This document shows positions 1-64,000 of a stretch of DNA of 64,000 nt, one piece after another (position 1 is the first letter of the stretch; each line of letters begins with the position of its first letter). The DNA is taken from positions 186,001-250,000 of the forward strand of contig CALXDD010000001.1 in assembly GCA_944386985.1 (NCBI GenBank), in the 5' to 3' direction. Below the pieces are notes generated by a model. That model saw only the letters and a list, made by a program, of their open reading frames with translations, searched no databases and was not told where the DNA came from. Made by a program: the position numbers and the translations under genes. The stretch comes from an uncultured Oscillospiraceae bacterium (GTDB taxonomy: Bacteria > Bacillota > Clostridia > Oscillospirales > Oscillospiraceae).

Positions 1-8
1 GGCGTTTT

Positions 9-545
9 ATGGACCGGCAATGGCTGGAGGAGCAGCTTCGTGAGCTGCCCCTGGTGCAATATGAATTCTTCCCCACCGATACGCTGGTGTTCTCCCCCAA
101 GGTCCGCCACATCTGCCGGCAGGAGTGCGCCCAGTATAACCGCTCCTGGGCCTGTCCTCCGGCGGTGGGGGAGGTGGAGGACTGCGAGAACCGGTGCCGC
201 TCCTACCCAAACGCCCTGCTTTTGGTATCCATGGCGGAGGTGGAGGACGCCGCCGATCTGTCGAAGACCCTGCCCACCCGCCTGGCCCATGAGACCCTTA
301 CCCACCAGGTGCTGGATCTGGTGCGGCGGGACGGTACGGCGGCCATAGGTCTCTCCACAGAGTCCTGCGCCATCTGCGAAACGTGCGCCTGGCCGGAGGG
401 ACCCTGCCGCCACCCGGAGAAAATGCTCCCCTGTGTGGAGAGCCAGGGGATTTTGGTGACGGAGCTGGCGGAGCGCTTTGGCATCGACTTTCTGGCCGCC
501 CCCAATCTGGTCACCTGGTTCAGTCTGGTGCTGTACCGGAACTGA
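9..545 (+). CDS. DUF2284 predicted metal-binding protein
   Basis: This 178-residue protein matches the DUF2284 family of small cysteine-rich, presumably metal-binding cytosolic proteins of anaerobes; its biochemical role is unknown. The cysteines cluster as CRQEC and WACPP near residues 36-50, CENRC near 59-63, and a C-terminal CAICETC...GPC...MLPC group near 120-143, the usual pattern of the family. The first visible ATG is at position 9, but only eight bases lie upstream, so no ribosome site can be seen and the true start could lie outside the window. It ends just before a two-way terminator shared with the convergent ATP synthase operon, so it belongs to a separate unit. No signal peptide or membrane segment is visible. 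Confidence 0.75.
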   Translation: MDRQWLEEQLRELPLVQYEFFPTDTLVFSPKVRHICRQECAQYNRSWACPPAVGEVEDCENRCRSYPNALLLVSMAEVEDAADLSKTLPTRLAHETLTHQVLDLVRRDGTAAIGLSTESCAICETCAWPEGPCRHPEKMLPCVESQGILVTELAERFGIDFLAAPNLVTWFSLVLYRN

Positions 546-551
546 AAAAAG

Positions 552-597
552 CAGAACCCGTCCAAATGGACAGGTTCTGTTTCTTTTTATTTTTTTC
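552..597. terminator. Bidirectional rho-independent terminator
   Basis: An 11-bp stem (AGAACCCGTCC with GGACAGGTTCT, one G-U pair) carries a T-run on the plus side and an A-run on the other side. It can therefore end both the DUF2284 gene and the converging atp operon. Confidence 0.8.
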
Positions 598-1005
598 TCT
601 GATGACTCTTGGCCTCCAGGCGGGCTTTGGCCCGCTCCAGAGCCGCTCGGGAGAAGGTGTACTCCTGCTGATCGGTGGGGAGGGTCTGCAGCCGGTGCTG
701 GGCGCGCTCCATAGCCTGCCGGGCACGCTGCTCGTCGATCTCTCTGGGCCGCTCGGCGGTGGTTACCAGAAGGATGGTGGCCTCGGGCATCACCTCGGCG
801 AAGCCCTTGCCCACGGCGGCAAAGTGCCACATGCCGTCAGCGGTGCGGTACTTGAACACACCGCTCTCCACGGCCGTCACCATGGGCTCGTGACCGGCCA
901 GCACACCGTACAGTCCGTCCAGGGTGGGCAGCACCATGGATAAGCACTCCCCGCTGAAAAAGGTGCGCTCCGGCGTCACCACCTCCAGAAAGAAGGTGCG
1001 CTCCA

Positions 1006-1006
<1 letters not shown>
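587..1006 (-). CDS. atpC: F1Fo ATP synthase epsilon subunit
   Basis: This is the central-stalk epsilon subunit (139 aa) that couples gamma rotation to the catalytic head and can restrain ATP hydrolysis. The N-terminal beta-sandwich (LEVVTPERTFFSGE, residues ~7-20, and GLYGVLAGHEPMV, ~31-43) is typical. The C-terminal helical hairpin is rich in Arg and Ala (ARQAMERAQHRLQ and LERAKARLEA). Length is normal. Its ATG shares one base with the atpD stop (TAATG), so the two are translationally coupled. It is the last gene of the operon, and its stop lies within the T-rich flank of the terminator at 552-597. Confidence 0.95.
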
Positions 1007-3305
<2,299 letters not shown>

Positions 3306-3339
3306 AGCCGCTCACCTCCTCCCATTGGACTCAAGCAGG

Positions 3340-5073
3340 TCATTTCAGAGTCTCCTTGCAGGAGAGCAGCGCCTCCCGAATGGTCTCGGCGGCCACGCCG
3401 CTGAGGGCGCCGGTCTCCTCGATGCTCTGGAGAACGTCGCTGTGCTCCGTCTCCATCTGCTCCATGAAGGACTCGGCGAAGGAGCCGATCTGCTCCACGG
3501 GCACGTCGTCCAGGAGACCCTGGGTGGCCACATAGAGAAGGGTGGCCTGGCGGCTCACGGTCATGGGGTGGTACTGGGGCTGCTTGAGGAGCTCCAGAAG
3601 CCGCTTGCCGTGGTCCAGGACCTGCTGGGTGGCCTTGTCAAGGTCGGAGGAGAACTGGGTGAAGACCTCCAGCTCTCTGAACCGTGCCAAATCGATACGC
3701 AGGGTACCGGCGGTCTTCTTGATGGCCCGGGTCTGGGCGGCGCCGCCCACACGGGACACGGAGAGCCCTACGTTGATGGCGGGGCGCTGGCCGGCGAAGA
3801 AGAGGCCGGACTCCAGATAAATCTGGCCGTCGGTGATGGAGATAACGTTGGTGGGGATGTAGGCGGACACGTCGCCGGCCTGGGTCTCAATGATGGGCAG
3901 AGCCGTCATGGAGCCGCCGCCGTACTCCTCGGTGAGGCGGCAGGCCCGCTCCAGAAGGCGGCTGTGCAGATAGAACACGTCGCCGGGGTAGGCCTCACGG
4001 CCGGGGGACCGCTTGAGCAGCAGGCTCAAGGTGCGGTAGGCCACAGCATGCTTGCTGAGGTCGTCGTAAACGATGAGCACATCCTTGCCCCGCTCCATGA
4101 AATACTCGCCCATGGCCGCGCCGGCGTAGGGGGCGATATACTGGAGGGAGGGACTGTCGCCTGCGGCGGCGGACACAATGATGCAGTGGTCCATGGCGCC
4201 CCGCTTGCGGAGGGTCTCCTGAACTCTCGCCACGGAGGAGGCCTTCTGGCCGATGGCCACATAGATGCAGATGACGCCGGTATCCTTCTGGTTGAGCATG
4301 GTGTCCACGGCGATGGCCGTCTTGCCGGTCTGCCGGTCGCCGATGATCAGCTCACGCTGGCCACGGCCGATGGGCACCATGGCGTCGATGGCCATGATAC
4401 CGGTCTGGAGAGGCACCGACACGGGCTCTCTCGTAATGACGCCGCCGGCCTCCCGCTCCACTGGGCGGAAGCCGTCGTTTTCAATGGGGCCCATGTCGTC
4501 AATGGGGCGGCCCAGGGCGTCCACGACGCGGCCCAGAAGGCCCTCGCCCACGGGCACCTCCACGGTGCGTCCGGTGCGGCGGACCATGCTGCCCTCGCCG
4601 ATGCCTTCGCTGTCGCCCAGCAGCACGATGCCCACAGTCTCGGTACGCAGGTCCATCACCATGCCCTGTTCGCCGTTGTCGAAGAGGACCTGCTCGCCGT
4701 ATACGGCCCGGGGCAGCCCCTTGGCCGTGACGATGCCGTCGCTGACCTCCGTCACCTCGCCCAGCTCAATGGGGTCCCGGGAGGGAGTAAAATCCTGAAT
4801 CTCCCGGTGGAGGGAGGCAATCAAATCCTTGGGGTCCTCAAAGGTGGTGGGGTTGCTCTTCAGCTTCTCCCCCATCTGGTGAATGCGTCCCTTGACGCTG
4901 TAATCATAGGTATAGCCGTCGGCGGTGAGAATAAATCCACCCAAGATGCTGGGATCAATGCGGATCTCCAGCTTGTCCGCCAACGTACCATGCTTTTCCT
5001 GCAGGAAGTTGAGCAGCCGCTGCTGTTGGGCCTGATCTGGCTCTTTCACACAGGTCAAAACACAGCTGTTCAT
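3340..5073 (-). CDS. atpA: F1Fo ATP synthase alpha subunit with N-terminal delta-like domain
   Basis: This 577-residue protein is about 70 residues longer than a normal alpha subunit. Residues ~80-577 are alpha: Walker A GDRQTGKT lies at 245-252, about 76 later than in E. coli alpha, and the family signature and C-terminal helical domain are present. Residues 1-75 resemble the C-terminal domain of delta (AtpH/OSCP), including [20 protein letters not shown] followed by [13 protein letters not shown], the typical GG-x-x-(V/I)-x-(D)-x-S-(V)-(K/R)-GR-(L/I) ending. No separate atpH lies between atpF and atpA, where delta normally sits. The delta N-terminal six-helix domain is not seen anywhere in the operon. 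The start overlaps the atpF stop by four bases. I infer a fused peripheral-stalk/head subunit; a sequence error is unlikely because the frame is continuous across 1.7 kb. Confidence 0.93.
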
Positions 5074-5540
5074 TTTGCTTCACGCTCCTCCTGCAAAAAA
5101 TCATCGATGGCGGTGTCGCTCTGCTCGGCCACCTTGGCAGCGGCCTCCACCACCAGGGAAGCCACCTCCTCCCGCACGCTCTTGAGCATGACCTCCCGGT
5201 CATGGCGGTTGCGCTCGGCGCCGGCGTTCATCACCTTCTTGGCCTCGGTCTGGGCGTCGGCCACAGTCTTCTGATAGACCTCCTGGCTCTGGGCCTTGGC
5301 CTGACTGAGCAGCTGAGAGGCCTGCTGGCGGGACTGGGCCATCTGCTCTTCATACTGAGCCTTCAGTTCCTCCGCCTCTTTGCGCTGCTTTTCCGCCTGC
5401 TCCAAATTCTCCTGTACGGTCTTGGCCCGGCTCTCTAAGATGTCGTTGATGGGCTTAAAGAGGAATTTCTTCATAGCCAAGAAGAGGATCAGCAGGTTGA
5501 TCAATGTAAATAGGATCGTATATGGATCGATGTTCAGCAC
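5070..5540 (-). CDS. atpF: F1Fo ATP synthase subunit b
   Basis: This is the peripheral-stalk subunit b (156 aa). A single N-terminal membrane helix (residues ~8-27, [20 protein letters not shown]) is followed by a long charged coiled coil ([19 protein letters not shown] and onward) to the C terminus. In most ATP synthases its end binds delta; here the only delta-like segment is fused to alpha, so the b-alpha contact is probably altered. It lies 40 bp after atpE and overlaps atpA by four bases. Confidence 0.93.
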
Positions 5541-5580
5541 GTCTTCCCGTCTCCTTTTCCCAAATTCTTCCGGGTTCGGA

Positions 5581-5796
5581 TTACTGCAGGAAGATCAGGA
5601 CCAGGGCCGTGATAAAGCCGTAAATGGCGGTGGCCTCAGCCAGGGCGCAGCCCACGATCAGAGAGCTACGGATCTGTCCGGCAGCCTCGGGCTGGCGGGC
5701 AATGGCCTCGGTGGCCTTACCGGTAGCAAATCCAATTCCGATACCGGCACCCACGCCGGTCAGCACCGCGATTGCGGCTCCAATTGCAACAGTCAT
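5581..5796 (-). CDS. atpE: F1Fo ATP synthase subunit c
   Basis: This is the proteolipid ring subunit (71 aa): two membrane helices joined by the polar loop ARQPEA (residues 33-38). The ion-carrying carboxylate is Glu54 in LAEATAIYG. At the position of the Na+-ligand Gln of Ilyobacter c (GVGQG) this protein has Ile21 (GIGIG), and the Ser after the Glu is Ala55, so H+ rather than Na+ coupling is inferred. The start at 5796 is set by CAGGAGG seven to nine bases upstream; the longer open frame to 5880 has no ribosome site and runs into the atpB end. Confidence 0.95.
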
Positions 5797-5845
5797 CGTA
5801 TGTAACCTCCTGAAAATTAGTAACAAGTAAATGGTCTGATGAGGC

Positions 5846-6544
5846 TTATGCCTCTTCCTCCTCCAGAGACTCCCCGACAAACAGGGCTGTGAGGAATACG
5901 AACACGACGGTCTGGATCAGTCCGTCGAAAATGTCGAAATACAGGCTGAACACCACAGGCACGCCCACAGGTACCAGCAGCTTTACCAGCTCCATGACCA
6001 CAAAGGCGGCCATCACGTTACCAAACAGCCGCATACACAGGCTCAAAGGACGAATACCGATCTCCATGATGTTGATGGGCAGCATGATGGGAGAGGGCTC
6101 AATGAACTTGTGCAGTCCGCCCTTCAGTCCCTTGAAGCGGAACAGCGCTCCGTAGATCAGCACCACGCTGGTCAGTGCCAGCGCCAGCGTTACGTTCAGG
6201 TTTTTGGTGGGGGGCACCAAACCCAGAAGTCCGCTGAGATCGCAAAAGCCGATGAACAGCGCAACGGTTCCCAGCCACGGAGCAAAGCATTTCCCGTGAC
6301 GGCCGATGTTGTTGACACAAAAGCCGTTCATGAAATCTACGAAATACTCCAGAACCAGCTGGGCCTTGCCGGGCCGTTCCTTCTTCAGATTTCTGGTCAG
6401 CGCAAACATCACAACAATCAGTATGACCATGAGAATCCAGCTGACCAGCACCGACTGCGATACGGGGATCCCTCCGAAAATCGGGATGGTGAACGCCGTG
6501 GGATTTTGCAGTTGGGCAGTCAGCTCTTCCTTAATATGTTCCAC
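5846..6544 (-). CDS. atpB: F1Fo ATP synthase subunit a
   Basis: This is membrane subunit a (about 232 aa), which forms the proton half-channels beside the c ring. The essential Arg lies in [19 protein letters not shown], and the C-terminal helix reads [20 protein letters not shown]. Five to six membrane helices are visible. Two GTG codons could start it: the one at 6553 touches the AGGAGG site, while the one at 6544 lies eight bases after it, so 6544 is preferred. It is the first gene of the operon; no atpI or atpZ precedes it. Confidence 0.93.
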
Positions 6545-6668
6545 AAATCTCACCTCCTGACTTGCCTGAACTACCTTACTCGCCCTGTCGAAAAAAGGAA
6601 ACCCTTTCCAAAGTAAACAAAATAATCGTCCTAAAAAAAATAAATGTGCTAAAAGGCGTTAAGAAAAA

Positions 6669-6698
6669 TTGACAGGACTGGTAAATCGGGGATATACT
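6669..6698 (+). promoter_or_regulatory. Sigma-A promoter of the CitA/DcuS-like two-component operon
   Basis: TTGACA at 6669-6674 and TATACT at 6693-6698 are separated by 18 bases. They face the sensor kinase gene and lie in the divergent region shared with atpB. No equally clear promoter for the atp operon is visible on the other strand. Confidence 0.75.
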
Positions 6699-6758
6699 TG
6701 ACATATAAGTCCATAGTACGGAGGAATTTATTGCAGGAAAAAAGAGGGAGGATGCGCC

Positions 6759-8372
6759 ATGCAGGAACGAAATCGCACGCTTCGCAGTCAACTGACCAAC
6801 ATGAATCTGATTCTGGTAATCACTACAGCACTTCTTGCCCTTGTCGGCACGATGATCCTGACGCTGCGGATTGAGTTCCATGCCATCGACACCAATCTGA
6901 CCAACTCCGCTCTGGTGCTGGCGCAGCTGCCCCAGGTACGCCGTGCCCTCACCGGGGAGACGGACACCGACTGGCTCACCGGCTATCTGGATTCCACCAT
7001 CTCCGCCGTGGACGGCATCGACCTCATTCTGGTGGCGGACACGGATGCCCGGCTTCTCTACAGCCCGGAGGCGGAACACATCGGCCAGACCTACCAGGGC
7101 AGCGCCTGGATGGACACTCTGGAGGGGAAGCGGTACGTCGCGGGCGCCGAGGGGCTGGAGACGGCGGAGCGGTGCGCCTTCGTTCCGGTGGAGACGGAGG
7201 ACGGCTCCATTGTGGGCTTTGTGGCGGTGGGGATCTACACCCGCAGCGTCCGGGCCCTGGTGGGCAGCACAGTCGTACAGTTTCTGGTAGTGGCGGCGGC
7301 AGCCTGCCTTCTGGGCATCCTTCTGTCCCGCCGGATGACCAGCCGCATCAAGCACACCCTTATGGGCTATGAGCCCGACGACTTCCGCCGCCTCTTCCAC
7401 CGGCAGGAGGTGGTGCTGGAGTCTCTGGAGGAGGGCATTGTGGCCATTGACCGCAGCGGCCGCATCATCTACCTCAACTCCGCCGCGGTAAAGCTCTTCG
7501 GCCTGAAGAGCCGGGAGGCGGCGGTGGGCCGCTCCGCCAAGGAGCTGAATCAGAACAGCACCCTCAACCGGCTTTTAAGAACGGGCAAACCGGAGCACAA
7601 TGTGAGTATCAACGACCTGCCCGGCGGCCGGGTGCTGTCGGACCGCCTGCCCATCTGCCAGGACGGCAAGGTGGTGGGCGCGGTGGCTATTTTCCGGGAC
7701 CGGACGGAGATGACCCGTCTGGCGGAGAATCTCACCGGCGTGCAGCACATGGTGGAGGCCATGCGGGCCTATACCCACGAGTTTATGAACAAGCTCCATG
7801 TGATTCACGGACTTCTCCAGATGGGGAAGACGGACATGGCCATGGAGTATATCATGGACATTACCCACACCCAGCACCAGGCAGTGAGCCGTGTGATGGA
7901 CCGAATCGGAGACCCCACCACGGCGGCGCTGCTGGTGGGCAAGACCAGCCGGGCGGCGGAGCTTGGCATCCGAATGATCTTAGAGCCGGGCAGTTCTCTG
8001 TCCGCCGACAGCCGCTTCCTGCCCAGCGCTGTGCTGGTGACCATCCTCGGAAATCTCTTAGACAACGCCATCGAGAGCCTCAATCTCTCCGGCTGTTCCC
8101 TCAAGGAGATCACCGTCACCATCCGGGAGGACCAGGAGGGCCTCTTCCTCTGCGTGGAGGACACGGGCCCCGGCATCTCCTCCACAGTGATGCCCCACAT
8201 CTTTGAAACCGGATTCTCCACCAAGGGCGAGTCCCGGGGCACCGGGCTGAGCCTGGTGAAGGAGCTGACGGATACCTACCACGGTCAGATCCGGGTGGAG
8301 ACGGAGCTGGATGTAGGCGCAGTTTTCTACGTCACCTTCCGCAAGGACCAGGGAGAGGAGGCAAAAGCATGA
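6759..8372 (+). CDS. CitA/DcuS-family sensor histidine kinase
   Basis: This 537-residue membrane kinase is of the citrate/C4-dicarboxylate sensor type. One membrane helix lies at residues ~14-35, then an extracytoplasmic Cache-type domain (~36-165) with LGTRY-like segments, then a second helix (VVQFLVVAAAACLLGILLS, ~168-186). A PAS domain follows (~210-320). The phospho-acceptor region is of the Spo0B/DcuS type (AYTHEFMNKLHVIHGLLQMG, His340), and the ATPase domain carries NLLDNAIES, DTGPGI and GTGLSLV. It overlaps the response regulator by four bases. The ligand is probably a di- or tricarboxylate by family, but no transporter or metabolic target is adjacent. Confidence 0.88.
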   Translation: MQERNRTLRSQLTNMNLILVITTALLALVGTMILTLRIEFHAIDTNLTNSALVLAQLPQVRRALTGETDTDWLTGYLDSTISAVDGIDLILVADTDARLLYSPEAEHIGQTYQGSAWMDTLEGKRYVAGAEGLETAERCAFVPVETEDGSIVGFVAVGIYTRSVRALVGSTVVQFLVVAAAACLLGILLSRRMTSRIKHTLMGYEPDDFRRLFHRQEVVLESLEEGIVAIDRSGRIIYLNSAAVKLFGLKSREAAVGRSAKELNQNSTLNRLLRTGKPEHNVSINDLPGGRVLSDRLPICQDGKVVGAVAIFRDRTEMTRLAENLTGVQHMVEAMRAYTHEFMNKLHVIHGLLQMGKTDMAMEYIMDITHTQHQAVSRVMDRIGDPTTAALLVGKTSRAAELGIRMILEPGSSLSADSRFLPSAVLVTILGNLLDNAIESLNLSGCSLKEITVTIREDQEGLFLCVEDTGPGISSTVMPHIFETGFSTKGESRGTGLSLVKELTDTYHGQIRVETELDVGAVFYVTFRKDQGEEAKA

Positions 8373-9049
8373 GCTATGAAGTGGTCATCGCAGAGGACGA
8401 TCCCATGATCTCCCTGCTCAACCGGAGCTTTGTGGAGAAGGACCGGCGCTTCACCGTGATTCAGGAATTCCGGGACGGCCGGGCCGCCCTGCGGTGGTTT
8501 CGGGAGCACACGGCGGATCTTCTGGTGCTGGACGTATTTATGCCCGGCCTTACCGGGCCGGAGCTTCTCCGGCGGCTGCGGGCCATGGAGCGGTCGGTGG
8601 ACGTCATTATGATCACCGCCGCCAACGACGCCCGGACGGTAGATTCCCTTTTGAAGCTGGGGGTGGTGGACTATCTGGTGAAGCCCTTCACCCAGGAGCG
8701 GCTGCAGCAGGCGCTCAACACCTTCTGCCTCCACCGGGAGAATCTCCAGGGCAGCGTCACCCAGCAGGATCTGGACGCCCTCTTCGCCCCACAGGTCCCG
8801 GCGGGAACCCTTCCCAAGGGACTTCAGGAGCAGACCATGGAGCGGGTTCGCTCCTGTCTTCTGGCCACCGGCGCCGACGGCTGCACCAGCGACGCCCTGG
8901 CCGCCGCCGCAGGTCTTTCCGCGGTGACGGTGCGGCGGTATATGAACTACCTGGTGGAGCATGGCGAGGCCCTCAGCCGCATCAACTACGACACCGGCGG
9001 CCGCCCCTCGGTGAGCTATTTCCCGCCGGAGGAAACTAAGGCAACCTGA
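8369..9049 (+). CDS. CitB/DcuR-family response regulator
   Basis: This is the cognate regulator (226 aa) of the preceding kinase. The receiver domain (residues 1-~120) has the acidic pair EDD near residue 8, the phospho-acceptor Asp in LLVLDVFMPGLTG near 54, and the KPF lysine near 104. The C-terminal region (~150-215) is a winged-helix type HTH seen in CitB/DcuR proteins (LAAAAGLSAVTVRRYMNYL, then GRPSVSYF). A GAGG site precedes the ATG. The targets are not evident; the next gene is a GH13 enzyme 36 bp downstream and could be in the same transcript. Confidence 0.88.
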   Translation: MSYEVVIAEDDPMISLLNRSFVEKDRRFTVIQEFRDGRAALRWFREHTADLLVLDVFMPGLTGPELLRRLRAMERSVDVIMITAANDARTVDSLLKLGVVDYLVKPFTQERLQQALNTFCLHRENLQGSVTQQDLDALFAPQVPAGTLPKGLQEQTMERVRSCLLATGADGCTSDALAAAAGLSAVTVRRYMNYLVEHGEALSRINYDTGGRPSVSYFPPEETKAT

Positions 9050-9085
9050 CCATCCCCTTTCAATTCATACAGGAGGTTTCATCCT

Positions 9086-10411
9086 ATGTCTCACATCTGT
9101 CCCCGCTGGTTTGAGGAGGCTGTCCTCTACCAGATCTATCCCCTGGGTCTCTGCGGCGCCCCCCAGGAAAACGACGGCGTCACTGTTCCCCGCATCCGCC
9201 AAATTCTCAAATGGGTGGACCATATCAAGGCTCTGGGGGCCACCACCGTCCTCTTCAACCCCCTCTTTGAGAGCGACCGCCACGGCTACGACACCCGGGA
9301 CTACACCAAAGTGGACTGCCGCCTGGGGACCAACGAGGACTTCAAGGCCGTCTGCGACGCCCTTCACGAGGCGGGTCTCCGGGTGATGCTGGACGGCGTC
9401 TTCAACCATGTGGGCCGGGGCTTCTGGGCCTTCCGGGACGTACAGGAGAAGCGGTGGGACAGCCCTTATAAGGACTGGTTCCACATCAGCTTTGACGGCA
9501 ATTCCAACTACAACGACGGCTTCTGGTACGAGGGCTGGGAGGGCCACTATGAGCTGGTGAAGCTGAATCTCCGCAACGAGGCGGTGATCACCCACCAGTT
9601 CGACGCCATCCGCCGCTGGGTGGACGAGTTCGGCATCGACGGCCTGCGCCTTGATGTGGCCTACTGCTTAGACGAGGACTATCTCCGCCGCCTGCGGCAG
9701 TTTGCCAATTCCATCAGTCCCGACTTCGTCCTCATGGGGGAGACTCTCCACGGGGACTACAACCGCTGGTGCGCCGGCGACAAGTGCCACAGTGTCACCA
9801 ACTACGAGTGCTACAAGGGCCTCTGGTCCAGCTTCAACTCCATGAACCTCTTTGAGATCGGCCACAGCCTCACCCGCCAGTTCGGCCCGGAGCAGTGGAC
9901 CATCTACAAGGGTCTGCCCCTCCTCAGCTTCTTAGACAACCACGATGTGGAGCGCATCGCCTCCCGCCTGACCAATCCCAAACACCTGGTTCCCGCCTGG
10001 GGTCTTCTCTTCGGCATGCCCGGAGTTCCGGCGATCTACTACGGCAGCGAGTGGGGCATTCCCGGGAAAAAGAGCGACGGCGACCAGGCTCTCCGCCCGG
10101 CCATTGAGGAGCCGGAGGAGAATGAACTCACCAAATTTATCGCCCGCTTGTCCGCCGCCCGGCGGCAGAGTCCTGCCCTCTGCCATGGCAGCTTCCGCAT
10201 TGTGGTGATGACCAATCGCCAGCTGATTTTTGAGCGGGAAGCGGAGGGCGAGCGGGTGTTGGTAGCCATTAACGCCGACGACCAGCCCTACACCGCCCAC
10301 TTTGACGCCCGGGCCGGCCGGGCCACGGACCTCATCACCGGCGGCCTCCACGACTTCGGCGGCGGCAGCGAGATGCCCCCCTGCAGCGCCGCCTTCTGGC
10401 GCACGGAGTAA
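9086..10411 (+). CDS. GH13 alpha-amylase family glycosidase (cytosolic)
   Basis: This 441-residue glycoside hydrolase family 13 enzyme likely acts on short alpha-glucans or maltodextrins. The (beta/alpha)8 motifs are in order: DGVFNHVGRG (~109-118), GLRLDVAYC with nucleophile Asp190, LMGETLHGD with acid/base Glu219, and LDNHDVERI with Asp287. It lacks an N-terminal CBM34 or CBM48 module and a signal peptide, so it is a short, cytosolic version related to cyclomaltodextrinase/neopullulanase. A perfect AGGAGG lies nine bases before the ATG. The exact substrate cannot be fixed from sequence alone. Confidence 0.88.
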   Translation: MSHICPRWFEEAVLYQIYPLGLCGAPQENDGVTVPRIRQILKWVDHIKALGATTVLFNPLFESDRHGYDTRDYTKVDCRLGTNEDFKAVCDALHEAGLRVMLDGVFNHVGRGFWAFRDVQEKRWDSPYKDWFHISFDGNSNYNDGFWYEGWEGHYELVKLNLRNEAVITHQFDAIRRWVDEFGIDGLRLDVAYCLDEDYLRRLRQFANSISPDFVLMGETLHGDYNRWCAGDKCHSVTNYECYKGLWSSFNSMNLFEIGHSLTRQFGPEQWTIYKGLPLLSFLDNHDVERIASRLTNPKHLVPAWGLLFGMPGVPAIYYGSEWGIPGKKSDGDQALRPAIEEPEENELTKFIARLSAARRQSPALCHGSFRIVVMTNRQLIFEREAEGERVLVAINADDQPYTAHFDARAGRATDLITGGLHDFGGGSEMPPCSAAFWRTE

Positions 10412-10444
10412 AACCGCCCATTTTACAGAAAGGAAGAGATTACT

Positions 10445-10969
10445 ATGTCCTCTTACCGGCTGAGCAACCGCCGTCCCCCCATCGCGATTCTGTACCTTTT
10501 GGCAGGTGTCGTTTTGATCTTGTACCCGGAGATGAGCAGCAAGCTCTTCTGCTGGGGCGTGGGGGCCCTGGCCCTGTTCTACGCCGCCGCAGGCTTCTAC
10601 CGCTATTACAAGGCCAAGCGCTCCGGCATCCTCCTCTACGGCGAGGTCATTGTGGCCCTGCTGCTGGCGGTGCTGGGCGCGGTGTGCCTGTTCTTCCCCA
10701 GGACCATTCTGTCCTTCCTGCCCTTCACCTTAGGCTGCCTTCTGCTGCTGGTGGGGCTGATGAAGGTCCCCAGCGCCTGGCAGGCGGTGCGGGAACATCT
10801 GCCCATGGCCTGGTTTACGGTGCTGCTGGCCATTGTGCCCATTTTTCTGGGGGGCGTGCTGTTCTTCAACCCCTTTGCCGCGGTGAAGAGCGTGGTCCTC
10901 TTCTTCGGCATCAGCCTGGCTGCCGCCGGGATCTGCGATCTTATTGACACCTATTTCACCCGCCGCTGA
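10445..10969 (+). CDS. DUF308 (HdeD-like) membrane protein
   Basis: This 174-residue integral membrane protein has about six hydrophobic helices arranged in pairs, with short basic loops such as YYKAKRSG, as in the DUF308/HdeD family. The function of the family is not established outside acid-stress HdeD of E. coli. It lies 33 bp after the GH13 gene, probably co-transcribed, and is followed by a strong terminator. Confidence 0.75.
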   Translation: MSSYRLSNRRPPIAILYLLAGVVLILYPEMSSKLFCWGVGALALFYAAAGFYRYYKAKRSGILLYGEVIVALLLAVLGAVCLFFPRTILSFLPFTLGCLLLLVGLMKVPSAWQAVREHLPMAWFTVLLAIVPIFLGGVLFFNPFAAVKSVVLFFGISLAAAGICDLIDTYFTRR

Positions 10970-11041
10970 AACCCATGTCCCCGGCGGAAACTCGTATTTC
11001 CCCTTCGAATTTTGGGCAGGGAGGGGTTCTCCCTCCTCATA

Positions 11042-11075
11042 AAAACGCCGCTGACTGTGGATCAGCGGCGTTTTC
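11042..11075 (+). terminator. Rho-independent terminator after the DUF308 gene
   Basis: A 13-bp perfect stem (AAAACGCCGCTGA with TCAGCGGCGTTTT) and a 7-base loop are followed by a short pyrimidine run. It closes the kinase-to-DUF308 unit. Confidence 0.85.
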
Positions 11076-11149
11076 CTTTACTGTTTTGCCATTTCGTCCA
11101 ATATCCTCTGCTGATTCTAAAAAAAATTATTAATTTCTAACAAAAATTC

Positions 11150-11178
11150 TTGCGTTTTCTTAACGGGATCTTTATACT
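11150..11178 (+). promoter_or_regulatory. Sigma-A promoter of the purine permease gene
   Basis: TTGCGT at 11150-11155 and TATACT at 11173-11178 are separated by 17 bases. The predicted transcript would begin at about 11185, exactly at the base of the folded leader. Confidence 0.78.
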
Positions 11179-11185
11179 ATAGGCA

Positions 11186-11294
11186 GGCCAACTCAGGGGG
11201 AACCTCGGATAACTTTTGTTCACCTTTTCGTATCCGAAAGGTCCCCGCCAGCGATTTCGCGGTCTTGGTCAATAAAATAAAAGGAGTCATCCCC
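11186..11294 (+). promoter_or_regulatory. Structured 5' leader of the NCS2 permease gene, candidate riboswitch
   Basis: GGCCAA (11186-11191) can pair with TTGGTC (11265-11270) to enclose two hairpins. The larger one has three stacked segments: 11197-11200 with 11243-11246, 11202-11205 with 11239-11242, and CGGATA at 11206-11211 with TATCCG at 11231-11236; its loop is 19 bases. A smaller GCG/CGC hairpin lies at 11251-11260. The purine-riboswitch core consensus is not present. The ribosome site AAAGGAG lies at 11280-11286. The class, ligand and even function of this leader are unknown; the purine permease downstream suggests a purine-related ligand. Confidence 0.5.
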
Positions 11295-12686
11295 ATGAAA
11301 CAGAGAGAAACCCAAACCACACCCCGCATGGAAAACATCTACCAGCTGGACGGCCGGGTGCCGGTGGCCAGAGCTATTCCCTTCGGTCTGCAGCACGTTC
11401 TTGCCATGTTTGTGGCCAACGTGGCGCCCATCATTCTGGTGGCGTCGGTAGCCCTCTACAACGGGCAGTCCTTCACGGCGGTAGAGACGGCCCGGCTGAT
11501 CCAGAACGCCATGTTCATTGCCGGTATCGGCACCCTCATCCAGCTCTATCCCATCTGGCGGATCGGGGCGCGGCTGCCGGTGGTCATGGGCGTCAGCTTC
11601 ACCTTTGTCTCCGCCATGATGGTGCTGGCAGCCCGGGACTACGGGCTGATGATCGGCGCGATTATCGTAGGCGGCTGCATCGAGGGCGTGCTGGGTCTCA
11701 CCATCAAATACTGGCGGCGGTTCGTAGCCCCCATCGTCTCCGCCTGCGTGGTGACTACCATTGGCTTCTCTCTGCTGGGCGTCGGCATCAGCAGCTTCGG
11801 CGCCTCCGCTGTCTATGATTTCGGCAGCTGGCAGAACCTGCTGGTGGGCGCGATCACGCTGGCCTCCTGCCTCATCTTTCAGGCATTTGCCAAGGGCTTC
11901 TGGAAGCAGCTGTACGTCCTTTTCGGCCTGGTGGTGGGCTATATTGCCGCCGTGTGCTTCGGCATGGTGAATTTCGCCTCCATTGGGGAGAGCGTCAAGG
12001 AGATGGGCATTATCTCTCCGCCTATGCTGTTCCACTACGCTCCCAAGTTTGAGATCGGCGCCATCATCTCCGTGACGCTGGTGTTCTTTGTCTCCGCTGC
12101 CGAGACCATCGGCGACACCACGGCGGTGTGCAGCGGCGGCCTGGGCCGGGACATCACGGAGCGGGAGCTGTCCGGCTCCCTGTGCTGTGACGGCTTCATC
12201 TCCGCCATCTCCGGCGGCGTGTTCGGCTGCACACCCATTACCTCCTTCAGTCAGAACGTGGGCCTTGTGGCCATGACCAAGGTGGTCAATCGCTTTACCA
12301 TCATGTTCGGCGCCCTGACCCTGGTGATCGCGGGTCTGTTCCCGCCCATCGGCGCGTTTTTCTCCACCCTGCCAGACTGCGTACTGGGCGGCTGCACGGT
12401 GATCATGTTCGGCGCGATTATTGTCTCCGGCGTCACCATGCTCAGCAAGTGCGGTCTCGATCAGCGCAACACCCTCATTGCAGCGGCCTCCTTTGCCATC
12501 GGCATCGGCGTCACCCAGGTGGATGGGTTTTTCTCCCACATGCCCCAGGTGATCGGGGACATCTTCTCCGGAAACCCGGTGGCCGGTGTGTTCGTGATCT
12601 CCCTGATCCTCTCTTTGGTGCTTCCCAAGAAGGTGGAGCTGCAGGACATCGACGCTCTGACCCCCGATACGGTGGACAAGAAATAG
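11295..12686 (+). CDS. NCS2-family xanthine/uric acid-type purine permease
   Basis: This 463-residue, roughly 14-helix proton-coupled nucleobase transporter belongs to the NCS2 family and its xanthine/urate branch (PbuX/UacT-like). The conserved TM1 reads FGLQHVLAMFVANVAP, the TM8 acidic motif is AETIGDTTAV and the TM10 motif is TSFSQNVGLV. The start at 11295 is chosen because AAAGGAG lies eight bases upstream; an open frame extends further up through the structured leader without a ribosome site. It stands alone between terminators. Xanthine, urate or guanine are all possible substrates. Confidence 0.87.
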   Translation: MKQRETQTTPRMENIYQLDGRVPVARAIPFGLQHVLAMFVANVAPIILVASVALYNGQSFTAVETARLIQNAMFIAGIGTLIQLYPIWRIGARLPVVMGVSFTFVSAMMVLAARDYGLMIGAIIVGGCIEGVLGLTIKYWRRFVAPIVSACVVTTIGFSLLGVGISSFGASAVYDFGSWQNLLVGAITLASCLIFQAFAKGFWKQLYVLFGLVVGYIAAVCFGMVNFASIGESVKEMGIISPPMLFHYAPKFEIGAIISVTLVFFVSAAETIGDTTAVCSGGLGRDITERELSGSLCCDGFISAISGGVFGCTPITSFSQNVGLVAMTKVVNRFTIMFGALTLVIAGLFPPIGAFFSTLPDCVLGGCTVIMFGAIIVSGVTMLSKCGLDQRNTLIAAASFAIGIGVTQVDGFFSHMPQVIGDIFSGNPVAGVFVISLILSLVLPKKVELQDIDALTPDTVDKK

Positions 12687-12702
12687 TGGTATTTTTAAAG
12701 CA

Positions 12703-12741
12703 GACGCGGCCCGGAAATTTTCTTCCGGGCCGCGTCTTTTT
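12703..12741 (+). terminator. Rho-independent terminator of the permease gene
   Basis: A 14-bp perfect GC-rich stem (GACGCGGCCCGGAA with TTCCGGGCCGCGTC) has a six-base loop and is followed by five T residues. Confidence 0.9.
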
Positions 12742-12756
12742 CCGCCGTTGACGAAG

Positions 12757-12791
12757 TAAAAAAGATTTGCCCTCGCCAGCGGAGCAAAAAA
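12757..12791 (+). repeat. Dispersed 35-bp intergenic repeat, copy A
   Basis: This 35-base segment, starting TAAAAAAG and centred on CTCGCCAGCG, matches 30 of 35 bases of the minus strand of 33306-33340. Both copies lie between the terminators of two converging transcripts. It overlaps the A-run of the his terminator. Confidence 0.6.
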
Positions 12792-12820
12792 GAGCCGGCG
12801 CAAAATTCTGCGTCGGCTCT
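12786..12820 (-). terminator. Rho-independent terminator of the histidine operon
   Basis: A 12-bp stem (AGAGCCGGCGCA with TGCGTCGGCTCT, one wobble) and a 6-base loop are followed on the minus strand by six T residues. It lies just after the PHP phosphatase gene. Confidence 0.88.
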
Positions 12821-12831
12821 CAGCAGACAGA

Positions 12832-13647
12832 TCAGAACGGGATGGACACATCGAGGAACCCCTCCGCCGTGCGGTACACCGTGGAGGTAAATCCACAGTC
12901 CGCCGCCAGATGGAAGGCCTGATCGTAGGCGCAGAGGAGGGAAGCGGCGCTGTGGCTGTCGCTGGTGACGGCTACCCGGCCGCCCTTTTCCCGGATTCGC
13001 CGGAGAAAACAGGGGTTGGGGTAGGGGGTGGTGCGATAGCCCCGGGATATGGCCCCGGTGTTGATCTCAAAGATCACGTCCTTCTCTAAAAGGGCGTCCA
13101 GAGCTTCCAGAGCCGGTCCCCGATAGCGGGGGTCCGCTGTGTCAAAGAGGCGGTTCCCTTCGTTGAATTTGGTGAAGAGGTCAAAGTGGCCTACAATGTC
13201 GCAGCCGGTGACCTGCGCCACCTCCGCTTCTAAGCGGAAGTAGTCCCGGGCAAAGGCATAGAAATCTCCGCCATAGTGCTCCCGGACGGCCTTCACAAAG
13301 GACTCCTCGCTCTCGTCCACCGAGAGGGCGGCACCGTCCTTTACCACGCAGTGGACGGAACCGATGAGGTAGTCCCAGCCCTCCCCGGCAGGAGGAGAGA
13401 AGTAATCCTGCTCCAGGCCTAAGAAGACATCCATTTGTCCTTGGTACTGCTCCCGAAGGGCCAGCACCGCCTGCCGGTAGGCGGGGAGCTTCTCCGGCGT
13501 AATGCACCAGCTCTCAGAGGCGAGGGGGGCGTGACCGGAAAAGCCGATGGCCCCGCAGCCCGCGGCCAGGGCTGCCGCCGCCATTTCCTCCGGAGTGTTT
13601 TTCCCATCGCAGAGAGTGGTGTGGCAGTGGAGGGTCTGAGGCCTCAT
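12832..13647 (-). CDS. hisJ: PHP-type histidinol-phosphatase
   Basis: This enzyme (271 aa) hydrolyses L-histidinol phosphate to histidinol, the step before HisD. It belongs to the PHP metallo-phosphoesterase family, with metal ligands in [11 protein letters not shown] (residues ~8-18), FSGHAP (~36-41), the GLEQDYF strand, a DIVGHFD motif and the C-terminal TSDSHSA. It is of the HisJ/HisK type found in Firmicutes, not the HisB-N type. It is the last gene of the operon and its ATG overlaps the hisIE stop by four bases. Together with hisC, hisB and hisD it completes the pathway. Confidence 0.9.
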
Positions 13648-14294
13648 TTGGTCATCTTCTCCTGCTTCACCTTGTGGTCGATGACGTGGCGGCTGGCCAG
13701 CTCCGCCATCACATCGCCCACGCTGATGCCCATCTCCACCATCAGCACCATTACATGGTACATGAGGTCGGCGATCTCATAAATGGTCTCCGCCTTGTCC
13801 TCCGCCTTGCCGGCAATAATCACCTCGGTGGATTCCTCACCTACCTTCTTGAGGATCTTGTCCAGGCCCTTCTGGAAGAGGTAGGTGGTATAGGACCCCT
13901 CGGGGAGATCCCGCTTCCGGCCCTCCAAAAGGCCGTAGAGACCCTTGACGGAGAAGGGCTCCGGGGACTCTCCGATGAAGACCTTGTCATGGAAGCAGGA
14001 GTCGGTGCCCAGATGACAGGCGGGACCGGTTTTGTTCACCCGGATCACCAGGGCGTCCCGGTCGCAGTCGGCGGTGATGTCCACCACATACTGGATGTTG
14101 CCGCTGGTTTCCCCCTTCCGCCACAGCTCCTGCCGGGACCGGGACCAGAAGCAGGTGCGGCCCTCCTTCATGGTGATCTCCAGGCTCTCCCGGTTCATGT
14201 AGGCGAGAGTCAGCACCTCCTTGGTGGAGGCGTCCACCACGATGGCGGGGATCAGGCCGTGGCCGCCGAATTTCAAATCGTCAATGGAAAGCAT
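13644..14294 (-). CDS. hisI: Bifunctional phosphoribosyl-AMP cyclohydrolase / phosphoribosyl-ATP pyrophosphatase
   Basis: This 216-residue HisIE protein carries out steps 2 and 3 of histidine synthesis. The N-terminal cyclohydrolase domain (residues ~1-110) has the zinc-site pattern CFWSRSR...WRKGETSGN and the metal-binding DCDRDAL. The C-terminal pyrophosphatase domain (~115-205) is a MazG-like helical fold with [12 protein letters not shown] and [13 protein letters not shown]. It starts 110 bp after hisF, the only sizeable gap inside the operon, and overlaps the phosphatase gene by four bases. Confidence 0.95.
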
Positions 14295-14404
14295 AGTCGT
14301 TCTCCTTTATGCAGCTGTTAAAAGCCTTGCAGAGTTTGCGCCGGAAGACGCGCATTCAGATGGATTTTATTTTTCCGGCGACATGCGCGGCGGAAAAATA
14401 CTTC
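14295..14404 (-). promoter_or_regulatory. hisF-hisIE intercistronic gap with hairpin
   Basis: This 110-bp gap contains an inverted repeat: TTTTTCCGGCG at 14370-14380 and CGGCGGAAAAA at 14388-14398, matching at 10 of 11 positions with a 7-base loop. No T-run follows on the minus strand, so it is more likely an mRNA processing or stability element than a terminator. The rest shows only the hisIE ribosome site. Confidence 0.45.
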
Positions 14405-15163
14405 TTAAAGACGCATGGTGATGCCCCGGTCCGCCAGGGCGCGTTTTAAATCAGGGATCTGGACCTCCCCGAAGTGGAAGATGGAGGCGGCAAGGCCCGC
14501 GTCCACCTTGGGAAGAGTTTCAAAAAGGGTGATAAAATCCTCAATGCACCCGGCGCCGCCGGAGGCGATCACCGGCACGTTCACCGCGTCGCAGACGGCG
14601 GCCAGCATCTCCAAATCAAAGCCCTTTTTCACCCCGTCGGTGTCGATGCTGTTGAGGACGATCTCCCCGGCGCCGCTCTGGACGCCCTTTTTGATCCACT
14701 CGATGGCGTCCAGGCCCGTGTCCTCCCGGCCGCCCTTGGCAAACACCCGGAACTGGCCGTCCACCCGCTTGGCGTCCACGCTGAGGACCACGCACTGGTC
14801 CCCGTAGCGCTGGGCGGCGGCGGAGATGAGGGAGGGGTCCCGGATGGCCCCGGAGTTGACGCTGACCTTGTCGGCTCCGCATTTGAGGACCCGGTCAAAG
14901 TCGTCCACGGTGTTGATGCCGCCCCCCACGGTGAGGGGGATGAAGATGGTGGAGGCTACCTCGGTGAGAATGTCGGTGAAGAGGGCGCGGCCCTCGGCGG
15001 AGGCGGTGATGTCGTAGAACACCAGCTCGTCGGCGCCGCAGTCGCTGTAAAACTTTGCCAGCTTCACAGGGCTGGACACGTCGCTGAGTCCCAAGAAGTT
15101 GACCCCCTTCACCACCCGGCCGTCTTTTACGTCGAGACAGGGGATGATCCGCTTGGTGATCAT
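14405..15163 (-). CDS. hisF: Imidazole glycerol phosphate synthase cyclase subunit
   Basis: This TIM-barrel cyclase (252 aa) works with HisH to form imidazole glycerol phosphate and AICAR. The N terminus reads [19 protein letters not shown] with catalytic Asp, and the second half mirrors it with VVLSVDAKR and [13 protein letters not shown] (second catalytic Asp). The phosphate-binding GGGI and ASGGAG loops are present. It overlaps the hisA stop by four bases. Confidence 0.97.
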
Positions 15164-15879
15164 TGGTCTCCTCCCTCCAAAATGGCGTCCTCTAAGTCCA
15201 CCGCACCGGTGTACCAGGCCTTGCCCACGATGGCCCCATAGAGGCCCATCTCACTGAGGCGGACGATGTCCTTGTTGCAGGAGATTCCGCCGGAGGCGAT
15301 GATGTCGCAGCTGACCTCCTCCTGGAGGGCGGCCAGACGGTCGTAGGAGGGACCGGAGAGGGTGCCGTCGGTGTCAATATCGGTGAAGATCAGCTTGGTG
15401 ACGCCGAGAGATTCCATCTGCCTGGCAAAGTCCAAATAGTCGATGCCGGCGTCCTCCACCCAGCCGGCGGTGCGGACCCGGCCGTCCTTGGTGTCGATGC
15501 CCACGGCGATGCGGTCGCCGCCGTAGTGGGCCACGGCGGAGCGGACGAAGTCCGGATCGCTGACGGCGGCGGAGCCGATGACCGCCCGGTAGATGCCCAT
15601 GGCGAAGACGGCCTCTAAATCCTGGATGGTGCGGAGACCTCCGCCCAGCTGGATCTTCAGACCCACCCGGGACACGGCCTTTACGATCTCCGTGTTCTTC
15701 CGCTTGCCGTCCTTGGCACCGTCCAAGTCCACCATGTGCATGTGGGTGGCTCCGGCGGAGCGGAAAGCCATGGCGGTGGCCACCGGGTCGTCGGCCACCT
15801 GCTGAACGGTGGAAAAATCTCCTTTATAGAGACGGACCACCTTGCCGTCCTTTAAGTCGATAGCGGGGAAAATGATCAT
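15160..15879 (-). CDS. hisA: ProFAR isomerase
   Basis: This is the 239-residue TIM-barrel isomerase that converts ProFAR to PRFAR. The N terminus reads [20 protein letters not shown] with the catalytic Asp; the second catalytic Asp is in [13 protein letters not shown]. The phosphate loops GGGLRT and ASGGIS are intact. It overlaps both hisH and hisF by four bases. Confidence 0.97.
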
Positions 15880-16508
15880 AGCCGATCCTCCATTTCACAG
15901 AAGGCCCGCAGGATGCTGAGACCTACAGGGCCGCTTTTTTCCGGGTGGAATTGGGTGCCCATGACGTTTTGACGCTGGACCGCCGCCGTCAGCTCCGGGC
16001 CGTACTCGGCGGTAGCGATGAGGTCGGCGGCACAGTCGGCGGCGTAGTAGGAGTGGACGAAGTAGACGCAGTCCCCCTCCTTGATGTGTCGGAAGAGGGG
16101 GCTCACCGGCTTGTCCTTAGGGAAGTGGAGGGCGTTCCAGCCGATGTGGGGCACCTTGTACCCCTTGGGGACCACCGGCTCCATGCTCACCACCTGGCCG
16201 GGGATGAGGCCGAGGCCGGGATGCTCGCCGTATTCAAGGCTTTTGTCGAAGAGAAGCTGCATGCCAAGGCAGATGCCGAGAAGAGGCTTGCCCCGGTTGG
16301 CTTCCTCAATGACCACCTGGTCAAGGCCGTTTTTCCGCAGAAGTTCCGCTGCATCGCCGAAGGCCCCTACCCCGGGGAGCACTACCTTTCCGGCGGAGCG
16401 GATAATTTCCGGGTCCCCGGTGACGGTGACCTCCGCCCCTAAGGAGCGGAAGGAGCAGGTGAGGGAGAAGAGGTTCCCCACCCCGTAATCCACAATGGCG
16501 ATCATCAC
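15876..16508 (-). CDS. hisH: Imidazole glycerol phosphate synthase glutamine amidotransferase subunit
   Basis: This class I glutamine amidotransferase (210 aa) supplies ammonia to HisF. The start reads IAIVDYGVGNLFSL, the nucleophile Cys lies in LLGICLGMQLLF, and the His-Glu pair lies in GTQFHPEKSG. Two consecutive ATG codons could start it; the first overlaps the hisB stop by four bases. Confidence 0.96.
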   Translation of the reverse strand: MMIAIVDYGVGNLFSLTCSFRSLGAEVTVTGDPEIIRSAGKVVLPGVGAFGDAAELLRKNGLDQVVIEEANRGKPLLGICLGMQLLFDKSLEYGEHPGLGLIPGQVVSMEPVVPKGYKVPHIGWNALHFPKDKPVSPLFRHIKEGDCVYFVHSYYAADCAADLIATAEYGPELTAAVQRQNVMGTQFHPEKSGPVGLSILRAFCEMEDRL

Positions 16509-17098
16509 AGCACCCCCTTGGTGGAGGGGATCTCCTGGGCAAATGCGGGGTCAATGGCCGCCGCCTGGCGGAGGGAGCGGGCGAGGCTTTTGAACATGCC
16601 CTCGATAATGTGGTGGCTGTTTTTTCCAGCCAGCTGCTGGACATGGAGGGTCATGTTGGCCCGGCGGACCAGGGCCAGGAGAAACTCCTCCACCAGCTCC
16701 GTGTCAAAGGTCCCCACCTTCTCTGTGGGGATCTGAAGCTCGCAGCACAGCATCCCACGGCCGGAGAGATCCACGGCGGTGAGAAGAAGGGCCTCGTCCA
16801 TGGGGAGGGTGCAGCTGCCGTAGCGGTACACGCCCCGGAGGTCGCCGAGAGCCTTTGCGAAAGCGTCCCCCAGACAGATGCCGATGTCCTCCACGGTGTG
16901 GTGGTCGTCCACGTAGGTGTCGCCGCTGCAGTGGACTGTCAGATCGAAGCGGCCGTGGCGGGCAAAGAGGGTGAGCATATGATCGAGAAAGCCGCAGCCG
17001 GTGGCGATATCGCTCTTCCCGGAACCTTCAATAGTGAGGGACAGGGTGATGTCGGTCTCGGCGGTCTTCCGCCGGATCTCCGCTTGGCGCATGATCAC
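16505..17098 (-). CDS. hisB: Imidazoleglycerol-phosphate dehydratase
   Basis: This monofunctional dehydratase (197 aa) lacks the N-terminal phosphatase domain of enterobacterial HisB. The two metal-binding repeats are visible as GFLDHMLTLFARHG...DDHHTVEDIGICLG and NSHHIIEGMFKSLARSL. It overlaps hisC and hisH by four bases each. The phosphatase step is supplied by the PHP protein at the operon end. Confidence 0.96.
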   Translation of the reverse strand: MIMRQAEIRRKTAETDITLSLTIEGSGKSDIATGCGFLDHMLTLFARHGRFDLTVHCSGDTYVDDHHTVEDIGICLGDAFAKALGDLRGVYRYGSCTLPMDEALLLTAVDLSGRGMLCCELQIPTEKVGTFDTELVEEFLLALVRRANMTLHVQQLAGKNSHHIIEGMFKSLARSLRQAAAIDPAFAQEIPSTKGVL

Positions 17099-18159
17099 AC
17101 CTCCTTGAGAATTTCCCGGACCTTCTCCAGCAGCACATCCATCTGCTCCTTGGAGCCGATGGTGATGCGGACATGATTTTGAAGGGCGGGCTTGTTCCAG
17201 TAACGCACCAAAACGCCCCGGCGCTTCAGCTCCCGATAGAGGTTGCCGCCGGAGAGCTTGGGGCAGCTGGTAAAGATGAAGTTGGCCTTGGAGGGGAGAG
17301 TGGTGAAGCCCAGCTTCCCCAGCTCCTCCACCGTGTAGGCCCGGTTCTCCGCGATGATTTTCGTGTTCTTTTTATAGTAGTCGTCGCTGTCCACGGCGGC
17401 CTCGGCGGCCACTAAGGTCAGGCGGTTGATGTTGTAGGGGTTGGTGGAATACTTGATCTTGTTGAGGTCCTCGATCAGGGCGGCGCTGCCGAGAGCAAAG
17501 CCCAGGCGGCCTCCCGCCATGGACCGGGATTTGGAGAAGGTCATGCACACCAGAAGATTTTCGTACTTTTTAATAAGAGGATAGCAGCTTTCGGCCCCAA
17601 AGTCCACATAGGCCTCGTCGATGAGAACCACATGGTCGGGATTGGTCTGGACGATCTTCTCAATGTCCGCTACCGAGATGGTGCGGCCGGTGGGGGCGTT
17701 GGGGTTTGCAATAACGATGTTCTGACAGAGACCGCAGTAGTCCTCCACCTCCAGCCGGAAGTCCTCCCGCAGGGGGATCACCGTGGCGGGGACATTGTGG
17801 AGATTGGCGTAGACGGGATAGAAGCCGTAGCTGATGTCCGGGAAGGCCACAGGGCGCTCCCGGTCACAGAAGGCCATGAAGGCGAAATTCAGAATGTCGT
17901 CGGAGCCGTTGGAGAGAAACACATTCTCCTCTTTGACGGCATAGAGGTCTGCTAACTTCTTCCGGAGGCGCTTGCAGTCCGGGTCGGGGTACAAATTGAG
18001 CCGCCCCACCTCATAGGCATTCACCGCGGCGATAACCTCCGGGGAGGGGGGGAAGGGGGACTCGTTGGTGTTCAGCTTCACATACTGCATATCCTGGGGC
18101 TGCTCGCCGGGGACGTAAGTCTCCAGGGCGGCAAAGCGGGAACTCATAAATCTGCTCAT
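17095..18159 (-). CDS. hisC: Histidinol-phosphate aminotransferase
   Basis: This PLP-dependent fold-type I aminotransferase (about 354 aa) makes histidinol phosphate from imidazole-acetol phosphate. The N-terminal signature YVKLNTNESPFPPSP, the NPNAPTGR segment, the VLIDEAYVDFG strand and the PLP lysine in TFSKSRSMAGGRLGFALG are all present. The start at 18159 is set by an AGAAGG site eight bases upstream; the longer open frame to 18243 overlaps the end of hisD and has no site. The gap to hisD is 16 bp. Confidence 0.94.
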   Translation of the reverse strand: MSRFMSSRFAALETYVPGEQPQDMQYVKLNTNESPFPPSPEVIAAVNAYEVGRLNLYPDPDCKRLRKKLADLYAVKEENVFLSNGSDDILNFAFMAFCDRERPVAFPDISYGFYPVYANLHNVPATVIPLREDFRLEVEDYCGLCQNIVIANPNAPTGRTISVADIEKIVQTNPDHVVLIDEAYVDFGAESCYPLIKKYENLLVCMTFSKSRSMAGGRLGFALGSAALIEDLNKIKYSTNPYNINRLTLVAAEAAVDSDDYYKKNTKIIAENRAYTVEELGKLGFTTLPSKANFIFTSCPKLSGGNLYRELKRRGVLVRYWNKPALQNHVRITIGSKEQMDVLLEKVREILKEV

Positions 18160-18175
18160 GCTGCGGGCCTTCTTT

Positions 18176-19456
18176 CTATATGGTCTCGTCAAAGCGGCTG
18201 AGGACGCTGCGGGCGTGGGCCTCCAGCCCCTCCTGCCGGGCAAAGCGGGCGATCTTGCCGCTGACCTTCCCCAGGGCGTCCGCCGTGTAGTAGGTGAACT
18301 GGGTCTTCTTCACAAAGTCGTCCACGCTGAGGGGGCTCATGAAGCGGGCGGTGCCGCTGGTGGGGAGGGTGTGGTTGGGACCGGCAAAGTAGTCACCAAG
18401 GGCCTCCGGGCAGCTGCGGCCCAGAAAGACGGACCCGGCGTGGCGGATCTTGTCAAGATAGTCGAAGGGGTTGTCGAGGCACAGCTCCAGGTGCTCCGGG
18501 GCGATCTCATTGGCGATGTCGATCACGGCGGAGAGGTCCTCCGCCACAATGATCTTGCCGTTGCGGTCGATGGAGGCCCGGGCAATCTCCGCCCGGGGCA
18601 GCAGGGGGATCTGCCGCTCCAGCTCGTCGCTGACGGCCTTGGCCAATTCCTCGCTGTCGGTGACCAGAACGGCGGAGGCCATCTTGTCGTGCTCCGCCTG
18701 GCTGAGAAGGTCCGCGGCCACCACCCGGGCGTCGCTCTTCCCGTCGGCCACCACCAAAATCTCACTGGGCCCGGCGATCATGTCGATGGCCACCTGGCCG
18801 AAGACCTGGCGCTTGGCCTCCGCCACATAGGCATTGCCGGGGCCCACGATTTTGTCTATCCGGGGGATGGTCTCCGTGCCGTAGGCCAGGGCCGCCACCG
18901 CCTGGGCGCCGCCGGTGCGGAATACCCGGTCTACCCCGGCGATCCGGGCGGCGGCCAGAATCACCGGGTGGATGTCTCCGCCGCAGGTGGGGGGCGACAC
19001 CATGACCACCTCCCGGCAGCCGGCGATTTTGGCGGGAATGGCGTTCATGAGAACGCTGGAGGGGTAAGCGGCGGTGCCGCCGGGGATGTAGAGGCCCACC
19101 CGGTCCATGGGGATCACCTTCTGCCCGAGGAGGATGCCCTCCTCCTCACTGATGACGAAGCTGCTGCGGACCTGGCGGCGGTGGAAATTCCGGATGCGCT
19201 CCGCCGCCTCGGTGAGAATTTGGCGGAGCTCTTCGTCCAGGGACTCCACGGCGGCGTCCAGGGTCTCCCGGGGGACCTCGATCTCCGTCAGCTCCGCCTT
19301 GTCAAATTTTTCCGCGTAATACCGGAGAGCCGCGTCTTTGTCCTTTCGGACGGAGGCAATGATCTCCGCTACGGCAGGGCCCACGCTGGCCGCCGCCTCA
19401 CAGCGGGAGAAGATCTCCTCTGGGGAGACCTTCCCGTAGGGCAAAATTCGGATCAT
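18176..19456 (-). CDS. hisD: Histidinol dehydrogenase
   Basis: This zinc enzyme (about 426 aa) oxidises histidinol to histidine in two NAD+-dependent steps. Family motifs are YIPGGTAAYPSSVLMNAIPA, VGPGNAYVAEAKR, DMIAGPSEILVVAD, LLSQAEHDK and PEHLEL. The ATG at 19456 follows an AAGGAG site; the open frame to 19579 is an upstream extension into hisG and is not used. It lies four bases after hisG. Confidence 0.96.
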   Translation of the reverse strand: MIRILPYGKVSPEEIFSRCEAAASVGPAVAEIIASVRKDKDAALRYYAEKFDKAELTEIEVPRETLDAAVESLDEELRQILTEAAERIRNFHRRQVRSSFVISEEEGILLGQKVIPMDRVGLYIPGGTAAYPSSVLMNAIPAKIAGCREVVMVSPPTCGGDIHPVILAAARIAGVDRVFRTGGAQAVAALAYGTETIPRIDKIVGPGNAYVAEAKRQVFGQVAIDMIAGPSEILVVADGKSDARVVAADLLSQAEHDKMASAVLVTDSEELAKAVSDELERQIPLLPRAEIARASIDRNGKIIVAEDLSAVIDIANEIAPEHLELCLDNPFDYLDKIRHAGSVFLGRSCPEALGDYFAGPNHTLPTSGTARFMSPLSVDDFVKKTQFTYYTADALGKVSGKIARFARQEGLEAHARSVLSRFDETI

Positions 19457-19460
19457 ATCC

Positions 19461-20102
19461 TTACTCCTTCCCCTCCTCCGGCTGCCAGGCGCTGACGGCC
19501 TGGACCAGCTGCCGGATGGGCTCGTTTTTGAATTTATAGCTGACCTTGTTGGCGATGAGCCGGGCGCTGATGGGGACAATATCCACCTTGGGCTCCAGGC
19601 CGTTCTCCAGCAGGGTCCGGCCGGTCTCCACGATATCCACGATCACGTCGCTGAGACCTAAAATAGGGGCGATCTCAATGGAGCCGTTGAGCTTGATGAT
19701 ATCAATGTCCCGGCTGATGGAGCTGTAGTAGGTCCGGGCGATCCGGGGGAACTTGGTGGCCACCCGAAGGGTGTTGCTGCCCTCGTCGTAAAACTCCTTC
19801 CGGGCCGCCACGCACATCCGGCACTTGCCGATGCCGAGGTCCGCCAGTTCGTAGACGTCGGGGGCGTACTCCAGCAGAATGTCCTTCCCCGCCACGCCAA
19901 TGTCGGCGGCCCCGCGCTCCACATAGATGGCCACGTCCGAGGGCTTCACCCAGAAGTAGCGGACGCCCTTTTCCGGGTTTTCGAACACCAGCTTCCGGTT
20001 CTCCTCCTCAATGGAGGGACACTCATAGCCCACCGCTTTGAAAATACGGTAGACCTTCTCTCCAAGCCGCCCCTTGGGCAGGGCGATGTTGATCATCTCC
20101 AT
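19461..20102 (-). CDS. hisG: ATP phosphoribosyltransferase catalytic subunit, short form
   Basis: This catalyses the first, committed step of histidine synthesis. At 213 residues it is the short HisG(S) form, which lacks the C-terminal regulatory domain and needs HisZ; hisZ is directly upstream, four bases away. Motifs include INIALPKGRLGEKV, ERGAADIGVAGKD and the PRPP-binding LSDVIVDIVETGRTL. Histidine feedback is expected to act through HisZ. Confidence 0.96.
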   Translation of the reverse strand: MEMINIALPKGRLGEKVYRIFKAVGYECPSIEEENRKLVFENPEKGVRYFWVKPSDVAIYVERGAADIGVAGKDILLEYAPDVYELADLGIGKCRMCVAARKEFYDEGSNTLRVATKFPRIARTYYSSISRDIDIIKLNGSIEIAPILGLSDVIVDIVETGRTLLENGLEPKVDIVPISARLIANKVSYKFKNEPIRQLVQAVSAWQPEEGKE

Positions 20103-20105
20103 CCC

Positions 20106-21203
20106 TCACGCCTCCTTCCGCATATCCCGCAGCTCCCGGTACTTCAGGCCGTCGGGGATCTCCCGCTCCACCCGTACCGTCTTGCCGGAGGCCAGAATGG
20201 CGTTGGCACCCGCGGCCACGGCGGCGGGGGTGCGGCTGTCGTCGTAGAGCAGCAGCACATCCACGTCGTAGTCCCGGCTCTGCTGGCCAAAGCGCTCCAG
20301 CTGGTCGAGATACACCGCAAAGCCGATGGCGCCGCCCTCCCGGCCCATCTTCCGGAGAAGATTGTCGTACCGGCCTCCCGCCAGCACGCCGCTGGCGAGG
20401 CCCGGGAGATAGCCCCGGAAGATGACGCCGCTGTAGTAGTTCATGTCGTTGACGATGGAGAAGTCCAGCCGCAGCCGGTCCCCAAGACCGTACTGCTCTA
20501 AAAGCCCCCAGAGCTCCTGGAGCTCCCGGAGGGCTGCTCGGCTTCCCTCCGTTACCGCCAGCTCCTCCAGTACCGGGAGAGCCTTGGCGGGGGACGCATA
20601 GAGGAGGGCCAGCCGGCTGAGAGCCTCCACCGTCTCCTCCGGCAGCCCTTGCTCCCGGCCCAGCTGGCGGAGGGCGGGGACATTCTTCTCCCCCATGGCC
20701 TTCAGAAGGGCCGCCTCCGTCTCCCGGGACAGGGAGAGGGGGGCCAAAAGACCGGAGACAAAGCCCAGGTGGCTCAGATCCAGAAGATACTCCTCGCTGA
20801 TGGTCTCCAGGCTCCGTGCCGCCAGCATCACCACCTCGCCCACAGCGTAGCTGTCCAAGGGGCCGATGCACTCCAGCCCCGCCTGCATGATCTCACGGTA
20901 GCCGTGGGAAGCGGGGGAGGTGCGGTAGACGTTCTCGTGGTAATAGACCTTCTGCAGCCCGCGGCCGCTGTTGGAATTTTTCAGAATGGACAGCGTTACG
21001 TCCGGCTTCAGAGCCATGAGCTTGCCGTCCACATCAGTGAAGGTGAGGATATGGTCGCTGACCAGAAAGCTCTTGTTCCGTACATATAAATCGTACTCTT
21101 CAAATTTGCTCATCTTATAGGGGAGATAGCCATGGCGGCGGTACAGCTCCCGCAGCCGGAACACCGCCCGCTCGTCGTTTTTCAAAATCAGCTCCGCGTC
21201 CAT
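20106..21203 (-). CDS. hisZ: ATP phosphoribosyltransferase regulatory subunit
   Basis: This 365-residue paralogue of histidyl-tRNA synthetase activates HisG(S) and confers histidine control. The class II synthetase-like core is visible (DVDGKLMALKPDVTLSI and LGGRYDNLLRKMG-like AGGRYDNLLRKMG), but the anticodon-binding domain is absent, which separates it from HisS. The start at 21203 has GGAGG six bases upstream; the open frame to 21260 has none. It is the first gene of the operon. Confidence 0.93.
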   Translation of the reverse strand: MDAELILKNDERAVFRLRELYRRHGYLPYKMSKFEEYDLYVRNKSFLVSDHILTFTDVDGKLMALKPDVTLSILKNSNSGRGLQKVYYHENVYRTSPASHGYREIMQAGLECIGPLDSYAVGEVVMLAARSLETISEEYLLDLSHLGFVSGLLAPLSLSRETEAALLKAMGEKNVPALRQLGREQGLPEETVEALSRLALLYASPAKALPVLEELAVTEGSRAALRELQELWGLLEQYGLGDRLRLDFSIVNDMNYYSGVIFRGYLPGLASGVLAGGRYDNLLRKMGREGGAIGFAVYLDQLERFGQQSRDYDVDVLLLYDDSRTPAAVAAGANAILASGKTVRVEREIPDGLKYRELRDMRKEA

Positions 21204-21291
21204 CCTTGTCCTCCTGCATACAATTTCAATTATCATACCGCCTGCGGGCGGGTTTGGCAACCAAAACTTCTTGTTTCTTTAATATATTAGC

Positions 21292-21320
21292 ATGATAATA
21301 CATTAGCGAATAAAAGTCAA
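21292..21320 (-). promoter_or_regulatory. Sigma-A promoter of the histidine operon
   Basis: On the minus strand TTGACT (21315-21320) and TATCAT (21292-21297) are separated by 17 bases. The predicted leader of about 80 bases contains a TTTGG/CCAAA hairpin and a CCGCC/GGCGG hairpin. I see no T-box consensus and no histidine-rich leader peptide. Confidence 0.75.
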
Positions 21321-21569
21321 GAAAAAGGGGGAGGGAGAAAAAACCAAAAAAGGCAGTCTGCGAAGAGGCTCCTTTGGTGGAAAAAACGGGGGAGAAGAGG
21401 GGTGGCCCAAGAGGGGGGAATCCCTCTGGGGGGCAATGGGTTCCCGGCGCTCCCTGCAAAGTTTTGCTCCGGCAGATGGGAGAAGAGAACGATTGGCGGC
21501 ATGCTGCAAAAAAATCGTTAAGAAAATATCAAGGCTTGTCAAGGAGATGTCAAACTACCGGAGGGGCCC

Positions 21570-21597
21570 TTGCGATTTTTTCGGGATAGACTACAAT
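21570..21597 (+). promoter_or_regulatory. Sigma-A promoter of the oadG-like gene
   Basis: TTGCGA at 21570-21575 and TACAAT at 21592-21597 are separated by 16 bases, about 40 bases before the oadG-like start codon. Confidence 0.65.
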
Positions 21598-21636
21598 AGC
21601 AGACAGTGAAAGTTTGGTTTTCGGAGGAAAAGTACC

Positions 21637-21918
21637 ATGCAAGAAGTATCCAATCTGTTCGTTTGCCTGATGGGCATGGGCGTCACCTTTGTGGGCCTGA
21701 TTGCGCTGATCTTCCTCACCCAGGTTATGGGCGTGATCTGCCGCAAGGGCGAGAAGGGCCAGGAGCAGAAGGCGGAAGCCCCCACTGTGATTCCCGCCGC
21801 TCCCAATGCCATTCCCAACCGGGGCGAGCTGATTGCCGCTGTGTCCGCCGCGCTGGCGGAGGAGCTGGGCACCGACGTGTCTGCCATCCGGATTTTGTCC
21901 TTCAAAAAGGTCGGCTGA
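21637..21918 (+). CDS. OadG-family sodium-pump decarboxylase gamma-type subunit (orphan)
   Basis: This 93-residue protein has one N-terminal membrane helix (residues ~8-33, VCLMGMGVTFVGLIALIFLTQVMG, with the MGxGxxFxxL pattern of OadG), a basic linker, and an Ala/Pro-rich stretch. It ends in a cytosolic tail (AAVSAALAEELGTDVSAIRILSFKK) typical of gamma subunits of oxaloacetate, methylmalonyl-CoA or glutaconyl-CoA decarboxylase pumps. These normally assemble with alpha (carboxyltransferase) and beta (membrane) subunits, but none is near. It has its own promoter, a GGAGG site and a terminator, so it is transcribed alone. Confidence 0.75.
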   Translation: MQEVSNLFVCLMGMGVTFVGLIALIFLTQVMGVICRKGEKGQEQKAEAPTVIPAAPNAIPNRGELIAAVSAALAEELGTDVSAIRILSFKKVG

Positions 21919-21932
21919 TTGGCTGAAAGGAA

Positions 21933-21959
21933 AGAGGGCGTGCCGCAGGCACGCCCTCT
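21933..21959 (+). terminator. Terminator-like hairpin after the oadG-like gene
   Basis: A 12-bp perfect stem (AGAGGGCGTGCC with GGCACGCCCTCT) has a 3-base loop and is followed by TTCGTCTT. The T-run is weak. Confidence 0.75.
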
Positions 21960-21990
21960 TCGTCTTAGCGTCCCCGCCAGATCCTGGGGC

Positions 21991-22019
21991 TTTACGGTGG
22001 AGGAGAAATACGGTATAGT
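21991..22019 (+). promoter_or_regulatory. Promoter of the KdpD/KdpE-like operon
   Basis: TTTACG at 21991-21996 and TATAGT at 22014-22019 are separated by 17 bases. The leader would be only about 20 bases before the TTG start codon. Confidence 0.6.
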
Positions 22020-22045
22020 AGAGGAAAAGAGAGGGGGCGGGCGGC

Positions 22046-23131
22046 TTGCAATGGAAAAAACTCCGGGACTGGTTCCCGGTGGGGTGGAAGGAAACTCTCA
22101 TTACGGTGGGAATCCTGCTGCTGGCCTCGGCTTGCTGCAGCCTGCTTCACGGCCTGGACGCCAGCGGCAGCTACGCTTCCATGGTGTTTGTGCTGGCGGT
22201 GATGTGCGTGGCCAGGGTGACCACAGGCTATCTCTACGGTATCATCGCCTCCTTCGTGGGGGTGGTGGCCACCAACTATATCTTTACTTACCCCTATGGG
22301 GCTTTGAACTTTACCATCGCCGGATACCCCCTCACGTTCTGCGTTATGCTGGCGGTGTCCATCATCACCAGCGCCCTCACAACCCGGGCCAAGGCCCACG
22401 AACGGCTGAAGGCGGAGACGGAGAAGGAGATCATGCGGGCAAACCTCCTGCGGGCTATTTCCCACGACATCCGCACGCCTCTCACCAGCATTCTGGGAGC
22501 CACCTCCGCGGTGCTGGAGGGAGGCGACCGGGTGAGTCCGGAGAAGCAGCGGGAGCTTCTCACCCAGGTCCAGGAGGAGGCGCGGTGGCTTATCAACATG
22601 GTGGAAAATCTTTTGAGCATCACCCGGATGAACAACGAAAACGCACTTCTCAGCAAGCAGCCTGAGGTGGTGGAGGAGGTGGTGGGGGGCGCGGTACAGA
22701 AGTTCCGCAGCCGCTACCCCAACGTCTGCATCACCATCCGGCCGTCGGAGGAGTTCGCGGTGGCCTCCATGGACGCTACCCTTATGGAGCAGGTACTTAT
22801 TAATATTATGGAGAACGCAGTGCTCCACGGGAAAAACACCACCCGCATCACGCTGACACTGACCCAGGACGATCAATGGGTATCCGTTGCCGTGGAGGAC
22901 GACGGCGGCGGTGTGGACCCTAAGATTATCCATAAGATTTTAGACGACTCCTTCTCCCAGATCCGGGAGGAGCGAAGCGATACGAAGAGAAATATGGGGA
23001 TCGGACTGTCTGTGTGCCGTTCCATTATCAAGGCGCATGGCGGCGCCATCGCCGTGGGCAACACCGAGCAGGGGGCGGAGTTTACCGTGACGCTGCCCAG
23101 AGACCAGGAGGAGGAATATCCAGATGATTAA
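22046..23131 (+). CDS. KdpD-like sensor histidine kinase lacking the N-terminal sensor domain
   Basis: This 361-residue membrane kinase has about four closely spaced helices (residues ~15-110), as in the DUF4118 domain of KdpD, then a dimerisation domain with LLRAISHDIRTPLTSILG (His140) and an ATPase domain (NIMENAVLHG, DDGGGV, GIGLSVC). It lacks the large N-terminal KdpD and universal-stress domains of full KdpD (~900 aa). The start is TTG at 22046: the frame is closed by a stop 24 bases upstream and AGAGGGGG precedes it. It overlaps the regulator by eight bases. No kdpFABC lies in the window, so the target is unknown. Confidence 0.83.
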   Translation: MQWKKLRDWFPVGWKETLITVGILLLASACCSLLHGLDASGSYASMVFVLAVMCVARVTTGYLYGIIASFVGVVATNYIFTYPYGALNFTIAGYPLTFCVMLAVSIITSALTTRAKAHERLKAETEKEIMRANLLRAISHDIRTPLTSILGATSAVLEGGDRVSPEKQRELLTQVQEEARWLINMVENLLSITRMNNENALLSKQPEVVEEVVGGAVQKFRSRYPNVCITIRPSEEFAVASMDATLMEQVLINIMENAVLHGKNTTRITLTLTQDDQWVSVAVEDDGGGVDPKIIHKILDDSFSQIREERSDTKRNMGIGLSVCRSIIKAHGGAIAVGNTEQGAEFTVTLPRDQEEEYPDD

Positions 23132-23828
23132 AGAGAAAGTGCTGATCGTGGAGGATGAGCTGGGCATCCGCAATTTTATCGCCACCATTCTGAACGCCAA
23201 CGACTATGACGCCATTACGGCCTCCAGCGGGGCGGACGCCATGAGCATGGTGACCTCCCACTGCCCGGACGTAATGCTGCTGGATCTGGGCCTTCCGGAT
23301 ATGGACGGTATGGAGATTATCCGGGCGGTGCGCAGCTGGAGCAATGTGCCCATTGTGGTGATCTCTGCCCGGAACCATGAGCGGGACAAGGTGGAAGCTC
23401 TGGACGCCGGGGCTGACGACTATATTACCAAGCCCTTTGGCTCCGCAGAGCTGCTGGCCCGCATCCGGACCGCTATCCGCCACACCCGTACCCAGCTGCC
23501 CAACAGCATGATCGCCAACTCCGGCCAGTTCCGCACCGGGGATCTGGTTATTGACTATGACAAGCACTGCGTCTTCGTCAAGGGAGAAAACGCCAAGCTT
23601 ACCCAGGGGGAGTACCGTATTGTGTCCCTTTTGGGCAAATACGCCGGGAAGGTGCTGACATACGACTTTATTATCAAGGAGCTTTGGGGCCCCAAGGCCA
23701 AAAGCGACAACCAGATCCTCCGGGTGAATATGGCCAACATTCGCCGGAAGATCGAGGAGAACCCCGCTGATCCCAAGTACATTTTTACCGAGATGGGTGT
23801 GGGATACCGAATGGCCGAGGGGGAGTGA
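23124..23828 (+). CDS. KdpE-like OmpR-family response regulator
   Basis: This 234-residue regulator is the partner of the preceding kinase. The receiver domain (residues 1-~120) has acidic VEDE, phospho-acceptor Asp in VMLLDLGLPDMDGME, and the KPF lysine in DDYITKPFG. The C-terminal winged helix (~135-230) includes LTQGEYRIVSLLGKYAGKVLT and YIFTEMGVGYRM, as in KdpE. It may control potassium uptake genes elsewhere, but that rests only on family similarity. A terminator follows. Confidence 0.87.
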   Translation: MIKEKVLIVEDELGIRNFIATILNANDYDAITASSGADAMSMVTSHCPDVMLLDLGLPDMDGMEIIRAVRSWSNVPIVVISARNHERDKVEALDAGADDYITKPFGSAELLARIRTAIRHTRTQLPNSMIANSGQFRTGDLVIDYDKHCVFVKGENAKLTQGEYRIVSLLGKYAGKVLTYDFIIKELWGPKAKSDNQILRVNMANIRRKIEENPADPKYIFTEMGVGYRMAEGE

Positions 23829-23855
23829 TTTCCCTGCCGCCTGCCGGAATCCCCG

Positions 23856-23894
23856 TGCCGGAGCGCCTTTTTCTGGCGCTTCCGGCATTTTTTT
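23856..23894 (+). terminator. Rho-independent terminator of the KdpDE-like operon
   Basis: TGCCGGAGCGCC pairs with GGCGCTTCCGGCA (one bulged base) and seven T residues follow. Confidence 0.88.
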
Positions 23895-24139
23895 GCGTTA
23901 GTCCGCAGAACAGGGTTCTTTAAAATGTATATCTTTTCTTTTCTTGTTGGAAGAACTCTGCATGAGTGAATTTCAGCCGAACATTACAATTTGTAATGGA
24001 TAAAGGGGAGAAATTGAGAGACGCACCGGGGAAAGAGGGGGCAAAAAAGGGGACTTGCCTGGGGTTTTCGGGCAAAATTGTGTGAAATGGCTATAAAAAC
24101 TGCTGTATCCCCGGTGGAGAATTGTATGGATATTGCCGA

Positions 24140-24168
24140 TTGACTTTAAGAAGATGAAGTTTTATCAT
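24140..24168 (+). promoter_or_regulatory. Sigma-A promoter of the liv operon
   Basis: TTGACT at 24140-24145 and TATCAT at 24163-24168 are separated by 17 bases. The hexamers and the spacing are identical to those of the his promoter. Confidence 0.75.
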
Positions 24169-24195
24169 ATACGCAACGCTGATAAGGCGAAAAAA

Positions 24196-24228
24196 TCCTG
24201 TATACTTCCGGAAGATTGTGATACAGGA
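24196..24228 (+). repeat. Inverted repeat in the livK leader
   Basis: TCCTGTAT (24196-24203) pairs with ATACAGGA (24221-24228) and flanks the palindrome TTCCGGAA. It would form a leader hairpin about 20 bases downstream of the likely transcription start, or an operator on DNA. Confidence 0.5.
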
Positions 24229-24256
24229 GCAATCAATGAAAAGGAGTTCATGCATC

Positions 24257-25456
24257 ATGAAGAAGTTTATCGCATTGTTGATGGCTGCTGCGATGCTGAT
24301 GGCGTTGGTTGCCTGCGGCAACACCTCCACCAACAACGGCGGCAATGACACTGGCGACACCACCGGCGACAGCGCCGGCGACGGTACTGTTACCATCAAG
24401 ATCGGCGGCATCGGCCCCCTGACCGGCGACGCTGCCGTGTACGGCGTAGCCACCCAGCTGGGCGCTCAGGTCGCCGTTGATGAGATCAACGCCATGGACA
24501 GCAACATCAAGTTCGAGTACGATTTCCAGGATGACACCAACGTGGCGGAGACCGCTGTTTCTGCATACAACACCCTGAAGGACTGGGATGTGGACATCAT
24601 CTATGGCTGCACCACCACCCAGCCCTGCATCACCATCGCTGGTGAGACCTTTGCGGATCGCTATTTCCAGCTGACCCCCTCCGCTTCCTCAACCGACGTG
24701 ACTGCCGGTAAGGACAACATGTTCCAGATGTGCTTCACCGACCCCAACCAGGGTGTGACCGCCGCTGACTACATCAGCGAGCATCAGCTGGGCACCAAGA
24801 TCGGTATCATCTATAACAACGGTGACGCCTACTCCACCGGTATTGCCGAGGCCTTCATTGCCCACGCCGGTGAGGTTGGTCTGGAGGTTGTGGCCACCGA
24901 GACCTTCCCCAACGATAAGAACACCGACTACAACGTTCAGCTGAACGCCTGCAAGGATGCCGGCGCCGACCTGGTGTTCCTGCCCATCTACTACACCCCC
25001 GCTTCCCTGATCCTGGCCCAGGCCAACGCCATGGGCTACGCTCCCACCTTCTTCGGCGCTGACGGTATGGACGGCATCCTGACCATGGAGGGCTTTGATG
25101 CTTCCCTGGCTGAGGGCCTGATGCTGATGACCCCCTTCAACGCGGATGCTACCGACGATGCCACTGTGAACTTTGTGGAGTCCTACAAGAAGCTGAGCGG
25201 CGATGTGACCCCCAACCAGTTCGCTGCCGACGGCTATGACTGCATCTACGCCATCTATGCCGCTCTGCAGACCATCGACGGTCTGGCTGATATGGATCAC
25301 GAGGCTCTGTGCGACGCTATGATCGCCGCCTTCACCTCCCCTGATTTCAGCATCGACGGGCTTACCGGTTCCGGCATGACCTGGAGCGCCAACGGTGAGA
25401 TCTCCAAGGATCCTGTTGTCGTGGTGATCCAGGACGGCGCTTACGTCACCATGTAA
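24257..25456 (+). CDS. livK: Branched-chain amino acid ABC transporter substrate-binding lipoprotein
   Basis: This 399-residue lipoprotein is the periplasmic-binding-protein type I receptor of a Liv-type transporter. The signal peptide (MKKFIALLMAAAMLMALVAC) ends at a lipobox with Cys20, followed by a Thr/Gly/Asp-rich linker. The mature protein starts IKIGGIGPLTGDAAVYG, as in LivJ/LivK, and carries YNNGDAYSTGIAEAF and ADLVFLPIYYTP. The start at 24257 has AAAGGAG 10 bases upstream. The ligand is probably leucine/isoleucine/valine by family, but other small amino acids or amides are possible. Confidence 0.9.
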   Translation: MKKFIALLMAAAMLMALVACGNTSTNNGGNDTGDTTGDSAGDGTVTIKIGGIGPLTGDAAVYGVATQLGAQVAVDEINAMDSNIKFEYDFQDDTNVAETAVSAYNTLKDWDVDIIYGCTTTQPCITIAGETFADRYFQLTPSASSTDVTAGKDNMFQMCFTDPNQGVTAADYISEHQLGTKIGIIYNNGDAYSTGIAEAFIAHAGEVGLEVVATETFPNDKNTDYNVQLNACKDAGADLVFLPIYYTPASLILAQANAMGYAPTFFGADGMDGILTMEGFDASLAEGLMLMTPFNADATDDATVNFVESYKKLSGDVTPNQFAADGYDCIYAIYAALQTIDGLADMDHEALCDAMIAAFTSPDFSIDGLTGSGMTWSANGEISKDPVVVVIQDGAYVTM

Positions 25457-25492
25457 CCCGCCGGTTTCCGGCCAGCGACCTTTTGTACTGAC

Positions 25493-25524
25493 AGGAGGGT
25501 TGCCGAATGCTCGGCAACCCTCCT
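25493..25524 (+). other. Intercistronic hairpin between livK and livH
   Basis: A 14-bp perfect stem (AGGAGGGTTGCCGA with TCGGCAACCCTCCT) has a 4-base loop and no T-run. Its place after the receptor gene suits partial termination or mRNA stabilisation giving more receptor than permease. The 5' arm also hides an AGGAGG sequence. Confidence 0.6.
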
Positions 25525-25632
25525 ATCCCCGGTTTCAGACCATCCTGATATGGCAGAAAAGACCACAACAGGGTTGGTTGCGTTTTTTTCCGCCGTATCA
25601 GAAGAGAGAAGAAAAGAGAAAGAGGTGTGTGT

Positions 25633-26511
25633 ATGTCGTTTCTCAACAATGTGATCACCGGCATCAGCCTGGGCAGCATCTACGCCATCATCGCCCTGGG
25701 CTATACCATGGTGTACGGCATCGCCAAAATGCTGAACTTTGCCCACGGCGACGTGATCATGGTGGGTGCGTATGTCTGCTTTTTCGCCACGGGAAGCTTC
25801 GGGCTTCACCCCGTCGTCGGCGTGCTGCTGGCCATGGTGGTGTGCACCGTCCTTGGTGTGGTGATCGAGGGCCTTGCCTACAAGCCCCTGCGCCAGGCGC
25901 CCTCCCTTGCGGTGCTGATCACCGCCATCGGTATCAGCTGGTTCCTCCAGAACAGCGCACAGATCCTCTGGGGCGCGGCCCCCAAGGTGTTTACGCCGGT
26001 GGTGTCCGGCGGCCTCAGCCTCTTCGGCGGGCAGCTGAATATCTCCTATGTGACCATTCTCACCGTGGTCTCCTGCCTTGTGATCATGGCGGTCCTCTCC
26101 GCCTTTATCGGTAAGGGCAAGATGGGTAAGGCCATGCGGGCCTGCTCTGAGGACAAGGGAGCCGCCCAGCTCATGGGTATCAATGTCAACTCCACCATCT
26201 CCATGACCTTCGCCATCGGCTCCGCTCTGGCGGCCATCGCCGGCGTGCTGATGTGCTCTGCCTACCCCACCTTGATGCCCACCACCGGTTCTCTCCCCGG
26301 TATCAAAGCCTTCACCGCCGCTGTGTTCGGCGGCATCGGCTCCGTCCCCGGCGCTTTTGTGGGCGGCCTGCTGCTGGGCATCATCGAGATCTTTGCCAAG
26401 GCCTACATCTCCACCGACCTCTCCGACGCCATCGTGTTTCTGGCGCTGATCGTCGTGCTGCTGGTGAAGCCCTCTGGACTGCTGGGCAAGTATGTGCCCG
26501 AGAAAGTGTGA
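25633..26511 (+). CDS. livH: Branched-chain amino acid ABC transporter permease
   Basis: This 292-residue inner-membrane permease has about eight helices. Family motifs include GISLGSIYAIIALGYTMVYGI at the N terminus (part of the LivH signature), LNFAHGDVIMVGAY, and the ATPase-coupling region GKAMRACSEDKGAAQLMGI. The ATG at 25633 has AGAGG seven bases upstream; GTG at 25627 is less well placed. It lies 176 bp after livK, with the hairpin between. Confidence 0.92.
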   Translation: MSFLNNVITGISLGSIYAIIALGYTMVYGIAKMLNFAHGDVIMVGAYVCFFATGSFGLHPVVGVLLAMVVCTVLGVVIEGLAYKPLRQAPSLAVLITAIGISWFLQNSAQILWGAAPKVFTPVVSGGLSLFGGQLNISYVTILTVVSCLVIMAVLSAFIGKGKMGKAMRACSEDKGAAQLMGINVNSTISMTFAIGSALAAIAGVLMCSAYPTLMPTTGSLPGIKAFTAAVFGGIGSVPGAFVGGLLLGIIEIFAKAYISTDLSDAIVFLALIVVLLVKPSGLLGKYVPEKV

Positions 26512-26521
26512 GGTGGCCGGT

Positions 26522-27613
26522 ATGACTGCAATGAAACAAGCAAGACGGCTGCGCAAGACCACCGTCAATTCCTTTATCAACTACGCCATTGTCATTGTGG
26601 CGTTCATCGCCGTTCAGATCCTCGTCGGGCAGGATATGATCTCCAACTCCATGCAGAGTATGCTGGTGCCGGTGTGCTGCTACATCGTCATGGCAGTGAG
26701 CCTGAACCTCACCGTGGGTATTCTGGGTGAACTGAGTCTTGGCCATGCGGGCTTTATGAGCCTTGGCGCCTTCTCCGGCATCATCGTCTCCACCGCTTTG
26801 AAGGATGTGGTGACGGCAGATCCTCTGCGGCTTCTCATTGCGATGCTGGTGGGCGCTGTTATGGGCGGCATCGGCGGCGTGATCGTGGGATTGCCCGTGC
26901 TGCGTCTCCGGGGCGACTATCTGGCGATTGTGACCCTGGCCTTTGGCGAGATCATCAAGAATGTGATCATGGTGCTCTATGTGGGTATTGACGGCGACGG
27001 CCTTCACATGGCCACCAAGGAGGCCAATCTGGTGCTGGCTGAGGATGGCGTCGCCATCATCAAGGGGCCCATGGGCGCCGTCGGCGTCACCAAGATTTCC
27101 AGCTTTACGGCTGGTCTGGTGCTCATTCTGATCACCCTCTTTGTGGTGCAGAATCTGGTGGACAGCCGGGCTGGCCGGGCGATCCTCTCCTTGCGGGACA
27201 ACCGCATCGCCGCGGAGAGCTGCGGCATCAATGTGACCAAGTACAAGCTGATGGCCTTCGTGGCCTCCGCCGTTCTGGCCGGAGCCGCCGGAGCCCTGTA
27301 CGGACTCAACTACTCCTCCACCGTGGCCAGCAAATTTGACTTCAACACCTCCATTCTGGTGCTGGTGTATGTGGTGCTGGGCGGCCTTGGCAGCATCCGC
27401 GGCTCCATCATTGCCGCCGCTGTGCTGACGCTGCTGCCGGAGATGTCCTTCATGCGCTCCAGCAGCCTGAAGGATTACCGTATGCTGCTGTACGCCGTGA
27501 TTTTGATCCTGGTGATGCTGGTGACCAATAACCCCACCCTCCGCGGCGTGATCAATATGGTGAGTAAGAAGTTCAAAGGCAGCAAGAAGCAGGAAGGAGG
27601 CGCCGCACAATGA
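26522..27613 (+). CDS. livM: Branched-chain amino acid ABC transporter permease
   Basis: This 363-residue second permease pairs with LivH. The NLTVGILGELSLGHAGFMSLGA and RLRGDYLAIVTLAFGEI signatures are present, as is the coupling helix AILSLRDNRIAAESCGINV. About ten helices are visible. The ATG at 26522 follows GAGGTG and lies 10 bp after livH. It overlaps livG by four bases. Confidence 0.92.
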   Translation: MTAMKQARRLRKTTVNSFINYAIVIVAFIAVQILVGQDMISNSMQSMLVPVCCYIVMAVSLNLTVGILGELSLGHAGFMSLGAFSGIIVSTALKDVVTADPLRLLIAMLVGAVMGGIGGVIVGLPVLRLRGDYLAIVTLAFGEIIKNVIMVLYVGIDGDGLHMATKEANLVLAEDGVAIIKGPMGAVGVTKISSFTAGLVLILITLFVVQNLVDSRAGRAILSLRDNRIAAESCGINVTKYKLMAFVASAVLAGAAGALYGLNYSSTVASKFDFNTSILVLVYVVLGGLGSIRGSIIAAAVLTLLPEMSFMRSSSLKDYRMLLYAVILILVMLVTNNPTLRGVINMVSKKFKGSKKQEGGAAQ

Positions 27614-28458
27614 GCAAGCAGTATCCCAAACCCAAGCTGGTGCCGGTGCCCAGCACCAACATCATCCCTGAGCGGGATGTGGACAAGAGCCCTATTCTGG
27701 AGTGCCGCAATCTGGGCATTGATTTCGGCGGTCTTTCCGCTGTCAGCGATTTCAACATGGCCATTGGCCGCACGGAGATCGCCGGACTCATCGGCCCCAA
27801 CGGCGCGGGTAAGACCACGGTGTTCAACCTCTTGACCAAGGTCTATCAGCCTACCCGCGGCACCATCATGCTGGACGGGAAGGACACCCATTCCATGACT
27901 ACCGCCCAGGTCAACCGGGCCGGGATTGCCCGGACCTTCCAGAACATCCGCCTGTTCTCCAAACTCAGCGTGGAGGACAATGTGAAGATCGGTCTGCATA
28001 ACCAGGCCACCTACCCCATGTGGAGCGGTATTCTCCGCCTTCCTTCCTACTGGAAGAAGGAGAAGATGGCCCACAACATGGCGCTGGAGCTGCTGAGCAT
28101 CTTTGATATGCAGGATCTGGCGGACCACCAGGCCGGCTCCCTTCCTTACGGCGCCCAGCGCCGTCTGGAGATCGTCCGCGCCCTGGCAACCGGTCCCAGC
28201 CTGCTGCTGCTGGATGAGCCTGCCGCCGGTATGAACCCCTCGGAGACGGCGGAGCTCATGGACAACATCGTCAAGATTCGGGATACCTTCAAGATCGCCA
28301 TCATGCTCATTGAGCACGATATGAATCTGGTCATGGGGATCTGCGAGGGCATCTGCGTGCTGAACTTCGGCAAGATCATCGCCAAGGGCACCCCCGCCGA
28401 GATCCAGGCCAACCCGGCCGTCATTGAGGCGTATCTGGGCAAGAAGAAGGAGGCGTAA
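27610..28458 (+). CDS. livG: Branched-chain amino acid ABC transporter ATP-binding protein
   Basis: This 282-residue ATPase carries Walker A GPNGAGKTT, the LivG-type Q-loop FQNIRLF, a variant signature LPYGAQRRLEI (LSYGxQR type), Walker B LLLLDEPAAGMNP and the switch His in LIEHDMNLVMG. An N-terminal extension of about 30 residues precedes the first strand. It overlaps livM by four bases and is two bases before livF. Confidence 0.93.
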   Translation: MSKQYPKPKLVPVPSTNIIPERDVDKSPILECRNLGIDFGGLSAVSDFNMAIGRTEIAGLIGPNGAGKTTVFNLLTKVYQPTRGTIMLDGKDTHSMTTAQVNRAGIARTFQNIRLFSKLSVEDNVKIGLHNQATYPMWSGILRLPSYWKKEKMAHNMALELLSIFDMQDLADHQAGSLPYGAQRRLEIVRALATGPSLLLLDEPAAGMNPSETAELMDNIVKIRDTFKIAIMLIEHDMNLVMGICEGICVLNFGKIIAKGTPAEIQANPAVIEAYLGKKKEA

Positions 28459-28460
28459 AT

Positions 28461-29168
28461 ATGGCACTGCTGCAGGTCAACGACATCCATGTGTATTACG
28501 GCAGCATCCATGCTGTCAAGGGCGTCTCCTTTGAGGTGAATCAGGGGGAGGTGGTGACCCTGATCGGCGCCAACGGCGCAGGGAAATCCACTGTGCTGAA
28601 CACCGTTTCCGGCCTCCTCCACCCCCGCATGGGCAGCGTGGAGTTTGAGGGCCATGATCTTAAAGGCGTAGCTCCTCACAAGGTAGTGAGCCACGGCCTG
28701 GCCCAGGTCCCTGAAGGGCGGCGGATCTTTTTGCAGATGTCCGTGGAGGAGAATCTGGAGATGGGCGCCTTTACCCAGGACCGGTCTACTATCGCGCCGG
28801 GAATTGCCGACGTGTACGAGCGTTTTCCCAGGCTGAAGGAGCGCCGCAGACAGATCGCGGGAACGCTCTCCGGCGGTGAACAGCAGATGCTGGCCATGGG
28901 CCGGGCGCTGATGAGCAAGCCCAAGCTTCTGATGCTGGATGAGCCCTCCATGGGCCTTGCCCCCATTCTGGTGGAGCAGATCTTTGACATCATCAAGGAG
29001 CTCCATGCGGCGGGCACCACCATTCTGCTGGTGGAGCAGAACGCCCAGGCCGCCCTGGCGGTGGCTGACCGGGCCTATGTCATGGAGACCGGCACCATTA
29101 CCCTCAGCGGCACCGGCGCGGAGCTGATGGCCAGCGACCAGGTGCAGAAGGCCTATCTGGGCGGATGA
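28461..29168 (+). CDS. livF: Branched-chain amino acid ABC transporter ATP-binding protein
   Basis: This 235-residue ATPase is the partner of LivG. It has Walker A GANGAGKST, signature LSGGEQQMLAMGRAL, Walker B LLMLDEPSMGLAP and switch segment LVEQNAQAAL. It is the last gene of the operon, followed by a strong terminator. Confidence 0.94.
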   Translation: MALLQVNDIHVYYGSIHAVKGVSFEVNQGEVVTLIGANGAGKSTVLNTVSGLLHPRMGSVEFEGHDLKGVAPHKVVSHGLAQVPEGRRIFLQMSVEENLEMGAFTQDRSTIAPGIADVYERFPRLKERRRQIAGTLSGGEQQMLAMGRALMSKPKLLMLDEPSMGLAPILVEQIFDIIKELHAAGTTILLVEQNAQAALAVADRAYVMETGTITLSGTGAELMASDQVQKAYLGG

Positions 29169-29182
29169 TCAGAAAATAAAAT

Positions 29183-29222
29183 AAGGAGGCCTCCGGGTCC
29201 TTAGGGACCCGGGGGCCTCCTT
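29183..29222 (+). terminator. Rho-independent terminator of the liv operon
   Basis: An 18-base arm (29183-29200) pairs with 29205-29222 around a 4-base loop; the 3' arm ends in TTTT. Confidence 0.9.
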
Positions 29223-29485
29223 TTGCATAAATGTTCCAAAGTGTGGAGCAAAAAGAATAGTATTTCATGTCGACAACAGGAAACCGGGGATTGCAGAACA
29301 CGAATGTCCTCTTTATGGAGACAGTATAGAAACATTATCCGAAAATAATTCATGAATATTTAATCGAAATTCTGAATACAACTGCGAAAATGAAGAACTT
29401 AATGAAGCGGAAAACAAAAGATCCTTTTCTGATTTTCAAAATAAATTTGATAAAAATGTTTAAAATCGAAAGAATTTCAAATAAA

Positions 29486-29497
29486 ATTGTGCACAAT
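29486..29497. promoter_or_regulatory. Candidate operator palindrome ATTGTGCACAAT
   Basis: This is a perfect 12-bp palindrome. Its half-site TTGTGCA recurs 33 bp downstream (29520-29526), about three helical turns. It lies about 65 bp upstream of the -35 element. It resembles, but does not equal, the Rex consensus (TTGTTAA with TTAACAA). Confidence 0.45.
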
Positions 29498-29561
29498 AGA
29501 TGATAAAAACTACAGTGCGTTGTGCAGATAGACAGTTTTTGTCTGAATTTTAACAATGGTC

Positions 29562-29591
29562 TTGATTTATGAAGAGAGAATATTATACAAT
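29562..29591 (+). promoter_or_regulatory. Promoter of the hydrogenase operon
   Basis: TTGATT at 29562-29567 is followed after 16 bases by TATACA (29584-29589) or after 18 by TACAAT (29586-29591). The start codon is about 55 bases downstream. Confidence 0.65.
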
Positions 29592-29649
29592 ATAGCTGAC
29601 AGGTCCGGGCGGACCGCGGAAACATGAGAAGTGACGATGGGAGGTCATT

Positions 29650-31485
29650 ATGAGCAGATTGGAATTTTATTCCACCAGCGGGTCCCAGGCCGTGGTGGAA
29701 TCCCTGTACCGGGATCTGGAGCACCGGATCGTGGCCAGCCCCCCGGGATTGTGCCCGGTGGATTTGGCGGCGGCCTTTTTGAAGATGTGCCATGCCCAGA
29801 CCTGCGGCAAATGTGTCCCCTGCCGGGTGGGCCTCAGGCAGCTGGCATTGCTGATCGACGATGTGCTGGAGGGCCGGGCCACCATGGAGACCCTGGACTT
29901 TATTGAGACCACCGCTCAAGTGATCTCCGACAGCGCCGACTGTGCCATTGGCTACGAGGCGGCCAACATGGTCCTCAAGGGCATCCGGGGCTTTCGGGAC
30001 GACTACGAGTCCCATGTGAAGACCGGCCGGTGCCTGTGCAACCTGGACCAGCCGGTGCCCTGCGTGGCCCAGTGCCCCGCCGGGGTGGATATCCCCGGCT
30101 ATGTGGCCCTGGTGGGGGCCGGCCGCTACGCCGACGCCGTGCGCCTCATCCGCAAGGACAACCCCTTCCCCGGGGCCTGCGGCCTGGTGTGCGAGCATCC
30201 CTGCGAGTCCCGCTGCCGCCGGAATATGATTGAGGGCGCCGTGAACATCCGCGGCCTCAAGCGCTATGCCGTGGACCATGCGGGCGTCGTGCCCCCGCCC
30301 CCCTGCGCCGAGGCCACCGGCAAGACCGTGGCCATTGTGGGCGGCGGTCCCAGCGGCCTCTCCGCCGCCTTCTATCTCTCCCTCATGGGTCACAAGGTCA
30401 CCGTGTTTGAGGCGAGAAAGCAGCTGGGCGGCATGCTCCGCTACGGCATCCCCAGCTACCGCCTGCCCCGGGAGGAGCTGCAGAAGGACATCGACGCCAT
30501 CCTGGCCACCGGGGTGGAGGTCAATTTGGGCGTCACCATCGGCAAGGACATCTCCCTGGCGGAGCTTCACCGCCGCTACGACGCTATCTACATCTCCATC
30601 GGCGCTCACACCGACAAGAAGGTGGGCATTGAGGGGGAGGACGCCCGGGGCGTCATCTCCGCGGTGGAGATGCTGCGGGCCATCGGCGATGGTTCCATGC
30701 CCGACTTCACCGGCAAGAATGTGGTGGTCATCGGCGGCGGCAACGTGGCCATGGACTGCTGCCGCAGCGCCGCCCGCCTGGGGGCCAAGACTGTCAGCGT
30801 GGCATACCGCCGCCGCCAGCAGGACATGACCGCTCTTGCCGAGGAGGTGGAGGGCGCCATGGCCGAGGGCGTGGAGCTCCTCACTATGATGGCTCCCGTC
30901 CGCATCGAGGCCGACGAGAATGACAACGCCGTGGCCCTGTGGGTCCAGCCCCAGCGGGTGGGCTCCATCGACAGCGCCGGCCGTCCCCGGCCGGAGAAGG
31001 CGGCGGAACCGGAGGTCCGGGTGCCTGCTGATATCATCATCGTGGCCATCGGCCAGAGCATCGAGCTGAAGGCCTTTGAGGAGGCCGGCGTGCCCATCCA
31101 CCGGGGCACCATCGCCGCCCTCTCCAGCGGCGGCATTGAGAACAACGCGGGCATTTTCGCCGGCGGCGACTGCGTCACCGGACCCGCCACGGTTATCAAG
31201 GCCATTGCGGCGGGCAAGGTGGCCGCCGCCAACATTGACGAGTATCTGGGCTTCGAGCACCGTATCGAGGTGGATGTGAAGATTCCCAAGGCCTATCTCG
31301 GCGAGCGTCCCAGCTGCGGCCGCAGCGAGCTGCCCATGGAGAAGGCCTACGAGCGCAAGGAGAACTTCCACTGCATCGAGTGCGGCTTCACCGATGAGGT
31401 GGCCAGGCAGGAGGCCCAGCGGTGCCTCCGGTGCGACCACTTCGGCTACGGCGTATTCAAGGGAGGGAGGACGAAGAGATGGTAA
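29650..31485 (+). CDS. GltD/NfnB-like NAD(P)-dependent flavoprotein with NuoF-type iron-sulfur domain
   Basis: This 611-residue cytosolic oxidoreductase is the partner of the following [FeFe]-hydrogenase. Residues ~40-120 resemble the C-terminal 4Fe-4S domain of NuoF (TCGKCVPCRVGLRQL, then SADCAIG). Residues ~125-225 are the cysteine-rich GltD/DPD domain (CLCNLDQPVPCVAQCPAGVDIPGY and CGLVCEHPCESRCRR). The FAD site VAIVGGGPSGLSAAF begins near 228, and the NAD(P) site VVVIGGGNVAMDC near 357. A short C-terminal segment has CIECGF and CLRCDH pairs. I infer that it moves electrons between NAD(P)H and the hydrogenase. It overlaps hydA by seven bases. Confidence 0.85.
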   Translation: MSRLEFYSTSGSQAVVESLYRDLEHRIVASPPGLCPVDLAAAFLKMCHAQTCGKCVPCRVGLRQLALLIDDVLEGRATMETLDFIETTAQVISDSADCAIGYEAANMVLKGIRGFRDDYESHVKTGRCLCNLDQPVPCVAQCPAGVDIPGYVALVGAGRYADAVRLIRKDNPFPGACGLVCEHPCESRCRRNMIEGAVNIRGLKRYAVDHAGVVPPPPCAEATGKTVAIVGGGPSGLSAAFYLSLMGHKVTVFEARKQLGGMLRYGIPSYRLPREELQKDIDAILATGVEVNLGVTIGKDISLAELHRRYDAIYISIGAHTDKKVGIEGEDARGVISAVEMLRAIGDGSMPDFTGKNVVVIGGGNVAMDCCRSAARLGAKTVSVAYRRRQQDMTALAEEVEGAMAEGVELLTMMAPVRIEADENDNAVALWVQPQRVGSIDSAGRPRPEKAAEPEVRVPADIIIVAIGQSIELKAFEEAGVPIHRGTIAALSSGGIENNAGIFAGGDCVTGPATVIKAIAAGKVAAANIDEYLGFEHRIEVDVKIPKAYLGERPSCGRSELPMEKAYERKENFHCIECGFTDEVARQEAQRCLRCDHFGYGVFKGGRTKRW

Positions 31486-33230
31486 AGATGGTCAATCTGA
31501 CGATCGACGGCGTGGCGGTGTCCGTGCCCCGGGGCACGTCCATTCTCAACGCCGCCCGCAGCGTGGGCATCAACATCCCCAGCCTCTGCTACCTGAAGGA
31601 CCTCAATGAGATCGCCGCCTGCCGGGTGTGCGTGGTGGAGATCGAGGGTATTCAGAAGCTGGTGGCCTCCTGCAACAACCATGTCTGGGACGGCATGGTG
31701 GTCTACACCAATTCTCCCCGGGTCCGGGAGGCCCGGCGGGTGAATGTGGAGCTGATCCTCAGCCAGCACAACTGCGACTGTCCCTACTGCGTCCGCAGCG
31801 GCAACTGTGAGCTGCAGAAGCTGGCCAACGACCTGGGCCTCAGCCACCTCAACTACCACAAAGAGCCCGCGCCCGCCAAATGGGACGTGACCTTCCCCCT
31901 GATCCGGGACGCCAGCAAGTGCATCAAGTGCATGCGCTGCGTTCAGGTCTGCGACAAGGTCCAGAGCCTCAACATCTGGGACATCGCCAACACCGGCTCC
32001 CGGACCACCGTGGATGTGTCCGGCGGTCGGAATATCCGGGAGGCGGACTGCGCTCTCTGCGGCCAGTGCGTCACCCACTGCCCCGTGGGGGCTCTCCGGG
32101 CACGGGACGACACCCAGCGGGCCTTCGCTTACCTCAACGACAAGGATCTCGTCACCGTGGTGCAGATCGCACCGGCGGTGCGGGCGGCCTGGGGCGAGAG
32201 CATGGGGCTCAGCCGGGAGGAGGCTACCGTCAACCGGCTGGTGGCGGCCCTTCGGCGCATGGGCTTCCGCTACATCTTTGACACCAATTTCTCCGCCGAC
32301 CTCACCATTATGGAGGAGGGCAGCGAGTTCCTCCAGCACCTGGGGGAGCCGGATAAATACGCATGGCCCATGTTCACCTCCTGCTGTCCCGGCTGGGTGC
32401 GGTTTATAAAGAGCCAGTATCCCGACATGGTGAAGAATCTCTCCACCGCCAAGAGCCCCCAGCAGATGTTCGGCGCGGTGACCAAGTCCTACTTCGCCCA
32501 GCGCATCGGCGTGGACCCCCACAAGATCCGCTGCATCTCTGTGATGCCCTGTATGGCCAAGAAAGCGGAATGCGCCCTGCCGGTGATGAACGACGCCTGC
32601 GGCGACCCCGACGTAGATCTGGTGCTTACCACCCGTGAGGTGGACCGGATGATCCGGGCGGAGCACATTGACGTTCACGCACTGAAAGAGGAGGAGTTTG
32701 ACTCCCCTCTGGGTGTGGGCAGCGGCGCGGGCGTTATCTTCGGCGCCACCGGCGGCGTGATGGAGGCGGCCCTCCGGTCCGCCTACTATTTGGTCACCGG
32801 GGAGAACCCCGACGCCGACGCCTTTGAGGACGTGCGGGGCCTGGACGGCTGGAAGGAGGCAACCTTCCGGATTCAGGATACCCCCGTGCGGGTGGCGGTA
32901 GCCAGCGGCCTCGGCAACACCCGGCGGCTGATTGAGGCCCTGCGGGCTGGGAAGGTGCAGTACGACTTTGTGGAGATCATGGCCTGTCCCGGCGGCTGCG
33001 CCGGCGGCGGAGGCCAGCCCATCCACGAGGCCCAGGAGCTGGCGGGCCAGCGCGGCCAGGTGCTCTACGGCCTGGACAAGGTCAGCAATCTGCGTTTCTC
33101 CCATGAGAATCCCTCGGTACAGGCGCTGTACAAGGAGTATCTCTCCAAGCCCCTGTCCCACCGCTCCCACGAGCTGCTTCATACTGATCACGAGGCTTGG
33201 GCAATGCCCTTGGCTCCTTCTAAAACGTAA
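31479..33230 (+). CDS. hydA: [FeFe]-hydrogenase catalytic subunit
   Basis: This 583-residue hydrogenase has an N-terminal 2Fe-2S domain (CYLKDLNEIAACRVC), a His-ligated 4Fe-4S site (HNCDCPYCVRSGNC), and two 4Fe-4S clusters (CIKCMRCVQVC and CALCGQCVTHC). The H-cluster motifs are TSCCPGW (~300), MPCMAKKAE (~355) and MACPGGCAGGGGQP (~501). A small-subunit-like tail (SVQALYKEYLSKP) ends the protein. Pairing with a GltD-like flavoprotein matches the glutamate-synthase-linked [FeFe] group A2. The direction (H2 evolution or uptake) is not known. GGAGG eight bases upstream sets the ATG at 31479. Maturases HydEFG are not in the window. Confidence 0.95.
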   Translation: MVKMVNLTIDGVAVSVPRGTSILNAARSVGINIPSLCYLKDLNEIAACRVCVVEIEGIQKLVASCNNHVWDGMVVYTNSPRVREARRVNVELILSQHNCDCPYCVRSGNCELQKLANDLGLSHLNYHKEPAPAKWDVTFPLIRDASKCIKCMRCVQVCDKVQSLNIWDIANTGSRTTVDVSGGRNIREADCALCGQCVTHCPVGALRARDDTQRAFAYLNDKDLVTVVQIAPAVRAAWGESMGLSREEATVNRLVAALRRMGFRYIFDTNFSADLTIMEEGSEFLQHLGEPDKYAWPMFTSCCPGWVRFIKSQYPDMVKNLSTAKSPQQMFGAVTKSYFAQRIGVDPHKIRCISVMPCMAKKAECALPVMNDACGDPDVDLVLTTREVDRMIRAEHIDVHALKEEEFDSPLGVGSGAGVIFGATGGVMEAALRSAYYLVTGENPDADAFEDVRGLDGWKEATFRIQDTPVRVAVASGLGNTRRLIEALRAGKVQYDFVEIMACPGGCAGGGGQPIHEAQELAGQRGQVLYGLDKVSNLRFSHENPSVQALYKEYLSKPLSHRSHELLHTDHEAWAMPLAPSKT

Positions 33231-33241
33231 CACTTTTCACG

Positions 33242-33284
33242 AAAGCAAAGTCCCGCGGATTTGTTCTGCGGGACTTTGCTTTTT
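33242..33284 (+). terminator. Rho-independent terminator of the hydrogenase operon
   Basis: A 15-bp perfect stem (AAAGCAAAGTCCCGC with GCGGGACTTTGCTTT) has an 11-base loop and ends in a T-run. Confidence 0.9.
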
Positions 33285-33305
33285 GTCCCTCCGGCCGGGA
33301 GAGAG

Positions 33306-33340
33306 TTTTTTGTTTCGCTGGCGAGAGAAAAGCTTTTTTA
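33306..33340 (-). repeat. Dispersed 35-bp intergenic repeat, copy B
   Basis: Read on the minus strand from 33340, this matches 30 of 35 bases of 12757-12791, sharing TAAAAAAG and CTCGCCAGCG. Like copy A it lies between converging operons. Confidence 0.6.
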
Positions 33341-33391
33341 CCGGTACCCGCCGGCGGCGAAGCGCCGGGCAGTACACGGCAGGTACCGGTA
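33339..33391. repeat. Nested inverted-repeat (REP-like) element
   Basis: TACCGGTACC (33339-33348) and GGTACCGGTA (33382-33391) form perfect 10-bp arms. Inside is a second hairpin, CCGGCG (33351-33356) with CGCCGG (33363-33368). It abuts repeat copy B in the convergent hydA-kbl gap and has no T-run. Confidence 0.6.
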
Positions 33392-33418
33392 CAATCAACC
33401 GTACCCTCGTCAGAAATC

Positions 33419-33453
33419 AAAAAGGGAGCGCCCCGCAGATGCAGGGCGCTCCC
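33419..33453 (-). terminator. Rho-independent terminator of the tdh-kbl operon
   Basis: A 10-bp perfect stem (GGGAGCGCCC with GGGCGCTCCC) has a 10-base loop and is followed on the minus strand by TTTTT. Confidence 0.88.
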
Positions 33454-33492
33454 AAGGAACGTGCATATTCCCGAAAAAGGAAAAGAAAAGTC

Positions 33493-34680
33493 TCAGATCC
33501 CCATTTCCTTCTTTACCTCGGCAAAGCACCGGACTGCAAAGTCCAGATCCTCCCTGGTATGGGCGGCGGAGATCTGGGTCCGCACCCGGTCCCGGCCCTT
33601 GGGCACCACCGGGTAGCAGAAGCCCACCACATAGACGCCCTTTTCCAGCATCCGGGCGGCAAACGCATTTGCCACCTTGGGATCATAGAGCATCACGGGA
33701 ACAATGGGGTGCTCCCCGGGCAGCAGGTCAAAACCCACCTTTTCCATCTCGGCGCGGAAGTACCGGGCATTTTCATGGACCCTGTCCCGCAGCTCCGTGG
33801 AGGCGGTGAGGATCTCTAACGTCTTCAGTGCCGCGGCGCAGATAGCCGGGGCCACCGTGTTGGAGAAGAGGTAGGGACGGCTTCTCTGGCGCAGCAGATC
33901 CACAATCTCCTTCCGGGCGGCGGTGTAGCCGCCGGAGGCTCCGCCGAGAGCCTTGCCGAAGGTGCCGGTGAGAATGTCCACCCGGCCCATGACGCCGCAG
34001 TACTCCGGGGTGCCCCGGCCGTGGTCTCCCATAAAGCCCACAGCGTGGCTGTCGTCCACCATCACCAGGGCGTCATATTCCTCCGCCAGGTCGCAGATAC
34101 CCCGGAGGTTTGCGATGTAGCCGTCCATGGAGAAGACGCCGTCGGTGGCGATGAGCTTCACCTTGCAGCCCGCCGTCTTGGCCTCCTCCAAACACCGGCG
34201 GAGATCCTCCATGCTGTTGTTCTTATACCGCCAGCGCTTGGCCTTGCACAGCCGCACGCCGTCGATGATGGAGGCATGGTTGAGTTCGTCGGAGATCACC
34301 GCGTCCTCGGGCCCTAAAAGGGTCTCAAAAAGGCCGCCGTTGGCGTCGAAGCAGGAGGAGTAGAGGATGGCGTCCTCCATGCCGAGAAATTCGCTGAGCT
34401 TTCTCTCCAGCTCCTTGTGGATGGCCTGGGTGCCGCAGATGAAGCGGACGGAGCTGAGGCCAAAGCCCCACCGGTCATAGCTGGCCTTGGCCGCTTCCAT
34501 CAGCCGGGGGTCGTCGGAGAGGCCCAGATAGTTGTTGGCGCACATGTTCACCACCCGCTTGGCTGCGGTGGTGTCGATGCGGGAGCGCTGGGGCGTGGTG
34601 ATGATACGCTCATCCTTGTAGGTGCCCTCGGCCCGGATCTGGGCCAGGGTGTCCCGGTACTGCTGCAGTGCGGTCTTCAT
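33493..34680 (-). CDS. kbl: Glycine C-acetyltransferase (2-amino-3-ketobutyrate CoA ligase)
   Basis: This 395-residue PLP enzyme of the alpha-oxoamine synthase family splits 2-amino-3-oxobutyrate with CoA into glycine and acetyl-CoA. Motifs are [44 protein letters not shown] and the PLP-lysine segment [18 protein letters not shown]. It lies 21 bp after tdh, which makes its substrate from threonine. The glycine formed can feed the gcv operon 16 kb away. GGGAGG precedes the start. Confidence 0.96.
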
Positions 34681-34701
34681 GGTAGTGTCCTCCCTGTCCT
34701 G

Positions 34702-35745
34702 TTATTGTCGGGTCCAGTCCAGCACCACCTTGCCGGACCGGCCGCTGTTCATGGCCGCAAAGCCCTCTTCAAAGCGGGTGTAGGGGAAGCGGTGGGTGAT
34801 CACCGGGGAGATGTCCAGGCCCCCCTGGACCATGTAGGACATCTGGTGCCAATTGTCCATCTTCCGCCCGTAGATCCCCTGAAGGGTCAGGCCCTTGCTG
34901 ATAATTGTGTTCATGTCCATGGGTACCGGCTGGTTGGCGATGCCGAGAAGGCTGATTTTGCCGCCGTTTCGCATGACAGAGATCATCTGCTTCAGCGCCG
35001 CGCCGCTGCCGCTCATCTCCAGACCGATGTCGAAGCCTTCCACCAGGCCCTGCTTGGTCATGATTTCGCCCAGATCCTCCCTGGACACGTTCACCGCCGC
35101 GTCGGCCCCCATCTTCCGGGCCAGCTCTAAGCGGTACTCGTTGACGTCGGTGATCACCACCCGCCGGGCTCCGGCGTACTTGCAGATGCCTACGGCGATC
35201 ATGCCGATGGGGCCCGCCCCGGTGATGAGCACGTCCTCGCCCACCAGATTCCACATCAAGGCGGTGTGGGCGGCGTTGCCGAAGGCGTCAAAGAAGGCCA
35301 CCACATCCTCCGGCAGGCTCTCAGGAATAAGGATCACGTTGCTGGCGGGAATGCACACATACTCGGCAAAGGCGCCGTCCCGGTCCACCCCCACGCTGGT
35401 GGTGTTCTTGCACCACTGGATGTTGCCGTTGTGGCAGTTGCGGCAGTGACCGCAGGTGATGTGGCCCTCGCCGCTGACCCGCTGCCCCACCTCCAGCCCG
35501 GTGACGCCGGCCCCCAGCTCCGCGATCTCGCCCACATACTCATGGCCGATGACCATGGGAGGCTTGATGTGATCCCAGGCCCAGGGGTCCCAGTTATAGA
35601 TATGTACATCCGTGCCGCAGATTGCCGTCTTGTGCACCCGGATCAGCACCTCGCCGGGACCCGGTTGGGGCACCGGCACCTGCCGCAGCTCCAGCCCCGG
35701 ACCGGCACTGGGCTTTACCAGTGCGTCCATCATTTTCGCACACAT
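34702..35745 (-). CDS. tdh: L-threonine 3-dehydrogenase
   Basis: This zinc-containing medium-chain dehydrogenase (347 aa) oxidises threonine to 2-amino-3-oxobutyrate with NAD+. The catalytic zinc ligands lie in KTAICGTDVHIYNWD and GHEYVGEI, the structural-zinc cysteines in GHITCGHCRNCHNGNIQWC, and the NAD site in VLITGAGPIGMIA. The start at 35745 is eight bases after GGAGG; a nearby ATG at 35749 is out of frame. It is the first gene of the two-gene operon. Confidence 0.95.
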   Translation of the reverse strand: MCAKMMDALVKPSAGPGLELRQVPVPQPGPGEVLIRVHKTAICGTDVHIYNWDPWAWDHIKPPMVIGHEYVGEIAELGAGVTGLEVGQRVSGEGHITCGHCRNCHNGNIQWCKNTTSVGVDRDGAFAEYVCIPASNVILIPESLPEDVVAFFDAFGNAAHTALMWNLVGEDVLITGAGPIGMIAVGICKYAGARRVVITDVNEYRLELARKMGADAAVNVSREDLGEIMTKQGLVEGFDIGLEMSGSGAALKQMISVMRNGGKISLLGIANQPVPMDMNTIISKGLTLQGIYGRKMDNWHQMSYMVQGGLDISPVITHRFPYTRFEEGFAAMNSGRSGKVVLDWTRQ

Positions 35746-35801
35746 TCATCTGTCCTCCATAAAAACACATACTGTTTATCTTTTGTCTCCTTGATAAGGA
35801 C

Positions 35802-35830
35802 AGTATACGACCGTTTTTCAGCGAAGTCAA
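35802..35830 (-). promoter_or_regulatory. Sigma-A promoter of the tdh-kbl operon
   Basis: On the minus strand TTGACT (35825-35830) and TATACT (35802-35807) are separated by 17 bases. The start codon is about 50 bases downstream of the predicted transcript start. Confidence 0.8.
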
Positions 35831-35887
35831 GAAAAATCTTCTATACACGGTCAAAAAATCAATGGATTGTCTGCAGCGCGAGAACAC

Positions 35888-35916
35888 TTGCGCCCGGGCG
35901 GCAATTGGTGTATGAT
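35888..35916 (+). promoter_or_regulatory. Promoter of the PhnD-like lipoprotein operon
   Basis: TTGCGC at 35888-35893 and TATGAT at 35911-35916 are separated by 17 bases, divergent from the tdh promoter. Confidence 0.65.
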
Positions 35917-35955
35917 GGCAGCAGTGTATGGGGAGGGAAGAGGAGGCGACGAAGG

Positions 35956-36978
35956 ATGAAACGACTGTGGACCATATTGCTGGCGCTGGCCCTGTGTATG
36001 GCGCTGTGCGCCTGCCGGAAGGCCCCGGATAACAACACAACAGAGCCGGACACACCGCCGGAGCCCATCTCATCGCAGGAGGAGCCGGTGGAGCTGGATA
36101 GCTTCCTGCTGGAGCTGCGCAGCGCCGGGGGAAGCGTCTCCCCGGAGAGCCTTGCCGCCCTGGAGCCGCTGGGGCAGCGGTTCCAAACCCTGCTGGCGGA
36201 GGAGGGCTATCTGTTTGACTCGGTGCAGATTACCCTGGGGGCCTCGCCACGGAATACCGGAGAGGCTCTCACCGGCAAAACAGTGGACGCAGCCCTGGTG
36301 AATATTGAGACGTACATCAAATATGCCGATGGACTGCCGGTGCTGATGACCTCCGCTCCGGACGGGGTGGATCTAAACGTCGCCGGCGGCAGCTGGTCCG
36401 CCCCCATGGCGGAAGACCACCCCGGCTGGCGGACGGTGGGGATTTTTGCCGCCTCCTCCGACTACGGACAGCAGCTGGCGAAGGAGGAGAAGCCCTCCTT
36501 TGATGCGCTGGCCCAGGCGGTGTGGGCGGTACCGGCGGAGGGCCGGGAGCTGGATTATCTCAATCTGTGGCTGAGCCGGCAGTATGAGGGGAGAACGCTG
36601 GCGGATCTTCCCCATGTGGAAATGGTGGAGGACACCGACGGCATCGTCTTCGCTGCCGCTGCCGGGCAGGTGGATGTGGCGGTGCTTACCACCGGGAGCG
36701 CTACCGGCTCGGGTCTTGCACGGCTGGGGGAGAGCACCCGGTATTACGACATGGTGCTCACCGTCAGCGACGGCCAGGAGGCGCTGGCAAACGAGGCGTT
36801 TCACAGCGCATTGGGCCGGGTGGTGGCCGCTCTGTGCCAGAACGAGGAGGATATGACGCTGCTGAAGGCGCTGGGCTGCGCCCACCCCATGATAGCGGCA
36901 GAGGACTTTGACACAGCGGACCTTCAGGAGATGCTGGAGGTCATGGGAGGTACATTGACATGCGAAAGCTGGGAGTAA
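35956..36978 (+). CDS. PhnD-like substrate-binding lipoprotein
   Basis: This 340-residue lipoprotein has a signal peptide (MKRLWTILLALALCMALCAC, Cys20) and an acidic Thr/Pro linker. The mature domain resembles the phosphate/phosphonate-binding (PhnD/PtxB, type II) fold, with ALTGKTVDAALVNIETYIKYAD, AVWAVPAEGRELDYLNLWL and GQVDVAVLTTGSA. No ABC permease or ATPase follows, so the ligand and partner are unknown. AGGAGG lies nine bases before the ATG. It overlaps the hydrolase gene by 19 bases. Confidence 0.7.
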   Translation: MKRLWTILLALALCMALCACRKAPDNNTTEPDTPPEPISSQEEPVELDSFLLELRSAGGSVSPESLAALEPLGQRFQTLLAEEGYLFDSVQITLGASPRNTGEALTGKTVDAALVNIETYIKYADGLPVLMTSAPDGVDLNVAGGSWSAPMAEDHPGWRTVGIFAASSDYGQQLAKEEKPSFDALAQAVWAVPAEGRELDYLNLWLSRQYEGRTLADLPHVEMVEDTDGIVFAAAAGQVDVAVLTTGSATGSGLARLGESTRYYDMVLTVSDGQEALANEAFHSALGRVVAALCQNEEDMTLLKALGCAHPMIAAEDFDTADLQEMLEVMGGTLTCESWE

Positions 36979-37940
36979 GCAAGGGCGTCTGGGCGGCGGC
37001 CGGCCTCGGCGCCGCAGCTGCGGGACTTGGAACAATGGCCGCGGTGGGACTGCGCACGGCGGTGCTGCGGCGGGACAGGACAGAGGGGCATTGGGAGGCC
37101 AAGCTCAACAGCCGGGAGTGGTGCGGCCGCCGGGAGGAGATGCGGGCGGATATGGCCTGGTATGCCCGGCAGCCCAAGGAGGAGGTCTCCATCGTCTCCC
37201 GGGACGGCCTGCGGCTGCGGGGGAAATATCTGGAGGCGCCGGACGCCGTGGCCTGTGTGCTGCTGTTTCACGGCTTTCGTTCCCGGGGGGAGTTTGACTT
37301 CTCCATGGTGCTGCCCATGTTCTACGACAACCACATCAGCACTCTGCTGGTGGACCAGCGGTCTCATGGCCGCAGCGAGGGGAAGTACATCGGCTACGGC
37401 ATTCTGGAGCGGTACGACTGCCAGCAGTGGGCCTGGTTCCTCCACACCAAGCTGGGGGGCAGCCTGCCCATTTTCCTTCAGGGGCTGTCCATGGGGGCCT
37501 CTACGGTGATGATGGCCTCAGAGCTGCCCATGCCTCCCAGTGTCCGGGGGATCATCGCCGACTGCGGTTACAACTCCGCCTGGGAGGAGATGCGCCACTG
37601 CATCCATAAGTGGTACCATCTGCCGGCCTTCCCCTTCCTCCATATGACCAATCTGGCCTGCCAGATCGTGGCGGGGTACGATCTGAAGGAGGTCACAGCT
37701 GCACAGGCCCTGGGCCACAGCCGCCTGCCGGTGCTGTTTGTCCACGGTACCGGGGACGATTTTGTCCCCGCCGACATGACGGCGGAGAATTTTGCCGCCG
37801 CCACCGGGGAGAAGCGGCAGATCCTGGTAGAGGGGGCAGTCCATGGGGAGAGCTATCTCCAGGAGGAGGACCGCTGCCGCCGGGAGCTGCTGGACTTTAT
37901 TCACAAGTATTCCGAAGGGTATCCGCCGAAAAGAAAATAA
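36960..37940 (+). CDS. Alpha/beta-fold hydrolase
   Basis: This 326-residue serine hydrolase has an N-terminal hydrophobic segment (residues ~10-32) that could anchor it in the membrane. The oxyanion segment is VLLFHGFRSRGE, the nucleophile elbow GLSMGAS near 179-185, the acid in VHGTGDDFVP, and the His in EGAVHGESY. It resembles the peptidase S9/S15-like cinnamoyl-esterase group; the substrate is unknown. It is translationally coupled to the lipoprotein gene by a 19-base overlap. Confidence 0.8.
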   Translation: MRKLGVSKGVWAAAGLGAAAAGLGTMAAVGLRTAVLRRDRTEGHWEAKLNSREWCGRREEMRADMAWYARQPKEEVSIVSRDGLRLRGKYLEAPDAVACVLLFHGFRSRGEFDFSMVLPMFYDNHISTLLVDQRSHGRSEGKYIGYGILERYDCQQWAWFLHTKLGGSLPIFLQGLSMGASTVMMASELPMPPSVRGIIADCGYNSAWEEMRHCIHKWYHLPAFPFLHMTNLACQIVAGYDLKEVTAAQALGHSRLPVLFVHGTGDDFVPADMTAENFAAATGEKRQILVEGAVHGESYLQEEDRCRRELLDFIHKYSEGYPPKRK

Positions 37941-37953
37941 CGGACAAATGAGA

Positions 37954-37989
37954 AGAGGAGACATGCCGGAGGGCATGTCTCCTCTTTTT
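37954..37989 (+). terminator. Rho-independent terminator after the hydrolase gene
   Basis: A 14-bp perfect stem (AGAGGAGACATGCC with GGCATGTCTCCTCT) is followed by TTTT. Confidence 0.9.
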
Positions 37990-38039
37990 GCAGTATGGTG
38001 TTGAGGGACTGGGGGGACCTGGGGTGTGACGCCGCTCTC

Positions 38040-38909
38040 TCAGGACAGGGTGATGGAATAGGAGATCCGCCAGGTCTCCCCGGCGGGGAGCGCCACCAGA
38101 CCCTCCTGCCGGGCGAAATCCTCCACCACGCCCTGCCGGGCGGGGAGGCTTCGCCAGGGCTCGATGCACACAAAGGGGGCTTCAGAGTGGGGGGGATGCC
38201 AGAAGCCTACCAGCGGGAATTCGCGGTAGTCCACTGTGACGCCGTGGGCAGCGGACCCTAAGCGCACTGTGCCGGAGGTGCCGGAGAGGACGATGGCCTC
38301 GTTGTCAAAAAGGGGATGGGTCAGGGGAATGCGGCGGCTGTCCTCCAGGGGGTAATCCGCCGTCTCCCCGGTGCGGTAGCCGTCGGCGGAGAACAGCACC
38401 CGCCGGGGAGCGCAGGGGGCGGAGAAGGTGAGGGAATAGTCCTCAAACCGCTCTCCCTCCGCCAGCGGTACCTGAAAACCGGGGTGAGCGCCCAGACCGA
38501 AGTACATGGTCTGCTCGCTGCGGTTTTCCACCTGATAGGCCACGGTAAGGGTGTCCTCCCGGGCAGTGAAGGTCACCTGATAGAGAAAAGCGAAGGGAAA
38601 GCGGACCCGGGTCTCCGGGGAGTCGGTGAGGGTAAAGGCGCAGGCATTGTCACTCAGCCGCTCTCCCGTCAGCTCCGCGGTGCGGACAAATCCGTGGATG
38701 TCAAGAGAATAAGACTGCCCGTTCAGGGTGTACTGCCCGTTGGTGCAGCGGCCCACATAGGGAAACAGATTGGGGGCGCGGCGGCCCCACCAGCGCTGGT
38801 CGCCCTGCCAGAGAAACTCCCGTCCCGCCTCATCCCGGAGGGACAGAAGTTCGCCGCCCTGGGAGGAGATCACGGCGGTGAGACGGCCGGATTTCACAGG
38901 TATTTCCAT
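38040..38909 (-). CDS. Aldose 1-epimerase family protein
   Basis: This 289-residue protein belongs to the galactose-mutarotase-like superfamily. Recognisable segments are GGELLSLRDEAGREFLWQGD, RRAPNLFPYVGRC, DIHGFVRTAEL (the conserved His of this branch), FGLGAHPGFQVPL and CIEPWRSLPARQG. It likely interconverts sugar anomers or hexose-6-phosphate anomers. The start at 38909 is nine bases after AGAAAGG; the upstream frame to 38951 has no site. It stands alone on the minus strand. Confidence 0.85.
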   Translation of the reverse strand: MEIPVKSGRLTAVISSQGGELLSLRDEAGREFLWQGDQRWWGRRAPNLFPYVGRCTNGQYTLNGQSYSLDIHGFVRTAELTGERLSDNACAFTLTDSPETRVRFPFAFLYQVTFTAREDTLTVAYQVENRSEQTMYFGLGAHPGFQVPLAEGERFEDYSLTFSAPCAPRRVLFSADGYRTGETADYPLEDSRRIPLTHPLFDNEAIVLSGTSGTVRLGSAAHGVTVDYREFPLVGFWHPPHSEAPFVCIEPWRSLPARQGVVEDFARQEGLVALPAGETWRISYSITLS

Positions 38910-38973
38910 AAAATTTTTCCTTTCTTCCAAAAATGGAGGCTGACTCGTCAAAAATGCTGTGATCCAGTACTAC

Positions 38974-39002
38974 TTTACAGAAAACCATTTTTACAGTATC
39001 AT
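38974..39002 (+). promoter_or_regulatory. Sigma-A promoter of the RnfCDG-like operon
   Basis: TTTACA at 38974-38979 and TATCAT at 38997-39002 are separated by 17 bases. It is the only clear promoter before the seven-gene flavin operon; an alternative -10 (TATAGT) lies just downstream. Confidence 0.65.
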
Positions 39003-39049
39003 AGTATAGTTGAAAAGTGGGCATAACGCAAGGAGAAGAGGGAGAAAGG

Positions 39050-39376
39050 ATGCTGGAGAAGCTGATCGAGACCATACTGCCCGAGATCATCTCGGTGCTG
39101 GAGCTGATGGGGATCACGGTTGTCACCATCTCCGCTATCGGCGCCTTCTGGCGCTATCTGAAGAGCCTTGTGACCCGCACCCCCTGCGACGTGAAATTCG
39201 CTCTGGCCAACGGTCTTGCTCTGAGCCTGGAGTTCAAGATGGCGGCGGAGATTCTCAAAACCGTGCTGGTCCGGGAGCTGCAGGAGCTGATGGTGCTGGG
39301 GGCGGTGATTCTGCTCCGGGCGCTGCTGTCCTTTTTGATCCACTTTGAGATGAAGAATCACACCAAAGACCACTGA
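39050..39376 (+). CDS. DUF1622 small membrane protein
   Basis: This 108-residue membrane protein has two to three helices: residues ~15-38 (ISVLELMGITVVTISAIGAFW) and ~78-102 (LMVLGAVILLRALLSFLIHFE). Between them is a cytosolic segment VTRTPCDVKFALANGLALSLEF, which is typical of DUF1622. The function of the family is unknown. The ATG at 39050 follows GGAG; a GTG at 39017 has no site. It is the first gene of the RnfCDG-like operon, 18 bp before the lipoprotein gene, so a role in that system is plausible. Confidence 0.8.
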   Translation: MLEKLIETILPEIISVLELMGITVVTISAIGAFWRYLKSLVTRTPCDVKFALANGLALSLEFKMAAEILKTVLVRELQELMVLGAVILLRALLSFLIHFEMKNHTKDH

Positions 39377-39394
39377 ACGGAGGAACCCCTGTCT

Positions 39395-40438
39395 ATGAAA
39401 GAATTGTTTGCCATGATCCTGTGCCTGTCCCTGATTCTGACGGCAGTGGGCTGTGCGGGAAAGCCTGCCACCATGGAGAATGCCGGTGGAGACGCCGGGG
39501 AGGAGAAGCCGGTGGTGTCCGGCGAGGGCGAGGTGAAGACCGGATTGTCCGTCACCGCCTCTTTGAGCTCCAGCAAGAGCGCCTCTGCGGAGGAGGAAGG
39601 CGTCATTCAGACCGATGTGACCCTGGTGGCTGTCACCGTCAATGAGGAGGGCGTCATCACCGCCTGCGCCATTGACAGCGTCCAGGCCAAGATGCCCGTG
39701 GACGCCGCCGGTCAGCTCACCGGCGACATGAGCGCTCCCATCCTCAGCAAGAACGAGCTGGGGACCGATTACGGCATGGGCAAGTACAGCCCCATCGGCA
39801 AGGAGTGGAACGAGCAGGCTGCAGCCCTGGCCGATTATGCAGTGGGCAAGACCGCTGAGGAGATCCAGGGCATTGCGGTGAACGAGGAGACCCGGCCCAC
39901 CGACGCGGATCTGGCCTCCTCTGTGACCATCGCCATCGGCGGACTGATCCCCGCCATTGTGGACGCAGTGGAAAACGCGGAGTATCTGGGTGCTCAGAAC
40001 GGCGACGAGCTGAAGATCGTCACCACCGGCTCCTTCTCCGCCCCAGATCTCGCCGAGGGGGAGGCCGCCGCAGTTCAGGCGGATGTGAACATTGCCGCCG
40101 CCACCATGAACGGCGACACCATCACCTCCTGCATCCTCGATGGTGTCCAGGCCAAGGGAGCGGTGGACGCCGCCGGACAGCTGCTCACCGACGTCACTGC
40201 CCCGGTCCTCAGCAAGGACCAGAAGGGCGCTGACTACGGCATGGGCAAGATCAGCTCTATCGGCAAGGAGTGGAACGAGCAGGCCGCCGCCTTTGCCTCC
40301 TATGTCACCGGCAAGACGGTGGAGGAGATCCAGGGCATCGCGGTCAATGAGGAGACCCGGCCCGCCGACGCGGATCTGGCCGCCTCTGTGACCATTGCCG
40401 TGGGCGGCTTCCAGGCCCTCCTTGGAAAGCTTGGATGA
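39395..40438 (+). CDS. Lipoprotein with two tandem FMN-binding-like repeats
   Basis: This 347-residue protein has a lipoprotein signal (LSLILTAVGCAG, Cys20) and a Gly/Glu-rich linker. Two tandem repeats follow (residues ~70-195 and ~225-347). Each begins like an FMN_bind domain (VTVNEEGVITACAID and ATMNGDTITSCILD), continues with DYGMGK...IGKEWNEQAAA, and ends with EEIQGIAVNEETRP then VTIA(I/V)GG. The flavinylation motif (S/T)GA(S/T) is not present, so FMN attachment is doubtful. The repeats are nearly identical over their last 60 residues. The gene overlaps apbE by four bases, so an electron-transfer role outside the membrane is inferred. Confidence 0.7.
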   Translation: MKELFAMILCLSLILTAVGCAGKPATMENAGGDAGEEKPVVSGEGEVKTGLSVTASLSSSKSASAEEEGVIQTDVTLVAVTVNEEGVITACAIDSVQAKMPVDAAGQLTGDMSAPILSKNELGTDYGMGKYSPIGKEWNEQAAALADYAVGKTAEEIQGIAVNEETRPTDADLASSVTIAIGGLIPAIVDAVENAEYLGAQNGDELKIVTTGSFSAPDLAEGEAAAVQADVNIAAATMNGDTITSCILDGVQAKGAVDAAGQLLTDVTAPVLSKDQKGADYGMGKISSIGKEWNEQAAAFASYVTGKTVEEIQGIAVNEETRPADADLAASVTIAVGGFQALLGKLG

Positions 40439-41475
40439 GAAGGCGGATCACGGCGGTGCTGGCTGTGCTCTGCCTCCTGCTGACGGGCTGCGGCCAGACG
40501 CAGATGGTGGAGACGGGCCCCAAGCGCTACGAGGCCACCTTCCTGGACCTTTTTGACACGGTGACCACCATCAAGGGCTATGCCGACAGCGAGGAGGACT
40601 TCACCGCCCAGGCCCAGGAGATCCACGACCTTTTGGAGGAATACCACCAGCTCTACGATATCTACAACGACTATGAGGGCGTGGTGAACCTCAAAACCGT
40701 CAACGACAGCGCCGGAGGCGATCCGGTGGAGGTGGACCGGCGGATCATCGATCTGCTCCTTCTCTGCCGGGAGCTGTACGACAGCAGCGGCGGCATGGTG
40801 AACGTGGCCATGGGCAGCGTCCTGTCCCTGTGGCATGACGCCCGGGAGGCTTCCATTGACGACCCGGAGAACGCCTATGTGCCGGATGAGGGGGCCATTG
40901 AGACCGCCATGGCCCACATCTCCTTTGACACTGTGGTGATCGACGAGGCGGCCTCCACGGTCTGCCTCACCGACCCGGACCAGCGGCTGGATGTGGGGGC
41001 TGTGGCCAAGGGCTATGCCGCCGGAAAGGCCGCCGAGGTGATGCCAGAGGGCATGATTTTGAGTCTCGGGGGCAATGTGTGCGCCTCCGGTCCCAAGCCG
41101 GACGGCTCCCCCTGGGTGGTAGGGGTGGAGGACCCGGACGGCGGGGACTATCTCAAAACCCTGGCCATCACCGAAGGCGCGGTGGTCACCAGCGGCGACT
41201 ATCAGCGCTATTACACCGTGAACGGTGTGACCTATCATCACATTATCGACCCCACCACCGGTTGGCCCGCACGACACTGGCGGGCGGTAACGGTGGTGTG
41301 CGAGGACTCCGGACTGGCTGATGCTCTGTCCACCGCCGTGTTCACCATGGCGAAGGAGGAGGGAACGGCTCTTTTAGAGCAATACGGCGCCCAGGCCCTC
41401 TGGGTGGCCGATGACGGCGAACTGACCTGGACCGACGGCTTTGCCGCCTATTTCCGGGACGGCGCCAAGCAGTAA
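40435..41475 (+). CDS. apbE: FAD:protein FMN transferase
   Basis: This 346-residue lipoprotein (signal MRRRITAVLAVLCLLLTGCG, Cys19) transfers FMN from FAD to Thr/Ser of flavoproteins outside the membrane. Family motifs are LFDTVTTIKGYAD, DSSGGMVNVAMG, DVGAVAKGYAAGKAAE, LSLGGNVCASG, TSGDYQRYYTVNGVTYHHIIDPTTGWPA (in two parts) and the metal-site ADALSTAVF. RnfD and RnfG encoded just downstream are its expected substrates. It overlaps the preceding lipoprotein by four bases. Confidence 0.94.
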   Translation: MRRRITAVLAVLCLLLTGCGQTQMVETGPKRYEATFLDLFDTVTTIKGYADSEEDFTAQAQEIHDLLEEYHQLYDIYNDYEGVVNLKTVNDSAGGDPVEVDRRIIDLLLLCRELYDSSGGMVNVAMGSVLSLWHDAREASIDDPENAYVPDEGAIETAMAHISFDTVVIDEAASTVCLTDPDQRLDVGAVAKGYAAGKAAEVMPEGMILSLGGNVCASGPKPDGSPWVVGVEDPDGGDYLKTLAITEGAVVTSGDYQRYYTVNGVTYHHIIDPTTGWPARHWRAVTVVCEDSGLADALSTAVFTMAKEEGTALLEQYGAQALWVADDGELTWTDGFAAYFRDGAKQ

Positions 41476-41490
41476 CAAGAGGTGAGAAAG

Positions 41491-42789
41491 ATGAGATCGA
41501 AATTCTGGGGTGGCGTCCACCCCGCCGGGCGGAAGGAGCTGTCTGCCGACACGCCGCCGACGCCTGTTTCCGCTCCCGCCCAGGTGGCGGTGCCCCTGCA
41601 GCAGCATGTGGGCAAGCCCTGTGATCCCCTGGTGTCTGTAGGGGACAAGGTGAAGAGGGGCCAGAAGATCGGCGACGGGAAGGGCATGTGCGCCCCGGTC
41701 CACGCCCCGGTGTCCGGCACGGTGATCGCCGTAGAGCCCCGGCCACACCCCAACGGGACCCTCTGTCCCGCCGTGGTCATTGAAAATGACGGAAAGGACA
41801 CCTTTGAAAGCGCCCTGAAGCCCCATGCAGACACCTCCTCCCTCAGCGCCGACGAGCTGATTGAGTGCATTCGTGAGGCGGGCATTGTGGGCATGGGCGG
41901 CGCAACCTTCCCCACGGATATCAAGGCCAGCATCGGCAAGGTGGAAACGCTCATTGCCAACGCCTGCGAGTGCGAGCCCTACATCACCGCCGACGACGTG
42001 CTGATCTGTACCGACGCGGACCGGGCTATCCGGGGCCTTCTGATCCTGGGACAGATCCTGAATCCCCGCCGGACGGTGATTGCCATTGAGGACAACAAGG
42101 CCAAGGCCATCGCCATTTTGAAGGAAAAGCTCCGCTCAGTGCCCCAGGTGGAGCTGGCGGTGCTGCCCACCCGTTACCCCCAGGGGGCGGAGAAGCAGCT
42201 TATTCAAGTCATCACCGGCAGGCAGGTGCCCTCCGGAGGCCTGCCCCGGGATGTGGGCTGCGCCGTGTTCAACATCGCCACCTGCGCCAGCGTGGAGCGG
42301 GCGGTGGTGGAGGGCGAGCCGGTGCTGCGCCGGATCGTCACCGTCACCGGCCCCGGGGTGAAGGAGCCCCGGAACCTGCTGGTGCCCATCGGCCTTACCT
42401 TCGGGGAGGCGGTGGAGGCCGCTGGCGGTCTTACCGGCGATGTGTGGAAGGTGCTCTCCGGCGGCCCCATGATGGGCCGGGCCCAGGGGGACCTCTTCGC
42501 CAGCATTACCAAGGGCGTTAACGCCATTGTGGTGCTGACCCAGGCGGAGAACGGGGAGGCGGAGCACCCCGCCTGCATCCGCTGCGGCAAGTGCGTGGCC
42601 GTGTGCCCCATGGGCCTGCAGCCCCTGTATCTCTATCGTTTTTCCAAGGCCGGCGACAGCGGCACCCTGCGGTACTACAACGTGATGGACTGCATTGAGT
42701 GCGGCTGCTGCGCCTACACCTGCCCGGGGAAGCTGCCCATTGTGGCGGCCATCCGGGAGGGCAAACAACTGGTAAGGGAGGGGAAGTAA
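41491..42789 (+). CDS. rnfC: Electron transport complex subunit RnfC
   Basis: This 432-residue peripheral membrane subunit binds NADH and FMN in complete Rnf complexes. The N-terminal barrel-sandwich domain (residues ~30-95, VAVPLQQHVGKPCDPLVSVG) is followed by the NuoF-like nucleotide domain (GIVGMGGATFPTDIK, NACECEPYITADD), an SLBB domain, and two 4Fe-4S motifs (CIRCGKCVAVCP near 363 and CIECGCCAYTCP near 400). The ATG at 41491 is preferred over the GTG at 41482 because AAGAGG lies upstream. It lacks the Ala-rich C-terminal extension of some proteobacterial RnfC. Confidence 0.93.
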   Translation: MRSKFWGGVHPAGRKELSADTPPTPVSAPAQVAVPLQQHVGKPCDPLVSVGDKVKRGQKIGDGKGMCAPVHAPVSGTVIAVEPRPHPNGTLCPAVVIENDGKDTFESALKPHADTSSLSADELIECIREAGIVGMGGATFPTDIKASIGKVETLIANACECEPYITADDVLICTDADRAIRGLLILGQILNPRRTVIAIEDNKAKAIAILKEKLRSVPQVELAVLPTRYPQGAEKQLIQVITGRQVPSGGLPRDVGCAVFNIATCASVERAVVEGEPVLRRIVTVTGPGVKEPRNLLVPIGLTFGEAVEAAGGLTGDVWKVLSGGPMMGRAQGDLFASITKGVNAIVVLTQAENGEAEHPACIRCGKCVAVCPMGLQPLYLYRFSKAGDSGTLRYYNVMDCIECGCCAYTCPGKLPIVAAIREGKQLVREGK

Positions 42790-42790
42790 G

Positions 42791-43768
42791 ATGAAGTTTG
42801 CTGTTACCGCGTCCCCCCATATCCGCAGCGGCGACAACACCCGCCGGATTATGCTGGACGTGCTGATCGCCCTGATTCCCACTCTCATCGCCGGTACGGT
42901 GGTCTTCGGCCTCCGGGCCCTTGCGGTTTGTGCGGTGTCCGTGGTGGCTGCCGTGGCGGCCGAGTGGCTGTGGCGGAAGATCACCCGCCAGTATGGCACC
43001 GTTTCCGACTTTTCTGCCGCGGTCACCGGTCTGCTGCTGGCCCTCACCCTGCCCGCCAGCGTCCCCTACTGGGCGGCGGCGGTGGGCGCCGTATTTGCCG
43101 TGGTAGTGGTCAAGGGCTTCTTCGGGGGCCTTGGCCAGAACATCTTCAACCCGGCTCTGGGGGCCCGGGCGCTGCTGATGCTGGTGATCCCCTCCGCCAT
43201 GACCCGCTTTGCCGCCCCCGGCACGGCCCTGCCCCTTACCGGGGAGGTGGACATCGTGTCCTCTGCCACTGCCCTGCACCATATGCAGATCCCCGCCCTG
43301 CCGGAGCAGTCCCTTTTGGATATGTTCCTTGGGAACATCGGCGGCTGCATCGGTGAGGTGTCCGCCCTGGCGCTGCTGCTGGGCGGCGCGTATCTGGTGG
43401 CCCGGGATGTCATCAAGCTGCGCATCCCCGCCAGTTATCTTGCCACCGTGGCTTTGCTGACGGCCATCTTCTGCAAGGATCAGGACCCTCTCCAGTGGAT
43501 GCTGTACAGCCTCCTGGGCGGCGGCGTGCTGCTGGGCGCCATCTTCATGGCCTCCGACTACGCCACCTCTCCCGCCACTCCCGGCGGACAGGTGCTTTAC
43601 GGCGTGGGCTGCGGGGTGCTCACTGTGGTGTTCCGCTACACCGGGCTGTACCCTGAGGGGGTCACCTACGCCATTTTGCTGATGAACGCCGCCTCCTGGC
43701 TGCTGGAGCGGTTTACCCCCACGCGCCTGTTCGGCGCACCTCAGAAGAAGGGAGGACTTCGCCGATGA
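42791..43768 (+). CDS. rnfD: Electron transport complex subunit RnfD
   Basis: This 325-residue integral membrane flavoprotein has about nine helices. The N terminus (SPHIRSGDNTRRIMLDVLIAL) is typical of RnfD/NqrB. The FMN-accepting Thr is probably Thr160 in DIVSSATAL, a variant of the usual SGAT. The GNIGGCIGEVSALALLLGG and GNPATSP-like ATSPATPGG segments are present. It overlaps rnfG by four bases. It should sit in the membrane beside RnfG; its usual partners RnfA and RnfE are not encoded here. Confidence 0.93.
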   Translation: MKFAVTASPHIRSGDNTRRIMLDVLIALIPTLIAGTVVFGLRALAVCAVSVVAAVAAEWLWRKITRQYGTVSDFSAAVTGLLLALTLPASVPYWAAAVGAVFAVVVVKGFFGGLGQNIFNPALGARALLMLVIPSAMTRFAAPGTALPLTGEVDIVSSATALHHMQIPALPEQSLLDMFLGNIGGCIGEVSALALLLGGAYLVARDVIKLRIPASYLATVALLTAIFCKDQDPLQWMLYSLLGGGVLLGAIFMASDYATSPATPGGQVLYGVGCGVLTVVFRYTGLYPEGVTYAILLMNAASWLLERFTPTRLFGAPQKKGGLRR

Positions 43769-44304
43769 ACAGAAAAGAACTGGCATGGAGCGCCGGGGCC
43801 CTTGTGCTGGCCTGCCTGGTGCTGGTGCTGACGAGAACGGCTATGGCCTCCACGGCGGAGCGCCGGGCCGCTCAGGAGCAGCAGGCGATGATGGAGACCC
43901 TGCTGCCCGGCGGCGTGACCTTCACCCCGGAGACCTACGATGGGGAGGACGAGAACATCACCGCCATTTGGAAGAGCGAAACCGGCTATGTGGTGGAGAC
44001 GGTGGTGGACGGCTACGCCGGCCCCATCCGCCAGTGGACCGGCGTGGATGAGAGCGGCTCTGTCACCGGCCTTGTGGTGCGGGATATGGAGGAGACCCTG
44101 GGTCTTGGCCGCGAGGCTTTGACCGACGTATCTTTCCTCGGCCAGTTTGTGGGCACCCGAGGCCAGGCGGCGGTGGGGGAGGGCGTGGACGCCATCACCG
44201 GCGCCACCGTTACCTCCAAGGCCATCGCCAAGGGCGTGAGCTCCGCCGCGGCCTATGTGACCGGCGCGGATGTGAGCACCTCTGCTACGGAATGGGGAGG
44301 TTGA
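43765..44304 (+). CDS. rnfG: Electron transport complex subunit RnfG
   Basis: This 179-residue protein has one N-terminal membrane helix (residues ~7-27) and an extracytoplasmic FMN_bind domain. The flavinylation motif is DAITGATVTSKAI, with the FMN-carrying Thr148. The upstream strand GYAGPIRQWTGVDESGSVTGLVVRD is typical of RnfG/NqrC. It is expected to receive FMN from ApbE in the same operon. Confidence 0.94.
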   Translation: MNRKELAWSAGALVLACLVLVLTRTAMASTAERRAAQEQQAMMETLLPGGVTFTPETYDGEDENITAIWKSETGYVVETVVDGYAGPIRQWTGVDESGSVTGLVVRDMEETLGLGREALTDVSFLGQFVGTRGQAAVGEGVDAITGATVTSKAIAKGVSSAAAYVTGADVSTSATEWGG

Positions 44305-44308
44305 TGAA

Positions 44309-44764
44309 ATGAAAAGAGAAATTTCACCTCTGTGCGCCCTGTCCCTGTCGCTGACAGCGGTGCTGCTGATTGCGGGCCTCGGGGCGGTGATCGCCGGGGC
44401 CCTGGTGCCCAACGTGGTGCTGCCCGCCATGGATGTGCCCATGCTGGCGGCGCTGTCTCTCATTGCCCTGGCCCTTGAGACGGTGGTCTTCGGCCACGGG
44501 AGCCGGGAATGGGTGGCCTCCCTGGCGGTGGCGGTGGTGGACTTCGGTCTGCTGTCCCTCTGCACCGGCCGGGTGAGCGCCTCCGAGGCGGTCCGGGCGG
44601 CCGCACTGGGCGGCGTGGTGTTCCTCTGCTGTGAGGTGCTGTTCCACTCTATTCTGGACCGGCTCTCCTCCGGCAGCGCCGGGAAGCACCTGAAGAGCGC
44701 CGCTGTGGTGACGGCGGTGCTGCTGTGGCTGGCCAGCCAGAGCATGGCGGGCATGGGCCTGTAA
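44309..44764 (+). CDS. Uncharacterised polytopic membrane protein at the rnfE/rnfA position
   Basis: I do not recognise this 151-residue protein. It has about five hydrophobic segments: residues ~10-32, 43-61, 67-87, 94-115 and 128-148. It carries cysteines in SLCTG and FLCCEV inside or near helices, and a basic start (MKREIS). It lies five bases after rnfG, where complete clostridial operons encode RnfE, RnfA and RnfB, but it lacks the NPVLVQxLGLCP signature of RnfA/RnfE and is 40-50 residues shorter. It could be a substitute membrane subunit or quinone/anchor protein of the RnfCDG-like complex. The operon ends after it. Confidence 0.7.
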   Translation: MKREISPLCALSLSLTAVLLIAGLGAVIAGALVPNVVLPAMDVPMLAALSLIALALETVVFGHGSREWVASLAVAVVDFGLLSLCTGRVSASEAVRAAALGGVVFLCCEVLFHSILDRLSSGSAGKHLKSAAVVTAVLLWLASQSMAGMGL

Positions 44765-44787
44765 AGAGAGCTGCACGCAATAAAAAA

Positions 44788-44815
44788 GAGCCCCGGATCG
44801 TCTGATCCGGGGCTC
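44788..44815 (-). terminator. Rho-independent terminator of the transketolase operon
   Basis: A 12-bp perfect stem (GAGCCCCGGATC with GATCCGGGGCTC) is followed on the minus strand by six T residues. Confidence 0.85.
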
Positions 44816-44834
44816 CGGTGTTTGTGGGAAAAAG

Positions 44835-44868
44835 AATATCCCGCCGGAGTCCCGGCGGGATATTTTAC
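44835..44868. terminator. Bidirectional terminator between the RnfCDG-like and transketolase operons
   Basis: A 13-bp perfect stem (AATATCCCGCCGG with CCGGCGGGATATT) has short T-rich flanks on both strands. Confidence 0.75.
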
Positions 44869-44882
44869 TTGGGAAAATGAAC

Positions 44883-45818
44883 TTACTTGGCAGCCACGGT
44901 CTCCTTGACCTTCCGCACCACGGCGGCGGGATCAAAGCCGTACTTCTCCTGGAGCTTGGCATAGGGGCCGCACTCGCCATGGGTGTCGTTGGTGCCCACA
45001 AAGCCCATGGGAACCTGGGCGCCGGCAGCGCACAGGGCCTCGGCCACAGCGCCGCCCAGACCGCCGATGATGCTGTGCTCCTCGGCGGAGATGATGGCGC
45101 CGGTCTCCTTGGCGCAGCGGACCACCAGCTCCTTGTCCAGGGGCTTGATGCAGAACATGTCCACCACGCGGATCTCGATGCCCTCCTTGGTCAACTCCTC
45201 AGCGGCCTTCAGAGCGTGACCCACCATCAAACCGCAGGCGATGACCGTAGCGTCTTTGCCCTCCCGGACAATCTTGCCCTTGCCCTCTTCAAAGACGTCG
45301 TTCTCGGAGTAAATGTCGGGGAACACGTCCCGGGACAGGCGCAGGTACATGGGGGAGGCGTCCTCAATGGCGTTTTTCACCACCCACTCGGTCTCGGTGG
45401 CGTCGCAGGGGACGAACACCTTGAAGTTGGGCAGGGAGCGCATGACGGCGATGTCCTCCAGAGCGTGGTGGCTGGGGCCGTCGTAGGCGTCGGACATGCC
45501 GCCGTAGGCGCCCACCATCTTGATGGGCAGCTTGGAGTAGGAGCCCAGTGCCCGGGCGGACAGCAGACCGATGGTAGCCAGGAAGGACGCGAAGGTGTTG
45601 ACAAAGGGGATCTTGCCCACAGAGGCCAGGCCGCCGGCCATGGCGGTCATGTTGGCCTCGGCGATGCCCACGTTGAAGAAACGCTCCGGGCAGGCCTTCC
45701 CAAACACAGCGGACTTGGTGGAGCCGCTGAGGTCGGCGTCCAGAACCACTACATTCTTGTTGTCTTTTCCGAACTTGACCAGCGCATCGCCGTATACATC
45801 ACGAATTGCCTTTCCCAT
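44883..45818 (-). CDS. Transketolase C-terminal subunit
   Basis: This 311-residue protein is the second half of a split transketolase: the pyrimidine-binding domain (residues ~1-160, DADLSGSTKSAVFGKACPERFFNVGIAEANM, written here in two parts as DADLSGSTKSAVFGKA and CPERFFNVGIAEANM) and the C-terminal transketolase domain. It forms the active site with the N-terminal subunit and moves two-carbon units in the non-oxidative pentose phosphate pathway; hydroxypyruvate can also be a donor. Its start overlaps the stop of the other half. Confidence 0.92.
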   Translation of the reverse strand: MGKAIRDVYGDALVKFGKDNKNVVVLDADLSGSTKSAVFGKACPERFFNVGIAEANMTAMAGGLASVGKIPFVNTFASFLATIGLLSARALGSYSKLPIKMVGAYGGMSDAYDGPSHHALEDIAVMRSLPNFKVFVPCDATETEWVVKNAIEDASPMYLRLSRDVFPDIYSENDVFEEGKGKIVREGKDATVIACGLMVGHALKAAEELTKEGIEIRVVDMFCIKPLDKELVVRCAKETGAIISAEEHSIIGGLGGAVAEALCAAGAQVPMGFVGTNDTHGECGPYAKLQEKYGFDPAAVVRKVKETVAAK

Positions 45819-46651
45819 TATTTCGCACCTCCCAGCTCTTCCATCGCTTTCGCGTAGCTCTCATCGTCAATGGCTTTGCCGTGCCAGCCGTTCTTGCCCT
45901 CCATGAAGGAGACGCCCTTGCCCTTGATGGTGTGGGCCAGCACGATAGTGGGCAGGCCCTTCACGGTCTTGGCCTCCTCAAAGGCGCTGTACAGCGCGTC
46001 CACATCGTGGCCGTCGCACTCGATGCAGTGCCAGCCGAAGGCCTCGAACTTGGCGCGGATGTCGCCCATGGGCATGATCTCCTCAGCAGTGCCGTCCAGC
46101 TGCACGCCGTTCCAGTCCAGTACCGCGCAGAGGTTGTCCGCCTTGAACTTCACAGCGGACATGCAGGCCTCCCACACGGTGCCCTCATTGATCTCGCCGT
46201 CGCCCAGGATGGCGTACACCCGGGCGTCGCTGTTGTCCAGCTTCAAGCCCAGGGCCATGCCAAGCGCGGCGGACAGGCCGATGCCGAGAGGGCCGGTGGA
46301 GGCGTCCACGCCCGGAGTCTCCAGAGAGCAGGGGTGGCCCTGCAGGCGGGACTCGAAGCAGCGCAGGGTCTTCATCTCCTCCACAGGGAAGAAACCCTTC
46401 TCCGCCAGCACACGATACAGCATGGGGGCGGCGTGGCCCTTGCACAGCACCAGCCGGTCGCGGTCGGCCTTGGCGGGGTTGGCGGGGTCCACGTTCATCT
46501 GGGTGAAGTACAGGGTGGTCAGGATCTCACAGACGGACAGCGATCCGCCGGGATGACCGGTCTGCCGCTGGTGCAGCGTCTCGATTACATCGATGCGGAA
46601 CTGCTTGCACAGCTGCTGGAGCTGTGCTTTCTTTTCCATAGGTAAGTTCAT
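45818..46651 (-). CDS. Transketolase N-terminal subunit (TPP-binding)
   Basis: This 277-residue protein is the first half of a split transketolase. The thiamine diphosphate motif GDGEINEGTVWEACMSA...NLCAVLDWN is intact, and GHPGGSLSVCEILTTLYF and CKGHAAPMLY bind the cofactor. Split transketolases are common in clostridia and archaea. GGAGG six bases upstream supports the first ATG at 46651. A predicted leader of about 280 bases precedes it. Confidence 0.93.
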   Translation of the reverse strand: MNLPMEKKAQLQQLCKQFRIDVIETLHQRQTGHPGGSLSVCEILTTLYFTQMNVDPANPAKADRDRLVLCKGHAAPMLYRVLAEKGFFPVEEMKTLRCFESRLQGHPCSLETPGVDASTGPLGIGLSAALGMALGLKLDNSDARVYAILGDGEINEGTVWEACMSAVKFKADNLCAVLDWNGVQLDGTAEEIMPMGDIRAKFEAFGWHCIECDGHDVDALYSAFEEAKTVKGLPTIVLAHTIKGKGVSFMEGKNGWHGKAIDDESYAKAMEELGGAK

Positions 46652-46930
46652 CTTATCCCTCCGTTTTTAAATTTTTGAGTATTCAGAATAGAATAAATCT
46701 ATTTGCTCACTTGGTCATGCCCCGCGTGGCGGCATCTGAATGCTCCGGCATACACTGCCGGATCCAAAAAGAGAAAGACTGACAGGAAAACCACCTGCCT
46801 TCGGGAGATGGATCCTCCTAAAAGCAGAGGGATACTTATCATACAAGTTAAAAAGCCTGTCCGCGCAGAAAGAGAGAACAGGAAAAGATCCCGGAGAAAT
46901 CCTGCTTCCGCCGTCCCCAATTTTCTCTCT
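46652..46930 (-). promoter_or_regulatory. Long 5' leader of the transketolase operon
   Basis: The only clear promoter lies about 300 bases upstream, so the message would carry a leader of about 280 bases. It contains a CCGGCA/TGCCGG hairpin and further short stems. I see no TPP riboswitch consensus and no convincing ORF. Confidence 0.4.
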
Positions 46931-46935
46931 ACCAT

Positions 46936-46964
46936 AGCATACGCAAAAGGGGGGCCGCCGTCAA
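46936..46964 (-). promoter_or_regulatory. Sigma-A promoter of the transketolase operon
   Basis: On the minus strand TTGACG (46959-46964) and TATGCT (46936-46941) are separated by 17 bases. Confidence 0.65.
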
Positions 46965-47149
46965 GAGGGAAAGCGCAGGACAAAAAGAAAAAACAGAACC
47001 GAACCAGTCTGACAACGCAGGTACATGACAGAAAGAAGACCAAACAGAGCTGCAGAATATAAAAATAGGACAGAAAAAAGAAATTTTAAAATTTTTTGAA
47101 AAAATGTTTAATGTTTTACATTAAGCGCACCAAAAAAGCGGCGGAAGTC

Positions 47150-47187
47150 AAAGAAAAACTCCTCCTTCCCAGATGAACGGAAGGAGG
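47150..47187 (-). terminator. Rho-independent terminator of the iclR-type gene
   Basis: A 9-bp stem (CCTCCTTCC with GGAAGGAGG) is followed on the minus strand by AGTTTTTCTTTG. It lies about 150 bases after the iclR stop and separates it from the transketolase promoter. The flanking stretch 46965-47333 holds no gene that I can support. Confidence 0.75.
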
Positions 47188-47258
47188 AATCCCGGGTGCG
47201 ATTTCGCAAAAATACGGGTGCATATGGAGAATTTCCCAAAAAACAGTACAATTTTCAC

Positions 47259-47287
47259 TTGACGTTTCCATCGGCTGGTGCTAAGAT
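47259..47287 (+). promoter_or_regulatory. Plus-strand promoter facing into the 3' end of iclR
   Basis: TTGACG at 47259-47264 and TAAGAT at 47282-47287 are separated by 17 bases. The transcript would run antisense to iclR; no sense gene follows until 48334. Confidence 0.55.
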
Positions 47288-47312
47288 AGGACCAGAAATC
47301 AAGAAAATAAAA

Positions 47313-47337
47313 TTGAATTTCAATTATTGAAATTCAA
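47313..47337. promoter_or_regulatory. 25-bp perfect palindrome, IclR-type operator candidate
   Basis: TTGAATTTCAAT (47313-47324) and ATTGAAATTCAA (47326-47337) surround a single T. It overlaps the iclR stop codon and lies about 20-45 bases downstream of the antisense promoter's expected start point. IclR-family proteins bind such TTTCA/TGAAA palindromes. Confidence 0.6.
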
Positions 47338-48140
47338 ACGCCGACCGGAGGCGTTCCCTGGTACCCCAGCGTAGCGGAGATGGCGGCGGCGGTTTGCCGC
47401 AGCCGGCCGAGAAAGCGGTGGACGGCCTCATCGGTCATCCGGCTGGCCGGGCCGGTAACGCTGATGCCCGCCACGATGGTGCCGGTGTAGTCCCGGATGG
47501 GGCAGGCCATGCACCGTACCCCCTGCTCACACTCCTCATTGTCATAGGCCACATCCTCACGCCGGATCTGTTCCAGCTCCCGGAGGAGCCTCTCCTTGGT
47601 GGTGATGGTGTTGGGGGTCATGCGGAAGAGGCCCTTCACCCGGATCAGCCGGTCCAGGTCCTCCTCCGAATAGGTGAGGAGCCGCAGCTTCCCGTTTCCC
47701 GTGCAGTGCATGGGACTGGTGTTGCCGATGCGCTGAAGGCTCATGAGGGTCTGGTTGGGGCCCGCCGCCACATCGATGTACACCATGGTCATCTCCCGTT
47801 CCACAGAGATGCATACTGCTTCATGGAGCTGTTCAGCCAGAGAGACCAGATAGGGGTGGGTCACCGTGGGCAGCTCCACATGGCTGGTGAGCTGGTTGGC
47901 CAGATAGCACAGCTTGTAGGTCAGCTGGTAACGCTGGGAGGTCTCCTCCTGGGAGACATATCCGCACTGCTGCAGGGCGGTGAGAAAGCGCAGGGCAGTG
48001 CTGGGATTGAGCCCCAGAGCGTCGCTGATATCCCTGAGACGCATGGGCGTTCTGGACTGGGCCAGCAGCTCCAGCAGCGCCATGGCCTTTTCCGTGGACT
48101 GGTTGGAATTGGGCGTTGATTTCTTCTCTGCAGCGGACAT
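47334..48140 (-). CDS. IclR-family transcriptional regulator
   Basis: This 268-residue regulator has an N-terminal winged helix-turn-helix (residues ~14-75, EKAMALLELLAQSRTPMRLRDIS with the recognition helix LNPSTALRFLTAL) and a C-terminal effector domain (~80-260). Typical effector-domain segments are EAVCISVEREMTMVYIDVAAG, MHCTGNGKLRLL, YDNEECEQGVRCMACPI and GTIVAGISVTGPASRM. It is divergent from the 2-hydroxyacid dehydrogenase and glycerate kinase genes. Regulation of those genes by glycerate, glyoxylate or a similar acid is inferred. Confidence 0.92.
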   Translation of the reverse strand: MSAAEKKSTPNSNQSTEKAMALLELLAQSRTPMRLRDISDALGLNPSTALRFLTALQQCGYVSQEETSQRYQLTYKLCYLANQLTSHVELPTVTHPYLVSLAEQLHEAVCISVEREMTMVYIDVAAGPNQTLMSLQRIGNTSPMHCTGNGKLRLLTYSEEDLDRLIRVKGLFRMTPNTITTKERLLRELEQIRREDVAYDNEECEQGVRCMACPIRDYTGTIVAGISVTGPASRMTDEAVHRFLGRLRQTAAAISATLGYQGTPPVGV

Positions 48141-48284
48141 GATCGGTTCTCCTGTCAGGTCGTTTTGTTTATTTTAGCACAGTCTGTCAAGAAAGCACAG
48201 ACGGATGCCTGTTTTATCCTGTGCAGAGGCTGTCTTTCAGATCGAAAGAGGGAAGAGCGGGCTACATATTTCACGCGTGCATGA

Positions 48285-48296
48285 TTCCAAATGGAA
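48285..48296. promoter_or_regulatory. Operator candidate TTCCA-AA-TGGAA before the dehydrogenase gene
   Basis: A short palindrome lies directly upstream of a possible -10 element (TATATT at 48304-48309), so a bound protein would block the promoter. The TTCCA/TGGAA arms resemble IclR-family sites. The -35 element is poor. Confidence 0.4.
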
Positions 48297-48333
48297 ATTG
48301 TTTTATATTAATTGATAGAAAGGAAAAACGAAA

Positions 48334-49299
48334 ATGAAGATTGTTGTTCTGGACGGTTATACCGAGAATCCCGGTGATCTGAGCTGGGCTGGTCTGGAGG
48401 CTCTGGGCGATGTGACGGTCTATGACCGTACCTCCTATGTGGACGATCCCGTGATTGCCCAGCGCATCGGCGACGCCGAGGTGGTCATCACCAACAAGAC
48501 TCCCATCACCAAGGCCACCATTGACAAGTGCCCCAACATGAAGCTCATCGCCTTCCTGGCCACCGGCTACAACGCCGCTGACTACAACTATGCCAAGGAG
48601 AAGGGGATTCTGGTGGCCAATGTTCCCACCTACGGCACTGCCTGCGTGGGCCAGTACGCCATCGCTCTGCTGCTGGAGATCTGCCACCACATCGGCCACC
48701 ACGACAAGACCGTTCACGAGGGTAAGTGGGCCAAGCACATCGACTGGTGCTACTGGGACTACCCCCTCATCGAGCTGGACGGCAAGACTGTGGGTATCAT
48801 CGGCTTTGGCCGCATCGGCCAGACCACCGGCCGCATCGCCAAGGCCATGGGGATGAACATCCTGGCCTACGACCTCTATCCCAACGATTCCGGCAAGGCC
48901 ATCGCCGAGTATGTGGATCTGGACACCCTGCTGGCCAAGTCCGATGTGATCTTCCTCCACTGCAACCTGACCGCCGATAACGAGGGCATGATCAACAAGG
49001 ACACCATTGCCAAGATGAAGGACGGCGCCATCCTGATCAACAACTCCCGTGGCCAGCTCATCAACGAGCAGGACGTGACCGATGCTCTGAAGTCCGGGAA
49101 GCTGGCTGCCGCCGGTCTGGACGTGGTGTACACCGAGCCCATCAAGGCCGATAACCCCCTGCTGACCGCCCCCAACTGCATCATCACCCCGCACATGTCC
49201 TGGGGCGCCAAGGAGGCCCGCCAGCGGATCATGGACATCACGGTGGACAACGTGAAGGCATACATCGCCGGAAGCCCCATCAATATCGTCAACAAGTAA
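48334..49299 (+). CDS. D-2-hydroxyacid dehydrogenase (glycerate/hydroxypyruvate reductase type)
   Basis: This 321-residue NAD-dependent dehydrogenase likely interconverts hydroxypyruvate (or glyoxylate) and D-glycerate (or glycolate). The nucleotide site is VGIIGFGRIGQTTGR followed by the NAD-selecting Asp in AYDLYP. The catalytic Arg lies in NNSRGQLINE, Glu in VVYTEPI and His in ITPHMSWGAKEAR. A glycerate kinase gene follows, which supports the glycerate role. An AAAGGA site precedes the ATG. Confidence 0.88.
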   Translation: MKIVVLDGYTENPGDLSWAGLEALGDVTVYDRTSYVDDPVIAQRIGDAEVVITNKTPITKATIDKCPNMKLIAFLATGYNAADYNYAKEKGILVANVPTYGTACVGQYAIALLLEICHHIGHHDKTVHEGKWAKHIDWCYWDYPLIELDGKTVGIIGFGRIGQTTGRIAKAMGMNILAYDLYPNDSGKAIAEYVDLDTLLAKSDVIFLHCNLTADNEGMINKDTIAKMKDGAILINNSRGQLINEQDVTDALKSGKLAAAGLDVVYTEPIKADNPLLTAPNCIITPHMSWGAKEARQRIMDITVDNVKAYIAGSPINIVNK

Positions 49300-49344
49300 G
49301 TTCTCTTCTCTCTCTCATCATTAATATCCCGGAGGAAACAAGCG

Positions 49345-49404
49345 TTGTCCGCCTTTGCGGTGCAGCGCTTGTTTCATAGGGGACAGGAATGGAGCTATAT
49401 ATGA
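49345..49404 (+). CDS. Possible 19-residue leader peptide coupled to glycerate kinase
   Basis: A TTG at 49345 follows GGAGG (49331-49335) by nine bases and opens a 19-codon frame that ends in TGA overlapping the glxK ATG at 49401 (ATGA). The message here also folds: AAACAAGCG (49336-49344) pairs with CGCTTGTTT (49366-49374), with an inner CCGC/GCGG stem. The peptide has no known homologue in my memory. Translation is a guess; the hairpin may be the real element. Confidence 0.25.
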   Translation: MSAFAVQRLFHRGQEWSYI

Positions 49405-50537
49405 AAAAGATTATCATGATTTCCGACTCCTTCAAGGGCTCGCTCTCCAGCGGCGACATCTGCGCCATCGCCCGGGAGAGTGTGGAGAAGTTCTTCCCCG
49501 GCTGCGAGGTCATCGGCCTTCCCGTGGCCGACGGCGGCGAGGGGACAGTGGACTGCTTCTTAGAGGCCTGCGGCGGCCGGTCCGTGACGGTCGGCGGCGT
49601 CACCGGCCCTTTGGGGGAGACCATCGAGGCATCCTACGGCATGCTGGACGATACCACCGCTGTGGTGGAGATGGCCGCGGCTGCCAGCCTCCCCATGGTG
49701 GGGGACAACAAGGACCCTCGTATCGCCACCACCTACGGGGTGGGCCAGCTGCTGCGCCACGCGGTGGAGAACGGGGCAAAGAAAATCATTCTGGGTCTTG
49801 GCGGCAGCGCCACCAACGACTGCGGCTGCGGCTGCGCCGCCGCGCTGGGCGTCCGCTTCACCGACAACGAGGGTAAGGACTTCATCCCTGCCGGAGGGAA
49901 CCTGGACCGGGTGGCCCATATCGATGTCTCCGAAGCGAAGAAGCTTTTGGAGGGAGTGGAGATCACCGCCATGTGCGACATCGACAACCCCATGTTCGGT
50001 CCCCAGGGCGCGGCCTATATCTTCGGTCCCCAGAAGGGCGCCGACGAGGCCATGGTCAAGCTGCTGGACGACAACCTGAGGGCCATCAACGCCGTCATTG
50101 AGACGGAGCTTGGCGTCAAGGTGGCGGATCTGCCCGGCGCTGGGGCTGCCGGCGCCTTCGGAGCCGGCGTGGTGGCGTTTCTTGGCGGCAAGCTGAAAAG
50201 CGGCATCGAGACTGTGCTGGATACGGTGGAGTTTGACCGCCTTCTCAACGGCGCCGACGTGGTGTTTACCGGCGAGGGACGTATTGACAGCCAGAGCCTC
50301 CGGGGCAAGGTCATCAGCGGCGTGGCCAGCCGGGCTGTAAAGCAGAATGTGCCGGTGATTGCTGTGGTGGGCGACGTGCTGGACGACGCCTACGAGGCTT
50401 ACGACATCGGCGTCACTGCGATTTTCAGCATCAACCGCCTGGCGATCCCCTTCTCGGAGTCCAGGCACCGCAGCCGCCAGGACTATATCCACACCTTTGA
50501 GGATGTGCTGCGCTGCATGCGCGCCATGAAAAAATAA
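49401..50537 (+). CDS. glxK: Glycerate kinase (GlxK/GarK family)
   Basis: This 378-residue type I glycerate kinase phosphorylates D-glycerate, usually to 2-phosphoglycerate. The N terminus reads KIIMISDSFKGSLSSGDICA, and GLPVADGGEGTVDCF, GLGGSATNDCGCG and TGEGRIDSQSLRGKV are family signatures. The ATG at 49401 fits the family start and lies six bases after GGAG; an in-frame ATG at 49389 is possible. Together with the upstream dehydrogenase it links hydroxypyruvate to glycolysis. Confidence 0.93.
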   Translation: MKKIIMISDSFKGSLSSGDICAIARESVEKFFPGCEVIGLPVADGGEGTVDCFLEACGGRSVTVGGVTGPLGETIEASYGMLDDTTAVVEMAAAASLPMVGDNKDPRIATTYGVGQLLRHAVENGAKKIILGLGGSATNDCGCGCAAALGVRFTDNEGKDFIPAGGNLDRVAHIDVSEAKKLLEGVEITAMCDIDNPMFGPQGAAYIFGPQKGADEAMVKLLDDNLRAINAVIETELGVKVADLPGAGAAGAFGAGVVAFLGGKLKSGIETVLDTVEFDRLLNGADVVFTGEGRIDSQSLRGKVISGVASRAVKQNVPVIAVVGDVLDDAYEAYDIGVTAIFSINRLAIPFSESRHRSRQDYIHTFEDVLRCMRAMKK

Positions 50538-50553
50538 GACTGGATTGCCGCAA

Positions 50554-50592
50554 CCGGCAGGGAATAGGACCAATTCCCTGCCGGTCCTGTTT
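50554..50592 (+). terminator. Rho-independent terminator of the glycerate operon
   Basis: A 12-bp perfect stem (CCGGCAGGGAAT with ATTCCCTGCCGG) has a 7-base loop and is followed by TCCTGTTTT. Confidence 0.8.
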
Positions 50593-50934
50593 TCCGTGCT
50601 GAAAATGCGGCAGAGGATAGGCAGGCTGTGTCAGAAGGCCGGCGTTTTTGCTGTTCCAGGCGCAGCTCCAGTCCTGGGGCGGCTGCTTGCCGGGGCCTTC
50701 GGGGGAGGCGGAATATCGCAGCTGCCTGTGAATTTTCTCTCCCTGGCCCCGCTCTCTCTTCAAGCGGGAGAAGAAAAAATAGCAGCAGCCAAATTTTGGC
50801 GATTGTTCCAGACATATCCCGGAGTGGACCGACAGAATCACCAAAATCTTTGTTAAAAATAGAACGATGATTGACAAGCGCGCTGGGTACTTGGTATTCT
50901 AACTACAGAGTTTGACGCGACAATTTCATATTCG
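50593..50934 (+). other. Intergenic region upstream of the gcv riboswitch
   Basis: This 342-bp stretch holds no gene that I can support. Its only recognisable element is the gcv promoter at 50871-50900. Confidence 0.5.
50871..50900 (+). promoter_or_regulatory. Sigma-A promoter of the glycine-cleavage operon
   Basis: TTGACA at 50871-50876 and TATTCT at 50895-50900 are separated by 18 bases, about 30 bases before the first glycine aptamer. Confidence 0.75.
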
Positions 50935-51137
50935 GATGATGGATTCAGGAGAGTCCGCCTTTGGCGGCACCGAAGGAGCAATGCCACACTCTCTCAGGTA
51001 AATGGACTGGGTCCGGACGAAAATCTGCAAAGCACTGCGGTGCACCGGCGGGGCAACTGAAAGGTAGGCGCCTTTTGGGAATCTCTCAGGTAAAGACACA
51101 GAGGCGTGACGATGGGGTCGTTGCGTCTCTGTTTTTG
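50935..51137 (+). ncRNA. Tandem glycine riboswitch with terminator
   Basis: Aptamer I spans about 50935-51015, with ACCGAAGGAGCAA and CTCTCTCAGGTAAATGGAC. Aptamer II spans about 51016-51106, with ACCGGCGGGGCAACTG and ATCTCTCAGGTAAAGACA. The CTCTCAGG core occurs in both. Directly after is a terminator: 51099-51112 pairs with 51118-51131 (with G-U pairs) and TTTTT follows, and it overlaps the closing stem of aptamer II. Glycine binding should prevent termination and switch on gcv expression. Aptamer II has GGC where GAA is usual after ACC. Confidence 0.92.
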
Positions 51138-51177
51138 GCTTTTTAAGATTTTTAGAAGGATGAAGGAGGGCAAGCCA

Positions 51178-53832
51178 ATGAGCGAGCTGAAGCGTACCCA
51201 ACTCTATGACGTCCATGTGGCGGCCGGAGCCACCATGGTGGATTTCGGCGGATGGGAGATGCCCATCCAGTACCCCACCGGCATTGTGGCTGAGCATCTG
51301 TGGTGCCGCAGCCAGTGCGGAATTTTCGACGTCAGTCACATGGGCCGCCTGGACATCGAGGGGCCGGAGAATGTGAAGTTTTTGCAGCATGTTCTCTCCA
51401 GCAACGTGCTGGCGCTGGATATCAATCAGGCCCAGTACGCCCTGATCCCCAATGAAACCGGCGGCGTCATCGACGACGTGTACCTCTACCGCTTTGAGGA
51501 GAGCAAGTATTTTCTGGTCATCAACGCCGGCAACATCGACAAGGACCTGGCCCACCTGTACAAGGAGGCGGAGAAGTTCGATGTGAAGATCACCGACGTC
51601 TCCCGTGATTACGCCGCCATCGCGGTGCAGGGACCCAAGTCCAAGGATATCCTGATGGTGATGTCCGGCGGCGCTCCCCTGACGGTGGAGAACGCCAAGA
51701 ACTCTCTGAACACCCTGACCATGGACGGAAAGAACGTCCGCATCGCCAAGACCGGCTATACCGGCGAGCCCATCGGCTATGAGCTGTACTGCGACAGCGC
51801 CGACGCGGTGTACTTCTGGAACCGCCTTGTTGAGCTGGGCGCCAAGCCTGTTGCCCTGGGCGCCCGGGATACCCTCCGTATGGAGGCGGCCCTGCCCCTC
51901 TACGGCCACGAGATGGGTGAGTGCCAGCTGGGCGGAGAGATCCAGGCCTACGCCTCCCCTCTGGCCAAGTTCGCCGTATCCTTCAACCCCGACAAGGGCG
52001 ACTTCGTGGGCAGAGCGCCTCTCCTCAAGCAGTTTGAGGCCCTGAAGAAGATCCTGAACCGGGATTACTCCTCCATCGGGGACCTGCCCTACCGCATCCA
52101 GCCCATCTGCCTTTTGGGCAAGGGTGTGCTCCGTGCCGGATTCCCCATCTATGACGCCCGCAACGGCGAGGAGCTGGGCTATGTGACCTCCGGTACCATG
52201 ATCCCCTACTTTGAGACCGAGGGCACCGGCATCGAGTCGGTGATCACCGAGCGTTCCGCCAAGCGCTCCATCGGCCTGGCCTACATGAAGTCCCATGTGG
52301 TGACGGAGTTTGAGATCGAGGTGGATATCCGCGGCAAGCGTGTTCCCGCCGTGGTCACCGCCTGCCATATGCGGCAGGATGCCCCGCCCTACACCCGTCC
52401 CATCCTCTACAAGAAGACCACCGTGGAAGGCCCCAGCCAGGTCACCGACTACGCGGCGAAGGTGAAGGAGCTGTTCATCAAGGCCGGCGAGAACCACGTC
52501 TGGCGCCAGCAGCAGTGCATCAACCTGATCCCCTCGGAGATGACTCCCTCCAAGGCCACCCGCCTGCTGCAGATTTCCGACCCCTGCGGCCGTTATGCCG
52601 AGCACAAGAAGCAGAAGGCATTCGACGACGCGGATATCCCCTACTACCAGGGCACCAAGTTCATCGTGGCCTGCGAGGAGCTGCTGGCCGCTGAAATGCG
52701 GAAGTTCCTGGGCGCGGCCCAGGTGGAGCCCCGGTGCGTATCCGGCCAGATGTCCAACACCGCTGTGTTCTCCGCCCTCATGGACTGGAAGAACCGGGTG
52801 GACCGCAAGCGCCAGCCCCAGCGCCTGGGCTGGATCATGAACAACCACATCGTCCGCGGCGGTCACCTCAGCGCCCAGCCCATGGGCGCCCTCCACGACT
52901 ATGTGGCCGTGGATCCCGTTACCGAGAAGCAGATGGTGGTGAACTTCCCCGTCCTGCCGGAGAACCCCTACAAGATCGACGTAGAGGCCACCAAGGTGCT
53001 GCTGGATCAGTATAAGCCGGAGTTCATCGTCTTCGGTAAGTCCATGGTGCTTCACAAGGAGCCTGTGGCGGAGATCCGGAAGTTTGTGGATGAGCAGGGC
53101 ATCTCCACCACCATCATGTACGATATGGCCCATGTGCTGGGCCTCGTGGGCGACTACTTCCAGAAGCCCTTTGAGGAGGGCGCGGAGATCGTCACCGGCT
53201 CCACCCACAAGACCTTCTTCGGTCCCCAGCGGGGCGTCATCGGCGTCAGCTACAAGCCGGAGGATCTGAAGTGGAGCCTGTGGGAGACCATGCAGACCCG
53301 CACCTTCCCCGGCAGCGTCTCCAACCACCACCTGGGCACTCTGCTGGCAGAGCTGGTGTCCGCCTATGAGATGAACGCCTTCAAGGATGAGTACCAGAAG
53401 GCGGTTACCGAGAACGCCAAGTGGCTTGCCAAGTGCCTGGCGGAAGAGGGCATGGACGTGGCCGGCGATCCCGCTGTGGGCTACACCGAGACCCACCAGG
53501 TCATTGTGAAGGTGGGCTACGCCAAGGGCCCCGAGGTGGCGGAGCGCCTGGAGCGCAACAACATCATCGTCAACTACCAGGCCACCCCCGAGGAGGAGGG
53601 CTTCACCGCCTCCGGCGCGCTGCGGATGGGTGTCAATGAGATGACCCGCTTCGGCTTCGGCAAGGAGGAGTTCAAGAAGCTGGCCCACCTGATCGCCGAG
53701 TGCGTCAAGGGCGTGGAGGTCAAGGACGAGGTTGCCAAGTTCCGCTCCGGCTATACCGAGATGCGCTACTGCTTCTCCGACGCCGATACCGAGGCCGCCC
53801 TTCAGGGCCTTACCGGCGTTCTGGGTATCTGA
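51178..53832 (+). CDS. gcvT: Fused aminomethyltransferase (GcvT) and serine hydroxymethyltransferase
   Basis: This 884-residue protein joins two complete enzymes in one frame. Residues ~1-415 are GcvT, the T-protein that releases methylene-THF and ammonia from aminomethyl-lipoyl Gcv[18 protein letters not shown], the folate-site [17 protein letters not shown], and [18 protein letters not shown]. Residues ~424-884 are a serine hydroxymethyltransferase: [13 protein letters not shown], the PLP Lys678 in [14 protein letters not shown], and [12 protein letters not shown]. The FGPQ form of the Lys loop recalls archaeal GlyA rather than the usual bacterial LRGPRGG. GGAGG eight bases upstream sets the start at 51178. 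Fusion would allow direct passage of methylene-THF from glycine cleavage to serine synthesis. Confidence 0.93.
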
Positions 53833-53845
53833 TCAGCATTCCCGT

Positions 53846-53870
53846 CCCCGGGGCGGTATCCGCCCCGGGG
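53846..53870 (+). other. Intercistronic hairpin after the gcvT fusion gene
   Basis: An 11-bp perfect GC-only stem (CCCCGGGGCGG with CCGCCCCGGGG) has a 3-base loop and no T-run directly after. It may stabilise or partly terminate the message before gcvH; the following 50 bases are AT-rich. Confidence 0.6.
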
Positions 53871-53923
53871 CATTCAAAATCCATCATTTATTTTACTATA
53901 TTTTTAATAAGGAGGATCTTATC

Positions 53924-54298
53924 ATGAACTTTCCTGCTGAGCTGAAGTATTCCAAGTCCCACGAGTGGGTCAAGATGATCGACGACACCACCGCTCTGGT
54001 GGGCATTACCGATTTCGCCCAGAGCGAGCTGGGTGACCTGGTGTTTATCAACCTGCCCGCCGAGGGCGACGCCGTCACCAAGGAGGAGTCCTTCTGCGAC
54101 GTGGAGTCCGTGAAGGCCGTCAGCGACGTGATGAGCCCCGTCACCGGCACCGTGGCCGAGGTCAACAGCGAGCTGGAGGACGAGCCCCAGAAGCTCAACG
54201 AGGCTCCCTACGAGGCATGGATCGCCAAGATCAGCGACATCAGCGACTTTGAGGAGCTGCTGGACGCTGCCGCCTACGAGGCTTTCATCCAGAAGTAA
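53924..54298 (+). CDS. gcvH: Glycine cleavage system H protein
   Basis: This 124-residue lipoyl carrier shuttles the aminomethyl group between P, T and L proteins. The N terminus reads [14 protein letters not shown], and the lipoylated Lys64 lies in [18 protein letters not shown]. Length is normal. The start at 53924 follows AAGGAGG, although an open frame runs upstream into the fusion gene. Confidence 0.96.
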
Positions 54299-54334
54299 GA
54301 CGATCCAACCAGACGGAAAGGAGGGATTCCACCC

Positions 54335-55642
54335 ATGGGAAGCTATGTTCCCAATACCATGGACCAGCGGAAAGCCATGCTGGACGTGATCGGTGTCTCC
54401 TCGGTGGACGACCTGTTTGAGAGCGTCCCCCACGAGATGCTGGTGGGCGACGGCCTGAAGCTGCCCAACGGTCTCAGTGAGCTGGAGGTCCGGGCCAAGG
54501 TCACCGCCATGGCCGAGCGCAACCGGGTCTACAAGACCATCCTCCGGGGCGCCGGAGCCTACCGCCACTTCATCCCCTCGGTGGTGAAGAGCGTCATCTC
54601 CCGGGAGGAGCTGGTGACGGCCTACACCCCCTACCAGGCGGAGATCAGCCAGGGCATCCTTCAGTCCATCTTTGAGTATCAGACCATGATCTGCATGCTT
54701 ACCGGCATGGACGTGTCCAACGCCTCCGTCTATGACGGCGGAACCGCCGCCGCCGAGGCCATCACCATGTGCAAGGACCGCAAGCGCCGTAAGGCATATG
54801 TGTCCGCCTGCGCCAACCCCGACGTCATCGGTGTGATGAAGACCTACTGCTTCGGCTCCGACACGGAGCTGGAGATCATCCCTGAAAAGGACGGCCGCAC
54901 GGACCTGGAGGCCCTGAAGGCCATGGTGGGCGACGATGCCGCCTGCGTATACATCCAGCAGCCCAACTACTACGGCAACGTGGAGGAGGCCGCCGCTATC
55001 GGCGAGATCGTCCACGCCGCCGGCGCCAAATACGTCATGGGCGTGAACCCCATCGCCTGTGCCATCATGGAGACCCCCGCCGCCTGCGGAGCCGACGTAG
55101 CGGTGGGCGACGGCCAGCCGTTAGGGTTGGACATCGCCTTCGGCGGTCCGTATCTTGGGTTCATGGCCGCCACAAAGGCCATGTTCCGCAAGCTCCCCGG
55201 CCGCATCGTGGGCCAGACCCACGATGTGGAGGGCAATGTGGGCTATGTCCTTACCCTCACCGCCCGTGAACAGCACATCCGCCGGGAGAAGGCGTCCTCC
55301 AACATCTGCTCCAACCAGGCCCTGTGCGCCTTTGCCACCGGGGTGTATATGACCGCCATGGGCGAGGAGGGCCTCCGTCAGGCGGCTACCCTCTCCATGT
55401 CCAAGGCCCACTACCTGGCCGGCGAGCTGGAGAAGATCGGCATGAAGCGCCTGCACGATGGGGAATATTTCCACGAGTTTGTCACCGCCTGCGACAAGCC
55501 GGAGGCGGTGCTGAAGGCCCTGGACGACCAGGGTATCCTGGGCGGCCTCCCCGTGGAGGGCGGCATCCTCTGGTGCGTCACCGAGCTGGTGACCAAGGAG
55601 GAGCTGGACCGGGCCGTGGCCATCATCAAGGAGGTGGGCTGA
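54335..55642 (+). CDS. gcvPA: Glycine dehydrogenase (decarboxylating) subunit 1
   Basis: This 435-residue protein is the N-terminal half of split P-protein. It has [53 protein letters not shown] and [11 protein letters not shown]. It forms the glycine decarboxylase with GcvPB but lacks the PLP lysine, which is in subunit 2. It lies 36 bp after gcvH and one base before gcvPB. Confidence 0.96.
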
Positions 55643-55643
55643 G

Positions 55644-57071
55644 ATGAAGCTGATTTTTGAAAAAGGCGCCCCTGGCCAGCACCTGAGCCTGATGCCCCCC
55701 TGCGATGTGCCGGTGGTCACGCCCAAGCGGCCCCGTACGGAGCCTCTGCCCCTGCCCCATGTGTCGGAGACGGAGCTGACCCGCCACTACACCGCTCTCG
55801 CCAAGCGGGTCCACGGCGTCAATGACGGGTTCTACCCCTTGGGCTCCTGCACTATGAAGTACAACCCCAAGATCAATGAGGACATGGCCGCCCTGCCCGG
55901 CTTTACCCAGGTCCACCCCCTCCAGCCGGAGGAGACGGTCCAGGGCTGCATGGAGGTCTACGCCGAGGCGGAGCGCCTTCTGGACGAGATCACCGGCATG
56001 GACGCCATGACCTTCCAGCCCGCTGCCGGCGCCCACGGCGAGTTTACCGGCCTTCTGCTTATCAAGGCCTACCACCATCACCGTGGGGATACCGCCCGCA
56101 CCAAGATCATCGTCCCCGACTCCGCCCACGGCACCAACCCCGCCTCGGCGGTGATGGCGGGCTTCTCCGTGGTGAACATCCCCTCCGCCCCCGACGGCTG
56201 CGTGGATGTGGAGGCTCTGAAGGCCGCTGTGGGTCCCGACACCGCCGGTCTCATGCTCACGAACCCCAACACTGTGGGCATCTTTGACAAGAACATTCTG
56301 GAGATTACCCGGATCGTCCACGAGGCGGGCGGCCTCTGCTACTACGACGGCGCCAACCTCAACGCCGTCATGGGCGTGGTCCGTCCCGGCGACATGGGCT
56401 TTGACGTGATCCACCTGAATCTCCACAAGACATTTTCCACGCCTCACGGCGGCGGCGGCCCCGGCTCCGGCGCGGTGGGCTGCAAGGAGATCCTCCGGCC
56501 CTTCCTGCCCGGCCCTGTGGTGGTGAAGGGCGAGAGCGGCTATCACTTTGAGAAGCCGGAGCACTCTATTGGCCGGGTGAAGGACTTTTACGGCAACTTC
56601 ACCGTGGTGGTGAAGGCCCTGACCTACATCCTGACCCTCGGCAAGGAGGGCATCCCCGAGGCCGCCAAGAATGCGGTGCTCAACGCCAACTACATGATGA
56701 AGCGGCTGAAGGAAAAGTACACCATGGCCTACGACGAGATCTGCATGCACGAGTTCGTCATGTGCCTGGAGGACCTGAAGGAGGAGACCGGCATCTCCGC
56801 TATGGACATTGCCAAGGGCCTTCTGGACAACGGGATCCATCCGCCCACGATGTACTTCCCCCTCATCGTCCACGAGGCGCTGATGATCGAGCCCACAGAG
56901 ACGGAGAGCAAGGAGACGCTGGACGAGGCCTGCGACGTGTTCCTGAAGCTGTGGGATCTGGCCCACACCAATCCTCAGGCTCTCCACGACGCCCCTGTCA
57001 CCACTCCCGTGCGGCGGCTGGACGAGGTGGGCGCCGCCCGAAATCCTGTTTTGCGGTATACGACTGAATGA
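55644..57071 (+). CDS. gcvPB: Glycine dehydrogenase (decarboxylating) subunit 2
   Basis: This 475-residue protein is the C-terminal half of split P-protein. The PLP Lys262 lies in [18 protein letters not shown]. Other family segments are [32 protein letters not shown] and [19 protein letters not shown]. It catalyses glycine decarboxylation onto lipoyl-GcvH. It overlaps lplA by four bases. Confidence 0.96.
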
Positions 57072-58048
57072 AGCTTTTTCTGTACCTGGCACAGGGGACC
57101 AACCCCTATCGAAACTTAGCGGTAGAGCAGTATCTGCTGGAGCATGTGCCCCAGAATGCCTGTATCCTCTACCTGTGGCAGAACCGCCACACCGTGGTCA
57201 TCGGACGCAATCAGAACGCCTGGCAGGAATGCCGCACCGCCCGCCTGGAGGCGGACGGCGGCTTCCTGGCCCGGCGGCTCAGCGGCGGCGGGGCGGTCTT
57301 CCACGATCTCGGCAATCTGAATTTCACCTTTTTGGTCAACAAAAAGGATTATTCTATCGAAAAACAACTATCTGTAATCGTTGAAGCCTGCCGTTCTCTG
57401 GGGATTCCGGCGGAGCGGTCCGGCCGCAACGATGTGCTGACAGGGGGACGGAAGTTCTCCGGCAACGCCTTTTATGAGCACCAGGGCCGGTGCTACCACC
57501 ACGGAACCCTGCTGGTGGATGTGGATATGGAGGCCATGGGCCGCTATCTCAGTCCCTCCACCGCCAAGCTCCAGGCCAAGGGGGTGTCCTCAGTGCGCTC
57601 CCGGGTGGTGAATCTCCGGGAGCTGGTGCCGGGCCTTACCATTGAGGGGCTGATCTCCGCCATGGAGACGGCCTTCGGCAAGGTCTATGGCGGAGAGGCG
57701 GAGCGCCTCGCATCAGACTGGATGGACGCGCGGGAGGTAGACGCTCTGGAGACCCGCTATGCCAGCTGGGAGTGGCGCTACGGCCGGAAGATTCCCTGCA
57801 CCCTCTCCTGCGCCTGCCGCTTTGCCTGGGGCGAGGTGTCCATCCAGCTTCAGGTGGAGGAGGGGATCGTTCAGCAGGCGGCGGTGTATTCCGACGCCAT
57901 GGACTGGTCCCTGGCTCCCGCACTGGAGGGCGCCCTCACCGGCCGCCGGTTCTCGAAGGAGGATCTGGCCGCGGGCGTACGGACTCTGGAGGCGGAGGGA
58001 AGTGTAAAGGAAGATCTCCTGACACTCCTTGCCCAGCAGGACATCTGA
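57068..58048 (+). CDS. lplA: Lipoate-protein ligase
   Basis: This 326-residue ligase attaches lipoate to apo-proteins with ATP; GcvH of the same operon is the obvious acceptor. Family segments are [38 protein letters not shown] and [18 protein letters not shown]-terminal accessory domain (~250-326) is present. It overlaps gcvPB by four bases (ATGA). No lipoate synthase is seen in the window, so exogenous lipoate may be used. Confidence 0.93.
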
Positions 58049-58059
58049 AGAAAAACCGA

Positions 58060-58089
58060 CGCCGGGCCTGCCTACGGGCAGGCCCGGCG
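58060..58089 (+). other. Intercistronic hairpin between lplA and lpdA
   Basis: A 13-bp perfect stem (CGCCGGGCCTGCC with GGCAGGCCCGGCG) has a 4-base loop and no T-run, so a stability element or weak attenuator is more likely than a full terminator. Confidence 0.6.
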
Positions 58090-58110
58090 ATCTAAGAGGA
58101 GAAGAAAATT

Positions 58111-59481
58111 ATGAGCGACTATCAACTGATCGTCATCGGCGCCGGCCCCGGCGGATATGTGGCGGCGCTGAAGGCCGCCAAGCTGGGGATGAAGACAGCG
58201 GTGGTGGAAAACCGGGACGTGGGCGGCACCTGCCTCAACCGGGGCTGCATTCCCACCAAAACCCTTCTCCACACCTCGGAACTCTTCCGGGAGGCCCGGG
58301 AGGGGGAGAAGTTCGGCGTCAGCGCCCAGGGCGCGTCTGTGGACTTTGCCGCCGCCCACCGCCGGAAGGCGGAGGTGACGGAGAAGCTGCGCAGCGGGAT
58401 TGAGGGGCTCTTCAAGCAGAAAAAGGTGGATCTCCTCCGGGGCACCGGCACCATCCTGGCCCCCGGCCAGGTGTCGGTGGAGGGGCAGACCTACACTGCC
58501 GACAAGATCCTCATCGCCACCGGCTCCATCCCCTCACGGCCCCCCATCCCGGGGCTGGAGCACGCCATCACCTCCGATGAACTGCTGGAGAGCCAGGATA
58601 AGGTATACGGCTCCCTGGTGATCATCGGCGGCGGCGTCATCGGCATGGAGTTCGCCTCCATCTATAGCGCCCTCGGCTGTGAGGTGACAGTGCTGGAGGC
58701 CATGGACCGGATTTTGCCCAACATGGACCGGGAGATCTGCCAGAATCTCAGCATGATCCTCAAGAAGCGGGGAGTCAAGATTTTCCCCGGCGCCATGGTC
58801 ACCTCCGTGGAGCAGCGGGAGGACGGCATGCGGGTGGTCCGCTACACCCTGAAGGAGCAGCCCGGCGAGGCGGTGGGAGAGGCAGTGCTCTGTGCCATCG
58901 GCCGCCGTCCCAACACCCAGGGCCTCTTTGGAGAGGGGTTCTCTGTAGAAATGGAGCGGGGGAGAATCCTGGTGGATGAGACCTTCCAGACCAGCGTTCC
59001 AGGCGTCTACGCCGTGGGCGATGTGTCCTCCAAGATCCAGCTGGCCCACGCCGCCTCCGCCCAGGGCACCGCCTGCGTGGAGCGCCTGGCGGGGGAGGAG
59101 CCTCTGGTGGATGTGAGTCAGGTGCCCAGCTGCATCTACACCAGCCCGGAGATCGCCTCCATCGGCATCACCGCCGACGAGGCCAAGGCCGCCGGCCGGG
59201 CGGTGAAGGTGGGCAAGTACGTCATGTTCTCCAACGGCAAGACCGTCATCGTGGACGGCGAGCGGGGCTTTATCAAGATCGTAGCAGACGCGGAGACGGG
59301 AGTGATCCTGGGGGCCCAGCTCATGTGCGAGCGGGCCACGGATATGCTCTCCCAGCTTACCGCCGCTGTGGTCAACGGTCTTACCGCCCGGCAGCTTTTG
59401 AAGGTGATGCGTCCCCATCCCACCTTTGAGGAGGGAGTCGGGGAGGCCCTGGAGGATCTGCTGGAGAAGCTGAAGAAGTAA
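58111..59481 (+). CDS. lpdA: Dihydrolipoyl dehydrogenase (glycine-cleavage L protein)
   Basis: This 456-residue FAD enzyme re-oxidises dihydrolipoyl-GcvH with NAD+. The FAD site is LIVIGAGPGGYVAALKAA, the redox pair is Cys41 and Cys46 in GGTCLNRGCIPTKTL, the NAD site is VIIGGGVIGMEFASIY, the second FAD motif is GVYAVGDV, and the active-site His-Glu lies in RPHPTFEEGV. No N-terminal lipoyl domain is fused. It ends the gcv operon. Confidence 0.95.
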   Translation: MSDYQLIVIGAGPGGYVAALKAAKLGMKTAVVENRDVGGTCLNRGCIPTKTLLHTSELFREAREGEKFGVSAQGASVDFAAAHRRKAEVTEKLRSGIEGLFKQKKVDLLRGTGTILAPGQVSVEGQTYTADKILIATGSIPSRPPIPGLEHAITSDELLESQDKVYGSLVIIGGGVIGMEFASIYSALGCEVTVLEAMDRILPNMDREICQNLSMILKKRGVKIFPGAMVTSVEQREDGMRVVRYTLKEQPGEAVGEAVLCAIGRRPNTQGLFGEGFSVEMERGRILVDETFQTSVPGVYAVGDVSSKIQLAHAASAQGTACVERLAGEEPLVDVSQVPSCIYTSPEIASIGITADEAKAAGRAVKVGKYVMFSNGKTVIVDGERGFIKIVADAETGVILGAQLMCERATDMLSQLTAAVVNGLTARQLLKVMRPHPTFEEGVGEALEDLLEKLKK

Positions 59482-59485
59482 GATA

Positions 59486-59527
59486 AGAGTACCGCCTGTG
59501 GAATGGTCCCGCAGGCGGTACTCTTTA
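59486..59527. terminator. Bidirectional terminator between lpdA and the GNAT gene
   Basis: AGAGTACCGCCTG pairs with CAGGCGGTACTCT around a 13-base loop and is followed by TT. On the minus strand it lies at the end of the converging acetyltransferase gene. Confidence 0.75.
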
Positions 59528-59528
59528 G

Positions 59529-60047
59529 CTACAGGGGGTATTCAAAACAGCGGAGATTCTCCCAGATGGCGTTTTCAAAGTGGAACAGGGTGACGCCGGC
59601 ATCCCGAAAGCCGAGGCCGGTGTAAAGGGAGATAGCAGGCAGATTCCCCTCATAGGTGTCCAGGCGAATGACTTTACAGCCGAGGGACCGCCCGTGCTCT
59701 ATGGCAAAGGCCACAAAGGCCTTGGCGTAACCCCGGCCGGAGCAGGAGGGGGGAATGCAGAGGGTGTGGATCACCAGCACCTCGTCTCCTTCGGCGGGGA
59801 TGGACCAGCTGAGCTTGGCGTATTCCGGGGGCTGGATGTGGTTGAGATTGGCCACTCCCACCACCTGTCCGTCCTCCTCCATTACAAAGAAGGTGCCGGC
59901 CTCCAGAGCCCGGCGGGCATCTGCCTGGGTGGGGTAGACGCCTTTGATCCAGTTGGTGTAGTTGACGGTGGCGGCCTGATGGTCCAGAATCTCGTGGTAA
60001 ATCTCCTCTGCCCGGCAAAGATCCGCCTCTGTGCCCTTTCGAATCAT
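59529..60047 (-). CDS. GNAT-family N-acetyltransferase
   Basis: This 172-residue acetyl-CoA-dependent transferase shows the GNAT acetyl-CoA loop in IPPSCSGRGYAKAFVAFAI (a variant of Q/RxxGxG/A) and the C-terminal EGNLPAISLYTGLGF. The start at 60047 is seven bases after AGGAGG; the long upstream frame has no site. The substrate is unknown. It has its own promoter, divergent from the thioesterase gene. Confidence 0.87.
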   Translation of the reverse strand: MIRKGTEADLCRAEEIYHEILDHQAATVNYTNWIKGVYPTQADARRALEAGTFFVMEEDGQVVGVANLNHIQPPEYAKLSWSIPAEGDEVLVIHTLCIPPSCSGRGYAKAFVAFAIEHGRSLGCKVIRLDTYEGNLPAISLYTGLGFRDAGVTLFHFENAIWENLRCFEYPL

Positions 60048-60077
60048 AGCGGTTCCTCCTGTCGTGTGGGTGCTTTC

Positions 60078-60106
60078 ATTATACTGGCAAAACGACAGAG
60101 AGTCAA
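60078..60106 (-). promoter_or_regulatory. Sigma-A promoter of the GNAT gene
   Basis: On the minus strand TTGACT (60101-60106) and a perfect TATAAT (60078-60083) are separated by 17 bases. Confidence 0.8.
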
Positions 60107-60139
60107 AAGCTCTTTTGCGATTTTTGCCGAAAAGCGCCC

Positions 60140-60169
60140 TTGCATGGCGGAAAATGGACGTGGTATACT
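60140..60169 (+). promoter_or_regulatory. Promoter of the thioesterase gene
   Basis: TTGCAT at 60140-60145 and TATACT at 60164-60169 are separated by 18 bases. Confidence 0.65.
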
Positions 60170-60248
60170 CAACAATAGAGACTGGCCGGCCGGGAAGGCG
60201 GCCTGCGGTTTCGAAATAAATGTATCCGAAAACAGGAGGAACTGAGCC

Positions 60249-60668
60249 ATGCGCCCCTATGTGCGAAAGGCCTATTACCACGAGACAGATCAGATGGGGA
60301 TTATCCACCACGCCAATTACATCCACTGGATGGAGGAGGCACGGGTGGATTTTATGGATCAGATGGGCTTTGGCTATGGCAGAATGGAGGAGGAGGGGAT
60401 TATCAGTCCTGTGCTGTCTCTGTCCTGCGAGTACAAAAGCATGACTCGGTTTGGCGACGAGGTGGAGGTCACCATCTCTGTCCGGCGCTACACCGGCGTG
60501 CGGATGGAGCTGGGCTACGAGATCCGGGACCGGGCCACCGGCGAATTACGGCTGGTGGCCTCCAGCAGCCACTGCTTCCTCAACCGGGAGGGGAAGCCGG
60601 TGTCTCTGAAGCGGGCGGACCCCAACTGCGACGCGTTGTTCCGCCGGGCTATGGCGGAGGAAGACTGA
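60249..60668 (+). CDS. YbgC/4HBT-family acyl-CoA thioesterase
   Basis: This 139-residue hotdog-fold thioesterase has the family start RKAYYHETDQMGIIHHANYIHWMEEAR with the catalytic Asp in ETDQMG, and ASSSHCFLNREGKPV near the end. Length is normal for 4-hydroxybenzoyl-CoA-type thioesterases. The acyl group is not predictable. It stands alone. The following 140 bases hold only the terminator of the opposite operon. Confidence 0.88.
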   Translation: MRPYVRKAYYHETDQMGIIHHANYIHWMEEARVDFMDQMGFGYGRMEEEGIISPVLSLSCEYKSMTRFGDEVEVTISVRRYTGVRMELGYEIRDRATGELRLVASSSHCFLNREGKPVSLKRADPNCDALFRRAMAEED

Positions 60669-60760
60669 TCCGCAGCAGCCCTGAAATGGTGATACGGAGA
60701 GGCCTTTTCCAGGTGAGCGCTCTGACCGGAAAATCCTCTCTCAGAAAAGCAGCTTTGAGC

Positions 60761-60797
60761 AAAAAAGCCCGCCGCGGGAACTGTTCCCGCGGCGGAC
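60761..60797 (-). terminator. Rho-independent terminator of the symporter gene
   Basis: CCGCCGCGGGAA pairs with TTCCCGCGGCGG and is followed on the minus strand, after GGC, by six T residues. Confidence 0.85.
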
Positions 60798-60809
60798 TTC
60801 TGGTTTGAT

Positions 60810-62243
60810 TCAGCGCTTCATTTTAGCAGGATTATTGAAATAATCCTTTGTGATCTTGATGACAACGCCGCTCAGCAGCAGCAGGCCAATCAGGTTGGGA
60901 ATAGCCATCATAGCGTTGAGGGTATCGGAGATACTCCACATGAGGCCGCCGGAACCGGTGGCGCCCACAACGCACACCAGCACGAAGATGACCTTGTAGA
61001 CCATGTTCACACCCTTGTTGTTGTTGGTCAGATAGCCCCAGCAGCGCTCGCCGTAGTAGCTCCAGCCCAGAACCGTGGTCAGGGAGAAGAACAGCAGGCT
61101 GATCTGCAGCACGATGCCGCCCAGAGTGCCGGGCAGGATGGTGTTGAAGGCGGCGGCGGCAGCGGCGCCGTTGGAGATGTAGGTACCCGACACAGCGTCG
61201 ATGGTAGCACCGTCATACACGCCGGAGAGGATCACGGCCAGGGAGGTGATAGAGCAGATGACGATGGTGTCAACGAAGACCTCAAAGATACCCCAGATGC
61301 CCTGCTCCACAGGATCCTTGGTCTCAGAAGCGGCGTGAGCCATAGGGGCGGAACCGAGACCCGCCTCGTTGGAGAAAACGCCGCGGGCCAGGCCCTGCTG
61401 GATGCCCAGCATGATGGCATAGCCGGTAGCACCGCCGGCCACAGCCTCAGAGGTAAAGGCGCTCTGGAAAATCACGGAGAAGGCGTGGGGCACTTCGGTA
61501 ATGCGCAGGATAATGATGGCAATACCGGCCAGAATATAGAAGCAGGCCATAAAGGGGACCATGTAGCTGGCAACCTGGCCAATGCGCTTGACGCCGCCGA
61601 TGATGACGACGGCCACCACGATAGCCAGGACAATACCGGCTACCAGAGGGGAGATGGTGAAGCCCGCCATACCGCACAGGCTCACCATGGAACCGGCGAT
61701 CTCGGTGGACTGGGCGATGTTGCCGATACCGAAGCAGGCGATGCCCCCCAGCAAAGCGAAGATCACAGCCAGCCACTTCATATTCAGGCCCTTCTCAATG
61801 TAGTACATGGGGCCGCCGTAGTGGGTTCCGTCGGGAGCGGTCTGCCGGTACTTCACCGCCAGAACGATCTCGGAATACTTGGTGAACATACCGAACAGAG
61901 CGGAGATCCACATCCAGAACACCGCCCCGGGGCCGCCCACAAAGATGGCGCCGGTGACGCCGGCGATGTTGCCGGTGCCCACGGTGGAAGCCAGAGCCGT
62001 GGAAACCGCCTCAAAAGCGGTCAGATTCTTGGAGGTCTTGTCCCGCGCTCCTTTGTCGGATTTGCGGAAGAGGGTGCCGATGGTGTTGCGCATGATATAG
62101 GGGAATTTGCGGATCTGAATGAAGCCGGTGCGGACTGTGAGGAAAATGCCGGTGCCCACCAGCAAAACCAGCATGATGGGTCCCCATACGACACCGTTGA
62201 TCGCGCTGTTGACGCTTTCTACTGTTGCGATGAAGTTCTCCAT
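60810..62243 (-). CDS. AGCS-family sodium:alanine/glycine symporter
   Basis: This 477-residue membrane protein has about 11 helices. Family segments include VSTALASTVGTGNIAGVTGAI, GGPGAVFWMWISALFGMFTKYSE, GGPMYYIEKGLN and GVFSNEAGLGSAPMAHAA. It takes up glycine or alanine with Na+. The glycine riboswitch in its leader points to glycine as a substrate. AAAGGAG precedes the ATG at 62243. It is a single-gene unit. Confidence 0.93.
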   Translation of the reverse strand: MENFIATVESVNSAINGVVWGPIMLVLLVGTGIFLTVRTGFIQIRKFPYIMRNTIGTLFRKSDKGARDKTSKNLTAFEAVSTALASTVGTGNIAGVTGAIFVGGPGAVFWMWISALFGMFTKYSEIVLAVKYRQTAPDGTHYGGPMYYIEKGLNMKWLAVIFALLGGIACFGIGNIAQSTEIAGSMVSLCGMAGFTISPLVAGIVLAIVVAVVIIGGVKRIGQVASYMVPFMACFYILAGIAIIILRITEVPHAFSVIFQSAFTSEAVAGGATGYAIMLGIQQGLARGVFSNEAGLGSAPMAHAASETKDPVEQGIWGIFEVFVDTIVICSITSLAVILSGVYDGATIDAVSGTYISNGAAAAAAFNTILPGTLGGIVLQISLLFFSLTTVLGWSYYGERCWGYLTNNNKGVNMVYKVIFVLVCVVGATGSGGLMWSISDTLNAMMAIPNLIGLLLLSGVVIKITKDYFNNPAKMKR

Positions 62244-62280
62244 AGACTCTCTCCTTTTCTCCGGGGCCAGAACGGCGAAA

Positions 62281-62455
62281 GGGAGCGCCGCATGGTGCAG
62301 CGCTCCCTGAAAAAGTACAGTTCAGCCGTCGAAAGGGGGGAAGACGGCTGCATGCCGGGGTCTGTTCTGTCCTTTTGCCTGAGAGATCGACGAGTCGCTT
62401 GCACCTTCGGCACCCGCTTCAGCCCGGTGGGACCTGCGGGATTCTCCAGAACGCC
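62281..62455 (-). ncRNA. Single glycine riboswitch with terminator
   Basis: On the minus strand the aptamer lies at about 62360-62455: GGAGAATCCCGC, then GGTGCCGAAGGTGCAAGCG, then ATCTCTCAGGCAAAAGGACA, as in glycine aptamers. The downstream platform contains AGCCGTC/GACGGCT (62324-62330 with 62343-62349) and a terminator-like stem GGGAGCGC/GCGCTCCC (62281-62288 with 62300-62307) followed by TTTC. The 90 bases upstream of the aptamer are also folded, but I see no second aptamer core. Confidence 0.88.
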
Positions 62456-62554
62456 ATCCGCCTGCGGCAGCTGCCCTGACGGGCGCCTTCCCAGACTTCC
62501 TCTGGCCGGTATGCGCGGCCTCCCCCCTGAAGGGAAAGGCCTTCTATGCAGTAT

Positions 62555-62583
62555 ACTATAGCAGAAAGTTCAGAAAAATGCAA
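62555..62583 (-). promoter_or_regulatory. Sigma-A promoter of the symporter gene
   Basis: On the minus strand TTGCAT (62578-62583) and TATAGT (62555-62560) are separated by 17 bases, about 90 bases before the glycine aptamer. The remaining sequence to 62702 is AT-rich with no gene. Confidence 0.75.
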
Positions 62584-62702
62584 GAACATTCTTTGATCGT
62601 AAAGAATTTAACAAAAAAAGTTATTATAAAGTGTCGGATTTACAAGGTTTCTCAAAAATCCCGTAACATCTGTGTCCATTGTATACAAGTGTGCATTTTT
62701 GC

Positions 62703-62918
62703 CTATCTCTCGCTCACATACACAAAACGGGGCTGTTGTACGCCGTCTCGCTCCACGAACTCTTCCCACATGGCAGCGGGACGGACCCACAGCTTCCCCT
62801 CCCCGTAGAGGGGACGATAGACCACCATCTCCTCCAGTGTCTCGGAATGGATGGCTGTGGCCAGAACCTGGTATTCCTTCCCCTTAAAGTGCCGCCAGCG
62901 TCCGGGACGAATCGCCAT
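62703..62918 (-). CDS. DUF1653 small protein
   Basis: This 71-residue protein matches DUF1653: GRWRHFKGKEYQVLATAIHSE (here split as GRWRHFKGKEY and QVLATAIHSE), EEMVVYRPLYGEGKLWVRP, and MWEEFVERDG. The function is unknown. The start at 62918 is set by AGGAGG seven bases upstream. It is a single gene divergent from the ASKHA gene. Confidence 0.88.
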   Translation of the reverse strand: MAIRPGRWRHFKGKEYQVLATAIHSETLEEMVVYRPLYGEGKLWVRPAAMWEEFVERDGVQQPRFVYVSER

Positions 62919-63014
62919 AGGACTGCCTCCTTTCTGTTTTCCCCATTGTACTCCCCTCGGATTTTTCACGCAAGAGGCTGCACGATTTCTCTATACAAAA
63001 GGGGGGTGCTGTCG

Positions 63015-63020
63015 TATAAT
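63015..63020 (+). promoter_or_regulatory. -10 element upstream of the ASKHA gene
   Basis: A perfect TATAAT lies about 63 bases before the start codon. No good -35 sits 16-18 bases upstream, so an activator or an extended element may be needed. Confidence 0.4.
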
Positions 63021-63082
63021 AAAGATATTGAAATGTCCGGCGCGTGTTTTCCTTCTCTGCATGCGCCGTAAAGGAGGCCGTT

Positions 63083-64000
63083 ATGAAGCCACTGAGTAAA
63101 AAGCTGACCTTTTTTACCCCTTTGCCCACGGAGGACGACCCCCGCAGTGACTGCGACCGGATTCTGGACGCTCTGCGCCCCGGATTTGGAGACCTGCGGA
63201 TCGATCTGACGGTGATGCGGATGCTGTACCCCGCCTGCCGCAGCCAGAGCGGGCAGGTCACCGCCACCATGATCTGGCAGGGGGACGCCTGGCACCTCAC
63301 CCGGCTGGAGGCCGGGGATACCACCGCCTTTCACTACGGACTGGCGGCGGATCTTGGCAGCACCAGCGTCACCATGGAACTGGTGGATCTCAACCGGGGG
63401 GAGGTGGTGGCCAAGGCTACCCGATACAACCTCCAGCGGGCCTTTGGTGATGATATCCTTACCCGCATTTTTTACGGCAAGGACCAGCCCGACCACATTC
63501 GGGAGCTCCAGGAGGCCACGGTGGAGACCCTGCGTCTTCTCATGGAGGATCTGACGGAGCAGTCCGGAGTGGATGCCAAACTGGCTGCGGTGCTGGTGCT
63601 GGCGGGGAACACCACCATGATCCATTTCCTCATGGGACTGGACGCCTACCCTCTGTTTCTCTCTCCCTATGCTCCGGTGGTCTCCGCCCCCGGTTTCCTG
63701 CCTGGGCGGCAGCTGGGGCTTCCCATGGACGCGCCGGTGTTCCTCTTTCCCGCCAAAGCCAACTATATGGGCGGCGACATCATCAGCGGCATGATTGCCA
63801 CCGGTATCTCCCGCAGTGAGAAGATTCTGCTGTTTTTCGATATCGGCACCAACGGTGAGCTGGTGGCGGGCTGCAAGGACTTTTTGGTGGCGGGCGCCGG
63901 AGCGGCGGGTCCCGCCCTGGAGGGAGGCGTCATCCGTACGGGGATGGCCGCCGCCAAGGGGGCGGTGGAGCATGTGTCGATCCGAAACAGCAAGATCCGC
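63083..64000 (+). CDS. ASKHA-domain protein, RamA/RACE corrinoid-activator-like (partial, runs off the window)
   Basis: At least 306 codons are open from ATG 63083 (AAAGGAGG five bases upstream) to the window edge without a stop. From residue ~94 the sequence matches the ATP-binding domain of reductive activators of corrinoid proteins (DUF4445/RACE): GLAADLGSTSVTMELVDLN, RAFGDDILTRI, VLAGNTTMIHFLMG, SPYAPVV, DIGTNGELVAG and AGAGAAGPALEGG. The first ~90 residues carry no four-cysteine 2Fe-2S ferredoxin motif, unlike RACo/AcsV. The target corrinoid protein is not in the window. Confidence 0.82.
   Translation, partial: MKPLSKKLTFFTPLPTEDDPRSDCDRILDALRPGFGDLRIDLTVMRMLYPACRSQSGQVTATMIWQGDAWHLTRLEAGDTTAFHYGLAADLGSTSVTMELVDLNRGEVVAKATRYNLQRAFGDDILTRIFYGKDQPDHIRELQEATVETLRLLMEDLTEQSGVDAKLAAVLVLAGNTTMIHFLMGLDAYPLFLSPYAPVVSAPGFLPGRQLGLPMDAPVFLFPAKANYMGGDIISGMIATGISRSEKILLFFDIGTNGELVAGCKDFLVAGAGAAGPALEGGVIRTGMAAAKGAVEHVSIRNSKIR

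Follow-up and report, generated by a model that had tools for sequence, protein, structure and literature searches.

A GcvT-serine hydroxymethyltransferase fusion heads a glycine-cleavage operon in gut Oscillospiraceae

The first gene of a gcvT-H-PA-PB-lplA-lpd operon in the window (the whole stretch of 64,000 nucleotides analyzed here), situated downstream of a tandem glycine riboswitch and a terminator, encodes GcvT joined to serine hydroxymethyltransferase (SHMT) in a single chain (Table 1). An earlier, sequence-only reading of this DNA had proposed one 884-codon frame holding both enzymes, with Lys678 in the loop that binds pyridoxal phosphate (PLP). Translation confirmed the uninterrupted frame and the loop as described, and a Pfam search found all three domains above their curated cut-offs: GCV_T (residues 9-248; 261.7 bits), GCV_T_C (residues 361-394; weak, 34.5 bits), and SHMT (PF00464; residues 438-839; 126.6 bits versus a cut-off of 27, over profile positions 13-399 of 399). 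Among the NCBIfam models for GcvT, the fusion passed TIGR00528 (271.9 versus 235.85) and PRK00389 (332.9 versus 300) and stayed below PRK13579 (222 versus 459). The ATG at 51178, which is preceded by AGGAGG, is the likely start codon because the alternative upstream GTG (51106) sits within the terminator hairpin.

Table 1. Features of the fusion operon and its leader (window coordinates).
Feature	Position	Strand	Basis
Sigma-70-like promoter, TTGACA-18-TATTCT	50871..50900	+	10/12 consensus positions
Glycine riboswitch aptamer 1	50936..51019	+	RF00504, 65.6 bits, E 2.2e-11 (whole window)
Glycine riboswitch aptamer 2	51024..51102	+	RF00504, 24.8 bits, E 0.0063, below the Rfam gathering score; directly behind aptamer 1
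Intrinsic terminator	51098..51132	+	16-pair stem followed by T run; -22.9 kcal/mol, z -5.4
GcvT-SHMT fusion	51178..53832	+	884 aa, one frame without stop
GcvT (aminomethyltransferase) half, residues 1-413	51178..52416	+	Pfam, NCBIfam, structure match
Linker, ~residues 414-423	52417..52446	+	Variable sequence, low model confidence
SHMT half, residues 424-884, PLP lysine K678	52447..53829	+	Pfam, structure match, tree
gcvH	53924..54298	+	TIGR00527, 146.4 bits, above family cut-off
gcvPA	54335..55642	+	PRK00451, 553.5 bits, above family cut-off
gcvPB	55644..57071	+	PRK04366, 732.8 bits, above family cut-off
Lipoate-protein ligase (lplA)	57068..58048	+	TIGR00545, 349.2 bits, above family cut-off
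Dihydrolipoyl dehydrogenase, L-protein (lpd)	58111..59481	+	TIGR01350, 506.8 bits, above family cut-off

When the AlphaFold model of the chain was searched with Foldseek, the best solved relatives were GcvT of Bacillus subtilis for the first half (1yx2; 34% identity, TMt 0.86) and SHMT of Methanocaldococcus jannaschii for the second (4uqv/4bhd; TMt 0.82-0.87). The whole chain was modeled with a mean pLDDT of 79 and a pTM of 0.69; residues 414-418 of the linker, whose sequence differs among related fusions in an alignment, fell below a pLDDT of 50, parts of the SHMT site were also of low confidence, and the model is uninformative on whether the two sites face each other. With GcvT (TIGR00528), the fusion has the fold, the folate-binding domain, the catalytic Asp and the operon partners in common; it differs by an insertion at approximately residues 289-304, relative to the solved GcvTs, and by the C-terminal SHMT domain. 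The SHMT half resembles SHMT/GlyA (PF00464; PRK00011), especially the M. jannaschii enzyme, in its PLP lysine, its catalytic Glu, Asp, His and Arg, the loop and the fold, but carries insertions between the conserved Glu and Tyr-Tyr and around GGHL, has Tyr800-Gln801 in the place of Lys-Asn, and is covalently linked to GcvT. The protein is, in short, two known enzymes in a new one-protein architecture. No report of a GcvT-SHMT fusion was found in the openly licensed literature, judged by title and start of the abstract among the matches listed, and the solved structures among the matches listed comprised single-enzyme GcvT or SHMT, a related transaldolase, and other GcvT-domain fusions, with no GcvT-SHMT fusion. 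The one RefSeq entry looked at, that of the Vescimonas fastidiosa copy (WP_212821284.1), is named for GcvT only.

That the operon is controlled by a riboswitch, as had been proposed, agrees with the RF00504 matches and the gene order; judging by their spacing, the gcv genes presumably form one transcript. The 5′ arm of the terminator overlaps the end of aptamer 2, and tandem aptamers with a terminator ahead of the fusion are a layout that we take to be that of a glycine-ON switch. Seven further loci, among 19 fusion regions, were tested for a glycine riboswitch upstream of the fusion; all seven had one, and in three (L096, L097 and L102) two aptamers scored above the gathering score. Promoter-like sites were more frequent than expected (3 in the 401 bases scanned versus 0.3).

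A scan of a named genome collection yielded 439 stretches encoding relatives, the best 80 of which were examined. Both halves lay in one frame at 79 of these best 80 of 439 loci, the exception being a contig that starts within the gene (L137); a stop or frameshift between the halves, which would have spoken against the fusion, is absent from the window as well. By their record titles, these best 80 of 439 loci include the complete genome of Oscillibacter valericigenes Sjm18-20, O. ruminantium GH1, a Calditrichales bacterium, and assemblies of Lachnospiraceae and of Riflebacteria, both under metagenome titles that may be wrong. A survey covering 400 host-family genomes matched the SHMT half at E 1e-27 in 38, of which 37 were of the fusion type (63-100% identity), while the 38th (G289; 34% identity) was another SHMT. 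An uncut, unbroken free-standing copy of the fusion-type SHMT was found neither in the 400 family genomes nor in the best 80 of the 439 loci. The fusion is real, conserved, and widespread in gut Oscillospiraceae.

At E 1e-40, GcvT was matched in 88 of the 400 family genomes, namely the 37 carriers of the fusion and 51 others; 48 of the latter have open frames of 343-472 residues (including that of G294, which runs into a contig end), and the remaining frames comprise 144 (G004, where the match ends early), 638 (G327) and 618 residues (G389). At the G294 locus (L214), two GcvT copies are present; the contig end truncates one, and the frame of the other is broken. In G334 (L093, 3512-4804), a second, plain gcvT follows the fusion in the same operon.

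Beyond the family, one further carrier (G523) was found among 398 genomes drawn from the phylum; within its own family, it was the only carrier among 20 genomes. The likely explanation is horizontal spread, with a misplaced contig as a possible alternative. There (L199, 255-7471), the fusion lies beside an MttB-type methyltransferase, a corrinoid protein and a sigma-54 activator, and no gcv genes were matched in the 16 kb examined. In Calditrichales MX18-03 (L185), which by its record title belongs to another phylum, the order is gcvPA-gcvPB-lpd-fusion.

Conservation of the catalytic residues was assessed in an alignment of 52 fusions (the window and 51 of 68 listed frames); as these alignments were built from frames picked as fused, they are not a separate count of fused loci. 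The catalytic Asp of the GG-IDD motif of GcvT (D99), which aligns with E. coli D97, the position mutated in 3a8k, was invariant in 52/52 aligned fusions, as were E475, Y490, H563, D649, H652, H677, K678 and R816 of the SHMT half; S453 was nearly invariant. The roles of these SHMT positions are assumed to be those of their counterparts in E. coli SHMT, with E475 and Y490 presumably being the Glu and Tyr that mark a folate-dependent site. Both halves had been called complete on sequence alone, and the catalytic residues proved to be retained. Tyr800-Gln801 was likewise present in 52/52 fusions, whereas M. jannaschii SHMT and the four printed GlyA rows have Lys-Asn at these positions, which we take to belong to the pterin site of E. 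coli SHMT. Median dN/dS was 0.33 for the GcvT half and 0.29 for the SHMT half (1041 of 1540 pairs of 56 fusions, dS 0.1-1.2), values that were probably pushed up by saturation. In 24 of the 25 closest printed pairs, both halves stayed below 0.3, and one pair reached 0.47 in the SHMT half. The two halves diverged in step (r 0.92, from pairs that are not independent). Both halves are thus under purifying selection.

Whether the fusion stands in for GlyA was judged from genome content. Counting another SHMT as present at E 1e-60 in the 400 family genomes, none was found in 20 of the 37 carriers versus 64 of the 363 non-carriers (Fisher p 3e-6); restricted to good genomes, the proportions were 17/29 and 27/216 (p 1.3e-7). 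Within genera, the association was weaker but kept (CMH p 0.006, permutation p 0.003). In genus g111, four carriers are without GlyA and three sister species have GlyA and a plain GcvT in the same operon place, before gcvPA-gcvPB-lplA-lpd; a fourth sister species (G120), also with GlyA, gave no match to GcvT. In G149, an assembly of two contigs scored 100% complete, the fusion was the only SHMT found. However, genera g110 and g55 behaved oppositely, with another SHMT missing in 0/3 and 0/1 carriers versus 3/5 and 4/8 non-carriers, respectively, and 17 of the 37 carriers have another SHMT besides the fusion (those of G146 and G329, which were counted, group with a divergent paralogue). Moreover, 57 of the 64 non-carriers without GlyA had no SHMT match even at E 0.001, which shows that members of this family can do without SHMT and makes the argument from absence a statistical one. 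For the genome of the window itself, a second glyA had been suggested as a check: none was found in this 95.5% complete draft, but a near relative with a 96% identical fusion (G006) has one. Because carriers are more often without another SHMT than non-carriers, the SHMT half is probably a working SHMT, as far as genome content can tell.

Taken together, the architecture, the conserved residues, the purifying selection, the glycine riboswitch and the frequent absence of another SHMT point to a bifunctional, glycine-induced enzyme that converts two glycine to serine, CO2 and NH3 with local handover of methylene-tetrahydrofolate (methylene-THF), a reading we consider likely; the two activities, the direction of flux and the handover itself are what we infer from these features. 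Plentiful glycine would open the riboswitch and allow the fusion to be made. Its GcvT half would take the aminomethyl group from H-protein to yield methylene-THF, the one-carbon unit of which the SHMT half would join to a second glycine, giving serine and free THF, and the latter would go back to the GcvT half on the same chain. The net reaction would be two glycine to serine, CO2, NH3 and NADH. One chain would also set a fixed ratio of GcvT to SHMT, and two sites held together could keep methylene-THF and released formaldehyde low. In a published study, methylene-THF gave off formaldehyde when the glycine cleavage system ran by itself, and formaldehyde stayed near zero once SHMT was supplied, with the E. 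coli enzymes as separate proteins (PMC7227101). This suppression of formaldehyde is the clearest published reason found for a benefit of such a fusion. Direct channeling in the strict sense is possible and not required for any of this. Counted against the proposed glycine-to-serine conversion are the carriers with another SHMT, the 57 non-carriers with no SHMT match, the two opposite genera, the replacement of Lys-Asn by Tyr-Gln, the low model confidence at parts of the SHMT site, and other outlets for methylene-THF, because formyltetrahydrofolate synthetase (FTHFS) was present in 39 of the 40 genomes searched. The one in which it was not found is the draft genome of the window (G000), perhaps owing to an assembly gap. 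With FTHFS in 39 of 40, its absence is rejected as the reason for the fusion. A more far-reaching version appears doubtful: in it, methylene-THF would pass directly from the T-protein site to an SHMT site remodeled by Tyr-Gln for Lys-Asn, without mixing with the folate pool, and this one-chain converter would have taken over the serine-glycine step of GlyA in many gut Oscillospiraceae and, as a unit, reached further groups of bacteria.

Both halves might instead be active without handover, the fusion merely fixing expression and stoichiometry and the SHMT half filling the ordinary role of GlyA (serine to glycine and methylene-THF) when needed. This has a substantial chance of being correct, although we lean against it. 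It would suit the 20 of 37 carriers in which no other SHMT was found, the FTHFS of 39 of the 40 genomes, an enzyme that also draws on the folate one-carbon pool, and a variable, poorly modeled linker that implies no fixed face-to-face arrangement. Yet a glycine riboswitch and a glycine-cleavage operon are an odd setting for a housekeeping glycine source, and no uncut free-standing SHMT of this type was found in the best 80 of the 439 loci or in the 400 family genomes.

Where the SHMT half came from bears on a further alternative. The sequence-only reading had assigned it to the FGPQ type rather than the LRGPRGG type, which holds: the FGPQ loop is common to the SHMT half and M. jannaschii SHMT, HKTLRGPRGG is found in 16 of the 20 GlyA of the family retrieved, and ordinary GlyA of the family are only 24-30% identical to the SHMT half. 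A tree was calculated from 36 rows (19 fusions, 13 GlyA, M. jannaschii SHMT and three bacterial SHMT-like proteins) and came with a long-branch warning. The 19 fusions formed one group (100/100), and a 100/100 branch, subject to that warning, placed them and the 13 GlyA on opposite sides. The fusion side also holds M. jannaschii SHMT and the three bacterial proteins (L114, L115 and L118), which contain GSTHKSFPGPQGG and lack the YAEG...YYGG region. By its score with PRK00011 (249.6 bits, below the cut-off of 335) and its place outside the GlyA side of the tree, the SHMT half is, on sequence criteria, not GlyA in the narrow sense. The family also has divergent GlyA paralogues without the usual HKT loop (L080-L082), of which L080 has STTKTF there. 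Acquisition of the SHMT half from an archaeon, with tuning to a modified folate, would explain why M. jannaschii SHMT is the nearest solved relative and why the loop is shared, and that enzyme can use tetrahydromethanopterin (PMC3697235). This combination is nevertheless unlikely: the tree places the three bacterial proteins closer to the fusion than M. jannaschii SHMT (95/87, in a midpoint-rooted drawing with a single archaeal row and the long-branch warning), and the GcvT partner passes two GcvT models and has its nearest solved structure in B. subtilis.

Quite improbable, too, is a folate-independent role for the SHMT half, as a lyase or transaldolase that acts on hydroxy amino acids (e.g., splitting threonine into glycine and acetaldehyde) and supplies the cleavage system with glycine. 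The nearest solved relatives include a threonine transaldolase (7k34), the fluorothreonine transaldolase model TIGR04506 matches at 132.1 bits, far under its cut-off of 650, and Tyr-Gln replaces the Lys-Asn positions. But M. jannaschii SHMT is clearly nearer (159 versus 99 bits for 7k34), E475 and Y490 of the presumed folate-dependent site are invariant, joining to GcvT, a maker of methylene-THF, suits a folate user better, and carriers of the fusion more often have no other SHMT. That the fusion is a product of misassembly, of sequencing errors or of gene decay can be rejected with near certainty, since the same frame recurs in many assemblies including the complete O. valericigenes record and dN/dS is low in both halves, even though the gene has a frame break in three draft relatives among the 37 carriers (G009, G119 and G278), which we read as draft errors or decay.

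In plant mitochondria, glycine decarboxylase and SHMT achieve the same net stoichiometry, from two glycine to serine, as separate proteins using a common folate pool, a couple reportedly described by Rebeille in 1994. The net reaction proposed for the fusion is alike; the plant enzymes are separate, whereas here they would be one chain. Dimethylglycine dehydrogenase/oxidase and sarcosine oxidase, the folds of which were matched, likewise join a GcvT-type folate domain to a partner enzyme. In these, the partner makes a one-carbon unit that the GcvT-type domain captures, whereas the SHMT of the fusion would consume it. Photorespiration and engineered reductive-glycine carbon fixation both hinge on linking glycine cleavage to SHMT, in each case with separate enzymes. 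A natural, conserved fusion offers a ready test of whether handover is of benefit, and a part for pathway engineering. The serine-glycine and folate metabolism of carriers may be misread from annotation because the fusion can be the only SHMT found in a genome, and yet the one database entry looked at names GcvT alone.

Neighboring genes were also considered. The 5-formyl-THF cyclo-ligase was rejected as a conserved helper gene, since no more than 4 of 113 scanned stretches contained it; two of these are identical copies of one locus (L096 and L204), and the other two look like close kin (L193 and L197). At L204 (Vescimonas fastidiosa pMM35_01), the fusion gcv operon adjoins this gene and is part of a replicon of 861 kb that was submitted as a plasmid. 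Directly upstream of the operon in the window are genes for a 2-hydroxyacid dehydrogenase and a glycerate kinase (48334-50537, +), possibly an outlet for serine or hydroxypyruvate, with an IclR-type regulator divergent to them (47334-48140, -). They are not supported as conserved companions: the kinase had no match in 20 related regions, and the dehydrogenase had only weak matches (33-36%) in two of them (L095 and L103); kinase matches of 51-52% occur in L138 and L157. A tRNA scan of the window found no tRNA genes. A second glycine riboswitch (62357-62459, -; 54.2 bits) precedes an AgcS-type amino acid carrier (60810-62243, -).
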